Shown: one piece after another, positions 1 through 64,000 of the stretch
Layout of the letters: each line of letters opens with the position of its first letter
Numbering within the stretch: the first letter of the stretch is position 1
Assembly (NCBI GenBank): GCA_030637515.1
Contig: DAOWGM010000123.1
Span: forward strand, 1-64,000
Source: Bacteroidales bacterium
Lineage (GTDB): Bacteria > Bacteroidota > Bacteroidia > Bacteroidales > UBA12077
Direction of reading: 5' to 3'
DNA: 64,000 nt
Translations under genes and position numbers: made by a program
Notes under the pieces: generated by a model
Databases searched by the model: none
What the model was told of the DNA's origin: nothing
Seen by the model: the letters and a program-made list of their open reading frames with translations, nothing else

Positions 1-29
1 AACACAAATATTTACACTCAAACATTTTG

Positions 30-112
30 TGGGGAGAGCAGGATTCGAACCTACGAAGGCGTACGCCAGCAGAGTTACAGTCTGCCCCAGTTGGCCACTT
101 TGGTATCTCCCC
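30..112 (-). tRNA. tRNA-Tyr (GTA anticodon)
   Basis: Read leftward, the sequence folds as a class II tRNA with a long variable arm. The 7-bp acceptor stem GGGGAGA/TCTCCCC closes it, the T-loop reads GGTTCGAATCC, and the anticodon loop CTGTAAC gives GTA (plus-strand tac at 76-78). The 3' CCA is not encoded: the discriminator A at 30 is followed by CAAAA. It lies 25 nt downstream of tRNA-Thr in the same orientation, so the two are probably co-transcribed. Confidence 0.95.
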
Positions 113-137
113 CAAAAATCATTATTTCAATACACTG

Positions 138-211
138 AGCCGATAGGCGGATTCGAACCGTCGACCTGCTGATTACAAATCAGCTGCTCTGACCAACTGA
201 GCTACATCGGC
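138..211 (-). tRNA. tRNA-Thr (TGT anticodon)
   Basis: A 74-nt cloverleaf read leftward. Acceptor stem GCCGATG/TATCGGC (last pair G-T), D-arm GCTCAGTTGGTC, anticodon loop with TGT, T-arm with GGTTCGAATCC. The discriminator is T and CCA is not encoded. It follows hpf by 116 nt. In Bacteroidota a Thr/Tyr tRNA cluster commonly precedes tuf, so tuf is expected just left of the window; that part is inference. Confidence 0.95.
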
Positions 212-327
212 AATATAAAAGAACGCCGATTTTAGAAAATACTTTCCAAAATCGGTTCGCAAATGTATGAATATTTTATTTTAAACACAAAAAAATCAAT
301 GCTATTTTCATGTTTTTATAAAAAAAA

Positions 328-627
328 TTAAACACCTCTTTGTTTTTCTTTATGTTTTGTTATTTGTCGTTTAATTGCCTCAATTGAATTATCAACTGAT
401 TCTTCAAAACTTTTACTTTTTTTCTTTGCAAAAATATCACTTCCCGGAATATCCAGTCTAATTTCTGCAAGTTTGTTTTCGGTATCTTGATCTTTCTCTA
501 AACGCAAGAAAACTTCAACACCGATAATGTTATCATAAAATTGGATTAGTTTTTTCACCTTGCCATTAATAAAGTCAATAAGTCTTTTGTCTGCATCAAA
601 GTGAATTGAATGAATTTTAATGTCCAT
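328..627 (-). CDS. hpf: Ribosome hibernation promoting factor, short form (HPF/YfiA)
   Basis: A 99-residue protein of the ribosome-associated inhibitor A/HPF fold. Known members bind the small-subunit decoding channel and promote inactive 70S dimers in stationary phase. The length corresponds to the short HPF, covering only the N-terminal beta-alpha domain with a basic C-terminus (KRQITKHKEKQRGV); the dimerising domain of long HPF is absent. An unusually clear Shine-Dalgarno, GGAGGAG, lies about 6-8 nt before the ATG (plus-strand 630-638), which is rare in Bacteroidota and fixes the start. It begins 17 nt after the recombinase stop, so it is very likely in one operon with it. Confidence 0.9.
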   Translation of the reverse strand: MDIKIHSIHFDADKRLIDFINGKVKKLIQFYDNIIGVEVFLRLEKDQDTENKLAEIRLDIPGSDIFAKKKSKSFEESVDNSIEAIKRQITKHKEKQRGV

Positions 628-644
628 AGTAACTCCTCCGTTTT

Positions 645-1526
645 TTATGCTCTGGGGTGAGCTTGTTTATAAATAGTTTTTAATTTTTTAAATGTATTAT
701 GCGTATAGACCTGAGTTGCTGAAAGATTTGCATGTCCAAGTAGTTCTTTTATCGCATTTAAATCAGCTCCTCGATTTAATAAATGTGTTGCAAAAGTATG
801 TCGCAATATATGCGGACTCTTTTTTTCTATTGTAGTAACCAGTGATAAATATCTGTTCACTATTCTATATACAAATTTTTCATACAATTTATTTCCTTTA
901 TCGGTAACAAAAAAGTAATCGTGAGCCAAATTATTAAATTCCTGATCTCTGAACCGAATATATTTTTCTAATGGTTCAATAAAAGTTGAATTAAAAGGAA
1001 TAATTCTTTCTTTATTTCTTTTTCCTAATACTTTAACGGTATTATTATATAAATCTACACTATTATTTTTAAGATTTATTAATTCAGACAATCGCATTCC
1101 TGTATTATAAAACATCTCAATGATAGTTTTATTGCGAGTTCCTGAAAAATCATCTCCAAATGAATAATCATCAATTAAATTATTTATTTGTTTTTCTTCA
1201 ATAAAAAGCGGCAGTCTCTTGGATGCTTTTGGAGAACTAATTTTATCCATAGGGTTTGTGTTTACATACCCTTCTCTTAGCAAAAATTTAAAAAATGATT
1301 TTAATGTAGAAATTTTACGATTAACCGATACTGCGGATAAATCTTTTTCCATTAAACTAACAATCCATGCTCTTATTGTTTTATCATTAGCCTGATGAAT
1401 TTCAACTTCACCATAATCAATAATAAAATCAGTAAACTGGCATAAATCAACTTTATATGATTTAATTGTGTTTACTGAAAATCGCTTTTCGAATTGTAAA
1501 TATTTTAGAAAAAGGTCGTTATACAT
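645..1526 (-). CDS. xerC: Tyrosine recombinase XerC/XerD-like
   Basis: A 293-residue tyrosine recombinase of usual Xer length. The N-terminal SAM-like core-binding domain spans about residues 1-85 and the catalytic domain about 105-290. All catalytic residues are visible: R145 (GMRLSEL), K169, H239 and R242 (HILRHTFATHLL), H265 (LLGHANLSAT) and Y274 (VYTHN). Xer proteins resolve chromosome dimers at dif with FtsK. The gene sits between rpsU and hpf, a housekeeping position with no integrative element around it, so a cellular Xer role is more likely than a phage integrase. Whether it is the XerC or XerD partner cannot be told from the sequence alone. Confidence 0.85.
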   Translation of the reverse strand: MYNDLFLKYLQFEKRFSVNTIKSYKVDLCQFTDFIIDYGEVEIHQANDKTIRAWIVSLMEKDLSAVSVNRKISTLKSFFKFLLREGYVNTNPMDKISSPKASKRLPLFIEEKQINNLIDDYSFGDDFSGTRNKTIIEMFYNTGMRLSELINLKNNSVDLYNNTVKVLGKRNKERIIPFNSTFIEPLEKYIRFRDQEFNNLAHDYFFVTDKGNKLYEKFVYRIVNRYLSLVTTIEKKSPHILRHTFATHLLNRGADLNAIKELLGHANLSATQVYTHNTFKKLKTIYKQAHPRA

Positions 1527-1596
1527 ATAGGGTTAATTAAAATTAAAAAAGTAATTCAGACACCAAAATGGATGCATTATACTTCCCCTATGTATT

Positions 1597-1788
1597 CTAC
1601 TCTTCTTTTAGCTGAATTTGTTGCACGTAAATAGCCTTTTTCCTTAGTTCTCTATTTTTAATAGAGGGTTTGGTATATGCCTGTCTTTCTCTTAATTCCT
1701 TAACAACACCAGTCTTTTCAAATTTTCTTTTGAACTTCTTTAAAGCTCTCTCGATATTCTCACCTTCTTTTAATGGTACTACTATCAT
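1597..1788 (-). CDS. rpsU: Small ribosomal subunit protein bS21
   Basis: A 63-residue basic protein with the S21 signature: MIVVPLKEGENIERALKKFK at the start and a lysine/arginine-rich C-terminal half (KNRELRKKAIYVQQ). Bacterial S21 is typically 55-70 residues and binds near the 3' end of 16S rRNA. It is first in a leftward cluster with the Xer recombinase and hpf, behind a consensus promoter at 1818-1851. Some Bacteroidota hide the anti-SD within S21-containing ribosomes, which fits the scarcity of Shine-Dalgarno sequences in this window; that link is family knowledge. Confidence 0.95.
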   Translation of the reverse strand: MIVVPLKEGENIERALKKFKRKFEKTGVVKELRERQAYTKPSIKNRELRKKAIYVQQIQLKEE

Positions 1789-1817
1789 AATTAGATTTGT
1801 TTTTTTTAATTGAGCCG

Positions 1818-1851
1818 CAAAAATATTAATTTAAAATGCACTTTTCAAAAA
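1818..1851 (-). promoter_or_regulatory. Bacteroidota-type promoter of rpsU operon
   Basis: Read leftward: TTTTTG (1846-1851), 20 nt, then TATTTTTG (1818-1825), a perfect match to the -7 consensus TAnnTTTG with -33 TTTG at normal spacing. It lies 30 nt before the rpsU ATG. Confidence 0.7.
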
Positions 1852-2000
1852 TTATTTACTAAAAAAAAATAAAAAAATAATTCTTGACGATAATTAGTTA
1901 TTATTTACACTACTACAATGCTGCCAATCAGCGAGATAAAGCAATAGCATCATAATAAATAAATATACACTTTTTTTATGCAATTGTCAATACATAATTA

Positions 2001-2915
2001 CTAATTAAGTCTCAAATACGGTTTTATTTTGATAAACGATTCTTTATTTAAAAGGTTATTTTCATGAATTTGTTCAAATTCTGTAAACTCCCCAATGATT
2101 TCTTTATATTTTAAAATAGCCTCTGTTTCATATTTATTAATGTATGGATGTTTTATTAATAACTTGAAATTAGCTTTATTTAAATCAATTTTTGAAATCA
2201 GGGATGTATCTATATTAATTCGTTGAGAGATCGAAAGATATTTTACCGTATCTAGTCCATACACCTCCAGCAACTGATTCTTTGAATAATAACCACCAAG
2301 CAAATCACGATATTTTATGATACGATTCGCATACACTTCGCCAATACCTTTAATGCTGATAAGCTGTTCCTTGGTTGCCGAATTGAGTTCAATTAGCAAC
2401 ATGATTTCAATGCCTGTTTCACCCTCCTCTTTAAACTCAGTAAGTTTATCCTTATTTTCTATTTTAATATATGGCTCCAGTGCCTTAAATTGAATATCTT
2501 CTATACCATATATCTTTAAGAGGTCTTTCTTTTTATAAAAAGTGCCTCCTTTTTTCCTATAGTTTATTAATGTTGTAATTTGTTTTTCAGATAGTCCTAA
2601 TTTAATAAGATCATTAGAGGAAACATTATTAGGATTAAAATAAAATAATTCTTCAGGAATCTCCCAGCCTGATTTAGAGAACTTATTACTTTCTTTTGCA
2701 TTTGGCTTATTATCTTTTTTTGGAATTAATCCTTTCTCAAATGAATCAATTTCTGCCTGAAACTCACTATCAAATATCACTGTTTCACCAACAGATTGAT
2801 TACTCTGATATATTTTTATCAGAATTAAAATAAATAAAATAATAAGGAGCACAATTAGTCCGTTGCGCTCCTTTCTAGTATATGTAAAATATTCCCTGAA
2901 TCGTTTTTTTATCAT
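2001..2915 (-). CDS. ComEA-like membrane-anchored helix-hairpin-helix protein
   Basis: A 304-residue protein with one N-terminal membrane segment (about residues 18-36, LIVLLIILFILILI) followed by three helix-hairpin-helix units, roughly 85-150, 172-234 and 240-302. The middle unit contains the canonical LNSATKEQLISIKGIGEVYA. HhH domains bind DNA non-specifically. Single-TM HhH proteins are ComEA-like and serve in periplasmic capture of incoming DNA, and a ComEC homologue is present at 21422-23497. The three-unit layout is the usual Bacteroidota form, longer than the single-HhH ComEA of Gram-positives. The role in uptake is inferred and there is no competence gene next to it. Confidence 0.75.
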   Translation of the reverse strand: MIKKRFREYFTYTRKERNGLIVLLIILFILILIKIYQSNQSVGETVIFDSEFQAEIDSFEKGLIPKKDNKPNAKESNKFSKSGWEIPEELFYFNPNNVSSNDLIKLGLSEKQITTLINYRKKGGTFYKKKDLLKIYGIEDIQFKALEPYIKIENKDKLTEFKEEGETGIEIMLLIELNSATKEQLISIKGIGEVYANRIIKYRDLLGGYYSKNQLLEVYGLDTVKYLSISQRINIDTSLISKIDLNKANFKLLIKHPYINKYETEAILKYKEIIGEFTEFEQIHENNLLNKESFIKIKPYLRLN

Positions 2916-2927
2916 AAATTAAATTTA

Positions 2928-4283
2928 CTAAAATTTTATTATTCCGATACTATTTAAGAAGACTAATGCAATAGCAATAGGTGCAATATATTTAATAATA
3001 AACATAAAAAGACCAAAAAACTTCATTTTCAAAGCTCCCTCATTAGATAGCTCATCAGCAATAACTTTCTTACCTAAAAACCATCCTAGGAATATAACAA
3101 TAAAAAACGCTCCTACAGGCAAGAAAATATTCGCTGTCACATAATCAAATGCATCAAATATTGTTTGTCCGAAGATTTTAAAATCTTTCAATTCACTGTA
3201 TGACAAGGTGCATAACACGCCTAACAAACTAATAGAAATAGCTCCTATGATAGTTGCTTTTCTCCTCGAAATCCTTAGCTCTTCAACAAAATAGGCTACT
3301 ACCACTTCAAGTAATGATACTGTAGACGTTAATGCTGCAACTGCTAATAAGATGAAAAAGACTATCGAAAAATAATACCCACCTGGCATCTTCATGAATA
3401 ATTCGGGAAGAACTTGAAAGACTAGACCCGGACCTGCTTGTGGATCCATTCCTAATGCAAAAACAGCAGGAAAAATCATTACTCCTGCAAGAATTGCAAT
3501 TAAAGTATCTGCAATAGAAACCTGAATAGCTGTAACAGGCAAATTATTATCTTTTCGGATGTATGAGCCATAGGTAATTAAAGCTCCCATTCCAATACTT
3601 AAAGAAAATGCTGCCTGACCTAAAGCTTCAAGAACTACGTTCCATGTTATTTTTGAAAAATCAGGTTTAAATAAGAATTCTAATCCTTTTGCAGCACCTG
3701 GCAATGTAACTGCTCTTATGCACATAACAACAATTAATATAAATAATAATGGCATTAATATTTTAGTATATTTTTCAATACCATCTTTTACTCCAGCTAA
3801 AACAATCCATGCTGTTAAGCCCATGAAAGTAATTTGCCAAAAAATTGGACGAAATGTTGATGATTTGAAACTTTCAAAAACCACTGTTGTATTTTGATTT
3901 TCAAATCCATTTGAAAAAGCTTTAACAATATATTCAAGAGTCCAACCTGCAATTGTGCTATAGAATGCTAAAATAAGAAATGCAGCAACTAAACCCATTA
4001 CACCAACCAAAAACCAAGGCTTGCCCGGAGCAAGTTTCTTAAAGGCCCCGAAGGTATTCAATTTTGCACGCCGACCAATAGTAAATTCTGAAAGCATAAC
4101 AGGGACGCCAATTATAAAAATAAAACCAAGATAAATTAGCACAAAAGCTCCACCTCCACTTTCTCCGGCAACATAAGGAAATCTCCATATATTACCCAAT
4201 CCCACTGCTGAACCTGCTGTTGCTGCTATTACTCCAAATTTACTTCCGAAACTATCTCTGTTTGAGAAATCGACATTTGCCAT
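2928..4283 (-). CDS. Sodium-dependent transporter, SNF/NSS family
   Basis: A 451-residue polytopic membrane protein. The N-terminus has the NSS signature AATAGSAVGLGNIWRFPYVA with the unwound-TM1 glycines that line the Na+ and substrate sites in LeuT. About 11-12 hydrophobic segments follow, as in bacterial NSS proteins. These import amino acids or related compounds with Na+; the substrate cannot be read from the sequence. The gene ends 12 nt before the ComEA-like gene, so the two may share a transcript. It is separated from fba by the fba terminator at 4362-4393. Confidence 0.88.
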   Translation of the reverse strand: MANVDFSNRDSFGSKFGVIAATAGSAVGLGNIWRFPYVAGESGGGAFVLIYLGFIFIIGVPVMLSEFTIGRRAKLNTFGAFKKLAPGKPWFLVGVMGLVAAFLILAFYSTIAGWTLEYIVKAFSNGFENQNTTVVFESFKSSTFRPIFWQITFMGLTAWIVLAGVKDGIEKYTKILMPLLFILIVVMCIRAVTLPGAAKGLEFLFKPDFSKITWNVVLEALGQAAFSLSIGMGALITYGSYIRKDNNLPVTAIQVSIADTLIAILAGVMIFPAVFALGMDPQAGPGLVFQVLPELFMKMPGGYYFSIVFFILLAVAALTSTVSLLEVVVAYFVEELRISRRKATIIGAISISLLGVLCTLSYSELKDFKIFGQTIFDAFDYVTANIFLPVGAFFIVIFLGWFLGKKVIADELSNEGALKMKFFGLFMFIIKYIAPIAIALVFLNSIGIIKF

Positions 4284-4361
4284 ACACTATTTTATAATTA
4301 TTTTTTAGAATTAACAATTTTACAAAATTAGACTTGATTTGCAAAATATAGTTTAGTTATA

Positions 4362-4393
4362 AATAAAAACCGTCTCAATAGTTACTAAGACGG
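4362..4393 (-). terminator. Intrinsic terminator of fba
   Basis: Inverted repeat CCGTCT (4370-4375)/AGACGG (4388-4393). Read leftward, the hairpin is followed by TTTTTATTT and lies 27 nt after the fba stop. Confidence 0.75.
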
Positions 4394-4420
4394 CTTAAAA
4401 ATACGATTGTGAAATATTTC

Positions 4421-5488
4421 TTAATTTCTATTCTCGGCATTAAGATCTTTAAATGCTTCAAATAATCTTTTTATAAAATTCTTTTCAGCTTCACGCAACC
4501 AAACTCTTGGATCGTAGAATTTTTTATTAGGTCCATCAGGGTCTTTTGGGTTTCCTATTTGACTTTGAAGAAATCCTTGTTTTTCATTATAATAATCCAA
4601 AATACCTTTCCATGAAGCCCATTGCATATCAGTGTCGATATTCATTTTTATTGCTCCATAACTTATTGCTTCAGCAATTTTCTCCTTTTCTGAACCTGAT
4701 CCCCCATGAAAAACAAAGTTCACTGGTTTTTCTTTTGTTCCAAACTTCTTTTGTATCAGTTCTTGTGAATTTTTCAATATAATTGGGCTTAATACAACAT
4801 TACCAGGTTTATAAACACCATGAACATTACCAAATGAGGCTGCAACAGTAAAATTAGGACTTATTTTCATTAAGTTTTCATATGCATATGCTACTTCCTC
4901 AGGTTGAGTATATAGTTTCGATGTATCAATATTAGTATTATCAACCCCATCTTCTTCACCTCCAGTAACACCTAATTCAATTTCTAAGGTCATTCCTAAT
5001 TCATTAATTTTTTTCAATACAGATGCCGAAATATCTATATTTTCTTCTAAGGTTTCTTCACTTAAATCTAACATGTGTGAGCTAAAGAGAGGTTGTTTGT
5101 TTTTTTCATAAAACTCAACACCAGCTTCAATTAATCCGTCTACCCAAGGGATAAGTTTCTTGGCACAATGGTCGGTATGAAGAACAACAGGAACATCATA
5201 GTATTTTGCTAAATTATGTACGTGTTGGGCACCAGATATGGCTCCGGCAATACTAGCTACCTGATTCTCATTTGACAAACCCTTCCCTGCAACAAAAGCA
5301 GCTCCGCTATTTGAAAATTGTATGATGACGGGTGAATTAACATCACGTGCTGTTTCTAAAACCGCATTTATAGAATTCGTGCCAATAACATTAACTGCTG
5401 GAAGTGCAAATTGCTTTTCTTTAGCGTATTCAAAAAGATGCGAAACTTCTTCTCCGAATAATACTCCTGACCTAAATTTCTTTGACAT
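4421..5488 (-). CDS. fbaA: Class II fructose-bisphosphate aldolase
   Basis: Cleaves fructose 1,6-bisphosphate to DHAP and glyceraldehyde 3-phosphate in glycolysis, and reverses this in gluconeogenesis. The 355-residue length matches the long E. coli-type (class IIA) enzymes. Visible motifs are VVLHTDHCAKK, which carries zinc-binding His and catalytic Asp, ELGVTGGEEDG, and the phosphate-binding FVFHGGSGS. The gene is monocistronic: it has its own terminator and a TAAATTTG -7 element 33 nt upstream. With gapA (43294-44298), talC and rpe it forms the central sugar-phosphate set scattered through the window. Confidence 0.95.
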   Translation of the reverse strand: MSKKFRSGVLFGEEVSHLFEYAKEKQFALPAVNVIGTNSINAVLETARDVNSPVIIQFSNSGAAFVAGKGLSNENQVASIAGAISGAQHVHNLAKYYDVPVVLHTDHCAKKLIPWVDGLIEAGVEFYEKNKQPLFSSHMLDLSEETLEENIDISASVLKKINELGMTLEIELGVTGGEEDGVDNTNIDTSKLYTQPEEVAYAYENLMKISPNFTVAASFGNVHGVYKPGNVVLSPIILKNSQELIQKKFGTKEKPVNFVFHGGSGSEKEKIAEAISYGAIKMNIDTDMQWASWKGILDYYNEKQGFLQSQIGNPKDPDGPNKKFYDPRVWLREAEKNFIKRLFEAFKDLNAENRN

Positions 5489-5520
5489 AATATTTTATTT
5501 AATATTTGTAAGAACTCATA

Positions 5521-5528
5521 CAAATTTA
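5521..5528 (-). promoter_or_regulatory. -7 element upstream of fba
   Basis: TAAATTTG (leftward) matches TAnnTTTG exactly, 32 nt from the start codon. No clear TTTG is seen at the -33 distance, so only half of the promoter is supported. Confidence 0.45.
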
Positions 5529-5575
5529 GTAAATAAATTAATTGTATTTAATAATTAAGAAAGAAATATATCGTA

Positions 5576-7930
5576 TCAGAAAGGATATCCTATACCCAAA
5601 TTGATAGTAAAATCATCCTGCCAGGTAAGACCTCTATTACCAAACACCCATCGTTCATTTTGCTCAAATGAAGGATCCCGAAGCTTTACTCCAAGATCAA
5701 GCCGGAAAATGAAAAAAGAGAAATCGAAACGTGTTCCAAATCCTGAACCTACAGCAAATTCTTTATAAAATTCGTCTTTCCTGAATAGTCCTCCTTCAAA
5801 TTCGTCTGAATTAAGATTCCAAATATTACCTGCATCAATAAAAAGAGCCCCTTCTAATAACCAAAACATTTTAAACCTATATTCAAAGTTCGCTTCTAAT
5901 TTTATATCACCAGTCTGATTAGGGAATCGTGTTTTTGATCCACCCGAATATGACCCGGGACCAAGATTCCTAACATTCCATGCTCTGATACTGTTTGCCC
6001 CACCAGAAAAATACATCTTTTCGAAAGGCAATGATGATGAATTACCATAAGGAACTCCCAAGCCTCCAAAAAGTCTTAAAACAACACTATTAGATTTATC
6101 AACTACGTTGTAATATCTGAAATCAAGATCAGTTTTTGCATATTGTGAGAAAGGAATCCCAAATACAAGATAATTGCCTTCATCATTTTTTGAAGCATTA
6201 GTTAACTCACTTACACCTGAAAGAATGTTTCCAGAAATTTCTGCATTTAATCTAAAAAAATAAAAGTCCCTGTTCTTTTTAATATCCTGATTATTAAAAA
6301 TTAGTCCGTAATTAATTACAGAGACAAGATGATTATCGTAACTGCTTTTTAAATATGTTGAATCAATATAATCTTTAAATTCAGGAGAAGCATATGGAAG
6401 GTTTACAGCGTTTATTTCGAGTAATTTAAAAGAATGCTTTAAAAATCGATTACCATCCCAAATATAACCATATGACATATTTGCAACCGATCTTTGGTAT
6501 TCTAAACGATCTTGATAATTATACCCTATAGAAATCTGAGTTTTAGGGCTGTATTTTTTACTAAATCTTTCTCCTTTAAAAATGGGTAACATAAACTTTG
6601 GAATAGAAACTGTAATATTTCCTCCAAGTTCAATAGCATTATTAATACGATTAAAATCAAGTATAGTAGTATCCAGTGCTTCAATAGCTCCATTAATTCT
6701 AAAATCTGTTATTTCAGCACCACCAAATAAACTCCTGTGCTGGTACAACAGATTTCCCCCAATACCAATGTTGCCACCCGAGTTAGTTCCCTGTAACTCA
6801 ACCGTATATGATTGAAGGTAAAATTTCGTTAACTGAACCTTGCAATCTATATACCCTAAATTAAGGCTATCATTTGCAAGAGAATCAACTTCATCAAACT
6901 GTATATTTATTAATTTAAAAAGCCTTAAAGAGTTAAGATGTTTATATGTTTTGTCTGTATTGTAAAGTGAATAATATTCACCCTTTTGCATAAAATTAGA
7001 TTGAAGAATAACTCTATTATTGATATTATCTATTCCCTTTGAAATAAATCGAATACTATCAATATAATTTGTATCAAGATCGCTATAATAATTCTCACGT
7101 TGTACAAGCGCTTCTTTCTGATCAAAATTTGTAAAAAAGCTAACTTCGTTTAATATAAATTTCTTATGGTTTGTTGTAATAACATTATTATTAGATCCTT
7201 TTTTCTGAAACTTTTTTATAACCATTCTAAGTTCTACATCTTTTTTGCGTGTGGAACTATCGGCTTGAAATTGTATAAATTCTTTACTAAAATTATAATA
7301 TCCTTTATTTTTCAAGAATATTTCGATTCGTTTTCTTTCACTTTCGAGAAGATCAAGATCAAAATTATCTCCTATTCCTATTAAGGTATTAACTGTATCT
7401 GGAAGAATAACCGGAACTAAGGCTGAATCTAAACATGTATATAAAACTTTTCTAATTGTATATGGTTCATTAACATATACTCGATAAAGAACTCGCGCTC
7501 GCTTTCTTTTAAATTGAACCAAATCTTCAACTACAGAATTATAATAACCTTTATTATTAAGATAAGTTTTTAAATGATCAGCCGATTTTTCTTTTACATA
7601 ACTATCATAAATAACTGGTTTTTCTCCAATAGTTTGCAACCAATTATTTAAGCCCTTTTCTTTAGTATTCTTTTTTGATGATAAATTATAAAGCCATAAA
7701 TGAAATCTTAATCCGAGAATTCTTTTGTTAGGTTTTTGTCTAATATAATCCCTGAGCACTTCATTTTTCACATTCCCATCTTTCACTTTAACTCTATATC
7801 TGTCAAGTAAGTATTCGTCATCAGACACATGTTTAACCGGACTACAAGAAGAGATAACTATAATTAAATAAATTACAAGTAATGATAATAGATGTAGCTT
7901 TGATTTATGTAGTAATCCGGATAATTTCAA
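5576..7930 (-). CDS. TamA/BamA-like Omp85 outer-membrane lipoprotein
   Basis: About 784 residues with the proposed start. An N-terminal lipoprotein signal (hydrophobic LLSLLVIYLIIVISSC, lipobox SSC) is followed by POTRA-like repeats (KGYYNSVVEDL and KNKGYYNFSKEF mark two of them) and a C-terminal Omp85 barrel (GGANSIRAWNVRNLGPGSY, the lid-loop motif region, ending in the barrel strand GIGYPF). Bacteroidota TamL-type proteins are Omp85 lipoproteins of this plan acting in outer-membrane assembly. I place the start at a TTG (7928-7930), because an in-frame ATG at 8024-8026 would overlap the divergent methylase start and put 32 extra residues before the signal. The divergent promoter region is only about 58 nt. 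Confidence 0.78.
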   Translation of the reverse strand: MKLSGLLHKSKLHLLSLLVIYLIIVISSCSPVKHVSDDEYLLDRYRVKVKDGNVKNEVLRDYIRQKPNKRILGLRFHLWLYNLSSKKNTKEKGLNNWLQTIGEKPVIYDSYVKEKSADHLKTYLNNKGYYNSVVEDLVQFKRKRARVLYRVYVNEPYTIRKVLYTCLDSALVPVILPDTVNTLIGIGDNFDLDLLESERKRIEIFLKNKGYYNFSKEFIQFQADSSTRKKDVELRMVIKKFQKKGSNNNVITTNHKKFILNEVSFFTNFDQKEALVQRENYYSDLDTNYIDSIRFISKGIDNINNRVILQSNFMQKGEYYSLYNTDKTYKHLNSLRLFKLINIQFDEVDSLANDSLNLGYIDCKVQLTKFYLQSYTVELQGTNSGGNIGIGGNLLYQHRSLFGGAEITDFRINGAIEALDTTILDFNRINNAIELGGNITVSIPKFMLPIFKGERFSKKYSPKTQISIGYNYQDRLEYQRSVANMSYGYIWDGNRFLKHSFKLLEINAVNLPYASPEFKDYIDSTYLKSSYDNHLVSVINYGLIFNNQDIKKNRDFYFFRLNAEISGNILSGVSELTNASKNDEGNYLVFGIPFSQYAKTDLDFRYYNVVDKSNSVVLRLFGGLGVPYGNSSSLPFEKMYFSGGANSIRAWNVRNLGPGSYSGGSKTRFPNQTGDIKLEANFEYRFKMFWLLEGALFIDAGNIWNLNSDEFEGGLFRKDEFYKEFAVGSGFGTRFDFSFFIFRLDLGVKLRDPSFEQNERWVFGNRGLTWQDDFTINLGIGYPF

Positions 7931-7988
7931 CTCTTTATTTATATATTTACATTCAATAAATAAATTTTTATTGAACAAATTTGATACT

Positions 7989-8756
7989 ATGCTCAGCAAA
8001 AATAAAATTAAATTCATTAATTCCATTAAAAAAAAGAAATACAGGGAACTTTCTCAATCTTTTTTTGCCGAAGGTGAAAAACTTGTTGATGAATTACTTC
8101 TTTCTAAAATTCAAATTACTGATATTTTATCAACTTCAGATTGGTTAGATAAAAACAAACACATGCTATCATCTGATATTGAAATTACAGAAATAACAGA
8201 TGCTGAACTAAAAAAGATAAGTTCATTATCTACACCAAATAAGGTATTTGCAATTGCTAAGCAACCAGAACTAAGATACGAAAAGAATGAAATACAAAAT
8301 GATTTAAGTTTAATTCTTGATAACATTAATGATCCTGGAAATCTCGGAACTATAATTCGAATAGCTGATTGGTTTGGAATTAAGAATATTTTTTGTTCAA
8401 ACGAGAGTGTTGATACATACAATCCTAAAGTAGTTCAAGCCTCGATGGGTGCATTATACAGAGTAAAAGTACATTATGTTGATCTGGAAACGTTTTTACC
8501 ACAGTTCTCACTATCTGAGAACTTCAAAATATTTGGGACATTTCTGGAAGGAGAAAATATTTATAACGAAAAGCTATGCAGTAATGGGTTTATAATTATG
8601 GGAAGTGAATCACATGGCATATCTGAATATCTAAAACCTCATATTATTAAAAAGCTTTTTATTCCAAACTTTCCTGGTGATATTAAAACTTCAGAATCAC
8701 TTAACATTTCAGTTGCTACAGCTATTATTTGTTCGGAATTCAGAAGAAGAACTTAA
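7989..8756 (+). CDS. TrmH/SpoU-family RNA 2'-O-methyltransferase
   Basis: A 255-residue SPOUT methyltransferase. An N-terminal substrate-binding domain (about 1-90) precedes the knotted AdoMet domain with all three SpoU motifs: LDNINDPGNLGTIIRIADW, FIIMGSESHGIS and IPNFPGDIKTSESLNISVA. The family methylates 2'-OH of specific rRNA or tRNA nucleotides; the target (for example 23S G2251 as in RlmB, or a tRNA) cannot be assigned. I chose the ATG at 7989; an in-frame TTG at 7971 would extend it by six residues and crowd the divergent gene. It converges with porT, leaving 5 nt between stop codons. Confidence 0.88.
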   Translation: MLSKNKIKFINSIKKKKYRELSQSFFAEGEKLVDELLLSKIQITDILSTSDWLDKNKHMLSSDIEITEITDAELKKISSLSTPNKVFAIAKQPELRYEKNEIQNDLSLILDNINDPGNLGTIIRIADWFGIKNIFCSNESVDTYNPKVVQASMGALYRVKVHYVDLETFLPQFSLSENFKIFGTFLEGENIYNEKLCSNGFIIMGSESHGISEYLKPHIIKKLFIPNFPGDIKTSESLNISVATAIICSEFRRRT

Positions 8757-8761
8757 GATAT

Positions 8762-9472
8762 TTATTCAAAATGAAGTGAGATCATAAACATTCTGGAATT
8801 CAGTTTATCTATAGAATTTGCATATTGAGGAAAATCGTCAGCCGGATCAGAAGAAATAACATTTAATATACCAACTGAATATTTTATTTCTGTAGAAAAT
8901 TTAAAATATGCGAGGTAAAAATCCAGCCCAAATCCAAGCTCGTAATAAACATCAAAAGGTTTTAACTTAATATAAATTTCTTCATCTTCGTTAAACTCTT
9001 TATTTCGAGCCATATCATTCCTGATATTTATACCACCAATTACATATGGTCTCGTGTTTCCTATTCTTGTAGATTTATATTTAAATGTTAATGGTAAATC
9101 AATGAAAGTTGATTCTATTTTCATTTCAGAAACCACATTTTGATCATTGTCGTAGAATAAAATTTTTCTTTGCCCTAAAGAAATTCCCGGCAAGAATCTA
9201 AAATCGAGATGATCTGTAAGCCTAAGACTCGATACAATTCCTACGTGAAACCCTGGTACAAGATCATTAATCTCAGGATATAAAACCGCTGAATCGGCAC
9301 CAAAAGTATTCATTGTTGGTGTAAGCTTAAAATCCATTGTATTTACACCTATTGTAAAACCAAAATGAAGTTTTTTATTATCGACATTCTGATAATTTAA
9401 AACGATTTCTCTCTGAGCCGAAACTTTCAGAGAAATGAATACAATAAATAATATGGATAATATTTTTTTCAA
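8762..9472 (-). CDS. porT: Type IX secretion protein PorT-like outer-membrane barrel
   Basis: A 236-residue protein with a cleavable signal peptide (MKKILSILFIVFISLKVSAQ) and an eight-stranded-type barrel of the PorT family. The segment KKLHFGFTIGVNTMDFKL is the characteristic PorT start. PorT/SprT is an outer-membrane component required for type IX secretion and gliding in Bacteroidota. The order purL-menG-porT, with menG directly upstream, agrees with my recollection of menG/ubiE-porT adjacency in the phylum. A T9SS cargo with a C-terminal sorting domain is encoded at 18408-21290, supporting an active system. A generic PorT-like porin is the alternative. Confidence 0.75.
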   Translation of the reverse strand: MKKILSILFIVFISLKVSAQREIVLNYQNVDNKKLHFGFTIGVNTMDFKLTPTMNTFGADSAVLYPEINDLVPGFHVGIVSSLRLTDHLDFRFLPGISLGQRKILFYDNDQNVVSEMKIESTFIDLPLTFKYKSTRIGNTRPYVIGGINIRNDMARNKEFNEDEEIYIKLKPFDVYYELGFGLDFYLAYFKFSTEIKYSVGILNVISSDPADDFPQYANSIDKLNSRMFMISLHFE

Positions 9473-9534
9473 ATCAGCAATTTAGATTTACAAAACGATA
9501 ATTTGTTCAATATATTATTCTGCAATAATATCTT

Positions 9535-10257
9535 TTATTTTTCGGCACTATATATACTTGCAATTCCAAAACTCAATGGTATAAAACTACAATTTTTAAA
9601 TCCAACCTTTACAAGCTCCTTAATAAACAAATCTCTTTCGGGAAACTGTCGTACAGATTCGGGCAAATATGTATATGCTGCATTATCTTTCGATACTAGC
9701 TTACCTACTAAGGGTAATATACTTTTAAAATAGAAATTATAGACTTGTTTTACAGGAAAGGATTTTGGTTTGGAAAACTCAAGAATGGCAATTTTGCCAT
9801 TCAATTTCAAGACCCTATACATTTCAGATAATCCCTTATTCAGATTTTCATAATTTCTTACTCCAAAAGCAACAGTTACTCCATCGAAATAATCACTTTC
9901 GAATTCAATATTTTCCGAATCTCCTTTCTGAAGAGTAATTATATCTTCCAATTTCTTTTTCTTGATCTTTTCCTTACCAACACGGAGCATCTCTTCCGAG
10001 ATATCAATGCCAATTATTTTTTTTGGATTTAGTTTAAGTGCGGTAATTGCTAAATCGCCAGTACCGGATGCAACATCTAAAAGAATTGGATTTGAAGCAA
10101 TTCCGCTTAAGGTATTAATCGTTTTTCTTCTCCAAATCTTATCAATACCAAGAGATAGAAAGTGATTTAAAAAATCATATCGTCGGGCAATATTATTAAA
10201 CATTAAAGCTACCTGCTCCTTTTTACCCGACTTGTTATTTTTATATGGTGTTAACAT
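9535..10257 (-). CDS. menG: Demethylmenaquinone C-methyltransferase (MenG/UbiE)
   Basis: Catalyses the last methylation of menaquinone using S-adenosylmethionine. The 240-residue class I methyltransferase has the AdoMet motif LLDVASGTGDLAI and the UbiE signatures VTVAFGVRNYENLNKG and RVLKLNGKIAILEFSKP, ending with FGIASIYSAEK. The start ATG (10255-10257) shares one base with the purL stop codon in a TGATG arrangement, which argues for translational coupling; a TTG immediately upstream is the only alternative. As Bacteroidota use menaquinone and not ubiquinone, MenG is the sensible role. Confidence 0.9.
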   Translation of the reverse strand: MLTPYKNNKSGKKEQVALMFNNIARRYDFLNHFLSLGIDKIWRRKTINTLSGIASNPILLDVASGTGDLAITALKLNPKKIIGIDISEEMLRVGKEKIKKKKLEDIITLQKGDSENIEFESDYFDGVTVAFGVRNYENLNKGLSEMYRVLKLNGKIAILEFSKPKSFPVKQVYNFYFKSILPLVGKLVSKDNAAYTYLPESVRQFPERDLFIKELVKVGFKNCSFIPLSFGIASIYSAEK

Positions 10258-12479
10258 CAATCTTCTTTCAGATATTTTTCCAATGCAGTGTCATACATCT
10301 TTTTAATATCACCAACAAAACCGTATGAATTATCGTCAATTCTAAGTTCTGATTTAGTAACATGACCCAATGCTGAAAATGGAACTTTGGATTCTATCAT
10401 ATAATCAATAAAATGATCTTCGTTTGAAGGAGAAACCGAAACAACAACTCTACTTTGTGCTTCTCCAAATAAGAATGCATCTTTTCGAACTTCAGCATCT
10501 GGAGTAACATCAAAACCAAAGCCTTTAATCATTGCTGATTCAACAATAGTTGTAAATAAACCTCCGTCAGCAACATCGTGCGCTGAAAGAATCAGGCTCT
10601 TCTTAATTAAGCTTTTTACAGCTTCTTGTACAGCATGTTCTTCTTCTAAATCGAAATGCGGTACCGGTGATTCTTCAATTTTATGTATGTAATTTAGATA
10701 TTCTGAAGAGTTTATATCGTTTCTTGATTTTCCTATTAAATAAATCATATCGCCTTTATTTTTAAAGGCAATACTCATTTGATCGTTTTTATTTTCAATT
10801 AATCCAATCATTCCAATTGTTGGAGTTGGGTTAATTGGTTCCGTTTTTCCATTAACCATCATTTGATTATAGAAACTTACATTTCCTCCTGTAACAGGAG
10901 TGTTAAATTTCTTACATGCATGACTCATCCCTTTTATAGCTCCAACAAATTGCCAGAAAGCTTCAGGATTATATGGATTACCAAAATTTAAACAGTTCGT
11001 TATTGCTAATGGAACACCACCCGAACAAACAATGTTTCTTGCTGCTTCTGAAACTGCAATAGTTGTTCCTATTTCAGGATCAGCTTTTACATATCGTGAG
11101 TTACAATCAACTGTCATAGCTATTGCACGATTTGTTCCTTTTATATTGTAAATACCGGCATCAGAAGGGAAATTTGTTGTCATATTTCCTGTTCCAACCA
11201 TGGTATCGTATTGCTCAATTACCCATTTTTTAGATGCAATATTCGGACTTTGAAGTAATTCCATCGCTGTTTCGCGATAATCTTCAGGCTCTGTAACTGA
11301 ATCTATTTTAAACTTTTTAAATTCTTTGTAATAAGCAGGTTCTTTATATTCGCGTTCATAAATAGGAGCTCCACCACCTAAAACTAAAGTTGATGCAGGA
11401 ACTTCAGCAACCAACTCATTATTCATATAAAAGTAAAGTTTATCTTCCTTGATTACCTCTCCAATAATTTTGCAATTTAAATCCCACTTATCAAAAATCC
11501 CTTCAACAACACTTTCTTTTCCTTTCTCAACAACTACCAACATTCTTTCTTGTGATTCTGATAAAAGAATTTCCCATCCTTGCATTCCTTGTTGACGTAA
11601 TGGAACTTTATCTAAGTCAATTTTCATTCCGTGAGCACCTTTTTCTGACATTTCTGATGTTGAACAGATAATTCCAGCTGCACCCATATCCTGCATACCA
11701 ACTACAGCTCCAGTACTATTTAATTCCAAAGTTGCTTCCATTAAAAGTTTTTCCATAAACGGATCTCCAACCTGAACTGAAGGTAAATCTTCAGATGAAT
11801 TTTCGGTTAAATCAGCTGATGCAAAAGTAGCTCCGTGAATTCCATCTTTACCTGTTGACGAACCAACAATATAAACCGGATTACCAACACCTAAAGCAAT
11901 AGCTGAAATGGTGTCATTTTTTTCCATAATACCAACCGACATAGCATTTATTAATGGATTAGTATTGTAACACTTGTCGAACATTAATTCGCCACCCAAT
12001 ACCGGAATTCCAAATGCATTTCCGTAATCACCAATTCCTTTTACAGCTCCTTTTAAATGCCATTTTGTATGATCAAGACTAATATCACCAAAACGTAACG
12101 AGTTTAATTGAGCTACCGGACGAGCACCCATTGTAAAAATATCACGGTTAATACCACCAACACCTGTTGCTGCACCCTGATAAGGTTCTACTGCAGAAGG
12201 ATGATTATGTGATTCAATTTTAAATGCACAAGCTAATCCACCACCAATATCAACTAAACCAGCATTTTCCTGACCAGCTTCAACTAATAATTGCTTACCG
12301 GTTCGTGGTAATGTCTTTAACCACTTTATAGAATTTTTATAAGATGCGTGTTCCGACCACATTACAGAATAAATACTTAACTCTGTAAAGTTAGGTGTAC
12401 GACCTAAATTTTCTTTTATTTTATCAAACTCTTCAGGTAGTAAACCCAATTGTTCAGCAGTTTTAACAGTAACTTCCAT
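10257..12479 (-). CDS. purL: Phosphoribosylformylglycinamidine synthase, small PurL type
   Basis: Performs the ATP-dependent FGAR to FGAM step of purine synthesis. At 740 residues it is the small PurL seen in Bacillus, which lacks the glutaminase and N-terminal PurS-like domains and must work with separate PurQ and PurS. AIRS-type domains are visible: SEHASYKNSIKWLK near residue 45, KIESHNHPSAVEPYQGAATG, GINRDIFTMGARPVA, and second-half motifs VTGGNVSFYNQ and SAHDVADGGLF. It heads a leftward operon with menG and porT. Many Bacteroidales carry the fused ~1200-residue form, so the small form is a point of note. purQ and purS are not in this window. Confidence 0.93.
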   Translation of the reverse strand: MEVTVKTAEQLGLLPEEFDKIKENLGRTPNFTELSIYSVMWSEHASYKNSIKWLKTLPRTGKQLLVEAGQENAGLVDIGGGLACAFKIESHNHPSAVEPYQGAATGVGGINRDIFTMGARPVAQLNSLRFGDISLDHTKWHLKGAVKGIGDYGNAFGIPVLGGELMFDKCYNTNPLINAMSVGIMEKNDTISAIALGVGNPVYIVGSSTGKDGIHGATFASADLTENSSEDLPSVQVGDPFMEKLLMEATLELNSTGAVVGMQDMGAAGIICSTSEMSEKGAHGMKIDLDKVPLRQQGMQGWEILLSESQERMLVVVEKGKESVVEGIFDKWDLNCKIIGEVIKEDKLYFYMNNELVAEVPASTLVLGGGAPIYEREYKEPAYYKEFKKFKIDSVTEPEDYRETAMELLQSPNIASKKWVIEQYDTMVGTGNMTTNFPSDAGIYNIKGTNRAIAMTVDCNSRYVKADPEIGTTIAVSEAARNIVCSGGVPLAITNCLNFGNPYNPEAFWQFVGAIKGMSHACKKFNTPVTGGNVSFYNQMMVNGKTEPINPTPTIGMIGLIENKNDQMSIAFKNKGDMIYLIGKSRNDINSSEYLNYIHKIEESPVPHFDLEEEHAVQEAVKSLIKKSLILSAHDVADGGLFTTIVESAMIKGFGFDVTPDAEVRKDAFLFGEAQSRVVVSVSPSNEDHFIDYMIESKVPFSALGHVTKSELRIDDNSYGFVGDIKKMYDTALEKYLKED

Positions 12480-12712
12480 TTTTAAAAACTTTATAACGAT
12501 TAATAGTTGGTAAAAGACTTAGCAAATATAATATAACTCTTAAATTTTAATGGCATTGAAAATCATTTTTAATAGCATCAAAATTCTTAATAACTCTTGA
12601 ATGTAGCATTTAATAACAGCTTAGAAGAATCATTATTCTTAATAAATATTTTCATTATCTTTTTTTAATTAATTTTATCAGTTCAAAAAAGTTATAAATT
12701 AAACAAAATACT

Positions 12713-13471
12713 ATGAATAGAATAGCTTTAATAACCGGTGCTACATCAGGAATAGGAAGAGCAACTGCATTAACTTTATCTAAAAATAAATTTGATATAA
12801 TAATTACAGGAAGAAGAACTGAGCTTCTTGAAGATCTTAAAAAAGAAATTAATGATTCATCATCAGAAAAAGTATATATTTTAAATTTTGATGTTAGAAA
12901 TAAAGAAGAAGTAGACAAAGCAATTGACAGCTTGCCAACAGAATGGAAAGATATTGATGTATTAGTTAATAATGCCGGACTTGCCGTTGGATTAAATCAC
13001 ATTCAAGAAGGTGTAGTTGATGATTGGGAACGAATGATTGATACAAATATTAAAGGCTTGTTGTATGTATCGCGAAAAGTTGCACCTAATATGATTGCAA
13101 AAAAACACGGACATATTGTGAATATTGGTTCTACAGCTGGAAAAGAGGCATACGAAAATGGCAATGTTTATTGTGGAACAAAACATGCTGTTGATGCCAT
13201 ATCAAAAGGGATGCGAATTGATATGTTAAAAGAGAAAATTAAGGTTACTGCTATTAATCCCGGAATGGTTGAAACAGAATTTTCAATCGTGAGATTTAAA
13301 GGCGATAAAGAAAAAGCTGCAAAAGCATATCAGGGATTTACTCCACTATATGGAAATGATGTTGCTGATGCAATTTTATATGCTGTAACACGCCCTGAAC
13401 ATGTTTGTATAAACGATATGATTATTACCGCAACTGCACAAGCTAATTCTTTGTATAAAGTTGTTGATTAG
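12713..13471 (+). CDS. NADP-dependent short-chain dehydrogenase (YdfG-like)
   Basis: A 252-residue classical SDR. The dinucleotide motif TGATSGIGRATAL lies at residues 8-20, followed by GRR for NADP preference, NNAG near residue 88, the catalytic Ser (NIGSTAGKE) and Tyr-Lys (YCGTKHAVD). The closest described type is YdfG/serine-L-allo-threonine dehydrogenase, which oxidises 3-hydroxy acids and shares the PGMVETEFSIVRFKGD motif. The physiological substrate is not determinable. It is followed 58 nt later by the Ntn hydrolase gene in the same direction. Confidence 0.85.
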   Translation: MNRIALITGATSGIGRATALTLSKNKFDIIITGRRTELLEDLKKEINDSSSEKVYILNFDVRNKEEVDKAIDSLPTEWKDIDVLVNNAGLAVGLNHIQEGVVDDWERMIDTNIKGLLYVSRKVAPNMIAKKHGHIVNIGSTAGKEAYENGNVYCGTKHAVDAISKGMRIDMLKEKIKVTAINPGMVETEFSIVRFKGDKEKAAKAYQGFTPLYGNDVADAILYAVTRPEHVCINDMIITATAQANSLYKVVD

Positions 13472-13529
13472 AAATAAGTATCAAGAATTCAGACATTAAA
13501 TTTTTATAAATTATATAAGATTAATAATT

Positions 13530-14741
13530 ATGGCAAGAATACTATTTTCAATCTTTTTCATTTTCATAATTTCTGTAAATGATAGCTTTTCGTGCACTAC
13601 TGCTATTGTATCCGGCAAGTATACTGAAGATGGACGACCAATATTATGGAAACACCGTGATTCAGATTTTTATCAGAATAAATTAATGTATTTTACTGAT
13701 GGCAAATACGATTATATTGGACTAATAAATACTGTAGATATTAAAGGAGAACAAGTTTGGGCAGGAACAAATTCAGAAGGATTTTCAATAATGAATGCTG
13801 CGTTATATGATGTTAACTTAGATTACAAAGGAGATTACAAAGATCGCGAAGGTTATATCATGAAAATGGCTTTACAAAAATGTGCTACTCTGGAGGATTT
13901 CGAAAAATTTTTAACAGATCTTCCTAAACCAATGGGAGTTGCTGCCAGTTTTGGAGTAATTGATGCGCAAGGTGGAGCGGCATATTATGAAACTGACAAT
14001 AATAAGTTTGTTAAGTTTGATGCAAATGATTCAAGAGTTGCTCCTAACGGATATTTAATTAGGACAAATCATGCTTTTACAGGAAAAAAAGATAAAGGTT
14101 ATGGATATATCCGTTATGAAAATGCTCATGATTTATTCTCTAATGCCTTTGCTACAAATCAATTAAATTATCAAAACATTATTTCTGAGTTTAGCAGATC
14201 ATTTTATCACTCTTTATTAAAAACAGATTACAGAGATTTTTCAGATGAGTACACAGATAAACAACATTTTATTAATGCAGGTGATTTAATAGTCCGAAAC
14301 AGTTCTGTTTCGGCTGTTGTTGTTCATGGTGTAAAAAAAGGTGAATCGCCTGAATTTACAACCATGTGGACAGTTTTAGGATACCCGTTTACAACTGTAG
14401 CAGTTCCGGTTTGGATTAAAGGTGGTGAGAAATTACCAAAAATAATGATGGCTGAAAAAAATGAAAATGCACCATTATGTGATATGGCTTTAGAACTTAA
14501 AAAACAATGCTATCCAATTGAGCGAGGATCGGGTTATAAATATTTAAATATCTCTGCTCTTATAAACGACGAGAACTCAGGTATTCTTCAAAAAATAGAA
14601 CCTATAGAGAAAATAATTTTTGAACAGACAGAAAGTAAAATAAGCGATTGGAATAATAAATTTGAAAAAGACAAAATCCAAAAGTTTTATCAATGGCTTG
14701 ACGAGTTTATTGTTAATGAGTACAAAAAGAACTTTTTCTAA
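13530..14741 (+). CDS. Secreted Ntn hydrolase, C45/linear amide C-N hydrolase family
   Basis: A 403-residue protein with a signal peptide (residues 1-21) whose predicted cleavage after SFS exposes Cys22 (CTTAIVSGKYTEDG). This Cys is the expected N-terminal nucleophile of the choloylglycine hydrolase/acyl-CoA:6-aminopenicillanate acyltransferase superfamily. Further family marks are RPILWKHRDSDF (catalytic Arg/Asp area), GTNSEGFSIMNAALYD and IRTNHAFTGKKDKGYGYIRY. Thus signal peptidase would both export and activate the enzyme. Substrates in the family are linear amides such as bile salts, penicillin or acyl-peptides; none can be assigned. The C-terminal third is less conserved. Confidence 0.78.
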   Translation: MARILFSIFFIFIISVNDSFSCTTAIVSGKYTEDGRPILWKHRDSDFYQNKLMYFTDGKYDYIGLINTVDIKGEQVWAGTNSEGFSIMNAALYDVNLDYKGDYKDREGYIMKMALQKCATLEDFEKFLTDLPKPMGVAASFGVIDAQGGAAYYETDNNKFVKFDANDSRVAPNGYLIRTNHAFTGKKDKGYGYIRYENAHDLFSNAFATNQLNYQNIISEFSRSFYHSLLKTDYRDFSDEYTDKQHFINAGDLIVRNSSVSAVVVHGVKKGESPEFTTMWTVLGYPFTTVAVPVWIKGGEKLPKIMMAEKNENAPLCDMALELKKQCYPIERGSGYKYLNISALINDENSGILQKIEPIEKIIFEQTESKISDWNNKFEKDKIQKFYQWLDEFIVNEYKKNFF

Positions 14742-14769
14742 AAAGGAGCTCGAATAAATAATGTTCTTT

Positions 14770-14796
14770 GTCATCCCCGGCTCCGATCGGGGATCT
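14770..14796 (+). repeat. Intergenic hairpin repeat, GC-rich variant
   Basis: A 27-nt palindrome beginning GTCATCCCC and ending GGGGATCT, with stem ATCCCC/GGGGAT. The outer ends GTCAT...GATCT are shared with the repeats at 14813, 16837, 17017, 17862 and 60048. It stands between the Ntn hydrolase and Omp85 genes and may also end the rightward transcript. Confidence 0.65.
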
Positions 14797-14812
14797 CTTT
14801 CTTACAATACTT

Positions 14813-14873
14813 AGATTCCGGATCTACGCGATGCTTCGTCCGGAACTTTCTCATGACCGGAGGGAGTAATGAC
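14813..14873 (-). repeat. Intergenic hairpin repeat, long variant
   Basis: A 61-nt copy read leftward from GTCATTACTCCCTCCG to GGAATCT. It shares about 33 nt with the copy at 17862-17911, including TGAGAAAGTTC, with three differences in that stretch. It lies 17 nt from the GC-rich variant in the opposite orientation. Confidence 0.65.
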
Positions 14874-14901
14874 AATACACTTTTATTATGGATTCAACAA
14901 T

Positions 14902-16659
14902 CTAAAATCGACTGATATATCCGAAATGTATTTTTGCTGACTGTATTTCAAAAGGATTATCGAACTGTTTTCCTAAAGCATAACTTAAAGAAAAAATACC
15001 TGCCCGAGTATCAAAATCAAGTCCAATTCCAAATCCCCACGGAAAATCTTCGGTTACATCTTGAACTACATTTTTATAATAATATGCGCCATTCCAAAAA
15101 GCATAAAATGCTGAATTTTGTTCAAACAAATACTTAATTTCAACTTTTTGCAATGAATATATAGAAGCAAAAAATATGCTTTCGTCAAATCCGCGTAAGG
15201 ATTTTGCTCCCCCAAATCGGTAGAGTTCATTTTCGTAAAAAATAGCTTCTTTATTATTATCTGCAAGCTGATCCAAATACCGAGTTACATTTCCAAAATG
15301 AAATACAAAATTCTTATATATAGGAAAGTACAAGTCAAAATCAATACCAGCTTCTACTTCAAGTGTTTTATTATCAGCATTTAAACTATCGGTTAATTCA
15401 TTTGAAGTACTGCTTTTCTTAATACCAGTTCCACCAAATAAATTCACCACAATTCCTTTTCTCGGATTATATCTGTAATCCAGATCATTTAAATAATATG
15501 AAGCTCCAAAAATATTCGATGTAACATCGGCATAATTCATCGAAGTAAGTGTCACATTATCATCACCAATTTTCGATGAATTTTTATACCGATAATATGC
15601 CTTTATATATTCATCATAATCTAAAAACAATCGCAAACCAGTACCGGCACTTAAGGAAAGATATGTAGAATCCTTTTTATACAATCCAAAATCCGCATCA
15701 AGACCAAGGTTTGTTTTGAACAAATATGGATACATAAAACCAAGATCAAGCTTTTGTGTTGATGATTCCTGCTTCTCCCAATTCAGGAATATCTCCTCTC
15801 CTTTTCCAAATGGATTTACCAAATTTAAATTCAGTTCTCCGGTTATAAGCAATTTACCTGTCTCCTTCTCCCGATTATTATCGGGATCAGGGAGGAAACC
15901 AATAATTCCATTAAACATATTAGCTTTTTTATTTTGAAGGTAGAGATAAAGATCCACACTTTCGTCTCGGAATTCAATTTCTGCAGGCTTTATTTCCGAT
16001 AAAAATCTTAAATCATTAATCTTTTTTGATATCGAGTTTATTTTTTCTTGATTAAACGCAATTCCCTTTTCAATTTGTAATGTTCTTTTCAAATAATTAG
16101 GAGATATTTTAGCTTCACCCTTAATGATTATGCTATCGATTGAATAAAAATCTCCTTTCTCAACTAAAAGTAAAGTATTGAATAATGAATCCTGAATTTC
16201 AAATTCCTTTGGAATTACTTTAACAAAAGGATAACCTGAGTTTTCGTAATAAGATAATATTTCATTCATCAGATTCTGCCACTCGTATAGATTAACAATA
16301 TCTGACCTCTTCCGTTTAACCTTAATTGCTTCTTTCAAATCAGACTCCAGATAAGATAAATCAAGCTCATTCCAGTAATATCTTCTCCCAGCAAATAATT
16401 TTACCTCAACTGTAAGTGAATCAAAACTTAGACTATCTATAGATGCTGCCAAAAATCCTTCATTTTGCAATTCGTCAATCAATTGCTGCAGATGATTCTC
16501 AATCTGAACACTATCTCCACGATAATTTTGATACGAATTTAAAATTTGCTTAGGCGCATTAGAAGTATGATCAATATGCAATCTATATTCTTGCCCTGAT
16601 ACATATTGGCAGAAAAAAATATGAATAAGAAAAATGAATATGTAAGCAATTCTTTTCAA
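14902..16659 (-). CDS. Omp85 (BamA/surface antigen D15) family outer-membrane protein
   Basis: A 585-residue protein with a signal peptide (MKRIAYIFIFLIHIFFCQYV, about 22 residues). Two or three POTRA-like units occupy about 25-225 (YENSGYPFVKV and IIIKGEAKISPNYLKRTLQI), then a 16-stranded-type barrel with the lid motif region ELYRFGGAKSLRGFDESIF and a terminal strand FGYISRF. It is shorter than BamA (about 750-880) and probably a TamA/ShlB-like variant. It stands alone between repeat-rich intergenic DNA, so its partner is unknown. It is distinct from the Omp85 lipoprotein at 5576-7930. Confidence 0.8.
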   Translation of the reverse strand: MKRIAYIFIFLIHIFFCQYVSGQEYRLHIDHTSNAPKQILNSYQNYRGDSVQIENHLQQLIDELQNEGFLAASIDSLSFDSLTVEVKLFAGRRYYWNELDLSYLESDLKEAIKVKRKRSDIVNLYEWQNLMNEILSYYENSGYPFVKVIPKEFEIQDSLFNTLLLVEKGDFYSIDSIIIKGEAKISPNYLKRTLQIEKGIAFNQEKINSISKKINDLRFLSEIKPAEIEFRDESVDLYLYLQNKKANMFNGIIGFLPDPDNNREKETGKLLITGELNLNLVNPFGKGEEIFLNWEKQESSTQKLDLGFMYPYLFKTNLGLDADFGLYKKDSTYLSLSAGTGLRLFLDYDEYIKAYYRYKNSSKIGDDNVTLTSMNYADVTSNIFGASYYLNDLDYRYNPRKGIVVNLFGGTGIKKSSTSNELTDSLNADNKTLEVEAGIDFDLYFPIYKNFVFHFGNVTRYLDQLADNNKEAIFYENELYRFGGAKSLRGFDESIFFASIYSLQKVEIKYLFEQNSAFYAFWNGAYYYKNVVQDVTEDFPWGFGIGLDFDTRAGIFSLSYALGKQFDNPFEIQSAKIHFGYISRF

Positions 16660-16836
16660 GCTTCTGATTTTAATAACAAATATATACAGATAACTTGAAA
16701 ATAGATTGTTTGGTATGTCGATATCTGAGAGTAATGAGTTAATGCAATCTATATTTTACCTAAAAAAGCCACGTTTTCCAAGCTGCAAGCTTCATGCTTT
16801 TATTTCGGATTTTAATTCTATCAAAAAAACATATTT

Positions 16837-16890
16837 AGATTCTTCACGCTGTTCAGAACGTTTATCTTCATGACTTAAAGGAATAATGAC
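16837..16890 (-). repeat. Intergenic hairpin repeat, long variant
   Basis: A 54-nt copy read leftward from GTCATTATTCCTTTAAG to AAGAATCT, sharing the ends and the internal TCATGA block with the copy at 14813-14873. The interior has diverged more than the ends. Confidence 0.55.
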
Positions 16891-17016
16891 AATCTAAATA
16901 AGGCTTCTGTAAACAAAAAAGTTAAAAGGTCAGTTTACAGTTACTAATTCAATTTGCATATATTACTGACTCCTGTCTTCTGAATTCGTAATCCTGAATA
17001 AAAAAATCATACTTCG

Positions 17017-17042
17017 AGATCCTTCGATAAACTCAGGATGAC
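17017..17042 (-). repeat. Intergenic hairpin repeat, short variant
   Basis: A 26-nt copy read leftward (GTCATCCTGAG ... CGAAGGATCT). It matches 24 of 26 positions of the copy at 60048-60073. The two differences fall on opposite sides of the same stem pair (C-G here, T-A there), so pairing is preserved. Confidence 0.7.
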
Positions 17043-17070
17043 TTCTTTTTAAATATAATTTAGTGTATTC

Positions 17071-17817
17071 TTAATTATTAAAAAAACCCTGATCTTTTAG
17101 CACTTTTAAGAACACATTTGAAAAATACAGGTTATCTGCTTTTTTGTATCTATTATCAGTAAAAATCTGTGCTAAAGTTTCCTTCTGGTTTTCTTCAAGT
17201 AAATCTTTAGTAGATTCCAACGATTCCTTTTCAGCATAAATACGATTAATATCTTCAGAAGAATAATCTTTGTAGGTTTCGTAATGCACAACGCCTTCCA
17301 ATGGCAAACGATCTGTTAATCCCGGATTTTCATCAGGGTAACCAACAACAACAGTTGTAATTGGAATTACTCCTTTAGGCAGATTTAGAATTTCAATAAT
17401 TTTATCGGCTGTATAAGTTGTTGTTCCTAAATAACAGATTCCCATTCCTTTATCTTCAGCAGCAAGGCTGCAATTTTGTGCAACAAGCATTGCATCAATT
17501 ACTGCATTAGTAAACCATAAAAAATTATCGTAACCCGGTTCAGCATTTCGTTGTTCGCACCATTTACTAAATCGATTAATATCGGCACAAAAAGTTAATA
17601 CAACAGGAGCTTGAGTTGCCATTGGCTGATTAAAATGTGTTGGAGCAAGTTTCTTTTTCATTTCCTCGTCGCGGGTAACAATAATAGAATAAACCTGCAT
17701 ATTACCACTAGTTGAAGCCCGTGTTCCAGCTTCTAAGATTTCCTGCAAATCTTTTTCAGAAACAGGTGTATTTTTATATTTACGTATCGATTTGTGATTT
17801 AAAATTGTATCTAACAT
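17071..17817 (-). CDS. NADPH-dependent FMN nitroreductase family oxidoreductase
   Basis: A 248-residue flavoprotein of the NfsA/FRP branch. The N-terminal FMN phosphate motif HKSIRKYKNTPVSEKDL and the TRASTSGNMQVYSI segment are typical, as is GMGICYLGTT near residue 130 and VVGYPDENPGLTDRLPLE near 170. The family reduces quinones, nitroaromatics or free flavin with NAD(P)H. The C-terminal 50 residues (YKDYSSEDINRIYAEKES) form the dimer-wrapping extension of this branch. The flanks are repeat-rich and there is no operon partner; the substrate is unknown. Confidence 0.85.
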   Translation of the reverse strand: MLDTILNHKSIRKYKNTPVSEKDLQEILEAGTRASTSGNMQVYSIIVTRDEEMKKKLAPTHFNQPMATQAPVVLTFCADINRFSKWCEQRNAEPGYDNFLWFTNAVIDAMLVAQNCSLAAEDKGMGICYLGTTTYTADKIIEILNLPKGVIPITTVVVGYPDENPGLTDRLPLEGVVHYETYKDYSSEDINRIYAEKESLESTKDLLEENQKETLAQIFTDNRYKKADNLYFSNVFLKVLKDQGFFNN

Positions 17818-17861
17818 ATATTTAGTTTTTAGATATTAGTATTTAGTTTTTCAAATTATTT

Positions 17862-17911
17862 GTCATTACTCCCTCCGCTCGTGAGAAAGTTCTGAGTTTA
17901 TCAAAGAATTT
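17862..17911 (+). repeat. Intergenic hairpin repeat, long variant
   Basis: A 50-nt copy starting GTCATTACTCCCTCCGCTCG with the shared TGAGAAAGTTC block, then a stretch resembling the short variant (TTTATCAAAGAATTT). It looks like a hybrid of long and short forms, with a degenerate 3' end. Confidence 0.6.
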
Positions 17912-18068
17912 AACAAATAATTTGAAATAAGACATGTTTTTTAATTCTTAATTAATTGAGTTGCAAACTTACAAAAAAGCAATTAGCAAACCCGATGATT
18001 ATTGTCAGTATTTTTGAGATATGAGATTTTAGCATTTTAGATTAAGAGACTTAACTACTACTCACTTT

Positions 18069-18195
18069 TACAGACTTTCTAAATTACTGGTTTACCAATT
18101 AACTATTTTACTATTTCGCCAATTCCTGCTTCACATTTTTGCCAATTTACCATTTTACCGTTTTACTAATTTACAAATAAACCAATTCACCATAA
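18069..18195 (+). repeat. Degenerate TTTACCAATT-like array
   Basis: Roughly a dozen imperfect units of TTTACC, TTTACT, TTTGCC or TTCACC, spaced 7-13 nt apart and joined by AAT or ATT, span this stretch (for example TTTACCAATT, TTTACCATTTTACCG, TTTACAAATAAACC). It fills part of the 590-nt gap 17818-18407 ahead of the T9SS cargo gene. No reading frame is open through it. Its function is unknown. Confidence 0.5.
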
Positions 18196-18407
18196 GTTCG
18201 TAGAAAATTTTTCTGTTTTCAATAACGAAAACATGATTTAAGTCTGTTTCAAATTTAGTTAACATTCTGTTCATAAAAATGAGATTTAAAATCTTGTGAA
18301 TCTAAAAATTTAATAATATCTTGACATCCCTTTTCCTTTAAAATAATACAAGGAAATTTTTTTTAACTAAAAACAATTAACACAATACAAACCTAAAATT
18401 TTTAATT

Positions 18408-21290
18408 ATGAAAAAACTTTTACTTAATTTATTTTTTGGACTATTGGCGATTGCTGCTTTTAGCCAATCACCGGTTTATACACTGGATTTTGAATCTGCC
18501 GGAGGTTATACAACTACTATAACTGAATTATCTGATAATTCTGCTGATTATTTCATTAGAAGTGATGGATCAAATATTGGATCATGGGTGGAGTTTACAA
18601 ATATGCAGGGTTCATGGTTTTTTGGAGCGATGGACATTGACGGAGACCAACCAACTTTACCAGTTGAGTTAAATATTGATGATATAGATATTACTGGAAT
18701 TACTTCTCTTGGATTTAGCATAATGATGGCTGAAGATGATGACGGAACTAATCAAGATTGGGATGACGCAGACTACGTACATATCCAATATGATATCGAT
18801 AATAGCGGTACATTTACAGACCTAATATGGATAAGTGGTATTGACGGCGTTGAAACATTTAACAATGAACCCTCAGTAGATGCAGATTTTGATGGGTTTG
18901 GTGATGGGGCTATTTTTGTAACATCTGATTTTAAGTCTTTTACTAACGCAATTGCGGGTACAGGCACAACAATTGATATTAAAATTATTTTTAATTTGGA
19001 TTCAGGTGATGAAGATATTGCTATTGATGATATTAAAATTTTAGATTTATCTGGAGACGTTGAACCTATTGGAGTTGTTGATCCAGCTAATAATGAAATT
19101 GATGTACTTATTACAAAATTACCAACAATTACTTTTAGTGAAAAAATATACAAAACAGATGATGGATCAACAGAAATAGTTGACGGAGACTTATCAACAC
19201 TTATAACATTTAAAGTGGATGATGCTGATGGAGCTGATGTTCCTGCAACTATGACATATAACAATACTAACTTTACAATAACTATTGATCCAACTAGTGA
19301 TTTATTAGGATCTCAAGATTATTATTTAGCATATAACCCTGTTTATGGAAGTACTGGTTCTAAAAACTTTGGTACAAATCTTACATTTACTACTGAGATC
19401 TTAATTCCTTCAATCCTAGAGGCATATTCATTAAACGACACCGTAATTGAATTAGTTCATGATAGGTCAGTAGCTAGCGTTGATCCAGCAGATTATAATC
19501 TTACTGGTACAGCTGCTATTACTTTTACTGCTGCTGAAATTGATGGTACAGATGATAAAATTGTACGTATTTGGGAACCTTCAGCTGCTATAACTGGAGA
19601 TGCAACAGTTGATGATATAGCTGATGCAAATTCAAACCTTGCTTTATATGCTGGTGTTACACCTATAGAATTTACTAATGCAAATAACGCAGGCGGAACA
19701 ATTGCAGAAGACATTGCAACTACCTTCACTGGTATTATCTCTGCAAACGATGCATATAATAATGTTTGGATAGCTGATGCAGAAGGTGCATTTAACGGTA
19801 TCTTAATTTATGATAATAATTTTGATGGTGTTGCTGCAGTGGGTGATGAAATAATTTTCAGAGGCATTTTAGATATTTATAACAACCTGAGCGAAATTAA
19901 AAATCCTGTATTAATTGAAAAATTATCTACAGGAAATACTCCTTATGGTCCTTCAGTAATTGATGGTGCAGACATTAGTGATGCAATTGCAGCCGATACT
20001 GACCCTGCTGAAGGCTGGGAAGGACAATTAATTAAAATTACTGGAGCAAAGATCACGGTTGGACTGGATGGTGCTGACTATTTTTATACTGCTACGGACG
20101 ATGATGGAGCAACAACGTTTAGAATTGGAGATAATGTTGATTATCATTTAACAAATATAACTTTAGCTGTAGATGATATGGTAACAATTATAGGTGTAGG
20201 TGATTACGATGATGGTACTTACAGAATAAATCCACGTGATGCTTCTGATGTTTTATCAGCAGATGCAACTGTTTCTTCAACCGAATACACTGTTGATAAT
20301 GGTTTAGAAACAATTACAAATGTACCTTACAATACTGATCTTGCAACATTTGAAAGTAATATTACTGCTGCTGCAAGTGCTGATTTTGAGACATATGAAG
20401 CTGATGGCTCAACAGTTGCAACTGATCTTGCTACTGGTTATAAAGTAATTGTTTCTGCAGAAGATGGTATTACTGAAAAAACATATGTAATTACTGTTAA
20501 TCTTCCAAGTTCTGATGCAACGGTTTCTTCTACAGCTTATACTGTTGATAATGGATTAGAAACAATAACCGACATTCCTTTCAGTGTAGATCTTGCAACA
20601 TTTGAAAGCAATATTACACCAGCTACAGGCGCTGATTTTGAAACTTACGAAGGAGACGGCTCAACTGTTGCCGGTGATCTTGCAACTGGTTATAAAGTAA
20701 TTGTTACAGCTGAAGACGGCACAACAGAAAAAATCTATACCATTACTATTGATGCTGTTAGCACAGATGCTACCTTAAGTGATTTACAAGTAAGTGGAAC
20801 AACTGTAACTGACTTTGCTTCTGGAACTTATGCTTATGAAGTTGAATTAGACGCTGGAACCACAGTAACTCCTACAGTTACTGCAGAAACTACATTTGCG
20901 TATGCAAATGCAGTTATTGACCCTGCAACAGATGTTAATGGCGATACTGAAGCTAAAAGAACTACAACTATTACTGTAACTGCTGAAGACGGAACAACAC
21001 AGGATTATACCATTTTATTCAGTGTAGATCCAACTGGAATAAATGAACTTTCAACAGGATTTAAAATTTATCCAAATCCGGGTACCGGTTTATTTAAACT
21101 TGAAATGAACAACATTTCTAATGGTGATTATACAGTTGAAGTATATGACGTAATTGGGAAAGTAGTTTATAAATCAAATATTACTGAAAGCATAAGCAAT
21201 ATTGATCTTACTCACATGAATTCAGGCTTATATTATGTAAGCGTAAATAATGGTGAAGAAAGAAATATTACTAAAATTATGATTCAATAA
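18408..21290 (+). CDS. Large secreted T9SS cargo protein with Ig-like, OB-like and cadherin-like repeats
   Basis: A 960-residue surface or secreted protein. A signal peptide (residues 1-19, ending AAFSQ) precedes a beta-sandwich region (22-215) rich in Asp, an SbsA-type Ig-like domain (about 218-310, VDPANNEIDVLITKLPTITF), and an OB-fold region resembling DUF5689 (about 425-615). Three cadherin-like sandwich repeats follow at 617-700, 701-784 and about 785-882; the first two are 84-residue near-copies. The end (about 885-960) is a type A sorting domain with FKIYPNPGTGLFKLE, MNSGLYYVSV and a terminal KIMIQ. It is therefore expected to use the Por secretion system (see porT). No catalytic motif is seen; an adhesin or structural role is inference. 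Confidence 0.82.
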   Translation: MKKLLLNLFFGLLAIAAFSQSPVYTLDFESAGGYTTTITELSDNSADYFIRSDGSNIGSWVEFTNMQGSWFFGAMDIDGDQPTLPVELNIDDIDITGITSLGFSIMMAEDDDGTNQDWDDADYVHIQYDIDNSGTFTDLIWISGIDGVETFNNEPSVDADFDGFGDGAIFVTSDFKSFTNAIAGTGTTIDIKIIFNLDSGDEDIAIDDIKILDLSGDVEPIGVVDPANNEIDVLITKLPTITFSEKIYKTDDGSTEIVDGDLSTLITFKVDDADGADVPATMTYNNTNFTITIDPTSDLLGSQDYYLAYNPVYGSTGSKNFGTNLTFTTEILIPSILEAYSLNDTVIELVHDRSVASVDPADYNLTGTAAITFTAAEIDGTDDKIVRIWEPSAAITGDATVDDIADANSNLALYAGVTPIEFTNANNAGGTIAEDIATTFTGIISANDAYNNVWIADAEGAFNGILIYDNNFDGVAAVGDEIIFRGILDIYNNLSEIKNPVLIEKLSTGNTPYGPSVIDGADISDAIAADTDPAEGWEGQLIKITGAKITVGLDGADYFYTATDDDGATTFRIGDNVDYHLTNITLAVDDMVTIIGVGDYDDGTYRINPRDASDVLSADATVSSTEYTVDNGLETITNVPYNTDLATFESNITAAASADFETYEADGSTVATDLATGYKVIVSAEDGITEKTYVITVNLPSSDATVSSTAYTVDNGLETITDIPFSVDLATFESNITPATGADFETYEGDGSTVAGDLATGYKVIVTAEDGTTEKIYTITIDAVSTDATLSDLQVSGTTVTDFASGTYAYEVELDAGTTVTPTVTAETTFAYANAVIDPATDVNGDTEAKRTTTITVTAEDGTTQDYTILFSVDPTGINELSTGFKIYPNPGTGLFKLEMNNISNGDYTVEVYDVIGKVVYKSNITESISNIDLTHMNSGLYYVSVNNGEERNITKIMIQ
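20256..20759 (+). repeat. Two in-frame 252-bp tandem repeats inside the T9SS cargo gene
   Basis: Two adjacent 252-bp units (20256-20507, 20508-20759) encode 84-residue segments sharing YTVDNGLETIT, DLATFESNIT, ADFETYE, DGSTVA, DLATGYKVIV and AEDG. DNA similarity is also high, which suggests a recent duplication and possible length variation. Confidence 0.85.
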
Positions 21291-21316
21291 TTTTAGCTCA
21301 CTACTTTAAAAATTAG

Positions 21317-21344
21317 AAAAGCGGTCTTTGTACCGCTTTTTTTA
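21317..21344 (+). terminator. Intrinsic terminator of the T9SS cargo gene
   Basis: Stem AAAAGCGGT (21317-21325)/ACCGCTTTT (21332-21340) with six-base loop, followed by T-rich DNA, 27 nt after the stop codon. Confidence 0.85.
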
Positions 21345-21421
21345 TGTAAAAAAATAGCCAATGATTATTTTACCTTAATAAAAAGTTTTACTTTTAAATT
21401 ACAACCTTGTTATTATAATTC

Positions 21422-23497
21422 ATGTTTGAGAAGTTTTTGCATCAAACACCTTTTTTTAGACTTGTTATTCCATTTATTGCCGGAATTTTATTTCAAATAA
21501 AATTTCCGATTTTAAATGGTGTAATAATATTTATTATTGCCTTACTCCTTTTAACTATAACAATATTTAGTATTTTCAAATTAACTCGAAATTACTCCTT
21601 AAATAAGCTTTGGGGAGTGTTAATATCGCTTATATTGTTATTTTCAGGAATGCAATTGGTAAATTTTAAGGTGTATAACAGGTTCGATTTTAATAAAAAT
21701 GAACAAACGTTTATTGCTACAATCATAGAGCAACCAAAAGAAACTGAGAAATCGGTTAAAACTATTTTAAAACTGAATTCATTAAAAGACTCTGTTATAT
21801 GGAAGAAAAATAATACTCGAGTTATATGCTATTTCCAAAAAGATTCAAATACACTTCAATTAAATTTTGGTGATCAAATATTAGTTAAAGCTTTTGTTAG
21901 TGAAATTAAAAATAGTGGGAATCCATTTGAATTCGATTATAAGAAATATCTTAAGTATAAAGAAATTTACTATCAGACTTATGTTAAAAGCTCAAACTAT
22001 TCTGTTTTAGCACATGAAAAATGTAATATACTATGGCAGTATTCACATAAAGCAAGGCAATCATTATTAAACATTTATAAGAAACACAATATTTCCGATG
22101 ATGAGTTTGCAGTATTGTCGGCACTAACTTTAGGATTCAAGAATGATCTTACACCTGAACTGAAAGAAAGTTTTTCTGCAAGTGGCGCTATGCATATTCT
22201 TGCTGTTTCGGGCTTACATGTCGGTATTATTTTTATTGTATTATGTAAAATGCTTTTCTTTCTTCAAAAGAATAAATACGGAAGAATTATACAGTCTGCA
22301 ATTATCATTGTAGCTTTATTTACATATGCTTTTATTACCGGATTTTCAGATTCTGTTTTCAGAGCTGCAACTATGTTTGCCTTTGTTAGCTTAGGGCAAA
22401 TGTTCAAAAGGCAAATAAATATTTACAATACCATTTCTGCTTCTGCATTTATACTATTAATAATAAATCCATATTCAATTATGAATGTCGGATTTCAGTT
22501 ATCTTATGCAGCAGTTATCAGCATTGTATTTTTTCAGCCTAAAATATACTCATTGCTTAATTTTAAGTATAAAATTCCAGATTATATATGGCAACTAATA
22601 AGTGTTGCAATTGCGGCTCAAATTGGCACCTTTCCAATTACAATTCACTATTTTAATCAATTCCCCTTATATTTCATTTTATCAAATATTATAATAATAC
22701 CTATTGCTATCTTAATAATTTATGGAGCAATTTTACTTTTTGCCTTTTCTTTTTCCGATTTAATTTCAAAATATATTTCAATAGGATTAAATTTTATTAC
22801 TCACATATTAAACCAAAATGTAGGTTTTATTGAAGAATTGCCATTTTCAAAAATTGAAAATATTTTATTTGATAGAATTGAGGTTATTATACTATTAGCG
22901 CTAATCTTTTCTATTTCTTTTTTCATAATCCAAAAGCAGTATTATTTTTTAAAAACCTCTGTTCTGATTTTAATTAGCTTACTATGTTATAATATAGTTA
23001 ATAACTTCAAAATATCAGAAAACTCAATTTTTGTTGTTCATAATATTAAGGGAGTATCGGCTATTAACCTGATTGAAGGCAAAGAATCCTATTTTATTTC
23101 TAACGAAATTGCTAATAATTTCTCTGATGCCATTAAATATAGCGTAAATCCGCTATGGAAAAAACAAAAAATAAGCAAGATTGTTACTGTAGGAGAAGAA
23201 GACAGTTTAAAGATCTTTAATTCGTTTTCATTTAAAAAAATAAAAATCTTGCATATAAAAAGTAATCAGATTTTAAATTACAAACCAGTTGAAAAGCTAA
23301 AAACAAATTATATCATATTGTCAGAAAATACAGACCTGAGTATTTCAGATCTAATATCATGTTTTGAATTTGATGAAATTATTTTTGACTCGTCAAACTC
23401 ATTTTATAAAGTTAGAACCTGGAAGAAGGAATGCCTTAATTCAGGAATTAAATTTCATGATGTATCTGAGGAAGGTGCTTATTCAAGGTATCTATAA
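21422..23497 (+). CDS. comEC: ComEC/Rec2 family DNA-uptake channel
   Basis: A 691-residue polytopic protein. N-terminal membrane segments and a DUF4131 region (about 1-190) precede the ComEC competence domain (about 220-490), marked by LGFKNDLTPELKESFSASGA followed by MHILAVSGLHVGIIF, and AATMFAFVSLGQMFKR. The C-terminal part (about 540-691) corresponds in position to the beta-lactamase-like domain, but the HxHxDH metal motif is not visible, so it is either degenerate or replaced. ComEC translocates single-stranded DNA through the inner membrane. With the ComEA-like protein at 2001-2915 this suggests natural DNA uptake, unproven here. Confidence 0.85.
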   Translation: MFEKFLHQTPFFRLVIPFIAGILFQIKFPILNGVIIFIIALLLLTITIFSIFKLTRNYSLNKLWGVLISLILLFSGMQLVNFKVYNRFDFNKNEQTFIATIIEQPKETEKSVKTILKLNSLKDSVIWKKNNTRVICYFQKDSNTLQLNFGDQILVKAFVSEIKNSGNPFEFDYKKYLKYKEIYYQTYVKSSNYSVLAHEKCNILWQYSHKARQSLLNIYKKHNISDDEFAVLSALTLGFKNDLTPELKESFSASGAMHILAVSGLHVGIIFIVLCKMLFFLQKNKYGRIIQSAIIIVALFTYAFITGFSDSVFRAATMFAFVSLGQMFKRQINIYNTISASAFILLIINPYSIMNVGFQLSYAAVISIVFFQPKIYSLLNFKYKIPDYIWQLISVAIAAQIGTFPITIHYFNQFPLYFILSNIIIIPIAILIIYGAILLFAFSFSDLISKYISIGLNFITHILNQNVGFIEELPFSKIENILFDRIEVIILLALIFSISFFIIQKQYYFLKTSVLILISLLCYNIVNNFKISENSIFVVHNIKGVSAINLIEGKESYFISNEIANNFSDAIKYSVNPLWKKQKISKIVTVGEEDSLKIFNSFSFKKIKILHIKSNQILNYKPVEKLKTNYIILSENTDLSISDLISCFEFDEIIFDSSNSFYKVRTWKKECLNSGIKFHDVSEEGAYSRYL

Positions 23498-23628
23498 ATA
23501 CAAATAATATCCGTTCATAAAAAAAACACATTATTAATAGAAATTTCGGTATAGAATATTTTACTTTGCCATTTATTATTTTGTATTATTTTTTACTTAA
23601 AATAGCAGAAAATTCTTAAATTAACAAG

Positions 23629-24972
23629 ATGAAAATTATTGTTGCCGGAGCCGGTGAAGTTGGAAAACACCTCGCAAAAATGTTAAGTAGTGAATTCCAC
23701 GACATTATAGTCATTGACCCAGACGAAGACAGACTAAAAGGCATAGATTCTAATTTGGACATATTAACAATTACTGGTTCTGCTACTTCAATGGAAATAT
23801 TAAAGGAAGCGAAGGTAAAAAGAACAGATCTATTTATAGCAGTAACTCATTCTGAGGAAACAAATATAACTGCTGCTATTATTGCAAAAAAACTTGGAGC
23901 TACAAAAACCATTGCCAGGGTTGATAATAATGAATTTATTGAACCCGAAAATATATCTCATTTTATTAGTCTTGGAATTGATTACCTTATATATCCTGAA
24001 AGAATTGCTGCACGTGAGATTGTTGACTTAATGGGTCATGCCGAAATTTTTGAATCAGTTGACTTCTCTGGTGGAAAGTTATCATTATATGTATTAAAGC
24101 TTAATGAAAATGCTCCTGTTATAAATCAATCCTTAAGTGATATTGCTAAGCTTAAAGAAATAGAATTCAGAGCAGTAGCCATTTCGCGAAATGGAAAAAC
24201 AATTATTCCAAGAGGTGATGACTCGTTTCAGGTAAATGATCTGGCGTATGTTGTTACAAACAAAGCCGGTGTTAAAGACGTTCTGAAATACTCAGGAAAG
24301 AAAAAAATTGACATTAAAAATGTTATGATTCTTGGTGGAAGTCGCATTGGAAAACGAACAGCAAAATCACTTGAAAATAGATTTAATATAAAGCTGATAG
24401 AAATAGACAAAGAAAAGAGCATTAAATTGGCCGATCAGCTACAAAATACACTTGTCGTTAATGGCGATGGAAGAAACATCGATCTTCTAAACGAAGAAGG
24501 TTTAAGTAAGATGGATACTTTTATTGCTGTAACCGGAAATTCAGAAACAAATATTTTATCATGTATTCTGGCAAAAAAGATGGGCGTTAAAAAAACCATT
24601 GCCGAAATTGAGAATATCGACTATATTGATCTTGGTGAAAGTATGGGAATTGATACTATCATTAACAAGAAACTAATTACAGCAAGCAAAATATTTAAAT
24701 TTACACTTAGTGCTGAAGTTGAAACAATGAAATGCCTTACAGGTTCAGATGCTGATGTACTTGAGTTTGTTGCAAAGCCCGATTCAAAAATTACCAAAGG
24801 AATTATAAAAACGATTGATTTTCCAAAAGATGCTATTATTGGAGGAATTATTAGAGGCGAAAAAGGATTTATTGCTAAAGGTGATACTCAAATTATGCCT
24901 TACGATAGAGTCGTTGTTTTCGCTCTTCCTTCTGCTGTAAAAAGATTGGATAACTTTTTTAATACCAAATGA
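23629..24972 (+). CDS. trkA: Potassium uptake regulator TrkA
   Basis: A 447-residue cytosolic RCK protein with two tandem units, each a Rossmann TrkA_N and a TrkA_C domain. The dinucleotide motifs are VAGAGEVGKHLA at the N-terminus and LGGSRIGKRTA near residue 230. The full two-RCK length is typical of Gram-negative TrkA. It gates the TrkH channel through NAD(H) or nucleotide binding. The trkH start ATG overlaps its stop by four bases (ATGA), which indicates translational coupling. Confidence 0.93.
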   Translation: MKIIVAGAGEVGKHLAKMLSSEFHDIIVIDPDEDRLKGIDSNLDILTITGSATSMEILKEAKVKRTDLFIAVTHSEETNITAAIIAKKLGATKTIARVDNNEFIEPENISHFISLGIDYLIYPERIAAREIVDLMGHAEIFESVDFSGGKLSLYVLKLNENAPVINQSLSDIAKLKEIEFRAVAISRNGKTIIPRGDDSFQVNDLAYVVTNKAGVKDVLKYSGKKKIDIKNVMILGGSRIGKRTAKSLENRFNIKLIEIDKEKSIKLADQLQNTLVVNGDGRNIDLLNEEGLSKMDTFIAVTGNSETNILSCILAKKMGVKKTIAEIENIDYIDLGESMGIDTIINKKLITASKIFKFTLSAEVETMKCLTGSDADVLEFVAKPDSKITKGIIKTIDFPKDAIIGGIIRGEKGFIAKGDTQIMPYDRVVVFALPSAVKRLDNFFNTK

Positions 24973-26420
24973 TAAACAAGAAAATCATTTTTCAGGTTAT
25001 TGGTCTACTACTTATTATCGAAGGATTTTTTCTTGGTATTTCTTCCTTAGTAAGTTTGTATTACCACGGGCCTGATTTCTACGCACTTATGATTACTACT
25101 GGAATATGTGTTTTTACCGGAATTGGTCTTAGATTAGCAACACATAATGCCGAAAAAAATATAAATAAACGCGAAGGATATATTATTGTTAGTTTAGTTT
25201 GGGTAGTTTTCTCATTATTTGGAGCATTGCCTTTTATTATTAGCGGTGCGATACCTTCATATACAGACGCATTTTTTGAAACTATATCAGGATTTACAAC
25301 AACAGGTGCTTCTATTTTAAATGATATTGAATCGATACCGAAAGGATTGTTGTTCTGGAGAAGCTTGACACAATGGCTTGGAGGTATGGGAATAATTGTT
25401 CTTTCCATTGCAATACTTCCAATATTTGGAATTGGAGGAATGCAGCTATTTGTTGCAGAAGTTCCAGGACCAACTCCGGATAAACTTCATCCAAGAGTAA
25501 AGGAAACTGCAAAAAGACTTTGGGGAATTTATGTTCTTTTCACTTTAGCCGAAATAATTCTTCTGAAAATTGGGGGCATGAGCTGGTTCGATGCTGTTAA
25601 CCATTCTTTCACAACAATGGCTACGGGAGGATATTCTACAAAGCAAGCCAGTATTGCTGATCCAAGTTTTTCTCCGTTTATTCATTATGTAATTATTGTT
25701 TTTATGTTTATTGCCGGAACCAATTTTACATTATCCTATTTTGCGTTGCATTTGAAATTTAGAAAAGTATTTAAAAACGAAGAGTTCAGATATTATTTAG
25801 GATTTGTAATTCTCTTTACAGTGATTATTTCTCTTGCTCTTTGGCATTTTAATGGTTCTAGTCCTGAAAAATCATTTAGAGATTCTTTATTCCAGGTCGT
25901 TTCTATAATTACAACAACTGGCTTTGCTACAGCAGATTACTTGCAATGGATGCCTTTTGTAATAGTTATGCTTTTTGCACTAATGTTTTTTGGTGGTTCG
26001 GCAGGATCAACCGGCGGAAGTATTAAAATTGTAAGAATAACCTTACTATTAAAGAATAGTTATCAGGAATTAAAACGAATAATTCATCCAAATGCTGTTA
26101 TTCCAGTGCGAATAAGTGGTAAAAGTGTTCCTACACAAATTATCTCAAACATACTCGCCTTTGTTGTTTTTTACATGCTAATTTCAATTGTAAGCACAAT
26201 AGTAATATCATCATTGGGATATGATATAGAAACTTCATTGGGTGCTGTAGCTGCAACACTTGGAAATATTGGGCCTGGAATTGGATTGGTTGGACCAGCA
26301 CAAAATTATGCTCACATTCCGGACTTTGGTAAATGGTTTTTATCATTCTTAATGCTAATTGGTCGTTTGGAATTGTTTACCGTTTTAATATTATTCTCAC
26401 CAGCATTCTGGAAAAAATAA
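24969..26420 (+). CDS. trkH: Potassium uptake channel subunit TrkH
   Basis: A 483-residue membrane protein with four membrane-pore-membrane repeats. Selectivity-filter type segments are visible: SGFTTTGASIL, TMATGGYSTKQA, STTTGFATADY-like ITTTGFATADY and ATLGNIGPGIGLVG. SLTQWLGGMGIIVLSIAILP is the family signature after the first filter. It mediates K+ entry gated by TrkA. It overlaps trkA by four bases, and pnuC follows 18 nt downstream, perhaps on the same transcript. Confidence 0.93.
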   Translation: MINKKIIFQVIGLLLIIEGFFLGISSLVSLYYHGPDFYALMITTGICVFTGIGLRLATHNAEKNINKREGYIIVSLVWVVFSLFGALPFIISGAIPSYTDAFFETISGFTTTGASILNDIESIPKGLLFWRSLTQWLGGMGIIVLSIAILPIFGIGGMQLFVAEVPGPTPDKLHPRVKETAKRLWGIYVLFTLAEIILLKIGGMSWFDAVNHSFTTMATGGYSTKQASIADPSFSPFIHYVIIVFMFIAGTNFTLSYFALHLKFRKVFKNEEFRYYLGFVILFTVIISLALWHFNGSSPEKSFRDSLFQVVSIITTTGFATADYLQWMPFVIVMLFALMFFGGSAGSTGGSIKIVRITLLLKNSYQELKRIIHPNAVIPVRISGKSVPTQIISNILAFVVFYMLISIVSTIVISSLGYDIETSLGAVAATLGNIGPGIGLVGPAQNYAHIPDFGKWFLSFLMLIGRLELFTVLILFSPAFWKK

Positions 26421-26438
26421 TAACCATAAAAAATTAAA

Positions 26439-27119
26439 ATGAACCGCATAAAAGAATACTTTGCGGACTGGGATTTATACGAAAAGATATGGCTATTCGT
26501 TTTCACATGCATAATTATTGTTCTTTCAATATATTGGAAAGATTCTTATGTTGGAATTCTGGCTTCACTAACCGGGATATGGTGTGTAGTTCTTATTGCT
26601 AAAGGGAAAATTGCAAATTACTATTTTGGAATTGTAAATGTAGTTGCATATGCATATGTAGCATTTGGTTGTCAGTATTATGGCGAAGTTATGCTTAATA
26701 TGATCTATTTCTTACCCATGCAGTTTGTTGGGATTTATTTATGGAGAAAAAGAAGAGTCTCAAATATGAAAGATGATGTGAAAGTTATCTACATGTCTAA
26801 CAAGCAGCGAATAATTTGGTTCTTTATTACGATTGTAGGAACAATTCTTTATGGTTTCTTTCTAAAATATTTGGGAGGCAACTTACCTTTTATTGATTCT
26901 TCTTCAACAGTTATGTCGGTAATTGCAATGATTTTAATGGTATTTGTTTTTGTTGAACAATGGGTATTATGGATTTTGGTTGATATTGTTTCAATAATAA
27001 TGTGGTTTACTGTAATGATTAATGGAGGAAATGATGTTGCCGTACTTGTAATGTGGATAGCATTTCTTGTAAACGCAGTTTATGGTTTGTATAACTGGAT
27101 TCAACTTGCAAAAAAGTAA
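26439..27119 (+). CDS. pnuC: PnuC-like nicotinamide riboside/vitamin transporter
   Basis: A 226-residue protein with about seven membrane segments in the 3+1+3 SWEET-like PnuC arrangement. Family marks are the aromatic WCVVLIAKGKIANYYFGIVN-type segment, NMIYFLPMQFVGIYLWRK and EQWVLWILVDIVSIIMWF. PnuC proteins import nicotinamide riboside by facilitated diffusion; related PnuT and PnuX carry thiamine or riboflavin. No thiamine or flavin riboswitch or gene is adjacent, so the NAD-precursor role is preferred but not proven. The intergenic distance to trkH is short (18 nt). Confidence 0.85.
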   Translation: MNRIKEYFADWDLYEKIWLFVFTCIIIVLSIYWKDSYVGILASLTGIWCVVLIAKGKIANYYFGIVNVVAYAYVAFGCQYYGEVMLNMIYFLPMQFVGIYLWRKRRVSNMKDDVKVIYMSNKQRIIWFFITIVGTILYGFFLKYLGGNLPFIDSSSTVMSVIAMILMVFVFVEQWVLWILVDIVSIIMWFTVMINGGNDVAVLVMWIAFLVNAVYGLYNWIQLAKK

Positions 27120-27129
27120 TAATCTGATT

Positions 27130-27743
27130 TTAAAGAATTAATTCTCCTATTCCTTGACGAATAATTTCAAAATCATCACCTGTGCAATCGATTACTGTTG
27201 AAGCTTCATTCTTCCCATATCCGCCATCAATTACATAATCAACTAAATGCTCATATTTTTCATGAATCAACTCAGGATCAGTCATATAATCCAGAATTTC
27301 GTCTTCATCATGTAGCGATGTTGTCATTATTGGGTGTCCAAGCCCCTTTACTAATTCAATAGCAATATTATTATCAGGGATTCTTACTCCAACGGTTTTC
27401 TTTTTTGATTTATGAAATCTTGGTACACTGCTATTTGCATTTAAGATAAATGTAAAGGTCCCGGAAGATTATGTTTTAATAATTTAAATGTAGGATTATT
27501 AATATGCAAAGTAAACTGAGATACCTGACTAATGTCGCTGCAAACTATTGAGAAGTTCTCTTTTAATGCATTCTTACCCTTAATTTTAACAATCCTGTCG
27601 AATGCTTTCGGACTATTAATATCCCATGCCAGACCATAAACTGTATCAGTAGGATAAATAATCAATCCATTTTTCTTAAGAGCTTCAACCGCCATGGCTA
27701 TTTCTCTTGGATTCGGATTGTCGGGGTGAATTTGCAATAACAT
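27130..27743 (-). pseudogene. Sua5/YciO/YrdC family gene, broken by a -1 frameshift
   Basis: The first 100 codons (27743 leftward) encode a YrdC-fold start with GLIIYPTDTVYGLAWDI and KIKGKNALKENFSIVCSD, then run out of frame after LPGP. The other frame (to 27130) continues with TVGVRIPDNN, GHPIMTTSL and IDGGYGKNEASTVIDC. Adding one T to the TTT at 27454-27456 restores GPFTFILNA and a single ~204-residue protein, the usual YciO length. The family makes threonylcarbamoyl-AMP for tRNA t6A, or is YciO of related function. A single homopolymer deletion may be a sequencing or assembly error and not decay, as the rest is intact. Confidence 0.85.
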
Positions 27744-27828
27744 ATTAAAATACCTATTTATTAAAGGCTGTAAATGTAATAAACTATTAATAAATTAATT
27801 CGAAAAACAGCTAAAAACATGCATAAAT

Positions 27829-27861
27829 AAAAGGAGGTTGCAATAATTGCAACCTCCTTTT
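27829..27861. terminator. Strong bidirectional-looking terminator
   Basis: A perfect 15-bp inverted repeat, AAAAGGAGGTTGCAA/TTGCAACCTCCTTTT, with a 3-nt loop. It lies 21 nt after the transaldolase stop codon and reads as a terminator for that leftward gene. Confidence 0.85.
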
Positions 27862-27881
27862 TAATTCTTCTATTTTATATT

Positions 27882-28538
27882 TTATCCATTAACCTTTTTG
27901 TAATCTGCAAGAAATTTCTCAAGACCAATATCAGTTAAAGGATGATTTAACAATCCTAAAATTGCACTTAATGGACAAGTAGCAACATCAGCACCTGCTT
28001 CCATACATTGAACAATATGCATTGTATGACGAATTGAAGCTGCAAGCAATTCAGTTTCAAATCCATAATAACTGTACATTTCAGCTATCTGGGCAATAAG
28101 TTCAACACCATCGGTTGAAATATCATCTAATCTACCAATAAAAGGTGAAACATATGTAGCTCCTGCTTTAGCTGCAAGCAATGCCTGACCAATAGAAAAA
28201 ACAAGTGTACAATTTGTTCTGATTCCTTTTTCAGAAAAATATTTAATTGCTTTTATTCCTTCTTTAATCATAGGAACTTTTACCACAATCTGAGGATGTA
28301 ATGCAGCAAGCTCTTCTCCTTCTTTAATCATTCCATCAAAATCTGTTGATATTACTTCGGCACTAACATCACCGTCAACTATATCGCAAATATTCTTATA
28401 ATGATTTATAATATTTTCTACACCACTTATACCTTCTTTAGCCATTAATGAAGGGTTCGTTGTAACTCCATCAAGAACACCAAGATCTTGTGCTTCTTTT
28501 ATCTGGTCTAAGTTTGCAGTATCAATAAAAAATTTCAT
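27882..28538 (-). CDS. tal: Transaldolase/fructose-6-phosphate aldolase, small TalC type
   Basis: A 218-residue TIM-barrel enzyme of the short transaldolase subfamily. The N-terminus [20 protein letters not shown] and [13 protein letters not shown] are diagnostic. Schiff-base Lys87 lies in IVVKVPM, and the C-terminal motif is [15 protein letters not shown]. It transfers dihydroxyacetone in the non-oxidative pentose phosphate pathway, or acts as fructose-6-phosphate aldolase; sequence alone does not separate these. It would feed sedoheptulose 7-phosphate, the substrate of GmhA encoded at 32499-33116. It has its own terminator. Confidence 0.9.
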
Positions 28539-28639
28539 AGTATATTTATTAAATTAATAATCAAAATCCGATGCGAAAATAACGCAAATTTTCGACTATA
28601 AAAATTTTATAATTAAACAATAAAAAATTAGGATGTGAA

Positions 28640-29101
28640 TTAAATATCGAAAAGTTTAATTAATAATAAATATGCTTTCCCACGAATATAAATATTATCG
28701 CTTTGTCTGTTTCCAGCTACATTCAAGATCTTTACCTTATTCTCAACAATCCAACGTCTGAAAGGATATCCTGCATTAAAAGTAGAATCTGCATCTACAA
28801 TTAAATAAGGTTTTGAAAATTGTTCGCAAAACTCTATTGTTTCTTTTGTTCCTTCATTTAAATCTAAATGATCCTTTATTATCAAAGTAGCATCTGCTTC
28901 TAAAACATTCTCTTTTGTACGATCAGTATATTCTTCACTTTCTATTTCAATTACAGGGTATTTAAAAGGAATTGTACCCAATTCACATAATCTACCTTTT
29001 GGGCAATATCCTCCACACTCAAAATTATTATCAAGAGCAAAATCAAGAGCTCCCTGATCAACACCAGTCTGCCCTCCTGAAATTATTTTGGGTCTTTTCA
29101 T
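28640..29101 (-). CDS. Putative molybdenum carrier-like protein (LOG/DprA-type Rossmann fold)
   Basis: A 153-residue protein starting KIISGGQTGVDQGALDFAL, the signature of the family annotated as putative molybdenum carrier. GGYCPKGRLCELGTIP, ADATLIIKDH and DLNEGTKETIEFCEQF follow. The fold resembles lysine decarboxylase-like (LOG) and DprA nucleotide-binding proteins. The molybdenum role rests on weak historical data and could be a nucleotide-related activity. Its ATG overlaps the stop of the upstream HTH gene by four bases (ATGA), so the two proteins are made together, an arrangement worth noting. Confidence 0.72.
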   Translation of the reverse strand: MKRPKIISGGQTGVDQGALDFALDNNFECGGYCPKGRLCELGTIPFKYPVIEIESEEYTDRTKENVLEADATLIIKDHLDLNEGTKETIEFCEQFSKPYLIVDADSTFNAGYPFRRWIVENKVKILNVAGNRQSDNIYIRGKAYLLLIKLFDI

Positions 29102-29526
29102 CTTTTTTCTTTTAATATTTTATAAACCCCATATTTTTTGCAATACCTATAAAACCAACTATATTCTATACTAATATTAAATTCTTCCTTAACTTTAGTT
29201 TGCAATTGCTCAACTGTTTTTATGCTCTTTGCAGAAGCCATTCTCTTTATTTTATTCTTATAAGGATGTAGTTTTGATTTTCTTCTTTCAGAGTATTTGA
29301 ATTTTAACAAACCCTGTAATCCCTTTTTTAAATAAATTTTTGTCCAATCTGCAATTGTATCTTCATGTATTCCCAACAATTGGGTTATATTTTTGTTCTT
29401 TTGCCCTTCGTTTTTTAGTAAAATACAATAAGCACGCTTCAGAATGTTCTTTCTTTTCTGATTTTCCCGTACAATTACTCTCAACTCCTCCTCTTGCTCT
29501 TCTGTTAATACTACTTTGTAGCTCAT
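29098..29526 (-). CDS. IS630-type helix-turn-helix protein (transposase N-terminal half)
   Basis: A 142-residue basic protein resembling only the DNA-binding half of IS630/Tc1 transposases. A first HTH covers about 35-70 (ITQLLGIHEDTIADWTKIYL) and a winged HTH about 100-140 (TVEQLQTKVKEEFNISIEYS, RYCKKYGVYKIL). The DDE catalytic domain is absent and no second ORF supplies it; instead the frame stops where the molybdenum-carrier-like gene starts. It could be a remnant of an insertion or a domesticated DNA-binding regulator. No inverted terminal repeats were recognised around it. Confidence 0.65.
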   Translation of the reverse strand: MSYKVVLTEEQEEELRVIVRENQKRKNILKRAYCILLKNEGQKNKNITQLLGIHEDTIADWTKIYLKKGLQGLLKFKYSERRKSKLHPYKNKIKRMASAKSIKTVEQLQTKVKEEFNISIEYSWFYRYCKKYGVYKILKEKR

Positions 29527-29547
29527 GCATAAAATTTTATACTAAAA

Positions 29548-29626
29548 TACTTAAACGGTATTTAAAACACAAGTCTACAAGCACAATTTATACTGATTTA
29601 CAGTACTTAAACGCAATAATCGCGTT
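29548..29626. promoter_or_regulatory. Possible operator sites upstream of the HTH gene
   Basis: The 10-mer TACTTAAACG occurs at 29548-29557 and 29604-29613, 56 bp apart. The second copy merges into a palindrome, AACGC (29610-29614)/GCGTT (29622-29626). Both lie within 100 bp upstream of the HTH gene start, suggesting autoregulatory sites; this is inference. Confidence 0.35.
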
Positions 29627-29698
29627 CAAATAAATAATGCATTGTGAGAAATATTTGAAATAAGTAATGAAAAATAAAGGAAAGAAAAAAGAAAAAAA

Positions 29699-29803
29699 GC
29701 GGGCAAGCTACTTACATCGCACCGCTACAACCATCTACCCTTGCTACCTTCCGGTCCTGGGGGAGTTCAATAGGAGCTGGTCGTATAAGACTTGCCCGGG
29801 GCA
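29699..29803 (-). ncRNA. ffs: Signal recognition particle 4.5S-type RNA
   Basis: Read leftward, the sequence forms one long hairpin closed by GGGCAAG/CTTGCCC, with the conserved SRP domain IV apex: CAGGACCGGAAGGTAGCAAG contains the GGAA tetraloop and the Ffh-binding asymmetric loop. Length is about 105 nt, standard for the small bacterial form. A T-run (TTTTTTTC) follows the closing stem, and a consensus promoter sits just upstream. A reading frame across the plus strand here is spurious. Confidence 0.92.
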
Positions 29804-29834
29804 CAAAAGTAACAAATTCTTAAATCTTTTCAAA
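29804..29834 (-). promoter_or_regulatory. Consensus promoter of SRP RNA gene
   Basis: Leftward TTTG (29831-29834), exactly 19 nt, then TACTTTTG (29804-29811), matching the Bacteroidota -33/-7 consensus. This is the best-placed promoter in the window, right at the RNA 5' end. Confidence 0.8.
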
Positions 29835-29901
29835 TATTTGAATATTTATTTCTGTAAAAACTAATATATTTGTTTATCACTAAAATTTAAACTTGAAAAT
29901 C

Positions 29902-30444
29902 ATGGAAGAAAAATCACTTTTTTGGAAAAATTCTTTAAAACACGGTTTAATTGTTGGATTAGTAATAATCATTTATTCCGTTTTACTTTATGTATTAGAA
30001 TTAAATTTAATTCAGGCATTAGGATATGTAGTATATGCAATATTAATAGCAGGATTTATTCTTGGAACTAAAGCATTTCGTGATACTAATCTTAATGGAA
30101 ATATTAGTTATGGCAAAGCCTTTGGTTATAGTATAGTTATTCTTTTAATTGCTTCAATTATTTATTCTATCTATAGCTATCTTTTAATTACTGTAATTGA
30201 TCCAGACATGGTGGATAAAATAATTGCTTTAGGTGAAGAAAAAATGTTAAAGCAAGGAATGACTGATGATCAAATTGAAATGGCGCAATCAATGCAAAAG
30301 AGATTCATGTCGCCTGTTTTTATGGGCATTATGAGTTTTATTGGCACCATGTTTATTGGAACAATTTTAGCCTTAATTACATCTGCAGTAGTTAAAAAAG
30401 AAGGTGATCCTTATCAGGAAGCAATGCAGGATATTGAAGAATAA
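29902..30444 (+). CDS. DUF4199 family membrane protein
   Basis: A 180-residue inner-membrane protein with four hydrophobic segments (about 14-32, 38-58, 74-98 and 135-160) and a soluble loop rich in Met and Gln before the last one (EEKMLKQGMTDDQIEMAQSM). DUF4199 is widespread in Bacteroidota and of unknown function. The ATG at 29902 is preferred over a TTG three codons earlier. It precedes a DPM1-like glycosyltransferase by 77 nt in the same direction, an order I recall from other Bacteroidota, so a role in envelope polysaccharide work is a guess. Confidence 0.8.
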   Translation: MEEKSLFWKNSLKHGLIVGLVIIIYSVLLYVLELNLIQALGYVVYAILIAGFILGTKAFRDTNLNGNISYGKAFGYSIVILLIASIIYSIYSYLLITVIDPDMVDKIIALGEEKMLKQGMTDDQIEMAQSMQKRFMSPVFMGIMSFIGTMFIGTILALITSAVVKKEGDPYQEAMQDIEE

Positions 30445-30521
30445 TTTGATTAAAACCTAATATATTAAGCTTGTTGAAAATATTTAAATTATTTTTGACA
30501 AGCTTTTAATAATTTATAGAG

Positions 30522-31466
30522 ATGGATATTTCAATTGTAGTTCCCTTGTTTAATGAAGAAGAATCTTTACCTGAACTTCTGAGATGGATTAAAGAAGTTA
30601 TGGATAACAACAAGTTTTCTTATGAAGTTGTTATGGTTGATGATGGAAGTAAAGATAAATCATGGAAAGTTGTAGAGAACCTAAAATCTGAGTATCCTTT
30701 TATAAAAGCCATAAAATTCAGAAGAAACTACGGAAAATCAGCGGCTTTGCATACAGGTTTTAGTGTTGCAGAAGGCGATGTTGTCGTTACCATGGATGCT
30801 GACTTACAGGATAGTCCTGAAGAAGTTCCAGAGCTTTATCAGATGATAATGAGAGACGGCTTTGATCTTGTTTCAGGGTGGAAGAAAAAAAGACATGACC
30901 CAATTTCAAAAAGATTTCCGAGTAAAATATACAATCGTTTTGTTCGCATTGTAACAGGAATAAAACTTCATGATTTTAATTGCGGATTAAAAGCATATAG
31001 TCACGAAGTTGTTAAAAGCGTAGAAGTTTATGGCGATATGCACCGTTACATGCCGGTTATTGCAAAAGCTGCAGGATTCAAAAAAATTGGTGAAAAAGTA
31101 GTTCAGCATCAGGCAAGAAAATTCGGAGTTTCTAAATTTGGATTTGGACGATTTCGTGGCATGTTCGACTTAATTACAATTTCGTTTATTTCAAAGTTTG
31201 GTAAAAAACCTATGCAGTTCTTCGGAACTTTCGGAACACTTATGTTTTTTGCCGGTTTAATTGCTGCAGGATGGTTAGGTGCCGAAAAACTCATATCCAT
31301 GTGGAAAGGGGTTAGAGCTCCTTTAGTTACTTCAAGTCCTTACTTTTATATAGCACTTACATCAATGATTATTGGAACACAGTTATTTCTGGCTGGTTTC
31401 CTTGGAGAATTAGTTTCCAGAAGTTCGAGCGATAGAAATAAGTATGAAATTGAAGACAAGATTTAA
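30522..31466 (+). CDS. Family 2 glycosyltransferase, polyprenyl-phosphate sugar synthase type
   Basis: A 314-residue GT-A enzyme with two C-terminal membrane segments (about 238-260 and 280-303), as in polyprenyl-phosphate mannose/glucose synthases (DPM1, GtrB, ArnC). Visible are ISIVVPLFNEEESLPELL at the start, YEVVMVDDGSKDKSW, VVTMDADLQDSPEEVPEL with the DAD metal site, and NCGLKAYSHEVVKSVEVYGD. The family moves a sugar from a nucleotide donor to undecaprenyl phosphate at the inner membrane. Neighbours do not fix the sugar. Confidence 0.87.
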   Translation: MDISIVVPLFNEEESLPELLRWIKEVMDNNKFSYEVVMVDDGSKDKSWKVVENLKSEYPFIKAIKFRRNYGKSAALHTGFSVAEGDVVVTMDADLQDSPEEVPELYQMIMRDGFDLVSGWKKKRHDPISKRFPSKIYNRFVRIVTGIKLHDFNCGLKAYSHEVVKSVEVYGDMHRYMPVIAKAAGFKKIGEKVVQHQARKFGVSKFGFGRFRGMFDLITISFISKFGKKPMQFFGTFGTLMFFAGLIAAGWLGAEKLISMWKGVRAPLVTSSPYFYIALTSMIIGTQLFLAGFLGELVSRSSSDRNKYEIEDKI

Positions 31467-31496
31467 ATTTTAGATTCAGCTTAGCATAAATACAAA

Positions 31497-32498
31497 ATGG
31501 ATTATTCTATAATTATTCCCACTTTTGGGAGACCAGATGAAGTCTCAACTATATTAAAAAGTTTATCTGAATTAAATTACACAAGCTACGAAGTATTAAT
31601 TGTTGATGGTAGTCCTGATAAAGTATTACATCCTGTAATTGATGAATTCAAAAACAAACTTGAATTAGTTTATCTACACGAACCTTTATTAGGAATAAGT
31701 GATTCCAGAAATTTAGGAGCTGAAAATGCAAAAGGAGAATACCTGATATTTTTTGATTCTGATTGCATAATCCCATCCGATTATTTAAACAAAGTAAGTT
31801 CTTTCTTAGAAAAAAATAAGGTGGATGGTTTTGGTGGCCCTGATGCTGCACACGAATCTTTTTCACCCATGCTTAAAGCAATTAACTACGCAATGACTTC
31901 ATTCCTAACAACAGGTGGGATTAGAGGAAAGAAAAAACACGTAGGAAAATTTCAGCTTAGAGGATTCAATATGGGAATTAAAGCCGAAGTTTTTAAAACA
32001 GTTAACGGTTATAGTGGATTACATGTTTCTGAAGATATTGATTTAAGTATTAGATTACACAAGGCTGGTTACGTAACAGAATTAATTCCAGATGCATACG
32101 TGTATCACAAACGAAAATCTAATTTCTATAAGTTTTATAAACAAATGTTTTTATATGGAAAAGGAAGAATTGACCTACAAGTAAGACATGGAGATGCTTT
32201 AAAATTGGTTCATTTATTTCCTAGCTTATTTGTTTTATATCTTCTTTTTGGAATCGCTTTATCGTTTTTTAGTCCAATTCTTTTCTTATTATTTATTTTA
32301 AGTTTCGGGCTCTATTTTACACTTGTACTAATTACCTCAACTATTATTAATAAGAGCTTATACGTAGGAATCTTAAGCATTTTCTCAAGCTTTATATGCC
32401 TAACGGCCTATGGATTAGGAATGATCCGAAATATTTTTACCCGATTGATATTGAAAAAAGGAAGCGATTCCTTAAGATATGATATCTTAAAGGAATAG
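31497..32498 (+). CDS. Family 2 glycosyltransferase with C-terminal membrane segments
   Basis: A 333-residue protein: a GT-A domain (1-230; YSIIIPTFGRPDEVSTILKS, YLIFFDSDCIIP with the DSD site near residue 86, LHVSEDIDLSIRLHKAGY) and three membrane helices (about 238-315). It follows the previous glycosyltransferase by 30 nt, so they are probably co-transcribed. Its stop codon directly abuts the stop of the convergent gmhA gene (TAG|CTA at 32496-32501). It may add a sugar during surface glycan assembly; donor and acceptor are unknown. Confidence 0.85.
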   Translation: MDYSIIIPTFGRPDEVSTILKSLSELNYTSYEVLIVDGSPDKVLHPVIDEFKNKLELVYLHEPLLGISDSRNLGAENAKGEYLIFFDSDCIIPSDYLNKVSSFLEKNKVDGFGGPDAAHESFSPMLKAINYAMTSFLTTGGIRGKKKHVGKFQLRGFNMGIKAEVFKTVNGYSGLHVSEDIDLSIRLHKAGYVTELIPDAYVYHKRKSNFYKFYKQMFLYGKGRIDLQVRHGDALKLVHLFPSLFVLYLLFGIALSFFSPILFLLFILSFGLYFTLVLITSTIINKSLYVGILSIFSSFICLTAYGLGMIRNIFTRLILKKGSDSLRYDILKE

Positions 32499-33116
32499 CT
32501 ATTGCATTACTCTTTTATCATAAGTAGTGCCGTAGGAAACATCATCTCCTTTTAATTTTTTTATAATTTCCTGTTTTATTGCGTGAAATATTGAAACGTG
32601 AATGTCTTCAGTTATTTCCATATCGTTAATAGGAACATGAATGCATAAATCGACCAGCTCTTTTAATTTACCACCTTTATAACCTACAAGCCCAATAGTT
32701 TCAGCTGATAATGATTTAGCATAATTCATTGCTTTTAAAACATTCTCGGAATTACCACTTCCTGAAATGCCAATAACCATATCGTTTGGCTTTAAATAAA
32801 GTCTCAGTTGCTCCAAAAATATTTCGTCATAACCGAGGTCATTAGAAATTGCTGTTAACCCGGAAACGTTGTCGCACAAGCTCATTGCTCTGAAAGGTTT
32901 TTCAAGACCATATGAGATTCCTTTAATAAAATCGCCTGCAATATGCGAAGCATTCGCAGCGCTGCCACCGTTTCCAAAGAAATAAATAAATCCATCTCTT
33001 TCACGACAATCTAATAGTCTGTCAACAAAATTTTCAATTATATCTGTATCGAGCGAGTCGACTGTATCTTTTAATTTCTGAAAATAATCAGTAAAGTTAT
33101 ATTTGTTCATCTGCAA
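32499..33116 (-). CDS. gmhA: Sedoheptulose 7-phosphate isomerase (GmhA-like SIS protein)
   Basis: A 205-residue SIS-domain protein. GNGGSAANASHIAGDF and GISGSGNSENVLKAM are the phosphosugar-binding loops, and the C-terminal helix EDIHVSIFHAIKQEII is typical of GmhA. It converts sedoheptulose 7-phosphate to D-glycero-D-manno-heptose 7-phosphate, the first step of the heptose pathway completed by the two genes upstream of it. It overlaps the 3' end of hddA by 20 nt (14 if the second ATG is used), so translation is coupled. Its tail abuts the convergent glycosyltransferase with no room for a terminator. Confidence 0.88.
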   Translation of the reverse strand: MQMNKYNFTDYFQKLKDTVDSLDTDIIENFVDRLLDCRERDGFIYFFGNGGSAANASHIAGDFIKGISYGLEKPFRAMSLCDNVSGLTAISNDLGYDEIFLEQLRLYLKPNDMVIGISGSGNSENVLKAMNYAKSLSAETIGLVGYKGGKLKELVDLCIHVPINDMEITEDIHVSIFHAIKQEIIKKLKGDDVSYGTTYDKRVMQ

Positions 33117-34086
33117 AGTATATTAATTTTGATCCGTCTTTTTCAAATTTAAAATCGAAATAATCTAAAGGTTTTAATGCTTCAATAAGCTTTGGCTGAT
33201 TCTTCTTTTCGCAATAAAAAAGCATAAAACCTCCACCTCCTGCTCCTAACAGTTTTCCGCCTGTTGCACCATTTTTCAATCCTTTTTCGTAAATCTCAAC
33301 AATTTCTGAATTGCTTATATTTGATGCTAATTTTTGTTTCAATAACCAATTTTCATGAAGTAAGCTTCCAAAATCGTCAAGTTTACCATTGTAAAGACAA
33401 TCACGTAAGTCATAAACCAGCGAAACCATTGATTTCAACGTGTTGAATTTCTCGCTATCGGCAATATTTCTTTTTTGCTCAGATAATATATCAGAAGCTT
33501 TACGTTGATTACCTATAAAAAACATAATCAGGTTATCCTGAAGGGTATCATATATTTCGTTCTTTATATGAAGTGGTTCAACCTTAACACTACCATCTTT
33601 ATTAAAATAAATAATATTTAATCCTCCGAAAGCAGCTGCATATTGATCTTGCTTTCCGATTGGTTCTTTAAGAATATCAATTTCCATTTCGCAAGCTTGT
33701 CTTGCTAACTCTTCATGAGTAACATATTTTCTTTGAACGGCATATAAATTATGTAATAAACCAACAGTAAAAGCGGAGGATGATCCCATACCTGAACCTG
33801 AAGGAATATCAGCTATTGAGCTAATCTCAATGCCACCTTGTATTCCAGATCGCAAAATTGCTTCCCTTAAAATAGGATGTTTAATATCCTGAACTTTTTC
33901 AGTTGTTTCTGTTTGCGAATATTTCACACGTACCTGATTCTTAAAGAAATACTTGTGTGATGATATATACATGTACTTATCAATTGATGTACTTAACACA
34001 GCTCCTTGATGCTGCGCATAAAAGGCTTCCATATCGGAACCTCCACCAACAAAACTTATTCTAAAAGGAGTACGAGTTATAATCAT
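33097..34086 (-). CDS. hddA: D-glycero-alpha-D-manno-heptose 7-phosphate kinase (HddA, GHMP family)
   Basis: A 329-residue GHMP kinase. The N-terminus IITRTPFRISFVGGGSDMEA is typical of HddA/fucokinase-like enzymes, and the phosphate-binding motif is IADIPSGSGMGSSSAFTVGL near residue 95. A C-terminal glycine-rich motif GATGGKLLGAGGGGFMLFY completes the fold. It phosphorylates the anomeric oxygen of heptose 7-phosphate in the alpha configuration, committing to the GDP-heptose branch and not the ADP-L-heptose branch. It lies 37 nt after the fused HddC/GmhB-like gene and overlaps gmhA. Confidence 0.88.
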   Translation of the reverse strand: MIITRTPFRISFVGGGSDMEAFYAQHQGAVLSTSIDKYMYISSHKYFFKNQVRVKYSQTETTEKVQDIKHPILREAILRSGIQGGIEISSIADIPSGSGMGSSSAFTVGLLHNLYAVQRKYVTHEELARQACEMEIDILKEPIGKQDQYAAAFGGLNIIYFNKDGSVKVEPLHIKNEIYDTLQDNLIMFFIGNQRKASDILSEQKRNIADSEKFNTLKSMVSLVYDLRDCLYNGKLDDFGSLLHENWLLKQKLASNISNSEIVEIYEKGLKNGATGGKLLGAGGGGFMLFYCEKKNQPKLIEALKPLDYFDFKFEKDGSKLIYFADEQI

Positions 34087-34123
34087 TTTCTAATTTTTAT
34101 TTTAAAACTTCGGAATTAGGTGT

Positions 34124-36004
34124 TTATTGTTTTATAACCAGATCAGCAAATTTACTCTCTTTTTCAATTAATTGATATTCATCCTGCTTTCTTTTTTGAT
34201 ATATCTCTTCAATTTCGGGTAAATCCTTCTCACGCCATCTATTATAATCAATAAATCTGTGCTTATGAATGTCTTCATTTATCTCAAGAAATAGTTTTAA
34301 GTCTGATTTTTCTCTTAGTTTTTCTGAACTAAGAGCAATTACACCATCAATTATTATAATATCATTACCATTAATTTCATATTCTATAATATTTGATTCC
34401 CTCTGAACATGGTTCGAATATGTTTGCAAGGATATCTTTTTACCCGATAGTAAATTAGAAATATCAGTCTCAACTTTATTGAGTTGAAATCTGTCATAAA
34501 CATCTTTACAATTATCTCTCTCACCTTCAGGTAATATCCAATTATCGAGTTCAATTTTAGCAACACTTAAGCCTTGATTTGAAAAGACTTCTTTTAAATA
34601 TGATGATAAAATACTTTTTCCACTTCTGGTATTACCACTAATTGCTATAATAAACGGTTTATTTTTATCAGATTTCTTTTGATAATCAGCATTAACCTGA
34701 TGGAATAAGGCTTCGAATGGTTTGTCAATAATAAAATTTACAGCCTCTTTCAGGTTTTTAAAAAAGTAATCAGGTAAAACCTTCGTTTTCTTCAATCCCT
34801 GACCTGTCATTACTCCGACCGTTGCGCATCCTGCTGCTTTCCCTGCTAAAATATCTCTTTCTGAATCGCCAATCATTATTGATTTCTGCAAATCAATATT
34901 AAACTCCTTTGAAGCTTCGATTAACATTCCCGGTTTAGGTTTTCTGCATTCACACTCAATTTTAAAAGCAGGGTTTTCTTCAGGATAGCCTTTATCAGGA
35001 TGATGAGGACAATAGTAAATTGCATCTAATTTTGCCCTGTCATTTCCTAATTCTGTTTCAAGCTTATTGTGTATAATCTGTAATTCATCGAGAGAACACA
35101 AGTTACGCGCAACCACAGACTGATTTGTAACAACAACAGACAAATACTCCGATTTATTAATTTTTTTTATTGCTTCAGCAGTAAAATCATAGAGCTTTAA
35201 ATCTTCCGGTTTATGAATCAGGTCTGTGTCGTAGTTTAAAACACCATCTCTATCTAAAAAGATTGCTCTCTTTTTATTATCAAATATAGATCTTTCTATT
35301 TTTCCACTTTCGTAATCTCGGGTAACCTGCTCCATTCTTTCTGGAGTTCCCATATCCTTCAAATATTCTGGCGTATTATATGCAAACATTCTGATCTTTG
35401 AATGTAGTATCGGAAAAATATTCTTTCCAAAATCTGCTTTTACTCCTTTTTCAAGATATTTAAAAACTACAGGCGAGAATATATAAAGTCCTGCATTTAC
35501 AAGATTTCTATAATATTTATCAGGATCATGTGGTTTATTGTAAACTGCAACAACTCTTTCATCCTCATTCATTTCAATTAAATCACTATCGTAAGGATGA
35601 TCGTTGGGATGAATCACTATTGTGCATTCACTTTCTTTCTGTTTATGAAATTGAATTAATCGTTCTAAATTTACATTCATCATTACATCGCCATACAATA
35701 CAAGAAAGTCTTCAGTCAACTCATGCTCAAGTTCTTTTATTGCTCCAACAGTTCCTAATGGTACTTTCTCTTCGTAATATGTTATGTTCAAACCAATTTC
35801 ACTTCCATCCTTATACTTATCAATAATAACATCCTTTAAATGATTAACAGTTAGGATTATATCTGTTACACCATATATTTTAAGTAATTCGAATTGATGT
35901 TGCAATACCGTTTTATCTGAAATATGAACCATTGGTTTAGGAATATCGTTTATCACGCTTCCCATTCTTGTTCCTTTACCTCCGGCTAATATTACTGCTT
36001 TCAT
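34124..36004 (-). CDS. Three-domain heptose enzyme: nucleotidyltransferase (HddC-like) + HAD phosphatase (GmhB-like) + P-loop kinase
   Basis: A 626-residue fusion. Residues 1-235 are a sugar-nucleotide transferase (LAGGKGTRMGSVINDIPKPM, LYGDVMMNVN, LVNAGLYIFSP). Residues 245-400 are a HAD-IIIA phosphatase with catalytic D251/D253 (FLDRDGVLN) and the GmhB zinc ligands C332, H334, C351 and C353. Residues 448-626 are a uridine-kinase-like P-loop domain with Walker A GNTRSGKS (457-464) and IIIIDGVIAL. The first two domains give heptose bisphosphate phosphatase and heptose-1-phosphate guanylyltransferase, which with GmhA and HddA complete synthesis of NDP-D-glycero-alpha-D-manno-heptose. The kinase role is unknown, since HddA already supplies the pathway kinase. 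GDP as nucleotide is inferred from HddA. Confidence 0.82.
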   Translation of the reverse strand: MKAVILAGGKGTRMGSVINDIPKPMVHISDKTVLQHQFELLKIYGVTDIILTVNHLKDVIIDKYKDGSEIGLNITYYEEKVPLGTVGAIKELEHELTEDFLVLYGDVMMNVNLERLIQFHKQKESECTIVIHPNDHPYDSDLIEMNEDERVVAVYNKPHDPDKYYRNLVNAGLYIFSPVVFKYLEKGVKADFGKNIFPILHSKIRMFAYNTPEYLKDMGTPERMEQVTRDYESGKIERSIFDNKKRAIFLDRDGVLNYDTDLIHKPEDLKLYDFTAEAIKKINKSEYLSVVVTNQSVVARNLCSLDELQIIHNKLETELGNDRAKLDAIYYCPHHPDKGYPEENPAFKIECECRKPKPGMLIEASKEFNIDLQKSIMIGDSERDILAGKAAGCATVGVMTGQGLKKTKVLPDYFFKNLKEAVNFIIDKPFEALFHQVNADYQKKSDKNKPFIIAISGNTRSGKSILSSYLKEVFSNQGLSVAKIELDNWILPEGERDNCKDVYDRFQLNKVETDISNLLSGKKISLQTYSNHVQRESNIIEYEINGNDIIIIDGVIALSSEKLREKSDLKLFLEINEDIHKHRFIDYNRWREKDLPEIEEIYQKRKQDEYQLIEKESKFADLVIKQ

Positions 36005-36026
36005 ATATATACTAATCAGCTAATTA

Positions 36027-36482
36027 TTAAATATTTTCTCTTAAAAGTTTGACTACCTTTTTATCAATCGGAAATATCATTTCTTCGGGATTAAGTTCAT
36101 TCAACTTGACCCACCTGAAAGATTGTGCTCCGTTTTGCTCTTGCTCAAAATTAAATGACTTATCCGAAATATAAAACTTTACAGGAGCAATAAATTTTGC
36201 ACGATAATAAATGCTTATTAATTGTGCATCAGCATAAAACTGTGTTTGTTGAAAGAAATCGGTAGTATAAAAATGTTCGAGCACCTCAATTTCTTGTCCA
36301 AATTCCTCAACAGCTTCACGCTTTAAACAATCAATTGCCCCTTCGCCAAAATGCATTCCTCCGCCCGGGAATTTTGTCATTCTCATATTCATTTGAAATT
36401 CATCACTAATAAGAATCTCATTATTCGTATTCAGAATGATTGCATATACTCTAACTATATACCTGCTTATTTCTTTTGTCAT
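36027..36482 (-). CDS. Nudix hydrolase
   Basis: A 151-residue Nudix protein. The full box is present: G41, E47, R55-E56 and E59-E60 with G62 (GGMHFGEGAIDCLKREAVEE). Nudix enzymes hydrolyse nucleoside diphosphates linked to another group; the substrate is not evident. It lies 7 nt after miaA and 22 nt before the heptose fusion gene, so it is in that operon. A link to sugar nucleotides is possible from context but unproven. Confidence 0.85.
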   Translation of the reverse strand: MTKEISRYIVRVYAIILNTNNEILISDEFQMNMRMTKFPGGGMHFGEGAIDCLKREAVEEFGQEIEVLEHFYTTDFFQQTQFYADAQLISIYYRAKFIAPVKFYISDKSFNFEQEQNGAQSFRWVKLNELNPEEMIFPIDKKVVKLLRENI

Positions 36483-36489
36483 TTTATTC

Positions 36490-37380
36490 TTAAGATCTGA
36501 TATAGTTTACTATTTCGCTGAAATTATCAGGATTAAACCACACAATATCTTTATCGCGTGCAAACCATGAGATTTGTCTTTTTGCGTAATGCCTTGAATT
36601 TCTTTTTATTAATTCAATTGCCTTTTCTTGTGTAATTGTTCCATCAAAGGACTCAAAGAGTTCCTTATAGCCAACTGTATTTAAGGAATTAAGACTTCTA
36701 TCTTTATAAAACCTACGTGCTTCTTCAACCAAACCTTCTGCAACCATTTGATCAACACGTAAATTTATACGTTCGTAAAGTTCCGCTCTATCTCTTTGCA
36801 AACCAATTTTTACAATATCAAAATCACGTTCTTTTTTATTTCCAAGTAAAAAGGAAGAATAAGGCTTTCCTGTTTGTAAAGAAACTTCTAATGCTTTAAG
36901 AATTCTTTTTGCATTTTTCAGGTCGATCTTTTTATACGATTCTGGATCCAACATTTTTAATTGCATGCGTAAACTTTCGATTCCTTCTTTTTCATGTTTT
37001 GCAATTAAATCATTCCTTATTTCCATGTCAATGTCGGGTAGTTCATCAATTCCATCGCACACAGCGTTAATATACATTCCCGAACCACCTGTCATTATTA
37101 CTTTATCGTGATCAACAAATAAGTTTCCGAGCAATTCAAGGACCTCCATCTCAAACATACTTGCATTGTAATAATCGTAAACAGATTTGTGACCTATTAA
37201 ATGATGTTTTACTTTTTTAAGTTGATCATCAGAAGGTACAGCAGTTCCAATTTTTAGCTCTTTGTATACTTGTCGGGAATCAGAAGAAATTATTTCAGTA
37301 CTAAACTCAAGTGCTATATCAATGCTTAAATCTGTTTTTCCTATTCCTGTTGGACCTGATATTACAATAAGTTTCTTCAT
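36490..37380 (-). CDS. miaA: tRNA dimethylallyltransferase MiaA
   Basis: Adds the isopentenyl group to A37 of tRNAs reading UNN codons. The 296-residue P-loop protein has Walker A SGPTGIGKTDLSIDIA, SSDSRQVYKELKIGTA, IMTGGSGMYINAVCDGID and a C-terminal KRNSRHYAKRQISWF. Lengths near 300 are normal. It is nine nucleotides downstream of the acyl-CoA reductase gene and eight upstream of the Nudix gene, part of a tightly packed leftward operon. Confidence 0.93.
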   Translation of the reverse strand: MKKLIVISGPTGIGKTDLSIDIALEFSTEIISSDSRQVYKELKIGTAVPSDDQLKKVKHHLIGHKSVYDYYNASMFEMEVLELLGNLFVDHDKVIMTGGSGMYINAVCDGIDELPDIDMEIRNDLIAKHEKEGIESLRMQLKMLDPESYKKIDLKNAKRILKALEVSLQTGKPYSSFLLGNKKERDFDIVKIGLQRDRAELYERINLRVDQMVAEGLVEEARRFYKDRSLNSLNTVGYKELFESFDGTITQEKAIELIKRNSRHYAKRQISWFARDKDIVWFNPDNFSEIVNYIRS

Positions 37381-37389
37381 CTTCAGAAT

Positions 37390-38433
37390 TTATAGATTCA
37401 GTAAAAAACTCATCGTATCAACATTATCGGCATAATCCCATAATTCGGGTTGCTGCGCTTTTCCGAACGGAATTTTATCTTTCACAACATCTTGATTAGA
37501 AACAACACACTGTATCTGGTTTTCGTTCATTTCCAGAAATTGTTTCACATCATCAATTTTATTGTAATACTGGTAAAATAAAACTCCAATTGGCGATGAT
37601 AAACCTTCGTCTTCTTTTAAAATGACAAAACCATTATCTAAATGCTGAATCTGATTCATTAAATAAACAGACTTATTATAATCATAATTATTAGCATATT
37701 TATTATGCTGATACACATAACTATAGTCTTCAATATTTTCAAAGAATTTTTCAAAAGAATAATCAGCAGGAATAAATAATTTAGATACGTTACGGCATCC
37801 TAAACCAAAATAGCTAAATACATCCTTTGCAAGTAATTCTATTTCTTCTTTCGTTTCATCACCAGTTAAAACAGCAACAGAATTTCTATTTTTTCTTATT
37901 ATATGTGGATATTTTCCAAAGTAATATTCAAAATATCGAGCTGTATTATTACTTCCAGTAGCTATTACTGCATCGAAATTCTCCAGTTTTTCCTCAGTAA
38001 ACTCAATTAAATTCTCGAATTCCTTATCCAGTTCAATTAAATAATCAACAATAAATTTAAGTAAGCGATTATCTTTTGTCGATAATTTTCCAAGAAATTT
38101 ATTTCCTGATAATAAAATGGATATAAAATCATGAAAACCAACTAAAGGAATATTTCCTGCTGTTACAACTCCTATGGTTTTTGTTATTTTCTGATTAATT
38201 AAATTGGGATATTGATTTACCCATAAATGTAATTTCTCAGATGTAAGTGATTCTCCAATAGCTTTTATGGAATCTTTAATATTTTGTTCTGTAAACCAAG
38301 GATTATAAATCCGATCATTTATTACAATATCATTCAGATCTTTACTCCTTGCTGGTTCTATTTCCCCCTTGGAATAAGCTCTCAAAAACTCACCTAACTG
38401 AACAAATGATTTAATTCTTTGAATTAATTCCAT
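37390..38433 (-). CDS. LuxC-family acyl-CoA reductase-like protein
   Basis: A 347-residue protein of the acyl-CoA reductase (LuxC) family, an aldehyde dehydrogenase relative that reduces acyl-CoA or acylated enzyme to aldehyde with NADPH. Visible are TIGVVTAGNIPLVGFHDFIS, VIATGSNNTARYFEYYFG for nucleotide binding and SYFGLGCRNVSKLFIP containing the candidate catalytic Cys. No LuxD or LuxE partners are nearby; in Bacteroidota the gene commonly stands alone, and its function is not established. It is the first gene of the miaA-heptose operon. Confidence 0.8.
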   Translation of the reverse strand: MELIQRIKSFVQLGEFLRAYSKGEIEPARSKDLNDIVINDRIYNPWFTEQNIKDSIKAIGESLTSEKLHLWVNQYPNLINQKITKTIGVVTAGNIPLVGFHDFISILLSGNKFLGKLSTKDNRLLKFIVDYLIELDKEFENLIEFTEEKLENFDAVIATGSNNTARYFEYYFGKYPHIIRKNRNSVAVLTGDETKEEIELLAKDVFSYFGLGCRNVSKLFIPADYSFEKFFENIEDYSYVYQHNKYANNYDYNKSVYLMNQIQHLDNGFVILKEDEGLSSPIGVLFYQYYNKIDDVKQFLEMNENQIQCVVSNQDVVKDKIPFGKAQQPELWDYADNVDTMSFLLNL

Positions 38434-38461
38434 GATGGAAAATTAAGTATTTTTAAATCAA

Positions 38462-38497
38462 AATAAAAAATGGATGACCTTTTTTTAAGATCATCCA
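38462..38497 (-). terminator. Intrinsic terminator after the CCC-motif membrane gene
   Basis: Leftward stem TGGATGATC/GGTCATCCA with one T-G pair (38471-38479 and 38489-38497), followed by TTTTTTATTT. It separates the 38521-39200 pair from the luxC-like operon. Confidence 0.75.
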
Positions 38498-38520
38498 CTA
38501 TATAGAGTCATTGGTTTAAT

Positions 38521-38886
38521 TTAAAATGAGTCCCAAGGTAATTGTGTAAATAACGTACCTAACGCAGCACCTATAACAATAAAATATATTACCCAGAAAA
38601 CTAATACTAAGGATGACAGAATTGTACCAATTAATCCACAAATTCTACCAGCATTCATATTTTTATAAGAGCTTATTGTGTAATTATCTGGATTTTCGTT
38701 ATATAATGCTTTGGCTTTCCCAGAAAGTACTAATGCAATTATACCCAGAGCAACTCCAAATAATCCATAACAAAAACACATTACTATAGATAATATTCCC
38801 AGAACTAAAACAGCTGTTGCATTTGGTAATTGTTGCTGTGTGTTAGGATTTATTGGTTGAGCTGTAGGAATAGTTGAATTTTCCAT
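38521..38886 (-). CDS. CCC-motif/DUF4190-like small membrane protein
   Basis: A 121-residue protein with a Pro/Gln-rich hydrophilic N-terminus (NPNTQQQLPNATA) and two membrane helices (about 24-52 and 84-112). ILSIVMCFCYGLFGVALGIIA with NMNAGRICGLIG is the recurring motif of the CCC-motif family in Bacteroidota. The function is unknown. It lies 14 nt after the DUF2752 gene, a pairing I recall as conserved, so the two proteins probably act together in the inner membrane. Confidence 0.78.
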   Translation of the reverse strand: MENSTIPTAQPINPNTQQQLPNATAVLVLGILSIVMCFCYGLFGVALGIIALVLSGKAKALYNENPDNYTISSYKNMNAGRICGLIGTILSSLVLVFWVIYFIVIGAALGTLFTQLPWDSF

Positions 38887-38900
38887 AAAATTTCTTTTTA

Positions 38901-39200
38901 TTAGGTTAATAATTTATAAATATAGTTTAAAACCATTATACTAGCGTTAATAATGAAAACTATTTTTAAAATATTTGCTCCGTTTTTAAATTTAAATATT
39001 AAATGCAAAACTAAATAAGATAACAAGAATAAAGTAGGCATTAAGGCTGGATACAAAATAAAGCTCTCATAAAAATCACCCCTAAGCAACTCAATAAATG
39101 ATCGTTGCATGCCACATCCAGGACATTCAACTCCCAAATATTTTTTATATGAACAAGTTGCCAAATGCGACTCAAGCCAGCTTATTACTTTATCAAACAT
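38901..39200 (-). CDS. DUF2752 membrane protein
   Basis: A 99-residue protein with the DUF2752 hallmark ECPGCGMQRSFIELLRGDF (CPGCGxxR) and two membrane helices (about 50-66 and 78-95). The cysteine pair could bind metal or form a disulfide; the function is unknown. It is directly followed by the CCC-motif protein in the same direction. Confidence 0.82.
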   Translation of the reverse strand: MFDKVISWLESHLATCSYKKYLGVECPGCGMQRSFIELLRGDFYESFILYPALMPTLFLLSYLVLHLIFKFKNGANILKIVFIINASIMVLNYIYKLLT

Positions 39201-39257
39201 GAATTTTATTTTGAAAACTCAAATATAGCTGATACTTAAATTAATTTAAAGTCAATC

Positions 39258-40094
39258 TTATAAAATATCTGAAAAAAGGATAGAAATATAATCAACCACT
39301 TCGTTGGAGGGAATAATTTCTCCCGAATGTCCTGATCTTAAAATATCAACTTTGGGGTCAGGCGAAACTAATTTAGAATATTCTATTAAAGTCATTATTG
39401 GACCAAAACCACAAACCGAGATGTTCTTTTTACGAACGACTTTCTCAATTGCTTCCGATTCAAGTGTAATAATATGCTCAAGAACAAATGCATCCTTTTC
39501 TTTTCCTTCATCAGGTGTTAGAAAATGAGAAAAATCTGAAGATGCAATTAATAGAATTTTTCGATTTAATTTTTGTGAACTTTCAAACAACTTCTTAGCC
39601 AGAAATTTCGCATTTTTAAATGTTTGGTTCGATAAAGTTATGGGTGCAATCTTATAATTATAATCTAAGAAATATTGTAAGAATGGCACCATTACCTCTC
39701 CAGAATGTTCATGTTTTTGCTCCATATCCGAAATATCGATTCCAAGGCTTTCTCCAAACTCTTTATCAATAGCTACCTGACCCAAAGGAGTTTCCCAAAA
39801 ATCATTTGAATCAAATGCTATTTCCTTTCCTATACCTGTATGATTCGGATTTACGATTACAATTGTATCGAAATCTTGTGAAGTTTGTTTAGCAATCTCA
39901 AAAAAGTGCACAGCCTGATATGCAGAAAACATATAACCTGCATGCGGAACTATGCCTCCAATAATATTATTATCAGCTAATTTCAGATTTATCTGAGATA
40001 ATTCCTTATTTCTTATAGTCTCAATCTCTTCTATTAACGCTTTACTATTTGCTGGATAAAACCGACCTGCAACAGCAGATTTTCTAATATTCAT
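39258..40094 (-). CDS. MEMO1-family protein (AmmeMemoRadiSam system protein B)
   Basis: A 278-residue MEMO-like protein, related in fold to extradiol dioxygenases (LigB). The start is KSAVAGRFYPANSKALIEE, then IIGGIVPHAGYMFSAYQA with a conserved His, IVIVNPNHTG, EHSGEVMVPFLQYF, and IASSDFSHFLTP with the Asp-His pair. Iron-binding residues of MEMO1 (His and Cys) correspond to H in PHAGY, H in EHSGE and C in ICGFGP. It is six nucleotides downstream of the radical SAM gene. In the family the two co-occur with AMMECR1, which is absent here. Confidence 0.88.
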   Translation of the reverse strand: MNIRKSAVAGRFYPANSKALIEEIETIRNKELSQINLKLADNNIIGGIVPHAGYMFSAYQAVHFFEIAKQTSQDFDTIVIVNPNHTGIGKEIAFDSNDFWETPLGQVAIDKEFGESLGIDISDMEQKHEHSGEVMVPFLQYFLDYNYKIAPITLSNQTFKNAKFLAKKLFESSQKLNRKILLIASSDFSHFLTPDEGKEKDAFVLEHIITLESEAIEKVVRKKNISVCGFGPIMTLIEYSKLVSPDPKVDILRSGHSGEIIPSNEVVDYISILFSDIL

Positions 40095-40100
40095 CTATAT

Positions 40101-41111
40101 TTATTTTATATGCTCAAGAATATGATTTCCACAAGAAGAACAATCACCCTGTTTATTTAAAGCAACTAATCTTGTATTATAACCACTTCTTTCAATTATC
40201 AATTCATTACACTCCGGACAATACGTATTGCTCCCTTCAGACAGCATTAAATTTCCAAGGTAAACATATTTCAAATGTTTCTTTGCAATTTCATATAACT
40301 TAAATATCTTTTCAACAGAAGTTGGTTCTTCTTTGAATTTATAAGAAGGAAAATATCTTGAAATATGCAATACTGTTTTTTCACCAGTATTTTCCTTTAT
40401 CCATTTAACCATTTCTTCAAACTTTTCGGGACTATCGTTCAATCCTGGAATAACCAAATTTGTAATTTCAAGATGTTTGCCTGCATTGGATATATTAATA
40501 AGTGTTTCTTTTACTGGCTCAAGTTGAGACTTTGTGTATTTGATGTAAAAATCATCAATAAAAGCTTTTAAATCTACATTATAAGCATCAATAAACTGAT
40601 TCAATTTATTTAAAGGATCTTTATTGATAAATCCGTTGGTTACCATCACGTTCTTCAAACCTTTTTCTTTTGCACTTATTGCCATTTCCAACATAAATTC
40701 AAAAAATACAGTTGGTTCATTATATGTGTATGCAATTCCGATATTATTTTCTTTGGATAGTGCTAATTCAATTATTTCTGAATTTCTATATCTTTTACTT
40801 TCTCTTTTAAAATCAGTTTCAGAAATTTGTGATATTTGCCAATTTTGACAGAAATCACATTGCAAATTGCATCCTATACTTCCTACAGATAGAATTTCAG
40901 AACCTGGGTAAAAATGATATAATGGTTTCTTTTCTATAGGATCAAATCCAACTGAAGATACAAGTCCATAGTTCTCTGTAAATAATTCTCCGTTCTTATT
41001 AATTCTAACTTTACATATCCCGAACTTTCCGTTGCTAATTTCACACTCATGCGGACATAATCTGCATTTTACTTTTTTATCTTCAAGTTTAATATAAAAA
41101 AGTGCTTCCAT
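40101..41111 (-). CDS. AmmeMemoRadiSam system radical SAM enzyme
   Basis: A 336-residue radical SAM protein. The N-terminal Cys motif CRLCPHECEISNGKFGICKV precedes the cluster motif GCNLQCDFCQNWQIS (CxxxCxxC), then AYTYNEPTVFFEFMLEMA and a C-terminal zinc-like CPECNELIIER...CSSCG, consistent with pyruvate-formate-lyase-activase-like proteins of this system. The product is unknown; family work ties it to MEMO. I start at ATG 41111; an upstream in-frame ATG (41156) would overlap the acylphosphatase gene by 44 nt and add an unlikely hydrophobic leader. Confidence 0.87.
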   Translation of the reverse strand: MEALFYIKLEDKKVKCRLCPHECEISNGKFGICKVRINKNGELFTENYGLVSSVGFDPIEKKPLYHFYPGSEILSVGSIGCNLQCDFCQNWQISQISETDFKRESKRYRNSEIIELALSKENNIGIAYTYNEPTVFFEFMLEMAISAKEKGLKNVMVTNGFINKDPLNKLNQFIDAYNVDLKAFIDDFYIKYTKSQLEPVKETLINISNAGKHLEITNLVIPGLNDSPEKFEEMVKWIKENTGEKTVLHISRYFPSYKFKEEPTSVEKIFKLYEIAKKHLKYVYLGNLMLSEGSNTYCPECNELIIERSGYNTRLVALNKQGDCSSCGNHILEHIK

Positions 41112-41112
41112 T

Positions 41113-41382
41113 TTATTTAACAACAAAACATTTATAATTATTGAATGGAATATCATTTACTTTTACCTCATCAACTCTCGACCATGAAGGTCCTCCCTTT
41201 AGCCAGAGTATAAAAAGTTCCAGAATCTCGGTTTCGCCATCTGCTTCAATATAAACACTACCATCAGTCCTGTTTTTAACAAACCCATAAATACCTATTT
41301 CATTCGCTTTTTGAAGTGCACTATAACGAAATCCAACTCCTTGCACCTTCCCATAAATATTTATTCTAACACTCTTAATCAT
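41113..41382 (-). CDS. Acylphosphatase
   Basis: An 89-residue acylphosphatase that hydrolyses acyl phosphates. The active-site loop GKVQGVGFRYSALQKA carries the catalytic Arg, and GFVKNRTDGSVYIEADG carries the Asn. Length is typical. One nucleotide separates its stop from the radical SAM start, so acylphosphatase, radical SAM and MEMO form one operon. The C-terminus YKCFVVK deviates from the usual GF.. ending. Confidence 0.9.
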   Translation of the reverse strand: MIKSVRINIYGKVQGVGFRYSALQKANEIGIYGFVKNRTDGSVYIEADGETEILELFILWLKGGPSWSRVDEVKVNDIPFNNYKCFVVK

Positions 41383-41569
41383 TTACGAATTGATTTTAAT
41401 ATTTTACATGATGCCCGTAATTAAAAGACTCCAAAATCAGAATCAGTGGTTAGGGGAATTAGAGTACAAGTAAAATTACGAATTTCAATTATTAAGTTCA
41501 ATCTTATATTGTTTTAAATCGGTTTATTAAAAAATAGAATGAATAATACGTTTTGTAATCTACTTATAT

Positions 41570-41577
41570 TATTTTTG
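41570..41577 (+). promoter_or_regulatory. -7 element before the ABC permease gene
   Basis: TATTTTTG matches TAnnTTTG, 18 nt before the ATG. It is overlapped by an inverted repeat CTTATAT...ATATAAG. No TTTG at standard -33 distance was found. Confidence 0.4.
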
Positions 41578-41595
41578 ACATATATAAGTTAAACT

Positions 41596-42834
41596 ATGTT
41601 CTCAAAAGGTCTGATAAAAGAAAATATTCGAATTGCAGCTAACTCTATTCGTACAAATTTAATGCGAACTGTGTTAACTGTTTTTATTATTGCTTTTGGA
41701 ATTATGGCTCTGGTTGGAATACTTACTGCAATTGAATCTATAAAAAGCTCTATAAGTAATCAATTCCAAAGTATGGGAGCAAATACTTTCTCCATAGTAA
41801 ACAGAGAAAGCAGGGTGCGTGTTGGAGGAAGACTTGCCAGGTATAAAAGCATTGAATTCAGAGATGCAATGACTTTTAAAAAGGAATTCAATTTCCCTGC
41901 AAAAGTTTCAATATCAACTTTTGCTTCTAATGTTGCAACGGTAAAATATAAATCTAAAAAAACAAACCCAAATATTCCGGTTTATGGTGCCGATGAAAAC
42001 TACTTAATAACTTCAGGTTACGAAATAAAATTAGGTAGGAATTTTAGTTCAGGTGAGATTTTATCAAACGCACATTCTGTTATTATTGGTTCCGGATTGG
42101 TTAAAGATATTTTTGCTGATGGCGAAGATCCTTTAGATAAGGTTATTAGTATTGGAAATGGTAAATATAAGGTTATAGGAGTTTTAAAAGAAAAAGGCTC
42201 CAGCTTTGGTGGCTCAGGCGATAAAACATGTATTTTACCGATTACAAGTGTTCGCCAATACTTTTCACGCCCAAATATGAATTTCAGAATTTCTGTTTTA
42301 CCTAATGATTCAAAACTATTGAAGGCTGCAATAAATGAAGCTGAAGGAATGTTCAGAATAATTCGCAAACTAAGAAGTTTTGAGGATAATAATTTTTCAG
42401 TAGAAACCAGTGACAGTTTATCAAATCTGTTAATAAAAAATATCAGATATGTAACTATTGCTGCAACTATAATTGGTATTATAACACTTTTTGGTGCAGC
42501 TATTGGGCTTATGAATATCATGCTCGTATCCGTTACAGAACGAACCCGTGAAATTGGTATTCGAAAAGCTATTGGTGCAAAATCAAAAATAATACGACGG
42601 CAGTTCTTATATGAATCTATTCTAATAGGTCAGCTGGGAGGCTTTTTTGGAATAATTTTAGGAATTTTTATCGGAAATGTTGTATCTTTAATAACTGGTG
42701 GAGTATTTATTATTCCATGGTTATGGATACTAACCGGAGTCACATTGTGCTTCGTTGTTGGTTTAGTATCAGGCTTGTTTCCTGCTATAAAAGCATCGAA
42801 ACTTGATCCTATTGTTTCATTACGTTACGAATAA
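41596..42834 (+). CDS. ABC transporter permease, MacB/FtsX family
   Basis: A 412-residue permease in the type VII ABC plan: TM1 (about 22-44), a periplasmic MacB core domain (about 50-285), then three TM segments at the C-terminus forming the FtsX domain (LMNIMLVSVTERTREIGIRK, ending LDPIVSLRYE). Members of this class couple ATPase work to periplasmic mechanics such as lipoprotein release, peptide or toxin export. No ATPase or periplasmic adaptor gene is adjacent, so its ATPase must be encoded elsewhere. SiaC-like DUF1987 follows 13 nt downstream. Confidence 0.87.
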   Translation: MFSKGLIKENIRIAANSIRTNLMRTVLTVFIIAFGIMALVGILTAIESIKSSISNQFQSMGANTFSIVNRESRVRVGGRLARYKSIEFRDAMTFKKEFNFPAKVSISTFASNVATVKYKSKKTNPNIPVYGADENYLITSGYEIKLGRNFSSGEILSNAHSVIIGSGLVKDIFADGEDPLDKVISIGNGKYKVIGVLKEKGSSFGGSGDKTCILPITSVRQYFSRPNMNFRISVLPNDSKLLKAAINEAEGMFRIIRKLRSFEDNNFSVETSDSLSNLLIKNIRYVTIAATIIGIITLFGAAIGLMNIMLVSVTERTREIGIRKAIGAKSKIIRRQFLYESILIGQLGGFFGIILGIFIGNVVSLITGGVFIIPWLWILTGVTLCFVVGLVSGLFPAIKASKLDPIVSLRYE

Positions 42835-42847
42835 TAATAGATTATTT

Positions 42848-43225
42848 ATGAAAGAATTGGTTATTGAAAAAACAGTTAAAACTCCTTTTGTTAATTTCGA
42901 TGCCGAATCCGGAATTCTAAAGATTATTGGGAGGTCAATTCCTGAAAATCCTGATGAATTCTATAGCAAGTTGTTTAATTGGATAAATGAATATTTTAAG
43001 AATCCACAAAGCGAGACTCTAATTAATGTTCAGTTAGAATACATTAATAGTGGATCTTCAAAATTTATTCTTGAATTTTTTCAATTAATCCAGAATTACA
43101 AAAGCAAAGGATTTAGTTGTAAAATCAGCTGGCACTACGAAGAAGATGACGAGGCTGTATTAGAGTTAGGAAGACATTATCAGGCAATTATTGATGTGCC
43201 ATTTAAATTAGTTGAGATTTATTAA
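42848..43225 (+). CDS. SiaC-family (DUF1987) regulatory phosphoprotein
   Basis: A 125-residue protein of the DUF1987 family. In Pseudomonas, SiaC is phosphorylated on a Ser/Thr by SiaB and, when unphosphorylated, activates the diguanylate cyclase SiaD. Conserved here are GRSIPENPDEFYSKLFNWI, the LEYINSGSSKFILEFF segment containing the candidate phospho-Ser/Thr cluster, and CKISWHYEEDDE. I start at ATG 42848, after the permease stop; an earlier in-frame ATG lies inside the permease gene. No siaB or siaD partner is in the window. Confidence 0.8.
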   Translation: MKELVIEKTVKTPFVNFDAESGILKIIGRSIPENPDEFYSKLFNWINEYFKNPQSETLINVQLEYINSGSSKFILEFFQLIQNYKSKGFSCKISWHYEEDDEAVLELGRHYQAIIDVPFKLVEIY

Positions 43226-43240
43226 CAATTTGAAATAAAA

Positions 43241-43269
43241 AAGCCTGACAAATATTAATTGTCAGGCTT
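43241..43269. terminator. Bidirectional terminator between siaC and gapA
   Basis: A perfect 11-bp inverted repeat AAGCCTGACAA/TTGTCAGGCTT with a 7-nt loop. T-rich tails occur on both strands (CCCTTTTTT rightward, TTTTTTATTTC leftward), so it serves both convergent genes. Confidence 0.85.
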
Positions 43270-43293
43270 CCCTTTTTTATAATACTATCTGAA

Positions 43294-44346
<1,053 letters not shown>

Positions 44347-44411
44347 TTAAAAAGGATTTCTTCAAGAAATAAATAAGAATTAATCTAAATAATTTTATGA
44401 GGTATGATTAC

Positions 44412-45221
44412 TTACAACCAGTTTAAGAATCTCATTTTTTTCTTTCTCTTTTTTAAATAGTCGGAAGATATTTCCTGTGCATTAACTATCTTACCAAAAC
44501 GATAACTTATAAAAAGAGTGAAATAAAATTGCTGATTATCATCTACTGCCATAATCTCAAGACTACTTAAATAAGCCTGAATCATAACACCAGCCTCAAG
44601 CGCATGTATTATTGTTTCTGATTGGCTAAATTCAAAATTAAATCCGGTTTTAAAATAAGCTCCTGGAACTACTTTTATTTCATCAAAACCTGTAAAAAAT
44701 GATGCTTTTCCGCTTATATCACCTGAAGTATGAATATCCGCATTAAACTTTTCTTCCTGAACACCATAAACACTATCATTTAAAGGATATAGAACTTTAT
44801 AATAGATAGGTTTTAAAAATGCTGCAGAAGCTCCAACTGAATAAAAATATCTAACTGCAACACTCCCTGGGTCCCTCTTTGAGAACATTTCGTTTTGCTT
44901 TCCGTAACCGAGACTCAAATCAAAAACACTATTCAATTTACCAAACACAAATGATTCTGAACTAAAAAATGTTGATGATGATTTAATTTCTTTAGGATGC
45001 TTTATTATGGAAAAATCTACTTCATAAATACGTTTTTCAAAATAGTTTATTCTATCTCCAAAACGATAACCTATTCCCCACCCATTTGTATTTAATTGTA
45101 AGCCTAATGTTTTTTCGTTTTTATAAAAAACTTTGGGAATATCGCCCTGTATTTCTTGGGAGTATACCTTTAAAAATAAAAAGGAAAGTATAGTAGCAGT
45201 AATGTATACCTTTAGTTTCAT
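44412..45221 (-). CDS. Predicted outer-membrane beta-barrel protein, unknown function
   Basis: A 269-residue protein with a signal peptide (MKLKVYITATILSFLFLKVYS, cleaved before QEIQGD) and alternating hydrophobic strands (TLGLQLNTNGWGIGYRFGD, FDLSLGYGKQNEMF, YFTLFISYRFGKIV) typical of 8-12-stranded barrels. It ends with a basic tail KKRKKKMRFLNWL. I do not recognise a family with a known role. Downstream of the tiny lipoprotein genes, it begins only after their terminator, so it is probably a separate transcript. Confidence 0.7.
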   Translation of the reverse strand: MKLKVYITATILSFLFLKVYSQEIQGDIPKVFYKNEKTLGLQLNTNGWGIGYRFGDRINYFEKRIYEVDFSIIKHPKEIKSSSTFFSSESFVFGKLNSVFDLSLGYGKQNEMFSKRDPGSVAVRYFYSVGASAAFLKPIYYKVLYPLNDSVYGVQEEKFNADIHTSGDISGKASFFTGFDEIKVVPGAYFKTGFNFEFSQSETIIHALEAGVMIQAYLSSLEIMAVDDNQQFYFTLFISYRFGKIVNAQEISSDYLKKRKKKMRFLNWL

Positions 45222-45225
45222 ATAA

Positions 45226-45267
45226 ATAAAAACTGTCTCAAATGTAAATGTAACAAATTTGAGACAG
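45226..45267 (-). terminator. Terminator of the tiny lipoprotein transcript
   Basis: A perfect 11-bp inverted repeat CTGTCTCAAAT (45233-45243)/ATTTGAGACAG (45257-45267). Leftward it is followed by TTTTTATTTATA. It lies 53 nt after the stop of the 41-codon gene. Confidence 0.8.
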
Positions 45268-45320
45268 ATAATAAGTAATTACTTAACTGTACTGAAAATA
45301 TTTAAACTAATAAGTATTTA

Positions 45321-45446
45321 TCAGGAATTAATATCTGTTTGTTCTGTATTAGTTTGACTATAAGCAGGACAATCTTTGCTTTTACAAGAACTTAGAATAG
45401 CAACAACAAACAACGATAATAATAGAGCCGCAATGATTTTTTTCAT
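45321..45446 (-). CDS. Tiny CPAYS-motif lipoprotein (41 residues)
   Basis: An intact 41-codon frame. The N-terminus MKKIIAALLLSLFVVAILSS leads to a lipobox Cys21, leaving a 21-residue mature peptide that contains CPAYS and an acidic/Asn/Thr tail ending in DINS. It resembles the neighbouring gene at 45514-45636 in layout, lipobox, CPAYS position (Cys26 in both) and mature length. A -7 element TAGATTTG lies 34 nt upstream and a strong terminator downstream. These features support a real, expressed gene despite its size. Function is unknown. Confidence 0.75.
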   Translation of the reverse strand: MKKIIAALLLSLFVVAILSSCKSKDCPAYSQTNTEQTDINS

Positions 45447-45480
45447 GATGGTTTAGTTAAAATTTCTTTTTTCAATTTAT

Positions 45481-45488
45481 CAAATCTA
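45481..45488 (-). promoter_or_regulatory. -7 element of the 41-residue lipoprotein gene
   Basis: TAGATTTG (leftward) matches TAnnTTTG, 34 nt before the ATG. No clear -33 TTTG is seen. Confidence 0.45.
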
Positions 45489-45513
45489 AAGAAAAAATAC
45501 TACATATTAAAAT

Positions 45514-45636
45514 TTAAACACTTTGTTCTGTTTCAACAGAACTGTCAGAATAGGCTGGACAAGTTTTGTTCAAATTACATGAACTACACACTACTATAAG
45601 AATCAATCCAACTACCAATAATCCAATCTTTTTCAT
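45514..45636 (-). CDS. Tiny CPAYS-motif lipoprotein (40 residues)
   Basis: An intact 40-codon frame. MKKIGLLVVGLILIVVCSS leads to lipobox Cys20, then a 21-residue mature peptide with CPAYS (Cys26) and an acidic tail ending ETEQSV. It is a divergent paralogue of the gene 67 nt downstream. A -7 element TATATTTG sits 53 nt upstream. After lipidation the peptide would be membrane-tethered with one further Cys, which could form a disulfide or bind metal. Function is unknown. Confidence 0.75.
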   Translation of the reverse strand: MKKIGLLVVGLILIVVCSSCNLNKTCPAYSDSSVETEQSV

Positions 45637-45689
45637 CTCTGATTTTTTTAAATTTATAATTCCTTTAAGATAGTTAACCTGTAACTACG

Positions 45690-45697
45690 CAAATATA
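45690..45697 (-). promoter_or_regulatory. -7 element of the 40-residue lipoprotein gene
   Basis: TATATTTG (leftward), an exact match to TAnnTTTG, 53 nt before the ATG. The -33 box is not evident. Confidence 0.45.
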
Positions 45698-45781
45698 CGA
45701 TAGGTAATTTTTTATGTTTGAATATTAAAAAAGTATTTTAAGACCTTTATCACCGATATTCGTACGTTTATCAAATTTAAG

Positions 45782-45813
45782 AAAAAAACCAGGAATTGTC
45801 AATCCCTGGTTTT
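45782..45813 (-). terminator. Terminator of the BNR/sortilin-like gene
   Basis: Leftward stem AAACCAGG/CCTGGTTT (45786-45793 and 45805-45812) followed by a run of T, 29 nt after the stop codon. Confidence 0.75.
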
Positions 45814-45841
45814 AAAACATTTTTCAATTAATTATGTTCAA

Positions 45842-48800
45842 TTAATTCATTACTGGAATTCTTCCAGGCGTCCAAGGAGCTTTTACATCCTCAAGTTTTT
45901 CTTCTAAATTTTTAATATCAACTTTGGTAATGGTTTTAAGTTGTTCTATTAGTTCAGGTAATTCTTCCTGAATAATCTGATAAGCCATTTTACTTGTTGA
46001 CGTTATTGCTGAAGTAGAACCTGATTGTCCCCAAAGAATATACTGCAATCTATTTCCTAAAGGAACTTGTCTTGGAGGTATTTCCTCATCACTTGCCTTT
46101 GCATCACTTCCTTCAAATCTATATAAAATATCTTCTAACTGCTTTTCGATTTTTTCTGCTTCTACTAACAATTCATGACTAGCACTTGGAGTATTTACAA
46201 TAGCTTGTTTCAAGTAAGCCACTTTTTCAAGTAACTCTTCATTAAAGTCAACAGTTCCAACTAAAACACGAGTCATTTCTGCTACATCACGCTGGAATTT
46301 AACCATTGCTTTTCTGTCTGGAGCAGGAAGTGTTGTGTTATTTAAAGGCTTAACAACAAAGTCTTGATCAGCTATTAATTCCTTAACCTGACCTTTTTCA
46401 TACATTGAAACAGATACTTTGTAATTACCTGGCATAACTAACCAAAATCCACGACCATCATTATAAGGATCAAATTTATCATCAGATAATCTGATTGAGA
46501 AATCTCCGGTATATTTTAAATCCCAATTTACACGATTTACACCTTTTGACGGCTTTTTATTCATTTTCTTAACAATTGTACCGTCTTCATCCTTAATTGT
46601 GAAAATAAGATAAGGTGCAATTTCTTTCCCTTCATCTTCCATTTCCTTCCATGTTGGCTGAGGTATTGGTTTTCCTGCTTCAAATAATTCTTTCTCCTTT
46701 TCTTTACGGATTTTCTTATTTGTTTTAGGAACTTCTTTCATATAATATGTAAAAGTTGCACCAAATTTAGGATTAGGCGAAGTGAAATATGTTGATCCTT
46801 GTCCGTATTTTTTACCTGACTGAACGTAAACTAATGCATCCTTTATTGGGAACATGTGTGCTCCTTTTTCGACTAAAGATGGATTAACATCACGCAATGG
46901 AGAATAATCATTTAAGATATAAAACCCTCTACCAAATGTTGCAATTACAAGATCACTTTCTCTTTGTTGGATTACCATATCTCTTACTGCTATGGTAGGC
47001 AAACCATTCGATAATTCAATCCATTTTTGACCTCCATTGAATGAATAATAAACTCCAAATTCAGTTCCTGCAAATAACAGATCTTTATTTTTATGATCTT
47101 GTTCAATAGTGTGAATTGTTCCATTTTCTTCAAAACCAGTATTGATAGACTTCCAATTTCTTCCTTTATCGCTACTCATTAATATATAAGGTTTAAAATC
47201 ATCTCTTTTTCTGTTATCAAAAGATGCATAAACTATATTTTCATCGTATCGAGAAGCGTGAATGTCGCTTACATATGTATTAGCAGGAATCCCTGGGAAA
47301 CTTGTAATTTTCCTCCAGGTTTTTCCATCATCCTCAGTTACAGATATAACACCATCATCAGTACCTGCATAAAGCAAACCTTCTTTAATAGGAGATTCAA
47401 CTAAAGAAATAACCATTCCGAACTGAGATGTTGAAACATCTTTAACAACAGCATCGGCGCTCCAATATTTACCCATTACAGGCCATGTGTTTCGATCAAT
47501 TTTAGCAGTTAAATCATCACTAATTACTTCCCATGAGTTTCCTCTATCTTCGCTTTTAAATACTACTTCAGCAGCCATATATAAACGTGTGTTTTTATGA
47601 GGACTGATAATTAATGGTGAGTTCCAGTTCCATTTATAAGTCAGTTCACCTTTTGCAGGTTGAGGCTTTATTAAAACAGACTCTTCACTTTTCTTATCAT
47701 ATCTGGATACCCAACCATACTGTGATTCGTTATAAATAATATCAGGATTTTCAGGGTCAATTTGCGACCAAAAACCATCACCACCAACTGTAACTTTCCA
47801 GTCATCGCTTGTAACACCATCAGAACTTATTGTTGCTGAAGGTCCTACACAACTATTATTATCCTGAGTTCCTCCTGTTACATTATAAAACGGATAGTCA
47901 TTATCAACTCCAACTCTGTAAAACTGAGTTACTGGCAAGTTAGAAACTTGACGATAATTTTTACCATCATCGTATGTAATATAAACACCACCATCACCTC
48001 CAATTATCCAGTGATCTGTATTTGAAGGATCAATCCAAAGTGCATGATCATCAACGTGACGGTTATTTAGTCCTAATCGTTTCCATGTTTTTCCACCATC
48101 AACTGTTACAGCAGAAACAGTTTCAACAGAAAATACTTTATTCACATCAATAGGATCGCAAAAGATTTCGTTATAATACTGACCACTTGAAGAGTGATCA
48201 CCCATTTTACTCCATGATTCACCTCTATTTGTTGATCTATAAAAACCACTTTTATCATCAGCAGCTTCAATAATTAGATATAAATAATCTGGATTAACAG
48301 GAGATATTGCAATTCCCATTCCTCCTTTATGAACACCTGGCAAACCCGATTCTATTTCTTTCCAAGTTTTTCCACCATCTGTAGATTTCTGAACACCAGA
48401 CTCTGGTCCACCGCCAATTTTTGTATGAACATGACGACGACGTTGCTCTGTAGTTACATAAATAACTTCAGGATCTCTTGGATCTAACAAAACATTATTC
48501 ACACCTGTATTTTCACTAATATTTAAAACTTTTGTCCAGTTCTCACCACCATCAACAGTTTTATACAGACCTCTTTCGCCTCCTGGGCCCCATGCTGAAC
48601 CTTCAGCTGCAATATAAACTATATCAGAGTTTTGAGGATTAATAGCAATCATACCAATATGTCGAGACTCTTTTAATCCTACATTCGTCCATGAACCACC
48701 ACCATCAACAGATTTATAAACACCATCGCCATATCCTAATGCACGCTGATGATTGTTTTCCCCAGTACCTGTCCATACGACATTTGAATTATTTGGATCA

Positions 48801-49147
48801 ATAGCAATACATCCTATTGAATACGAACCGTAACTATCAAATATCGGTTCAAAAGTAATTCCATTATTATATGTTTTCCAGATATTCCCTGAAGAAACCG
48901 CAACATAAAATTCAGAAGCGTTTTCAGGATTAACAGCAAAATCTGAAATTCTTCCTGATGCAAAAGCAGGACCAATGTTTCTGAAATTTAATCCACCTAA
49001 AATTCCTGAATTAACAGGATCTTCTTCTTTTTTAGGTTCTTCTTTTTTTGCAAAAAGATTAGTTGATGCTAACATAAACACAACTAAAAAAAGCTGCACA
49101 AACAAAGTTCGCACATTCAATCGATTGTTTTTTTGTAAGATTCTCAT
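45842..49147 (-). CDS. Secreted BNR/sortilin-like (VPS10) beta-propeller protein
   Basis: A 1101-residue exported protein. A signal peptide (to about residue 34, LASTNLFA) and a Lys/Glu linker precede about 700 residues of beta-propeller with ten Asp-box-like units, such as SVDGGGSWTNVG, TVDGGENWTKVL, STDGGKTWKEIE, TEDDGKTWRKIT and SSDKGRNWKSIN. These match the sialidase/sortilin fold often annotated glycosyl hydrolase. The C-terminal 300 residues (from FTYYMKEVPKTNKKIRKEKE) are a FlgD-like Ig region and a helical segment. No catalytic acid or nucleophile is recognisable, so binding or processing at the cell surface is likelier than hydrolysis. Confidence 0.82.
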   Translation of the reverse strand: MRILQKNNRLNVRTLFVQLFLVVFMLASTNLFAKKEEPKKEEDPVNSGILGGLNFRNIGPAFASGRISDFAVNPENASEFYVAVSSGNIWKTYNNGITFEPIFDSYGSYSIGCIAIDPNNSNVVWTGTGENNHQRALGYGDGVYKSVDGGGSWTNVGLKESRHIGMIAINPQNSDIVYIAAEGSAWGPGGERGLYKTVDGGENWTKVLNISENTGVNNVLLDPRDPEVIYVTTEQRRRHVHTKIGGGPESGVQKSTDGGKTWKEIESGLPGVHKGGMGIAISPVNPDYLYLIIEAADDKSGFYRSTNRGESWSKMGDHSSSGQYYNEIFCDPIDVNKVFSVETVSAVTVDGGKTWKRLGLNNRHVDDHALWIDPSNTDHWIIGGDGGVYITYDDGKNYRQVSNLPVTQFYRVGVDNDYPFYNVTGGTQDNNSCVGPSATISSDGVTSDDWKVTVGGDGFWSQIDPENPDIIYNESQYGWVSRYDKKSEESVLIKPQPAKGELTYKWNWNSPLIISPHKNTRLYMAAEVVFKSEDRGNSWEVISDDLTAKIDRNTWPVMGKYWSADAVVKDVSTSQFGMVISLVESPIKEGLLYAGTDDGVISVTEDDGKTWRKITSFPGIPANTYVSDIHASRYDENIVYASFDNRKRDDFKPYILMSSDKGRNWKSINTGFEENGTIHTIEQDHKNKDLLFAGTEFGVYYSFNGGQKWIELSNGLPTIAVRDMVIQQRESDLVIATFGRGFYILNDYSPLRDVNPSLVEKGAHMFPIKDALVYVQSGKKYGQGSTYFTSPNPKFGATFTYYMKEVPKTNKKIRKEKEKELFEAGKPIPQPTWKEMEDEGKEIAPYLIFTIKDEDGTIVKKMNKKPSKGVNRVNWDLKYTGDFSIRLSDDKFDPYNDGRGFWLVMPGNYKVSVSMYEKGQVKELIADQDFVVKPLNNTTLPAPDRKAMVKFQRDVAEMTRVLVGTVDFNEELLEKVAYLKQAIVNTPSASHELLVEAEKIEKQLEDILYRFEGSDAKASDEEIPPRQVPLGNRLQYILWGQSGSTSAITSTSKMAYQIIQEELPELIEQLKTITKVDIKNLEEKLEDVKAPWTPGRIPVMN

Positions 49148-49281
49148 TTTTAAAATATTTAGTAAATTTTAAGATTAGCTTCTAAATCAAATTTATCAAT
49201 TAAAACAGCAAAATAAAAATTCTGTTCAAAACACATTTTTTTAGACCAGATTGAAAATGAAAAGTTTAATTTTCATTTAAA

Positions 49282-49313
49282 GAAAAAGCCTTTTAATAAA
49301 TATTAAAAGGCTA
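49282..49313 (-). terminator. Terminator of ruvX-def
   Basis: A perfect 12-bp inverted repeat AGCCTTTTAATA/TATTAAAAGGCT. Leftward it continues TTTTTC, 24 nt after the def stop. Confidence 0.8.
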
Positions 49314-49336
49314 TAATTAAATTTTCAGGAAATATT

Positions 49337-49891
49337 CTATTTTGGTAGCTTTACCTTATAATCCACATTAAATTTCCCTTTTGTTATTGCAAGTAATTTA
49401 CCTTTAATTAATCGTTTTTTAATAGGTGCAACCTTATCTGTAAATAATATTCCTTCAGTATGATCATACTCATGTTGTATTACTCTTGCTGCCATACCAT
49501 CGAACCACTCATCATGAAAATTAAAATCTTCATCATAATATTCCATTCTTATTTTTGATGGTCGGACAACATCTTCTCGTAATAAAGGAATACTTAAACA
49601 CCCTTCATTTACTGTTTTTTCTTCGCCTGCTTTTTCAACTATTTGAGCATTAATAAAAACCCTTTTAAAATCTTTTAACGCAGGTTCATCTTCTTCGAGA
49701 GGAGAACCATCTATCACAAATAAGCGAACAGATTTACCAACTTGCGGAGACGCAAGTCCTAATCCATCAGAATGATACATAGTCTCCCACATATCTTCAA
49801 TAAACTTATCAAGTCCAGGATAATCCTTATCAATTTCTTTTGCCACCTTTCTTAAAACCGGTGAACCATATATTACTATTGGATAAATCAT
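49337..49891 (-). CDS. def: Peptide deformylase
   Basis: Removes the formyl group from nascent proteins. The 184-residue protein has the three motifs GLGLASPQVG, EGCLSIPL (metal Cys) and QHEYDHTEG (HExxH). The insert between motifs and its length fit Gram-negative Def. The gene begins one nucleotide after ruvX, so the pair is co-transcribed. No fmt gene is adjacent. Confidence 0.95.
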   Translation of the reverse strand: MIYPIVIYGSPVLRKVAKEIDKDYPGLDKFIEDMWETMYHSDGLGLASPQVGKSVRLFVIDGSPLEEDEPALKDFKRVFINAQIVEKAGEEKTVNEGCLSIPLLREDVVRPSKIRMEYYDEDFNFHDEWFDGMAARVIQHEYDHTEGILFTDKVAPIKKRLIKGKLLAITKGKFNVDYKVKLPK

Positions 49892-49892
49892 T

Positions 49893-50312
49893 TTAATATT
49901 TTGTTCTTTGTTCTAAATATGATTGTAAAATTATTGTTGCACTTATTGTATCAACTAGTTCCTTGTTTTGTCTTGCTTTCTTTTTAAGGCCTGCATCAAT
50001 CATAGTTTGAAATGCCATTTTTGATGTAAATCTCTCATCTACTTGTATGATTTCCATTTCTGGATAAACCTTTTGAAACTTTCCTAAAAATGGATTAATG
50101 TACCTAACAGAATCAGAAGCTTGATTGTTCATTTGTTTTGGATAACCTATTACAACACAATCGACATCTTCCTTTTGAAAATAATCAGCCAAAAAGTCCC
50201 ATATGTCTTTTGTTTGAATAGTAGTTAAAGAATTTGCAATTATTTGCAAGGGATCAGTTACTGCTATTCCTACTCGTTTCCTCCCATAATCTATTGCCAG
50301 AATTCTTCCCAA
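49893..50312 (-). CDS. ruvX: Holliday junction resolvase-like protein RuvX (YqgF)
   Basis: A 139-residue RNase H-fold protein. ILAIDYGRKRVGIAVTD carries the first catalytic Asp, CVVIGYPKQMNNQAS the second strand and VDERFTSKMAF the Glu/Asp site. YqgF proteins process pre-16S rRNA 5' ends and/or resolve junctions. It heads the ruvX-def pair and is divergent from the carboxylase-like gene, across a region with nested inverted repeats. Confidence 0.92.
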   Translation of the reverse strand: MGRILAIDYGRKRVGIAVTDPLQIIANSLTTIQTKDIWDFLADYFQKEDVDCVVIGYPKQMNNQASDSVRYINPFLGKFQKVYPEMEIIQVDERFTSKMAFQTMIDAGLKKKARQNKELVDTISATIILQSYLEQRTKY

Positions 50313-50351
50313 AACTTTTAATTTTATTTTCTCGGCAAAGTTAATACTATT

Positions 50352-50438
50352 GTTTTAGTTTAAGTATTAAAAATAAAAATACTACAATCAGAAGTATTTT
50401 ATTTAAACTGCTATTGTTATACTTAATTAAACTAAAAC
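50352..50438. repeat. Nested inverted repeats in a divergent promoter
   Basis: Outer perfect repeat GTTTTAGTTTAA (50352-50363)/TTAAACTAAAAC (50427-50438), followed inward on each side by an AAGTAT-like arm offset by three bases. An inner hairpin AAAATACT (50376-50383)/AGTATTTT (50393-50400) sits in the middle. The region lies between divergent ruvX and the carboxylase-like gene and could be an operator or a shared regulator site. Confidence 0.5.
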
Positions 50439-50474
50439 TCGTATTTTTATGTGATATGATCATTTTGATAAGTT

Positions 50475-52220
50475 ATGAGTAAAGAAATAAAATTCAGTCT
50501 GGTTTATCGTGACATGTGGCAATCTTCGGGAAAATATGTTCCTAGGGTTGATCAACTTAAAAAAATAGCTCCTGTAATAATTGATATAGGTTGCTTTTCG
50601 AGAATTGAAACTAACGGTGGTGCTTTTGAGCAGGTAAATTTGTTATATGGAGAAAATCCTAATAAAGCTGTAAGAGAATGGACAAAGCCATTTAACGATG
50701 CAGGAATTCAAACTCATATGCTGGAAAGAGCACTTAACGGAATCAGAATGTTTCCTGTTCCTGCTGATGTTAGAAAATTAATGTACAAAGTAAAAAAAGC
50801 ACAAGGAGTTGATATTGCCCGTTCTTTTTGTGGTTTAAATGATCATAGAAACCTAGAACTTTCAATTAAATATGCAAAAGAAGCTGGAATGATTTCACAG
50901 GCTACATTAAGCATAACTCATTCCAACATACATACTGTAGAATATTTTATGGGCATTGTTGACAAAGCAGTTGAGTATGGAACCGATGAAATTTGCCTCA
51001 AAGATATGGCTGGTATTGGTCGTCCAGTAACTCTAGGGAAGCTTGTAGGCGAAATCAAAAGAAAATATCCACATATTTTAGTTCAGTATCACGGTCATTC
51101 AGGTCCTGGGTTCTCTGTTGCTTCCATGTTGGAAGTTGCAAAAGCAGGAGTTGATTATCTTGATGTTGCAATGGAACCTTTATCATGGGGAATGGTACAT
51201 CCTGATATAATTACAGTTCAAGCGATGCTTAAAGATGCTGGATTTAATGTTCCCGAAATAAACATGAAGGCGTATATGAAAGCCAGGGCTTTAAATCAAG
51301 AATTTATGGATGATTTTTTAGGATACTTTATCAATCCTAAAAACAGATACATGTCGTCATTACTTGTACAGGCTGGGCTTCCAGGCGGAATGATGGGAAG
51401 TATGATGGCAGATTTAAAAGGTGTACATAAAGGACTTAATCAAACTCTTGAAGCTAACGGAAAAGAAAAACTCACAGAAGATGATTTACTTGTTAAATTA
51501 TTTGATGAAGTAATTGATATTTGGCCCAAGTTAGGCAATCCTCCTCTTGTAACTCCATTTAGTCAGTATGTTAAAAACATTGCATTATTAAACGTAATGC
51601 AGGATATTCAGGATAAAGAGAAATTTGCAATTATCGACAATAATGCCTGGGATATGATAATTGGCAAAGCTGGGAAATTGCCAGGAAAACTGGATCCTCA
51701 AATTATTGAAATAGCAGAAAATCAGGGAAAAGAATTTTACACAGGCGTACCTCAAGATAATTATCCAGATGAGTTAGATAGATTTCGTAAAGAAATGGAA
51801 GAAAACGATTGGGATACAGGTGAAGATGATGAGGAATTATTTGAGTTTGCCATGCACGAGCGCCAGTATCGCGATTTTAAATCAGGATTAGCAAAACAAC
51901 GTTTTCTGGAAGAAATACAGAAATTAAAAGAAGAAGCCAAACTCCCTAAATCAAGAGAAGGACATGTTAAAGTAGATCCAACAAAAAAAGATATTCCTTC
52001 ACCTTATATGGGGAGAATCTTCTATAATCTCAATTACTTTATTGAAGAACAAGCTGTTGAACAAGGCAATCAGGTTAAAAAAGGTCAAAGAATTTGCTAT
52101 ATTGAGAACAACTATACTTATGATGAGATCGTTTCCGATTACGACGGAGAAGTTGATGAAATCTTTTTTAAGCATGGAGATATGGTTTCTAAAGGAGATG
52201 TAATTGTGAGATTAAAATAG
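50475..52220 (+). CDS. Carboxyltransferase-type (PycB/OadA-like) protein lacking a biotin lysine
   Basis: A 581-residue protein with an HMGL-like TIM barrel (about 5-270), a conserved-carboxylase domain (about 280-470) and a C-terminal biotinyl-like domain (about 505-581). It keeps RDMWQS (residues 12-17), the carboxylated-lysine motif CLKDMAG (K176) and the metal HxH (H206, H208). It departs from PycB/OadA where it matters: the catalytic Thr of HxHxT is Gly210, and the biotin motif AMKM is replaced by ENNYT (544-548), so no biotin or lipoyl Lys exists. It may therefore be a regulatory or neofunctionalised decarboxylase-fold protein and not a biotin enzyme. It lies upstream of the B12-regulator gene by 141 nt, with no carboxylase partner nearby. 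Confidence 0.8.
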   Translation: MSKEIKFSLVYRDMWQSSGKYVPRVDQLKKIAPVIIDIGCFSRIETNGGAFEQVNLLYGENPNKAVREWTKPFNDAGIQTHMLERALNGIRMFPVPADVRKLMYKVKKAQGVDIARSFCGLNDHRNLELSIKYAKEAGMISQATLSITHSNIHTVEYFMGIVDKAVEYGTDEICLKDMAGIGRPVTLGKLVGEIKRKYPHILVQYHGHSGPGFSVASMLEVAKAGVDYLDVAMEPLSWGMVHPDIITVQAMLKDAGFNVPEINMKAYMKARALNQEFMDDFLGYFINPKNRYMSSLLVQAGLPGGMMGSMMADLKGVHKGLNQTLEANGKEKLTEDDLLVKLFDEVIDIWPKLGNPPLVTPFSQYVKNIALLNVMQDIQDKEKFAIIDNNAWDMIIGKAGKLPGKLDPQIIEIAENQGKEFYTGVPQDNYPDELDRFRKEMEENDWDTGEDDEELFEFAMHERQYRDFKSGLAKQRFLEEIQKLKEEAKLPKSREGHVKVDPTKKDIPSPYMGRIFYNLNYFIEEQAVEQGNQVKKGQRICYIENNYTYDEIVSDYDGEVDEIFFKHGDMVSKGDVIVRLK

Positions 52221-52361
52221 ACTTATTTCAGATATTAAACATACTTCAGCATCCAAATTTTGTTTACTCCTTCTATTTTATAAAGAAAAATCTTTTAAAG
52301 TATTGAACTATTATTTCAAATTCTTGTTCTAAGAATAAACCTAATTATTTAACATAAATAT

Positions 52362-53243
52362 ATGGCAAGTTATTCTATCAAGGAGCTGGAGAATTTATCT
52401 GGAATAAAAGCGCATACAATTCGAATTTGGGAAAAACGCTACAGTATAATTAAACCAGCACGAACAGATACTAACATAAGGCACTACTGCGATAGTGACT
52501 TAAAGAGATTATTAAATATAGCAATATTAAATCGCGTTGGAATACGCATATCGGATATTTCAAAATTATCGGATTCTGAAATAACAGATAAAGTAATGAG
52601 TGTATCCGCTGATTCAACAAGTTCGGAAAGCAATATTGAGAGTTTAATTATTGCTATGGTTGAAATGGATGAATACAAATTTGACAAAATTCTATCACGC
52701 TATATTATGCACGAAGGATTTGAGAATACTGTTGTTAAGGTGATTTTCCCTTTCTTTGAGAAAATTGGTCTATTGTGGCAAACAGGTTCAATTAATCCAG
52801 CACATGAACATTTTGTATCAAATCTTTTTAGGCAAAAGTTAATGGTTGCTATTGATAATATTGTGGTTTCTAACAGTCAGACTGCAAGGAAATTTGTAAT
52901 GTTTTTACCGGAAGGTGAATATCATGAATTAGCTTTACTGTTTTACAATTATTTGATTAAGAAATCAGGGCAATTAGTATATTACTTAGGGAGTTCAATG
53001 CCTTTAAATGATGTTTTAGAAACAAGCAAAATGGTTAATCCTGATTATTTATTTACTTCGCTAACGTCATCACTTAACATGAATGAAGTTTCTATTTACT
53101 TAAAGAAACTTTCTGAGAGCTTCCCATTTCAGAAAATATATGTTACAGGATTACAAATAAAAGAGAATAATATTGATTTACCTTCAAATGTTCTAAAAGT
53201 GTCATCCCCTCTACATTTCAAGAAGGTGCTAAAAAATCAATAA
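52362..53243 (+). CDS. CarH-like MerR regulator with cobalamin-binding domain
   Basis: A 293-residue MerR-type protein. The N-terminal HTH (YSIKELENLSGIKAHTIRIW, residues 4-23) is followed by a B12-binding four-helix cap (about 90-165) and a Rossmann domain (about 175-290). The W-x9-EH motif of light-sensing CarH is intact (W139, E149, H150), and the ExHxxG-like E186, H188, A191 supplies the axial-ligand histidine with the final Gly replaced by Ala. AdoCbl-bound CarH tetramers repress and light disassembles them. The gene precedes an ECF sigma gene by 296 nt, an arrangement linked to carotenoid genes in other Bacteroidota; no crt genes are visible here. Confidence 0.8.
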   Translation: MASYSIKELENLSGIKAHTIRIWEKRYSIIKPARTDTNIRHYCDSDLKRLLNIAILNRVGIRISDISKLSDSEITDKVMSVSADSTSSESNIESLIIAMVEMDEYKFDKILSRYIMHEGFENTVVKVIFPFFEKIGLLWQTGSINPAHEHFVSNLFRQKLMVAIDNIVVSNSQTARKFVMFLPEGEYHELALLFYNYLIKKSGQLVYYLGSSMPLNDVLETSKMVNPDYLFTSLTSSLNMNEVSIYLKKLSESFPFQKIYVTGLQIKENNIDLPSNVLKVSSPLHFKKVLKNQ

Positions 53244-53270
53244 TTATTCAGAATCATTCTAAACAACCTG

Positions 53271-53298
53271 TCCTGCCTAACTTTCAGCAGGATTTTTT
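53271..53298 (+). terminator. Terminator of the CarH-like gene
   Basis: Stem TCCTGC (53271-53276)/GCAGGA (53287-53292) followed by six T, 28 nt after the stop codon. Confidence 0.75.
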
Positions 53299-53375
53299 GT
53301 TCATTCAATTGTTAATTATATCACACAAAGATTAAACAAAAAAAATACACTTTTTTACAATTTAGAATAATGAGC

Positions 53376-53424
53376 AATAAAAGATACGCATGTCTTTTAT
53401 TCTGGATGATTCAGAAAGATCCAG
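53376..53424. other. Two abutting hairpins between CarH-like and ECF genes
   Basis: Perfect 9-bp stem AATAAAAGA/TCTTTTATT (53376-53401) is followed without gap by 6-bp stem CTGGAT/ATCCAG (53402-53424). They lie after the terminator and before the ECF promoter. A 23-codon frame (53370-53441) covers them but looks non-coding. They could be operator palindromes or a small RNA. Confidence 0.45.
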
Positions 53425-53478
53425 CATCACATCTTATTTAGAAACACCTATAAATATAGCTTTTCAGGCATCTATAGA

Positions 53479-53511
53479 TTTGCATTTGCATTCAACAGGG
53501 TCGTATATTTG
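53479..53511 (+). promoter_or_regulatory. Bacteroidota-type promoter of the ECF sigma gene
   Basis: TTTG (53479-53482), 21 nt, then TATATTTG (53504-53511), matching the -33/-7 consensus, 28 nt before the ATG. This means the ECF gene can be transcribed by the primary sigma factor. Confidence 0.65.
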
Positions 53512-53539
53512 TTTAAGAAAATAAATAAAACATACAACT

Positions 53540-54043
53540 ATGACAGCAATTGAATTTAATCATCAACTTATAAGTTTAGAGACTAAACTTTCAAGGTTCG
53601 CGATGAGTTTAACTTCAAATAGAGAAGAAGCTCAGGACCTATTACAAGAAACATATTTAAAAGCATTATCGCATCGTGATAAATTTGTAGGATATACAAA
53701 CTTAAAAGCGTGGGCTTTTACTATTATGAAAAATACGTTCATTAATAACTATCGCAAACAGCAAAAGCAAAATACGCATAACGATACAACAAACAATCTT
53801 TATTTCCTGAACTTATCAAAAGAAATATCTCCGACCAGACCAGATAATGAAATGACCACTAAAGAGATAATAAAGCAAATTGAAAACTTACCTAGGGAAT
53901 TTAAACAACCTTTTAATATGTTCTTATCAGGTTATAAATACAAAGAAATCGCCGATGAATTAGAATTAAAAATTGGCACTGTTAAAAGCAGGATTTTCTT
54001 TACCAGAAAAAAACTAATGGAAAGCTTAAGAGATTTCCATTAG
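53540..54043 (+). CDS. ECF-type RNA polymerase sigma factor
   Basis: A 167-residue sigma-70 family protein with only regions 2 and 4. Region 2 is marked by EEAQDLLQETYLKALSHRDKF and NLKAWAFTIMKNTFIN, region 4 by GYKYKEIADELELKIGTVKS. It directs core polymerase to a small regulon. In Bacteroidota, a CarH-like MerR gene next to an ECF gene is a recurring light-response module. No anti-sigma gene follows, so control probably falls on transcription by the neighbour. Confidence 0.88.
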   Translation: MTAIEFNHQLISLETKLSRFAMSLTSNREEAQDLLQETYLKALSHRDKFVGYTNLKAWAFTIMKNTFINNYRKQQKQNTHNDTTNNLYFLNLSKEISPTRPDNEMTTKEIIKQIENLPREFKQPFNMFLSGYKYKEIADELELKIGTVKSRIFFTRKKLMESLRDFH

Positions 54044-54080
54044 AATAAATATCATTTGCTAAATAAGTATATTTCAAAGG

Positions 54081-54125
54081 ACTTTTTGGAACTTAAACAG
54101 AACCAAAAAGTTCTTTTATTTTTTC
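54081..54125 (+). terminator. Terminator of the ECF gene overlapping the convergent gene end
   Basis: Stem ACTTTTTGG (54081-54089)/CCAAAAAGT (54103-54111), then TTCTTTTATTTTTT. Part of the stem lies in the last codons of the leftward SRPBCC gene. Confidence 0.65.
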
Positions 54126-54551
54126 TTCTCTGTAGTTAAAAATACCCTCAATACGTTTCCTTATAAATAGTCTGTGCAAAAGTTGCCCAATAAGTCCAAA
54201 CTTTACTTCATAGAATAGAACATCTCTCATTTCAGTGCCATTTTCAGTTTCTTTAAAATGATGTTCGTGATGCCATATCTTATATGGTCCTTGAATTTGA
54301 TTATCAATAAAATACTTATGCTCTTTTATTTGTGATATTTCTGTCGCCCAATTTACCGACAAGTTAAATAATGGGCTTACTTGGTAAGTAATTATCATTC
54401 CAGGATACATTTCACCTGCATCAGATCTTGACAGAATGTTAAAATTCATGTTCGAAGGAGTAATCTTTGCCAGATTATCTGGTTGTGAAAAAAACTCCCA
54501 AGCCTCTTTAACCGAAATAAGGATATTTTGTGTCTTTTTTAACTGATGCAT
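54093..54551 (-). CDS. SRPBCC (START-like) ligand-binding protein
   Basis: A 152-residue START/Bet v1-like protein starting KKTQNILISVKEAWEFFSQP, with GPYKIWHHEHHFKETENGTE and DVLFYEVKFGLIG marking the later strands. The fold binds lipids or other hydrophobic ligands in a central cavity. Such genes often sit in the CarH/ECF carotenoid neighbourhood of other Bacteroidota, which may explain its position convergent to the ECF gene. The ligand is unknown. Confidence 0.78.
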   Translation of the reverse strand: MHQLKKTQNILISVKEAWEFFSQPDNLAKITPSNMNFNILSRSDAGEMYPGMIITYQVSPLFNLSVNWATEISQIKEHKYFIDNQIQGPYKIWHHEHHFKETENGTEMRDVLFYEVKFGLIGQLLHRLFIRKRIEGIFNYREEKIKELFGSV

Positions 54552-54640
54552 TAATAATTTAAATTGTTTAGATCAATAACAATAAATTCCCTATTTTGTT
54601 TTACTAAGCCTATAACGAATTAATTTACCAATAATTAAAA

Positions 54641-54883
54641 CTATTTTTCAAAAGAATCTAAAAACTCTCCGAGTAAAACTTTTGCACGTTTATAATCATT
54701 TTCCGAAACCAATATATGAGCTTCAGACCCTGCATATCCACCACCAAAACCAGCAGCCTTACCTGAATCCATTTCGTTCTTTATTATAGATGGAATCTGT
54801 TTATCGTCTAATACCTCTTTCAATACACTAACGTCAATTTCTGAACCTGTATACAATCGTATTAAATCTTCGTGATCTGCCAT
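54641..54883 (-). CDS. DUF2007 family small protein
   Basis: An 80-residue protein with DUF2007 features: LIRLYTGSEIDVSVLKEVLD at the start and HILVSENDYKRAKVLLGEF at the end, around a Gly-rich loop (KAAGFGGGYAGSEA). The family is annotated as putative prokaryotic signal transducing protein and resembles a short ACT- or PII-like fold; its function is unknown. It has a normal length and lies 45 nt after the phosphatase gene in the same direction. Confidence 0.82.
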   Translation of the reverse strand: MADHEDLIRLYTGSEIDVSVLKEVLDDKQIPSIIKNEMDSGKAAGFGGGYAGSEAHILVSENDYKRAKVLLGEFLDSFEK

Positions 54884-54928
54884 ATTCTGTACTTGTTAAT
54901 TTAACAATATTATAGTTTAATAAAGATA

Positions 54929-55627
54929 TTAAATTAAATCCATATTTTTTACAGAAATCAGTTCCAATGTATCGGCATTAAAAGCTGTTAAATATCCTAA
55001 GCCTTTGTGTTGAATATAAACGCATCCGGTATCAACATTTATTATATCCGGTAATCCTGATTCTAATTTACATTTTAGCTTTTCCAATGGTATCGGCGAA
55101 TGTCCATGAATTATTCTTTTTCCTTTAGCTAAAACCTTATTATATTGCTCTTCTCTTGTCCAAATCATGATTTTAAAATCAGTTAAAGGATTACTAATTC
55201 TGAAATTCAATCCGGCATGAACTATAATAGAATTAGGCAGTTCTATAAAATAAGGCAAAGCAGAACAATATTGAAAATATTCTTTAGGGATTAGTTCATT
55301 TACAGGTTTTTTTATATCGGCATTAACATTGAAACTTTTTATTGTTCTTTCGGCTCCATTTGCATACCAATCTGTATCTGTTATTTTCTGATTATGCAAG
55401 TATGCATTAATTAGCATCTCTTCGTGATTTCCGCGAACACTCATAGATTCAACACCACTGATATTAAGATCAATAATATAATCAATAACGGCTTTTGAAT
55501 CAGGACCACGATCAATTAAATCCCCAACGAAGTATAATTTAGGATTTTTATCAATTATAGATATTTGCCGAACTAATTCCTTAAGCGTTTTAATACATCC
55601 ATGTACATCTCCAATGAAATATTTCAT
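54929..55627 (-). CDS. PPP-family metallophosphoesterase
   Basis: A 232-residue calcineurin-like phosphoesterase with the complete PPP signature: GDVHG (6-10), GDLIDRGPDS, RGNHEEML, IVHAGLNF and IIHGHSPIP. It belongs with bacterial Ser/Thr phosphatases (PphA-like) or with ApaH-like Ap4A hydrolases; the length and the lack of ApaH-specific C-terminus favour the former. The substrate is undetermined. It lies upstream of the DUF2007 gene. Confidence 0.88.
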   Translation of the reverse strand: MKYFIGDVHGCIKTLKELVRQISIIDKNPKLYFVGDLIDRGPDSKAVIDYIIDLNISGVESMSVRGNHEEMLINAYLHNQKITDTDWYANGAERTIKSFNVNADIKKPVNELIPKEYFQYCSALPYFIELPNSIIVHAGLNFRISNPLTDFKIMIWTREEQYNKVLAKGKRIIHGHSPIPLEKLKCKLESGLPDIINVDTGCVYIQHKGLGYLTAFNADTLELISVKNMDLI

Positions 55628-55706
55628 TTCCTGTGCTTTGGATTAAAGTACTTAAATAGATTGCAATTGTCAAGAAAACATAAGGTTATTTCTATACTTT
55701 ATTGAT

Positions 55707-55745
55707 AAAAAAAACAGCAATATGCTATATGCAAATTGCTGTTTT
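55707..55745 (-). terminator. Terminator of the acyl-CoA synthetase gene
   Basis: Leftward stem AAAACAGCAA/TTGCTGTTTT (55711-55720 and 55736-55745) with an inner ATGC/GCAT extension, followed by a run of T. Confidence 0.8.
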
Positions 55746-55763
55746 ATATCTTCAAAATATCAA

Positions 55764-57398
55764 TTAAGCATTAGCATATAAATAGCGTTTAATTTTTTGA
55801 GTTGCGGTTTTTTCAAATGGGATTAATTGTGGAACAACGGTATTAATTCTTGAGAATTTATTAACCTTTGAGTTAACATGCTCCTGCAATTCAAGCTTCA
55901 ATTCTTCTGCCTTTTTCTTAGCATAATAGACAGCCTCTTCTTTTAGATGCTGAAATTGCTTTTCAAGTTCTTCGTAATTAAAATGCACAAGAGCAACCAA
56001 TTTCCCTTTCTTTTCAACAACAATTGATTCCAGAACATATCTAAAATTATTTATTACTGATTCAATCTCTTCAGGATAAATATTTTCACCACTGGCTCCA
56101 ACAATCATATTCTTTATTCTACCTCTCAAATGAAGAAAATTGTCTTTGTCAAAATATCCAAGATCTCCTGTCTTTAACCAACCATCATTAGTTAATACCT
56201 CTTTTGTCAAATCAGGTTCTTTATAATATCCTTTCATAATATTATCCCCTTTTGCCCACACTTCTCCCTCACCGGTTTTTGAGTCGGGGTTATTAATTAT
56301 TACTTCAATACCTTCCATAGGTGGACCTGTTGCTCTAAACTTAACAATATGAGGATTAGCACCCGAAAGTAATGGTGAAGATTCTGTTAATCCATAGCCA
56401 ATTGCATATGGGAATTTTGCTTCACGCAGGAATTTTTCAACAACAGGGTCTAATGCAGCGCCACCAACACCAAAAAACTCAAGTTTACCCCCGAATGTTT
56501 CATATAGTTTTTTACCGGCTAATTTGTTCAATATCTTACGAATTGTAGGTATCTTATATAATATTGATAAAACCTTACTTTTTGTAAATTTTGGTAAAAC
56601 CTGATTTCTGTATATTTTCTCAATTACCATTGGCACACTAAGGATATGAGTAGGTTGTACTTTCTTCATTGCAGGAATTAAAGCCGCTGCAGTTGGAGGC
56701 TTCTCAAGATAATATACTGTTGCACCTTGCAAAAGTGGCAAAACAAAACCCAATGTATTTTCATAGGTATGAGACAATGGTAGAATTGAAAGAAAACGAT
56801 GATGTGACTTTACAGGTTCAATAGTAAGAACTTGTACCGCATCAAAAATAATATTCTTATGAGTCAGCATTACTCCTTTTGATTTTCCGGTAGTACCAGA
56901 TGTATATATAATCGAAGCAAGATCAGACTCTTCAATGGTATAATTGATATTATTTACTTCTTTATCTAACGATTTCCCCTTTACAACTTCAAAATCATCA
57001 GAATAAATTATTGTTTCAAGCAGATTGTCAGGTAAATCCTTAATTTTAGGATACATTAATTTTGAAACAAAAATTGCTTTTGATTCCGAATGCTCTATAA
57101 TATTTCTTATTTCATCGTCATGAAAATCCGGTAGTAATGGCACTACTATTGCTCCAATAGAGGTTATTGCAAAAAATGAAATCCCCCAATTAGGCATATT
57201 ACGACTTAAAATTGCAACTTTATCTCCTTTTGATATACCCATACCAACAAGCATGTTCTTGATTTTCTTAATTTCCTTATCAAGATCATTGTATGTAAGA
57301 GGATTCCCATTTACATATGATAAAGCAATATTATTACCATATACCTTAACACTATTTTCAAGTAAAGAAGGAAAAGTTTGATTTTTTAGATTGCTCAT
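55764..57398 (-). CDS. Long-chain acyl-CoA synthetase (AMP-forming)
   Basis: A 544-residue ANL superfamily enzyme that activates fatty acids via acyl-AMP. Motifs in order: IIYTSGTTGKSKGVMLTHKN (P-loop), YAIGYGLTESSPLL, GEVWAKGDNIMKGYYKEP, WLKTGDLGYFDKDNFLHLRG (hinge Asp) and the region KFSRINTVVPQLIPFEKTAT followed by QKIKR (catalytic Lys). It lacks membrane segments and is expected on the cytosolic face of the inner membrane. It is monocistronic with its own terminator. Fatty-acid specificity is not readable. Confidence 0.9.
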   Translation of the reverse strand: MSNLKNQTFPSLLENSVKVYGNNIALSYVNGNPLTYNDLDKEIKKIKNMLVGMGISKGDKVAILSRNMPNWGISFFAITSIGAIVVPLLPDFHDDEIRNIIEHSESKAIFVSKLMYPKIKDLPDNLLETIIYSDDFEVVKGKSLDKEVNNINYTIEESDLASIIYTSGTTGKSKGVMLTHKNIIFDAVQVLTIEPVKSHHRFLSILPLSHTYENTLGFVLPLLQGATVYYLEKPPTAAALIPAMKKVQPTHILSVPMVIEKIYRNQVLPKFTKSKVLSILYKIPTIRKILNKLAGKKLYETFGGKLEFFGVGGAALDPVVEKFLREAKFPYAIGYGLTESSPLLSGANPHIVKFRATGPPMEGIEVIINNPDSKTGEGEVWAKGDNIMKGYYKEPDLTKEVLTNDGWLKTGDLGYFDKDNFLHLRGRIKNMIVGASGENIYPEEIESVINNFRYVLESIVVEKKGKLVALVHFNYEELEKQFQHLKEEAVYYAKKKAEELKLELQEHVNSKVNKFSRINTVVPQLIPFEKTATQKIKRYLYANA

Positions 57399-57610
57399 AA
57401 CTTCCTTAATTTATAGATTTAATTAAATCTTATTAATGCGAATAAAAACTATTCACATATTTAGATGGTTCAATGTTGTCAAAAATAACATATTCTCTCA
57501 TTAAAAGACATTTTACCCTAACTTATTATTAACAATCTTTGGTTAAGAAAGGTTCAATATTCTTTAATGCAAGACAATGTCTAACACAAATAGTTCAAGT
57601 TTTTAAAAAA

Positions 57611-58213
57611 TTAAAAGTTCAAGTTTACACCAATTCTAAAAGAAGAATAATCAAGTTCAAAATATTCAGCCTCATCTACAGTAGCTTTTGCTAAATCATA
57701 AGCAAAAATAATTTGAGGATTAAATCTATTATTGTTTAAACTCAGCCCTGCCTGAACTCTTGGATTCATAGAGCTTCCTGAATATTCTTCAAAACTCATA
57801 GTATTATAAAACATTCCACCACCAACAATAATACTACTTTTTCTGTTTGGAGCAATTGGAATCATGAAGTTAGCCATCATTCCTCCTGAGAATTTTGAAT
57901 ATGAATAACTATTAGCACCACTGATAACCTTTGGTGCAATAGAATATTCAACTTGAGGTTGAATTTCAACTAAATTCAGAAACCTAAATCCTAATCCGGC
58001 ACCAATATTAAAGTTCATAATTAAATCTGTAGTACCAAAGGTTACAGTATAACTACTTAAATCATCGGCAATATACTGATTTACATCTTCCGGACTAAAA
58101 AAACCAAAATGAATAGAAGGATAAAAATTAAATTCAAACGTTTTTGGAGAGTCCTGTGCAGAAAGCTGCATAGTAAAAACAAGACCAATAAGTAAGAGTG
58201 TAAATTTTCTCAT
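57611..58213 (-). CDS. Small outer-membrane beta-barrel protein, unknown function
   Basis: A 200-residue protein with a signal peptide (MRKFTLLLIGLVFTMQLSAQ) and eight-stranded OmpA-like/PorT-like barrel features (FNFYPSIHFGFFSP, GLGFRFLNLVEIQPQVEYSI, SSFRIGVNLNF ending in Phe). I do not recognise a functional family. It stands alone between the acyl-CoA synthetase and tmRNA genes. Confidence 0.72.
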   Translation of the reverse strand: MRKFTLLLIGLVFTMQLSAQDSPKTFEFNFYPSIHFGFFSPEDVNQYIADDLSSYTVTFGTTDLIMNFNIGAGLGFRFLNLVEIQPQVEYSIAPKVISGANSYSYSKFSGGMMANFMIPIAPNRKSSIIVGGGMFYNTMSFEEYSGSSMNPRVQAGLSLNNNRFNPQIIFAYDLAKATVDEAEYFELDYSSFRIGVNLNF

Positions 58214-58298
58214 AATTAAATTTTCAGTTAATAATTAAATTAAAAATAGTTCAAAAAATTTAATTAAGCCTTAAACAAATAAAAAATCTTTTTAAAAG

Positions 58299-58693
58299 TG
58301 GAGCTGGCGGGAGTCGAACCCGCGTCCGGACAAGGAATCCAAATGCTTTCTACATGCTTATCTCATTATTGGTTTTCGTGAGTAGTCTGGCAAAGAGCAG
58401 CCGAGCTAAACCTTAGCTTCTTAATTTCGCTTAATTGTCGAAGCGCCAACTAAACTAGTTCAACATTTACGATGCCTCTGAATCAAGTGCGGTTAAACAA
58501 CGCCCTTTGAGAGACAGCTTGTCTGTAGTACCTAGACCACAGATTAAGTTTAATTCACTGAGTGAGATTAAGCAGCAAGCGCGTAATTATTATCGCCGTT
58601 TATAAATTTGAGTTCCAGGATTAACGAGCCAAAACACAAAGCTCGACATGCTTACATTCCAATTTACCCAACCGTCAAAACCAAGGCAGCCCC
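58299..58693 (-). ncRNA. ssrA: Transfer-messenger RNA (tmRNA)
   Basis: About 395 nt read leftward. The ends pair as the tRNA-Ala-like acceptor (GGGGCTG at the 5' end, CAGCTCC at the 3' end, discriminator A, CCA not encoded), and the T-arm GGGTTCGACTCCC precedes the 3' end. The tag frame reads GDNNYALAA then TAA, typical of Bacteroidota tags ending NYALAA; an in-frame Asn codon stands just before it. A -7 element lies at 58706-58713. It rescues stalled ribosomes with SmpB, which is not in the window. Confidence 0.95.
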
Positions 58694-58705
58694 AAATCAG
58701 AAGTG

Positions 58706-58713
58706 CAAAGTTA
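58706..58713 (-). promoter_or_regulatory. -7 element of ssrA
   Basis: TAACTTTG (leftward) matches TAnnTTTG, 12 nt before the RNA 5' end. No clear -33 box. Confidence 0.5.
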
Positions 58714-58797
58714 CAATATCTTATACGTTTTATTATTTTTTTTGTTAAAAAAAATTAATTTTAGGCTCTCAATTAGTAATTCTAAAATTAAATAAAT

Positions 58798-60018
58798 ATG
58801 GCACCTAAATTAAAAGTTGGTATTCTACGCGAAACCAAAAATCCACCAGATAAAAGAGTCCCTGTTACTCCATCTCAAGCTGTAAAATTATCTGAACGTT
58901 TCCCAAAAGTTGATGTTTTTGTTCAACCAAGTGATATTAGGTGTTATACCGATGAAGAGTATCAGTATCTTGACTTAAATATGAAAGAAGATTTAAGCGA
59001 TTGTGATATTCTTTTAGGAGTAAAAGAAGTTGATCCAAAAACTTTTATTGAGGATAAAACATATATGTTCTTTTCCCATATAGCCAAAAAGCAGCCATAT
59101 AACCGAGGATTATTGCAAGAAGTAATCAATAAAAAAATACGTTTAATCGATTATGAGTATTTAACCGATTATGACGAACAACGAATTGTTGCATTTGGTC
59201 GTTGGGCAGGAATTGTTGGGGCGTATAATGGATTGAGAGCGAGGGGAATTAGAACGGATAATTTTGAATTAAAGCCAGCTCATCAATGTAAAGATATGGA
59301 TGAGATGTTTGCGGGTTTAAAAAAGATTAAACTCGAAAAGAAAAAGATTCTTGTAACCGGAGGCGGTAGAGTTGCTATGGGAGCAATGGAAACTTTAAGC
59401 CAGTTAAACATAAGAGAAGTAAGTGCTGACGAATTCCTAAATCAGGAATTTAATGAACCGGTACTTTGTCGTATTGATCCGGAACATTACGTAGAGCATA
59501 AAGGTGGAATGCAATTTGATCTTCACCATTTCTTTAAACACCCTGAGGAGTATAAATCTACTTTCAACCCATTTACAAAAGTTACCGATATTCTTGTTGC
59601 ATGTCATTTCTGGGATCCTAAATCACCAAACTTTATAACAAAAGAAGACTATCTTGATCCTGAATTTAAAATTACTGTTATTGCAGATGTTAGCTGCGAT
59701 GTTGATGGCCCAATTGCCTCAACAGTTAAAGCATCAACTATTGCAGATCCATTTTTTGGTTACAACCCGCAAACTGGAAAAGCAGAACCTCCATTTGTAA
59801 GTCCAAAAAATATAACAGTAATGTCTGTTGATAATCTTCCTGGAGAATTACCCCGAAATGCTTCATCAGATTTTGGAAATAATTTAATCGATAAGGTTTA
59901 TCCATCATTATTTGGTGATGACAACACAGGGATGATTGAAAGAGCGACCATAGTAAAAGACGGAAAACTTACTGAAAGATATTCTTACTTAAAAGATTAC
60001 TTAGAAGGTAAAGAATAA
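58798..60018 (+). CDS. LYS1/alanine-dehydrogenase-type NAD-dependent oxidoreductase
   Basis: A 406-residue protein with the AlaDH/PNT N-terminal fold (KVGILRETKNPPDKRVPVTP) and an NAD-binding Rossmann domain (KKILVTGGGRVAMGAMETL). Residues equivalent to the catalytic pair of saccharopine dehydrogenase LYS1 are present: K76 (LLGVKEV) and H94 (MFFSHIAKKQ). Later blocks VIADVSCDVDGPIAST and SVDNLPGELPRNASSDFG are also LYS1-like. It is commonly annotated as alanine dehydrogenase or generic NAD(P) oxidoreductase. A saccharopine- or related imino-acid reductase role is plausible, but no lysine or aminoadipate genes are adjacent. Confidence 0.75.
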   Translation: MAPKLKVGILRETKNPPDKRVPVTPSQAVKLSERFPKVDVFVQPSDIRCYTDEEYQYLDLNMKEDLSDCDILLGVKEVDPKTFIEDKTYMFFSHIAKKQPYNRGLLQEVINKKIRLIDYEYLTDYDEQRIVAFGRWAGIVGAYNGLRARGIRTDNFELKPAHQCKDMDEMFAGLKKIKLEKKKILVTGGGRVAMGAMETLSQLNIREVSADEFLNQEFNEPVLCRIDPEHYVEHKGGMQFDLHHFFKHPEEYKSTFNPFTKVTDILVACHFWDPKSPNFITKEDYLDPEFKITVIADVSCDVDGPIASTVKASTIADPFFGYNPQTGKAEPPFVSPKNITVMSVDNLPGELPRNASSDFGNNLIDKVYPSLFGDDNTGMIERATIVKDGKLTERYSYLKDYLEGKE

Positions 60019-60047
60019 AAATTGAAATCATATTAAAAGTCAGCCTT

Positions 60048-60073
60048 GTCATTCTGAGTTTATCGAAGAATCT
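60048..60073 (+). repeat. Intergenic hairpin repeat, short variant
   Basis: A 26-nt copy (GTCATTCTGAG ... CGAAGAATCT) matching 24 of 26 positions with 17017-17042. The two mismatches are complementary stem partners. It lies between convergent genes and may aid termination. Confidence 0.7.
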
Positions 60074-60122
60074 ATGGCTGACTTTATTTTTTGTTATTCC
60101 TGAAAAGACAGGAAATATTTAA

Positions 60123-60782
60123 TTACAGATTACTAAGACTTTTTAAACTTTTTATAGTTTCTAACTTATTTCCTGATCCAAAGATATAACTACCAGCAAC
60201 TAAAGCATCACAACCTGCTTCTATTAACATTTTGGCATTTGTATTGTCAACACCACCATCGACCTCAATTAATGCATTTGATTTCTTTTTTACTATCAAC
60301 TCCTTTAATTCTTTTATTTTCTCAATTGTATTTAGGATAAATTTTTGACCTCCGAATCCTGGATTTACTGACATAATTAATACTAAATCCAAATCAGCAA
60401 TTACATCTTTTAACAAATGTACCGGAGTATGTGGATTAAGACTCACTCCTGCTTTCATTCCCTTCGATTTTATATTCTGTATGGTTCTGTGTAAATGATT
60501 ACAAGCTTCATAGTGAACAGTTAATAAATCTGCTCCTGCCTTCTGAAAATCTTCAATATATCTGTCGGGATCAACAATCATTAAATGAACATCAAGTGGT
60601 TTTTTCGCGTGTTTTTTAACAAATTTAATAATTGGGAAACCAAATGAAATATTGGGAACGAAAACACCATCCATTATATCCAAATGAAACCAGTCAGCCT
60701 CGCTTTGATTAATCATTTCAATGTCTTTTTGCAAATTTCCAAAATCTGCTGATAATAACGAAGGTGATATTAAATGAGTCAT
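60123..60782 (-). CDS. rpe: Ribulose-phosphate 3-epimerase
   Basis: A 219-residue TIM-barrel enzyme of the pentose phosphate pathway. ISPSLLSADFGNLQKDIEMI, WFHLDIMDGVFVPNISFG (metal His and Asp), LDVHLMIVDPDRYIEDF, VNPGFGGQKFI and VDGGVDNTNAKMLIEAG are all present. It follows the primary sigma gene by 72 nt, separated by the sigma gene terminator. It feeds the same pathway as the transaldolase at 27882-28538. Confidence 0.95.
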   Translation of the reverse strand: MTHLISPSLLSADFGNLQKDIEMINQSEADWFHLDIMDGVFVPNISFGFPIIKFVKKHAKKPLDVHLMIVDPDRYIEDFQKAGADLLTVHYEACNHLHRTIQNIKSKGMKAGVSLNPHTPVHLLKDVIADLDLVLIMSVNPGFGGQKFILNTIEKIKELKELIVKKKSNALIEVDGGVDNTNAKMLIEAGCDALVAGSYIFGSGNKLETIKSLKSLSNL

Positions 60783-60812
60783 TGTTTTTTGTTTTGTTTC
60801 TACAAAAATAAA

Positions 60813-60839
60813 TAAAAAAAGGAAACCGAATGGCTTCCT
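60813..60839 (-). terminator. Terminator of the primary sigma gene
   Basis: Leftward stem AGGAAGCC/GGTTTCCT (60820-60827 and 60832-60839, one G-T pair), followed by TTTTTTTATTT, 16 nt after the stop codon. Confidence 0.75.
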
Positions 60840-60854
60840 GAGTTTTTGTTAATT

Positions 60855-61718
60855 CTATCCCAGATAAGTTTTTAAAATCTTGCTTCTGGTAGTATTCTTT
60901 AATCGCTTTATTGCTTTTTCTTTAATTTGGCGAACCCTTTCACGAGTTAAATTAAACTCCTCTCCGATTTCTTCAAGCGTATATGGATGTTTTCCATTTA
61001 ATCCGAAATACAATCTAATAATACTTGCTTCTCTTTCTGTTAATGAAGATAATGCCCGTTCAATTTCTTTTCTCAAAGAATCATTTAATAAACTACTATC
61101 CGGACCAGGATTATCTTTACTTAGGAGCACCTCGTACATATCACCATCTTCACCATCAGTAAGTGGTGCATCCATCGACACATGACGTCCGGCACTTCGC
61201 ATTGCCTCTTTAATATCATGTGGAGCAAGCTCAATAGCCTGAGAAATCTCGTCTACAGAAGGTTCTCTCTCATATTTCTGCTCGAGTTCAGATAAAGCTC
61301 TATTAATCTTATTAATAGAGCCAATTTTATTTAACGGTAATCTTACAATTCTTGCTTGTTCGGCTAAAGCTTGTAATATAGATTGTCGAATCCACCATAC
61401 AGCATACGATATAAATTTAAAACCACGTGTTTCATCAAAACGTTTAGCAGCTTTTATCAATCCCAAATTTCCTTCATTAATTAAATCAGGCAAGCTTAAA
61501 CCTTGATTCTGGTATTGTTTTGATACAGAGACCACAAATCTTAAATTAGCTTTAATAAGCTTTTCTAATGCAAGATTATCTCCATTACGGACCTTTCGTG
61601 CTAATTCAACCTCATCTTCTGCCGATAAAAGATCTACTTTCCCAATTTCATGTAAATATTTGTCTAACGAGGCAGTCTCCCGATTAGTAACCTGTTTAAT
61701 GATTTTTAACTGTCTCAT
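60855..61718 (-). CDS. rpoD: Primary RNA polymerase sigma factor (RpoD/SigA, Bacteroidota type)
   Basis: A 287-residue sigma-70 with a short N-terminus, as in the primary sigma of Bacteroides. Region 1.2 is [20 protein letters not shown], region 2 carries [20 protein letters not shown] and [12 protein letters not shown], region 3 about 150-205 and region 4 [20 protein letters not shown], ending SKILKTYLG. It lacks the region 1.1 and non-conserved insert of E. coli RpoD. It recognises TTTG/TAnnTTTG promoters, of which several are listed here. It is divergent from rho. Confidence 0.92.
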
Positions 61719-62038
61719 CTGTGGGTAAGAGTGTTTAACTTAATTTATACGATAAATTATAGTTTGTTGTTTCAATTGAATTCAAATATGTAAATAAAAA
61801 TCTTTACAATAAAACTTTTTGGTCATTATTATTTACGAATTGTTATTTCTACTTCTTTTTTTTTAAAAAAAAAGAAGTTCTTTCTTTGGTTATTGTCTGG
61901 AAATCTTTAATATTGCAATGAATTTCCTTTTGGATAAATTAATCTCCTACAGTAAAAATCAAAAAATTACTGACTTATCAATAGATAACAGTTCAAATAT
62001 TAATAAAATATCAAAAAAATAATTTCCTAAATTAAATT
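61719..62038. other. 320-nt divergent region between rpoD and rho
   Basis: No gene is evident. It must hold both promoters and the rho leader, where autoregulation is common. The most striking element is a perfect 28-bp palindrome at 61851-61878 (ACTTC, nine T, nine A, GAAGT). I found no perfect TAnnTTTG for either gene. Confidence 0.5.
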
Positions 62039-63649
62039 ATGTACGACATTCTTGAATTGAATAAAAAGCTTGTTTCTGAATTACGAGAAATAGCTAAAGG
62101 TCTACAAATCAAAAAAGTAGAGCCGCTAAAAAAACAGGATTTAATCTACAAAATCCTCGATCAACAAGCAATAAATGCTACTTCCGAGGTAAAACCTGTA
62201 AAGAAACCAAATCCACGAAAACGAATTACTGACAAAACAAAAGTTAGCGATCGAGAATCTAAAAGACCTGAAAAGAGACCTGAAAAAAGTGATCAAACAA
62301 GAGAACCTAAAAAAGAAAGGACTCAATTTGTTCCCAAAACAGAGAACACACAACAGAAAGTTGAAAAAGAAGCTGTAAAAGAGGTACCTAAAGAAATAAC
62401 AAATAGCGCACCAGAGAAAAAACATGTATCTGATCGGGAAGATTTCAAAAAAAGAACTCCACACAGACCTCAAAAAGAAAACTTCCATAAAAAACCTTAT
62501 GATAAAAGAAACGATAAATCATTTGAGTTTGAGAGCATTATAACTAACTCAGGTGTACTTGAAATAATGTCAGATGGTTATGGTTTTTTAAGATCTTCTG
62601 AATATAATTACTTAAATTCTCCTGATGATATTTATGTTTCTCAATCTCAAATAAAACTTTTTGGATTGAAAACAGGAGATACTGTTGAAGGAGCAATTCG
62701 TCCACCGAAAGAAGGTGAAAAATATTTTCCTTTAATCAAGGTTGAAAAAATAAACGGAAGAACAACTGACTATATTCGAGATAGAGTACCTTTCGATTAC
62801 TTAACTCCCTTATTCCCAGAAGAAAAATTTACTTTAAACAACAATCAGAATGACAAATTATCAACCCGGATTGTTGATATGTTTTCTCCTATAGGTAAAG
62901 GACAGCGTGGATTAATTGTTGCCCAACCCAAAACAGGTAAGACTGTATTACTAAAGGATATAGCCAATGCAATCGCAGCAAATCATCCTGAAGTTTACAT
63001 GATAGTTCTTTTAATTGACGAGCGTCCTGAAGAAGTAACTGATATGGCTCGAAGTGTAAACGCTGAAGTTATATCATCTACATTTGATGAACCAGCAGAA
63101 AGACATGTTCGAATAGCAAATATTGTACTTGAAAAAGCAAAACGAATGGTAGAGTGTGGACATGATGTAGTTATTTTACTTGATTCAATAACTCGTTTAG
63201 CACGTGCATACAATACTGTTTCACCAGCATCAGGAAAAGTATTATCTGGAGGTGTTGATGCAAACGCACTTCATAAACCAAAAAGATTCTTTGGTGCTGC
63301 ACGTAATATTGAAGAAGGTGGTTCATTAACTATTATTTCTACAGCATTAACCGAGACTGGTTCTAAAATGGACGAAGTTATCTTCGAAGAATTTAAAGGT
63401 ACTGGTAATATGGAACTACAGCTTGACAGAAAACTTTCTAATAAACGAATTTATCCTGCTGTTGATATTACTGCATCTAGTACAAGACGCGAAGATCTAT
63501 TAATTGAGCCAAGTATGTTAAATAAAATATGGATCTTACGTAACTATTTGACTGACATGAATTCAATAGAAGCAATGGCGTTTCTGCGAGATCGTTTAGC
63601 AAAGACAAAAACAAATGAGGAATTCATTATCTCAATGAATAGTGACTAA
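62039..63649 (+). CDS. rho: Transcription termination factor Rho
   Basis: A 536-residue hexameric RNA translocase. A Rho_N helical domain (1-45) is followed by a Lys/Arg/Glu-rich disordered insert (about 50-160), then the cold-shock RNA-binding domain (about 168-240, [15 protein letters not shown]) and the ATPase with Walker A QPKTGKT (296-302), Walker [11 protein letters not shown] and RRFFG-like [10 protein letters not shown]. The extended basic insert is typical for Bacteroidota and may undergo phase separation in Rho of gut Bacteroides. It ends with a strong intrinsic terminator. Confidence 0.95.
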
Positions 63650-63673
63650 ATGTTTCACAACACAATATACACT

Positions 63674-63704
63674 AAAATGCGGATTTACATCCGCATTTTT
63701 TATT
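63674..63704 (+). terminator. Intrinsic terminator of rho
   Basis: A perfect 11-bp stem AAAATGCGGAT (63674-63684)/ATCCGCATTTT (63689-63699) with tetraloop TTAC, followed by T-rich DNA. Confidence 0.9.
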
Positions 63705-63803
63705 TGTGTATTAGGGATATAAGAGATTATTTGAAATTAAAATGAATTAGTTTATATCGAGTTATTTTCCAGTGTAAGAATATAATAAGTGAGATTTTTA
63801 TTA

Positions 63804-63811
63804 TAATTTTG
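63804..63811 (+). promoter_or_regulatory. -7 element before nifJ
   Basis: TAATTTTG matches TAnnTTTG, 56 nt before the ATG. No clear -33 box is seen. Confidence 0.4.
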
Positions 63812-63852
63812 TAGTTCAAAAATTTTAAAGTTAATTATCTTTTTATAAATAA

Positions 63853-64000
<148 letters not shown>

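Follow-up and report, generated by a model that had tools for sequence, protein, structure and literature searches.

A carboxyltransferase gene without a biotin lysine

The window, that is, the whole stretch of 64,000 nucleotides of Bacteroidales DNA that was analyzed, contains an ATG-initiated open reading frame for a protein of the OadA/PycB/5S type (Table 1). Pfam places the domains HMGL-like (residues 130–234), PYC_OADA (344–505), and Biotin_lipoyl (506–580) in that order. The motifs listed in the original prediction were found: K176 in CLKDMAG, HGH at 206–208, and ENNYT at 544–548, where the codons were read directly. When ENNYT is set by eye against AMKMEN, Y547 occupies the position of the biotin lysine.

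Table 1. Coordinates of the lysine-less gene and its features in the window
Feature	Position	Strand	Remarks
Lysine-less OadA/PycB/5S-type carboxyltransferase subunit	50475..52220	+	581 aa
Carboxyltransferase (CT) TIM barrel, about residues 1–300	50475..51374	+	Limits by eye, AlphaFold model m7947447c4f95 vs. 2nx9, 1rqh
R12-D13-x-x-Q16 motif	50508..50522	+	127/127 family rows
K176 in CLKDMAG	51000..51002	+	127/127 family rows
H206-G-H208 metal site	51090..51098	+	H206 127/127; H208 117/127
G210 (HxHxG), not the catalytic Thr	51102..51104	+	Gly 123/127, Thr in 4 lysine-less rows
PYC_OADA domain, residues 344–505	51504..51989	+	Pfam
T360, counterpart of catalytic Thr882 (R. etli)/Thr908 (human numbering)	51552..51554	+	Alignment to PDB chains
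Variable linker, residues 486–503	51930..51983	+	dN 0.44–0.99 vs. six close relatives
Carrier-fold (barrel-sandwich) domain without biotin lysine, residues 504–581	51984..52217	+	Pfam, dN, fold comparison
ENNYT 544–548 replacing the AMKM region; Y547 at the lysine position	52104..52118	+	Codons read directly

The neighbors of the gene in the window are a def-like gene, a divergent ruvX-like gene, and a gene for a MerR/B12-binding protein; no mmd or oad partner adjoins it. The MerR-type regulator with its B12-binding domain (52362–53240, plus strand) lies immediately 3′, and in close relatives other genes come after the lysine-less gene. No operon partner kept across families was found in the loci read, and a promoter and terminator scan gave nothing informative.

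The top NCBIfam models for the protein were pyruvate carboxylase subunit B and OadA, all far under their cut-offs. For OadA, TIGR01108 gave 226.9 bits against a cut-off of 756.5, a weak test because one biotin-bearing AMKT form also fails it (264.4). Our protein shares with the AMKT-type OadA of Bacteroidales the domain order and the PGGMMGS and HxHxG signature, but it has no biotin lysine in an (A/S)MK motif, and oadB and oadG do not adjoin its gene. The transcarboxylase 5S subunit of Propionibacterium shermanii (PDB 1rqb/1rqh, 26% identity) has the same CT fold, in which the catalytic Lys, HxH, and Thr are likewise present, and it too carries no biotin of its own; the protein described here differs by an extra lysine-less domain of carrier fold, and its score to the NCBIfam 5S model (164.5 bits) is under the cut-off of 827. 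A literature search by title and abstract start returned no lysine-less OadA and no Bacteroidales transcarboxylase.

Spread of the lysine loss and conservation of the active site

Relatives were obtained by scanning genome contigs. In the best 80 of 594 confirmed stretches (61–91% identity), the biotin lysine was absent from 69, and 11 had AMKM or SMKM in a longer C-terminus. All of these 80 that carried an organism name were Bacteroidota, and two were titled "uncultured bacterium." A family member at E ≤ 1e-100 was present in 132 of the 393 genomes of the order sample. The best score outside the order, in a sample of 395 genomes of the phylum, was 143 bits, and 25 proteins fetched from outside the order read PGGMLSN instead of PGGMMGS. 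Typing of 108 genes from the order sample, which left out 25 open frames of 721–780 aa and some fragments, gave 58 lysine-less, 46 AMKT-type (EAMKTYN and similar), and four long genes; L213, typed as AMKT through a chance motif, was reassigned to the lysine-less group by hand.

Compared with six close relatives, dN was low in both domains, and neither a frameshift nor relaxed constraint was detected among those six. dS was computable for few of these comparisons; three domain estimates gave dN/dS of 0.027–0.048, with dS of 2 to 3 and hence near saturation. A biotinylated OadA that has decayed or been wrongly sequenced would agree with a motif gone from a domain that otherwise has the biotin-carrier fold, but it is hardly credible given the open frame, the low dN and dN/dS, and the same absence in most of the relatives and typed genes counted above. 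The loss of the lysine is genuine, extends over the clade, and is under selection. The lysine-less domain retains the biotin-carrier fold and is conserved. The advice of the original prediction against annotation as a self-biotinylated carboxylase subunit is upheld.

Counts by genome refer to 80 chosen Bacteroidales genomes: 40 lysine-less, 15 AMKT-only, 13 long-only, and 12 without a match at E 1e-100. This set favors complete genomes and is not a random sample. The lysine-less and AMKT-only genomes were typed from sequence; of the long-only ones, G478 and G406 were read and the others assigned by frame length. G-numbered genomes are drafts, and the presence of a family was judged by profile matches.

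The AMKT-type genes stand 5′ of an OadB gene, and an oad-type OadB adjoins in all 15 AMKT-only genomes. PF04277 identified an OadG gene 5′ of the AMKT gene in L164, and similar small ORFs occur in other loci. From this oadG-oadA-oadB context, the AMKT-type proteins are the OadA of Na+ pumps.

The long forms (L009 and others) have the same CT domain and mapped active-site residues as the lysine-less protein and differ in their C-terminus, which consists of a weakly BT-like region (PF21385, 18.6 bits, below the Pfam cut-off of 27) and an AMKM carrier. They occur in leucine-type operons; in the loci read, they lie near an MCC/PCC-type beta subunit, enoyl-CoA hydratase, acyl-CoA dehydrogenase, HMGL-like proteins, and CoA transferases, and the beta subunit of L009 scored 713 bits to MCC beta and 732 to a PCC beta. 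Leucine-degradation-type clusters with such a CT-(BT-like)-BCCP protein were seen in L009, L010, L011, L014, L015, L016, L017, L023, L025, L029, and L030. A biotin carboxylase query had no match in the 209 loci holding a family gene; the enzyme is encoded elsewhere in the genome in 12 of the 13 long-only genomes, and so could charge the long form in trans. The CT-(BT-like)-BCCP protein may stand in for the MCC alpha subunit in these clusters, and the cluster could be a 3-methylcrotonyl-CoA transcarboxylase.

A tree was computed from the CT part of 130 rows, 127 from the family and three from the outgroup (a fourth outgroup locus, L108, gave no row). The 65 lysine-less, two truncated, and 14 long rows grouped in a single clade (SH-aLRT 100) that excluded the 46 AMKT rows. 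The quick tree nested the long rows among the lysine-less rows; monophyly of the lysine-less rows was not rejected by the AU test (p = 0.467). The simplest reading is a single lysine loss; the long forms may have regained biotin within the lysine-less clade.

The original prediction held that the threonine that shuttles the proton in pyruvate carboxylase is replaced by Gly210 and that this change, like the lost lysine, hits the biotin chemistry. The residue itself was read correctly, and a substitution to Gly does exist, since the residue two positions after HxH is Thr in the three canonical outgroup rows. The proton-shuttling threonine is not replaced: alignment to PDB chains puts T360 on the Thr of PLVTPxSQ, which is Thr908 in human numbering and Thr882 in R. 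etli (position 71 of the OadA fragment corresponds to human 908 and to R. etli chain index 893, equal to 882 plus an inferred tag offset of 11). Gly210 and, by the numbering check, Gly308 (PGGMM[G]S) were ruled out as the catalytic position. At position 210, Gly occurs in 123 of the 127 family rows, including 46/46 AMKT and 14/14 long rows, which bear biotin, and Thr in four of the 65 lysine-less rows. By this alignment, Gly210 is an old trait common to biotin-bearing Na+-pump subunits and not a second lesion. Lysine loss in one wide clade was borne out, and its proposed coupling to HxHxG was not; clade members with AMKM exist and keep Gly210, and the four family rows with HxHxT are lysine-less.

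R12, D13, Q16, R85, K176, H206, T360, and S363 were identical in all 127 family rows and in the three outgroup rows, and none of the 67 lysine-less and truncated rows lacks T360. K176 is the counterpart of the carbamylated lysine, and H206 and H208 form the metal site. H208 was conserved in 117 of the 127 family rows. The ten others have Gln at this second histidine, and all belong to the 46 biotin-bearing, OadA-type AMKT rows.

A study of R. etli pyruvate carboxylase describes Thr882 as essential for catalysis; in T882A, the decarboxylation of oxaloacetate induced by oxamate is abolished (PMC5895798). The invariance of the mapped CT residues, this Thr included, together with a genome context that points to a separate biotin carrier, leaves the biotin-free or purely regulatory role of the original prediction unsupported. 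A biotin-free decarboxylase or lyase, or a regulatory protein, is improbable also because HxHxG is found in biotin-bearing rows and the long forms of the same clade bear a biotin carrier.

Candidate carriers and partner subunits in the genomes

Seven Biotin_lipoyl matches were found in the genome of the window. Contig C45 holds an mmdA-mmdC-BCCP-oadB cluster, and contig C32 a 12S-like gene with a BCCP and no oadB; 12S-like and 1.3S-like partners are thus encoded. The lysine-less gene is on contig C9, and the subunit genes are therefore unlinked. Contig C74 (L195: 4903–8582, minus strand) carries a row of accD, accA, and a canonical oadA (CILEAMKL), with neither accB nor accC; in the congeners G673 and G735, the coordinates likewise place accA close to a canonical PYC_OADA match. 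The C74 genes possibly encode an acetyl-CoA carboxylase fed by oxaloacetate.

In comparison with PycB (PDB 5ks8), our protein has no biotin lysine, and no biotin carboxylase was found in its genome, which is 91% complete. This absence may be a gap, since all four congeners have the enzyme and a biotin carboxylase operon was seen among them; the idea of an organism without biotin carboxylase was dropped on these grounds.

In G483, the lysine-less gene, mmdA, a gene for a 66-aa peptide, and a BCCP gene (LVLEAMKM) stand in a row, and OadB was not found in the genome. Among the loci read, no other genome shows this arrangement; Dysgonomonas sp. PH5-45 (L056) has mmdA 5.5 kb 3′ of the lysine-less gene on the same strand. 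On the 3′ side of the G483 cluster (L199), a 1455-aa Cas9-like protein (7959–12323) and a repeat array at about 14800–17600 were recognized by eye. Clusters of mmdA, a short peptide, and BCCP without OadB occur in G413, G761, and G402, where the peptide has no counterpart of the hydrophobic segment of MmdC in the window's genome; G698 has mmdA and BCCP with no peptide called. An epimerase-like gene adjoins mmdA in G413, G761, and G698 (TIGR03081 confirmed for G761).

Two of the 58 lysine-less genes, L161 (4927–6597) and L162 (4357–6036), end without the carrier domain, and their tails are similar to the short peptides encoded in mmd clusters. Comparison of the L161 tail with the G483 peptide gave z 6.9, a value reached in none of 500 shuffles; for the remaining 15 tail-peptide pairs, z ranged from 0.2 to 4.7. 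This replacement of the carrier domain hints, weakly, at an assembly role for the lysine-less domain.

Our survey showed that 11 of the 40 lysine-less genomes encoded a biotin carboxylase. The lysine-less protein was the sole PYC_OADA protein in 32, and 24 lacked both biotin carboxylase and any other PYC_OADA protein. Three of these 24 (G413, G698, and G402, near-complete, with mmdA and BCCP present) also lacked OadB by profile search. In these three, MmdA and the lysine-less protein would be all that remains, of the families searched, to load and unload the BCCP, which would correspond to a parts list of 12S, 1.3S, and 5S.

OadB was present in 35 of the 40 lysine-less genomes, that of the window included, and in 33 of the 35 it was near MmdA on its contig (among the matches listed); a Na+ pump is thus possible in them. 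The lysine-less protein might then serve as an alternative alpha subunit, sharing the BCCP and the membrane subunit OadB of methylmalonyl-CoA decarboxylase to make a Na+-pumping oxaloacetate decarboxylase, a role also suggested by its nearest biotin-bearing relatives, which by context are OadA of oadG-oadA-oadB operons. We consider this unlikely, as five of the 40 genomes have no OadB (four are 99%–100% complete, and G483 98%) and oad-type OadB is absent from lysine-less genomes except G238 and G417, which also hold an AMKT copy.

These absences are not peculiar to lysine-less genomes, which speaks against a special link: biotin carboxylase was also missing in 8 of the 15 AMKT-only and 5 of the 12 family-free genomes, and OadB in 7 of the 13 long-only and 2 of the 12 family-free genomes. 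The long-only genome G544 has an OadB-less mmdA-peptide-BCCP cluster and no lysine-less gene, and MmdA is frequent in Bacteroidales that have no lysine-less gene (among the matches listed). The biotin carboxylase C-domain (PF02785) was not found in 43 of the 80 chosen genomes, near-complete ones included.

A putative transcarboxylase reaction and its meaning

Since the protein has lost its own biotin anchor and kept the active site, it probably works on the biotin of a separate small protein. We regard it as a likely carboxyltransferase of the 5S/OadA/PycB type that would use biotin on a separate BCCP, its most likely partner being MmdA (12S). Carboxybiotin on the BCCP would enter the CT barrel, where a metal held by Asp13, carbamylated Lys176, His206, and His208 would bind pyruvate or oxaloacetate. 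Thr360 would handle the proton, and the carboxyl would move between the 2-oxoacid, most likely pyruvate/oxaloacetate, and the BCCP biotin. The CoA-side half would fall to an MmdA-type 12S CoA carboxyltransferase, and the whole would be a soluble transcarboxylase of the methylmalonyl-CoA:pyruvate type. In the window's own genome the partner may be the C45 cluster or the C32 12S-BCCP pair. Against such a transcarboxylase stands that the gene is unlinked to mmdA and BCCP in the window's genome and, among the loci read, stands in a row with them in G483 only.

A further reading is that, in Bacteroidales lacking biotin carboxylase, the lysine-less protein supplies the carboxyl of oxaloacetate to biotin for CoA carboxylation, malonyl-CoA for fatty acid synthesis included, without an ATP-dependent biotin carboxylase; this we regard as a tentative possibility. 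Full AccA (>400 bits) was found in two of the 40 lysine-less genomes. fabD lies 328–1427 bp 3′ of the lysine-less gene, on the same strand, in nine distinct places, of which two look near-identical and others may be neighboring lineages; all nine were above the NCBIfam cut-off. If true, acetyl-CoA carboxylation from oxaloacetate without biotin carboxylase would explain the nearby fabD, which is suggestive only. The source of malonyl-CoA in Bacteroidales without biotin carboxylase is a question that these genomes raise.

The best models would name the protein a pyruvate carboxylase or oxaloacetate decarboxylase subunit despite the absent biotin-carrying lysine. For Xylanibacter ruminicola, a passage of a published study states that methylmalonyl-CoA is decarboxylated by a Na+ pump "rather than by transcarboxylase" and that the decarboxylase genes are split over two loci (PMC11575231). 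G394, which holds the lysine-less gene, has split mmd loci like those of X. ruminicola. Should the lysine-less protein prove to be the 5S component of a transcarboxylase, propionate models would lack a carboxyl-recycling step present in many Bacteroidales.
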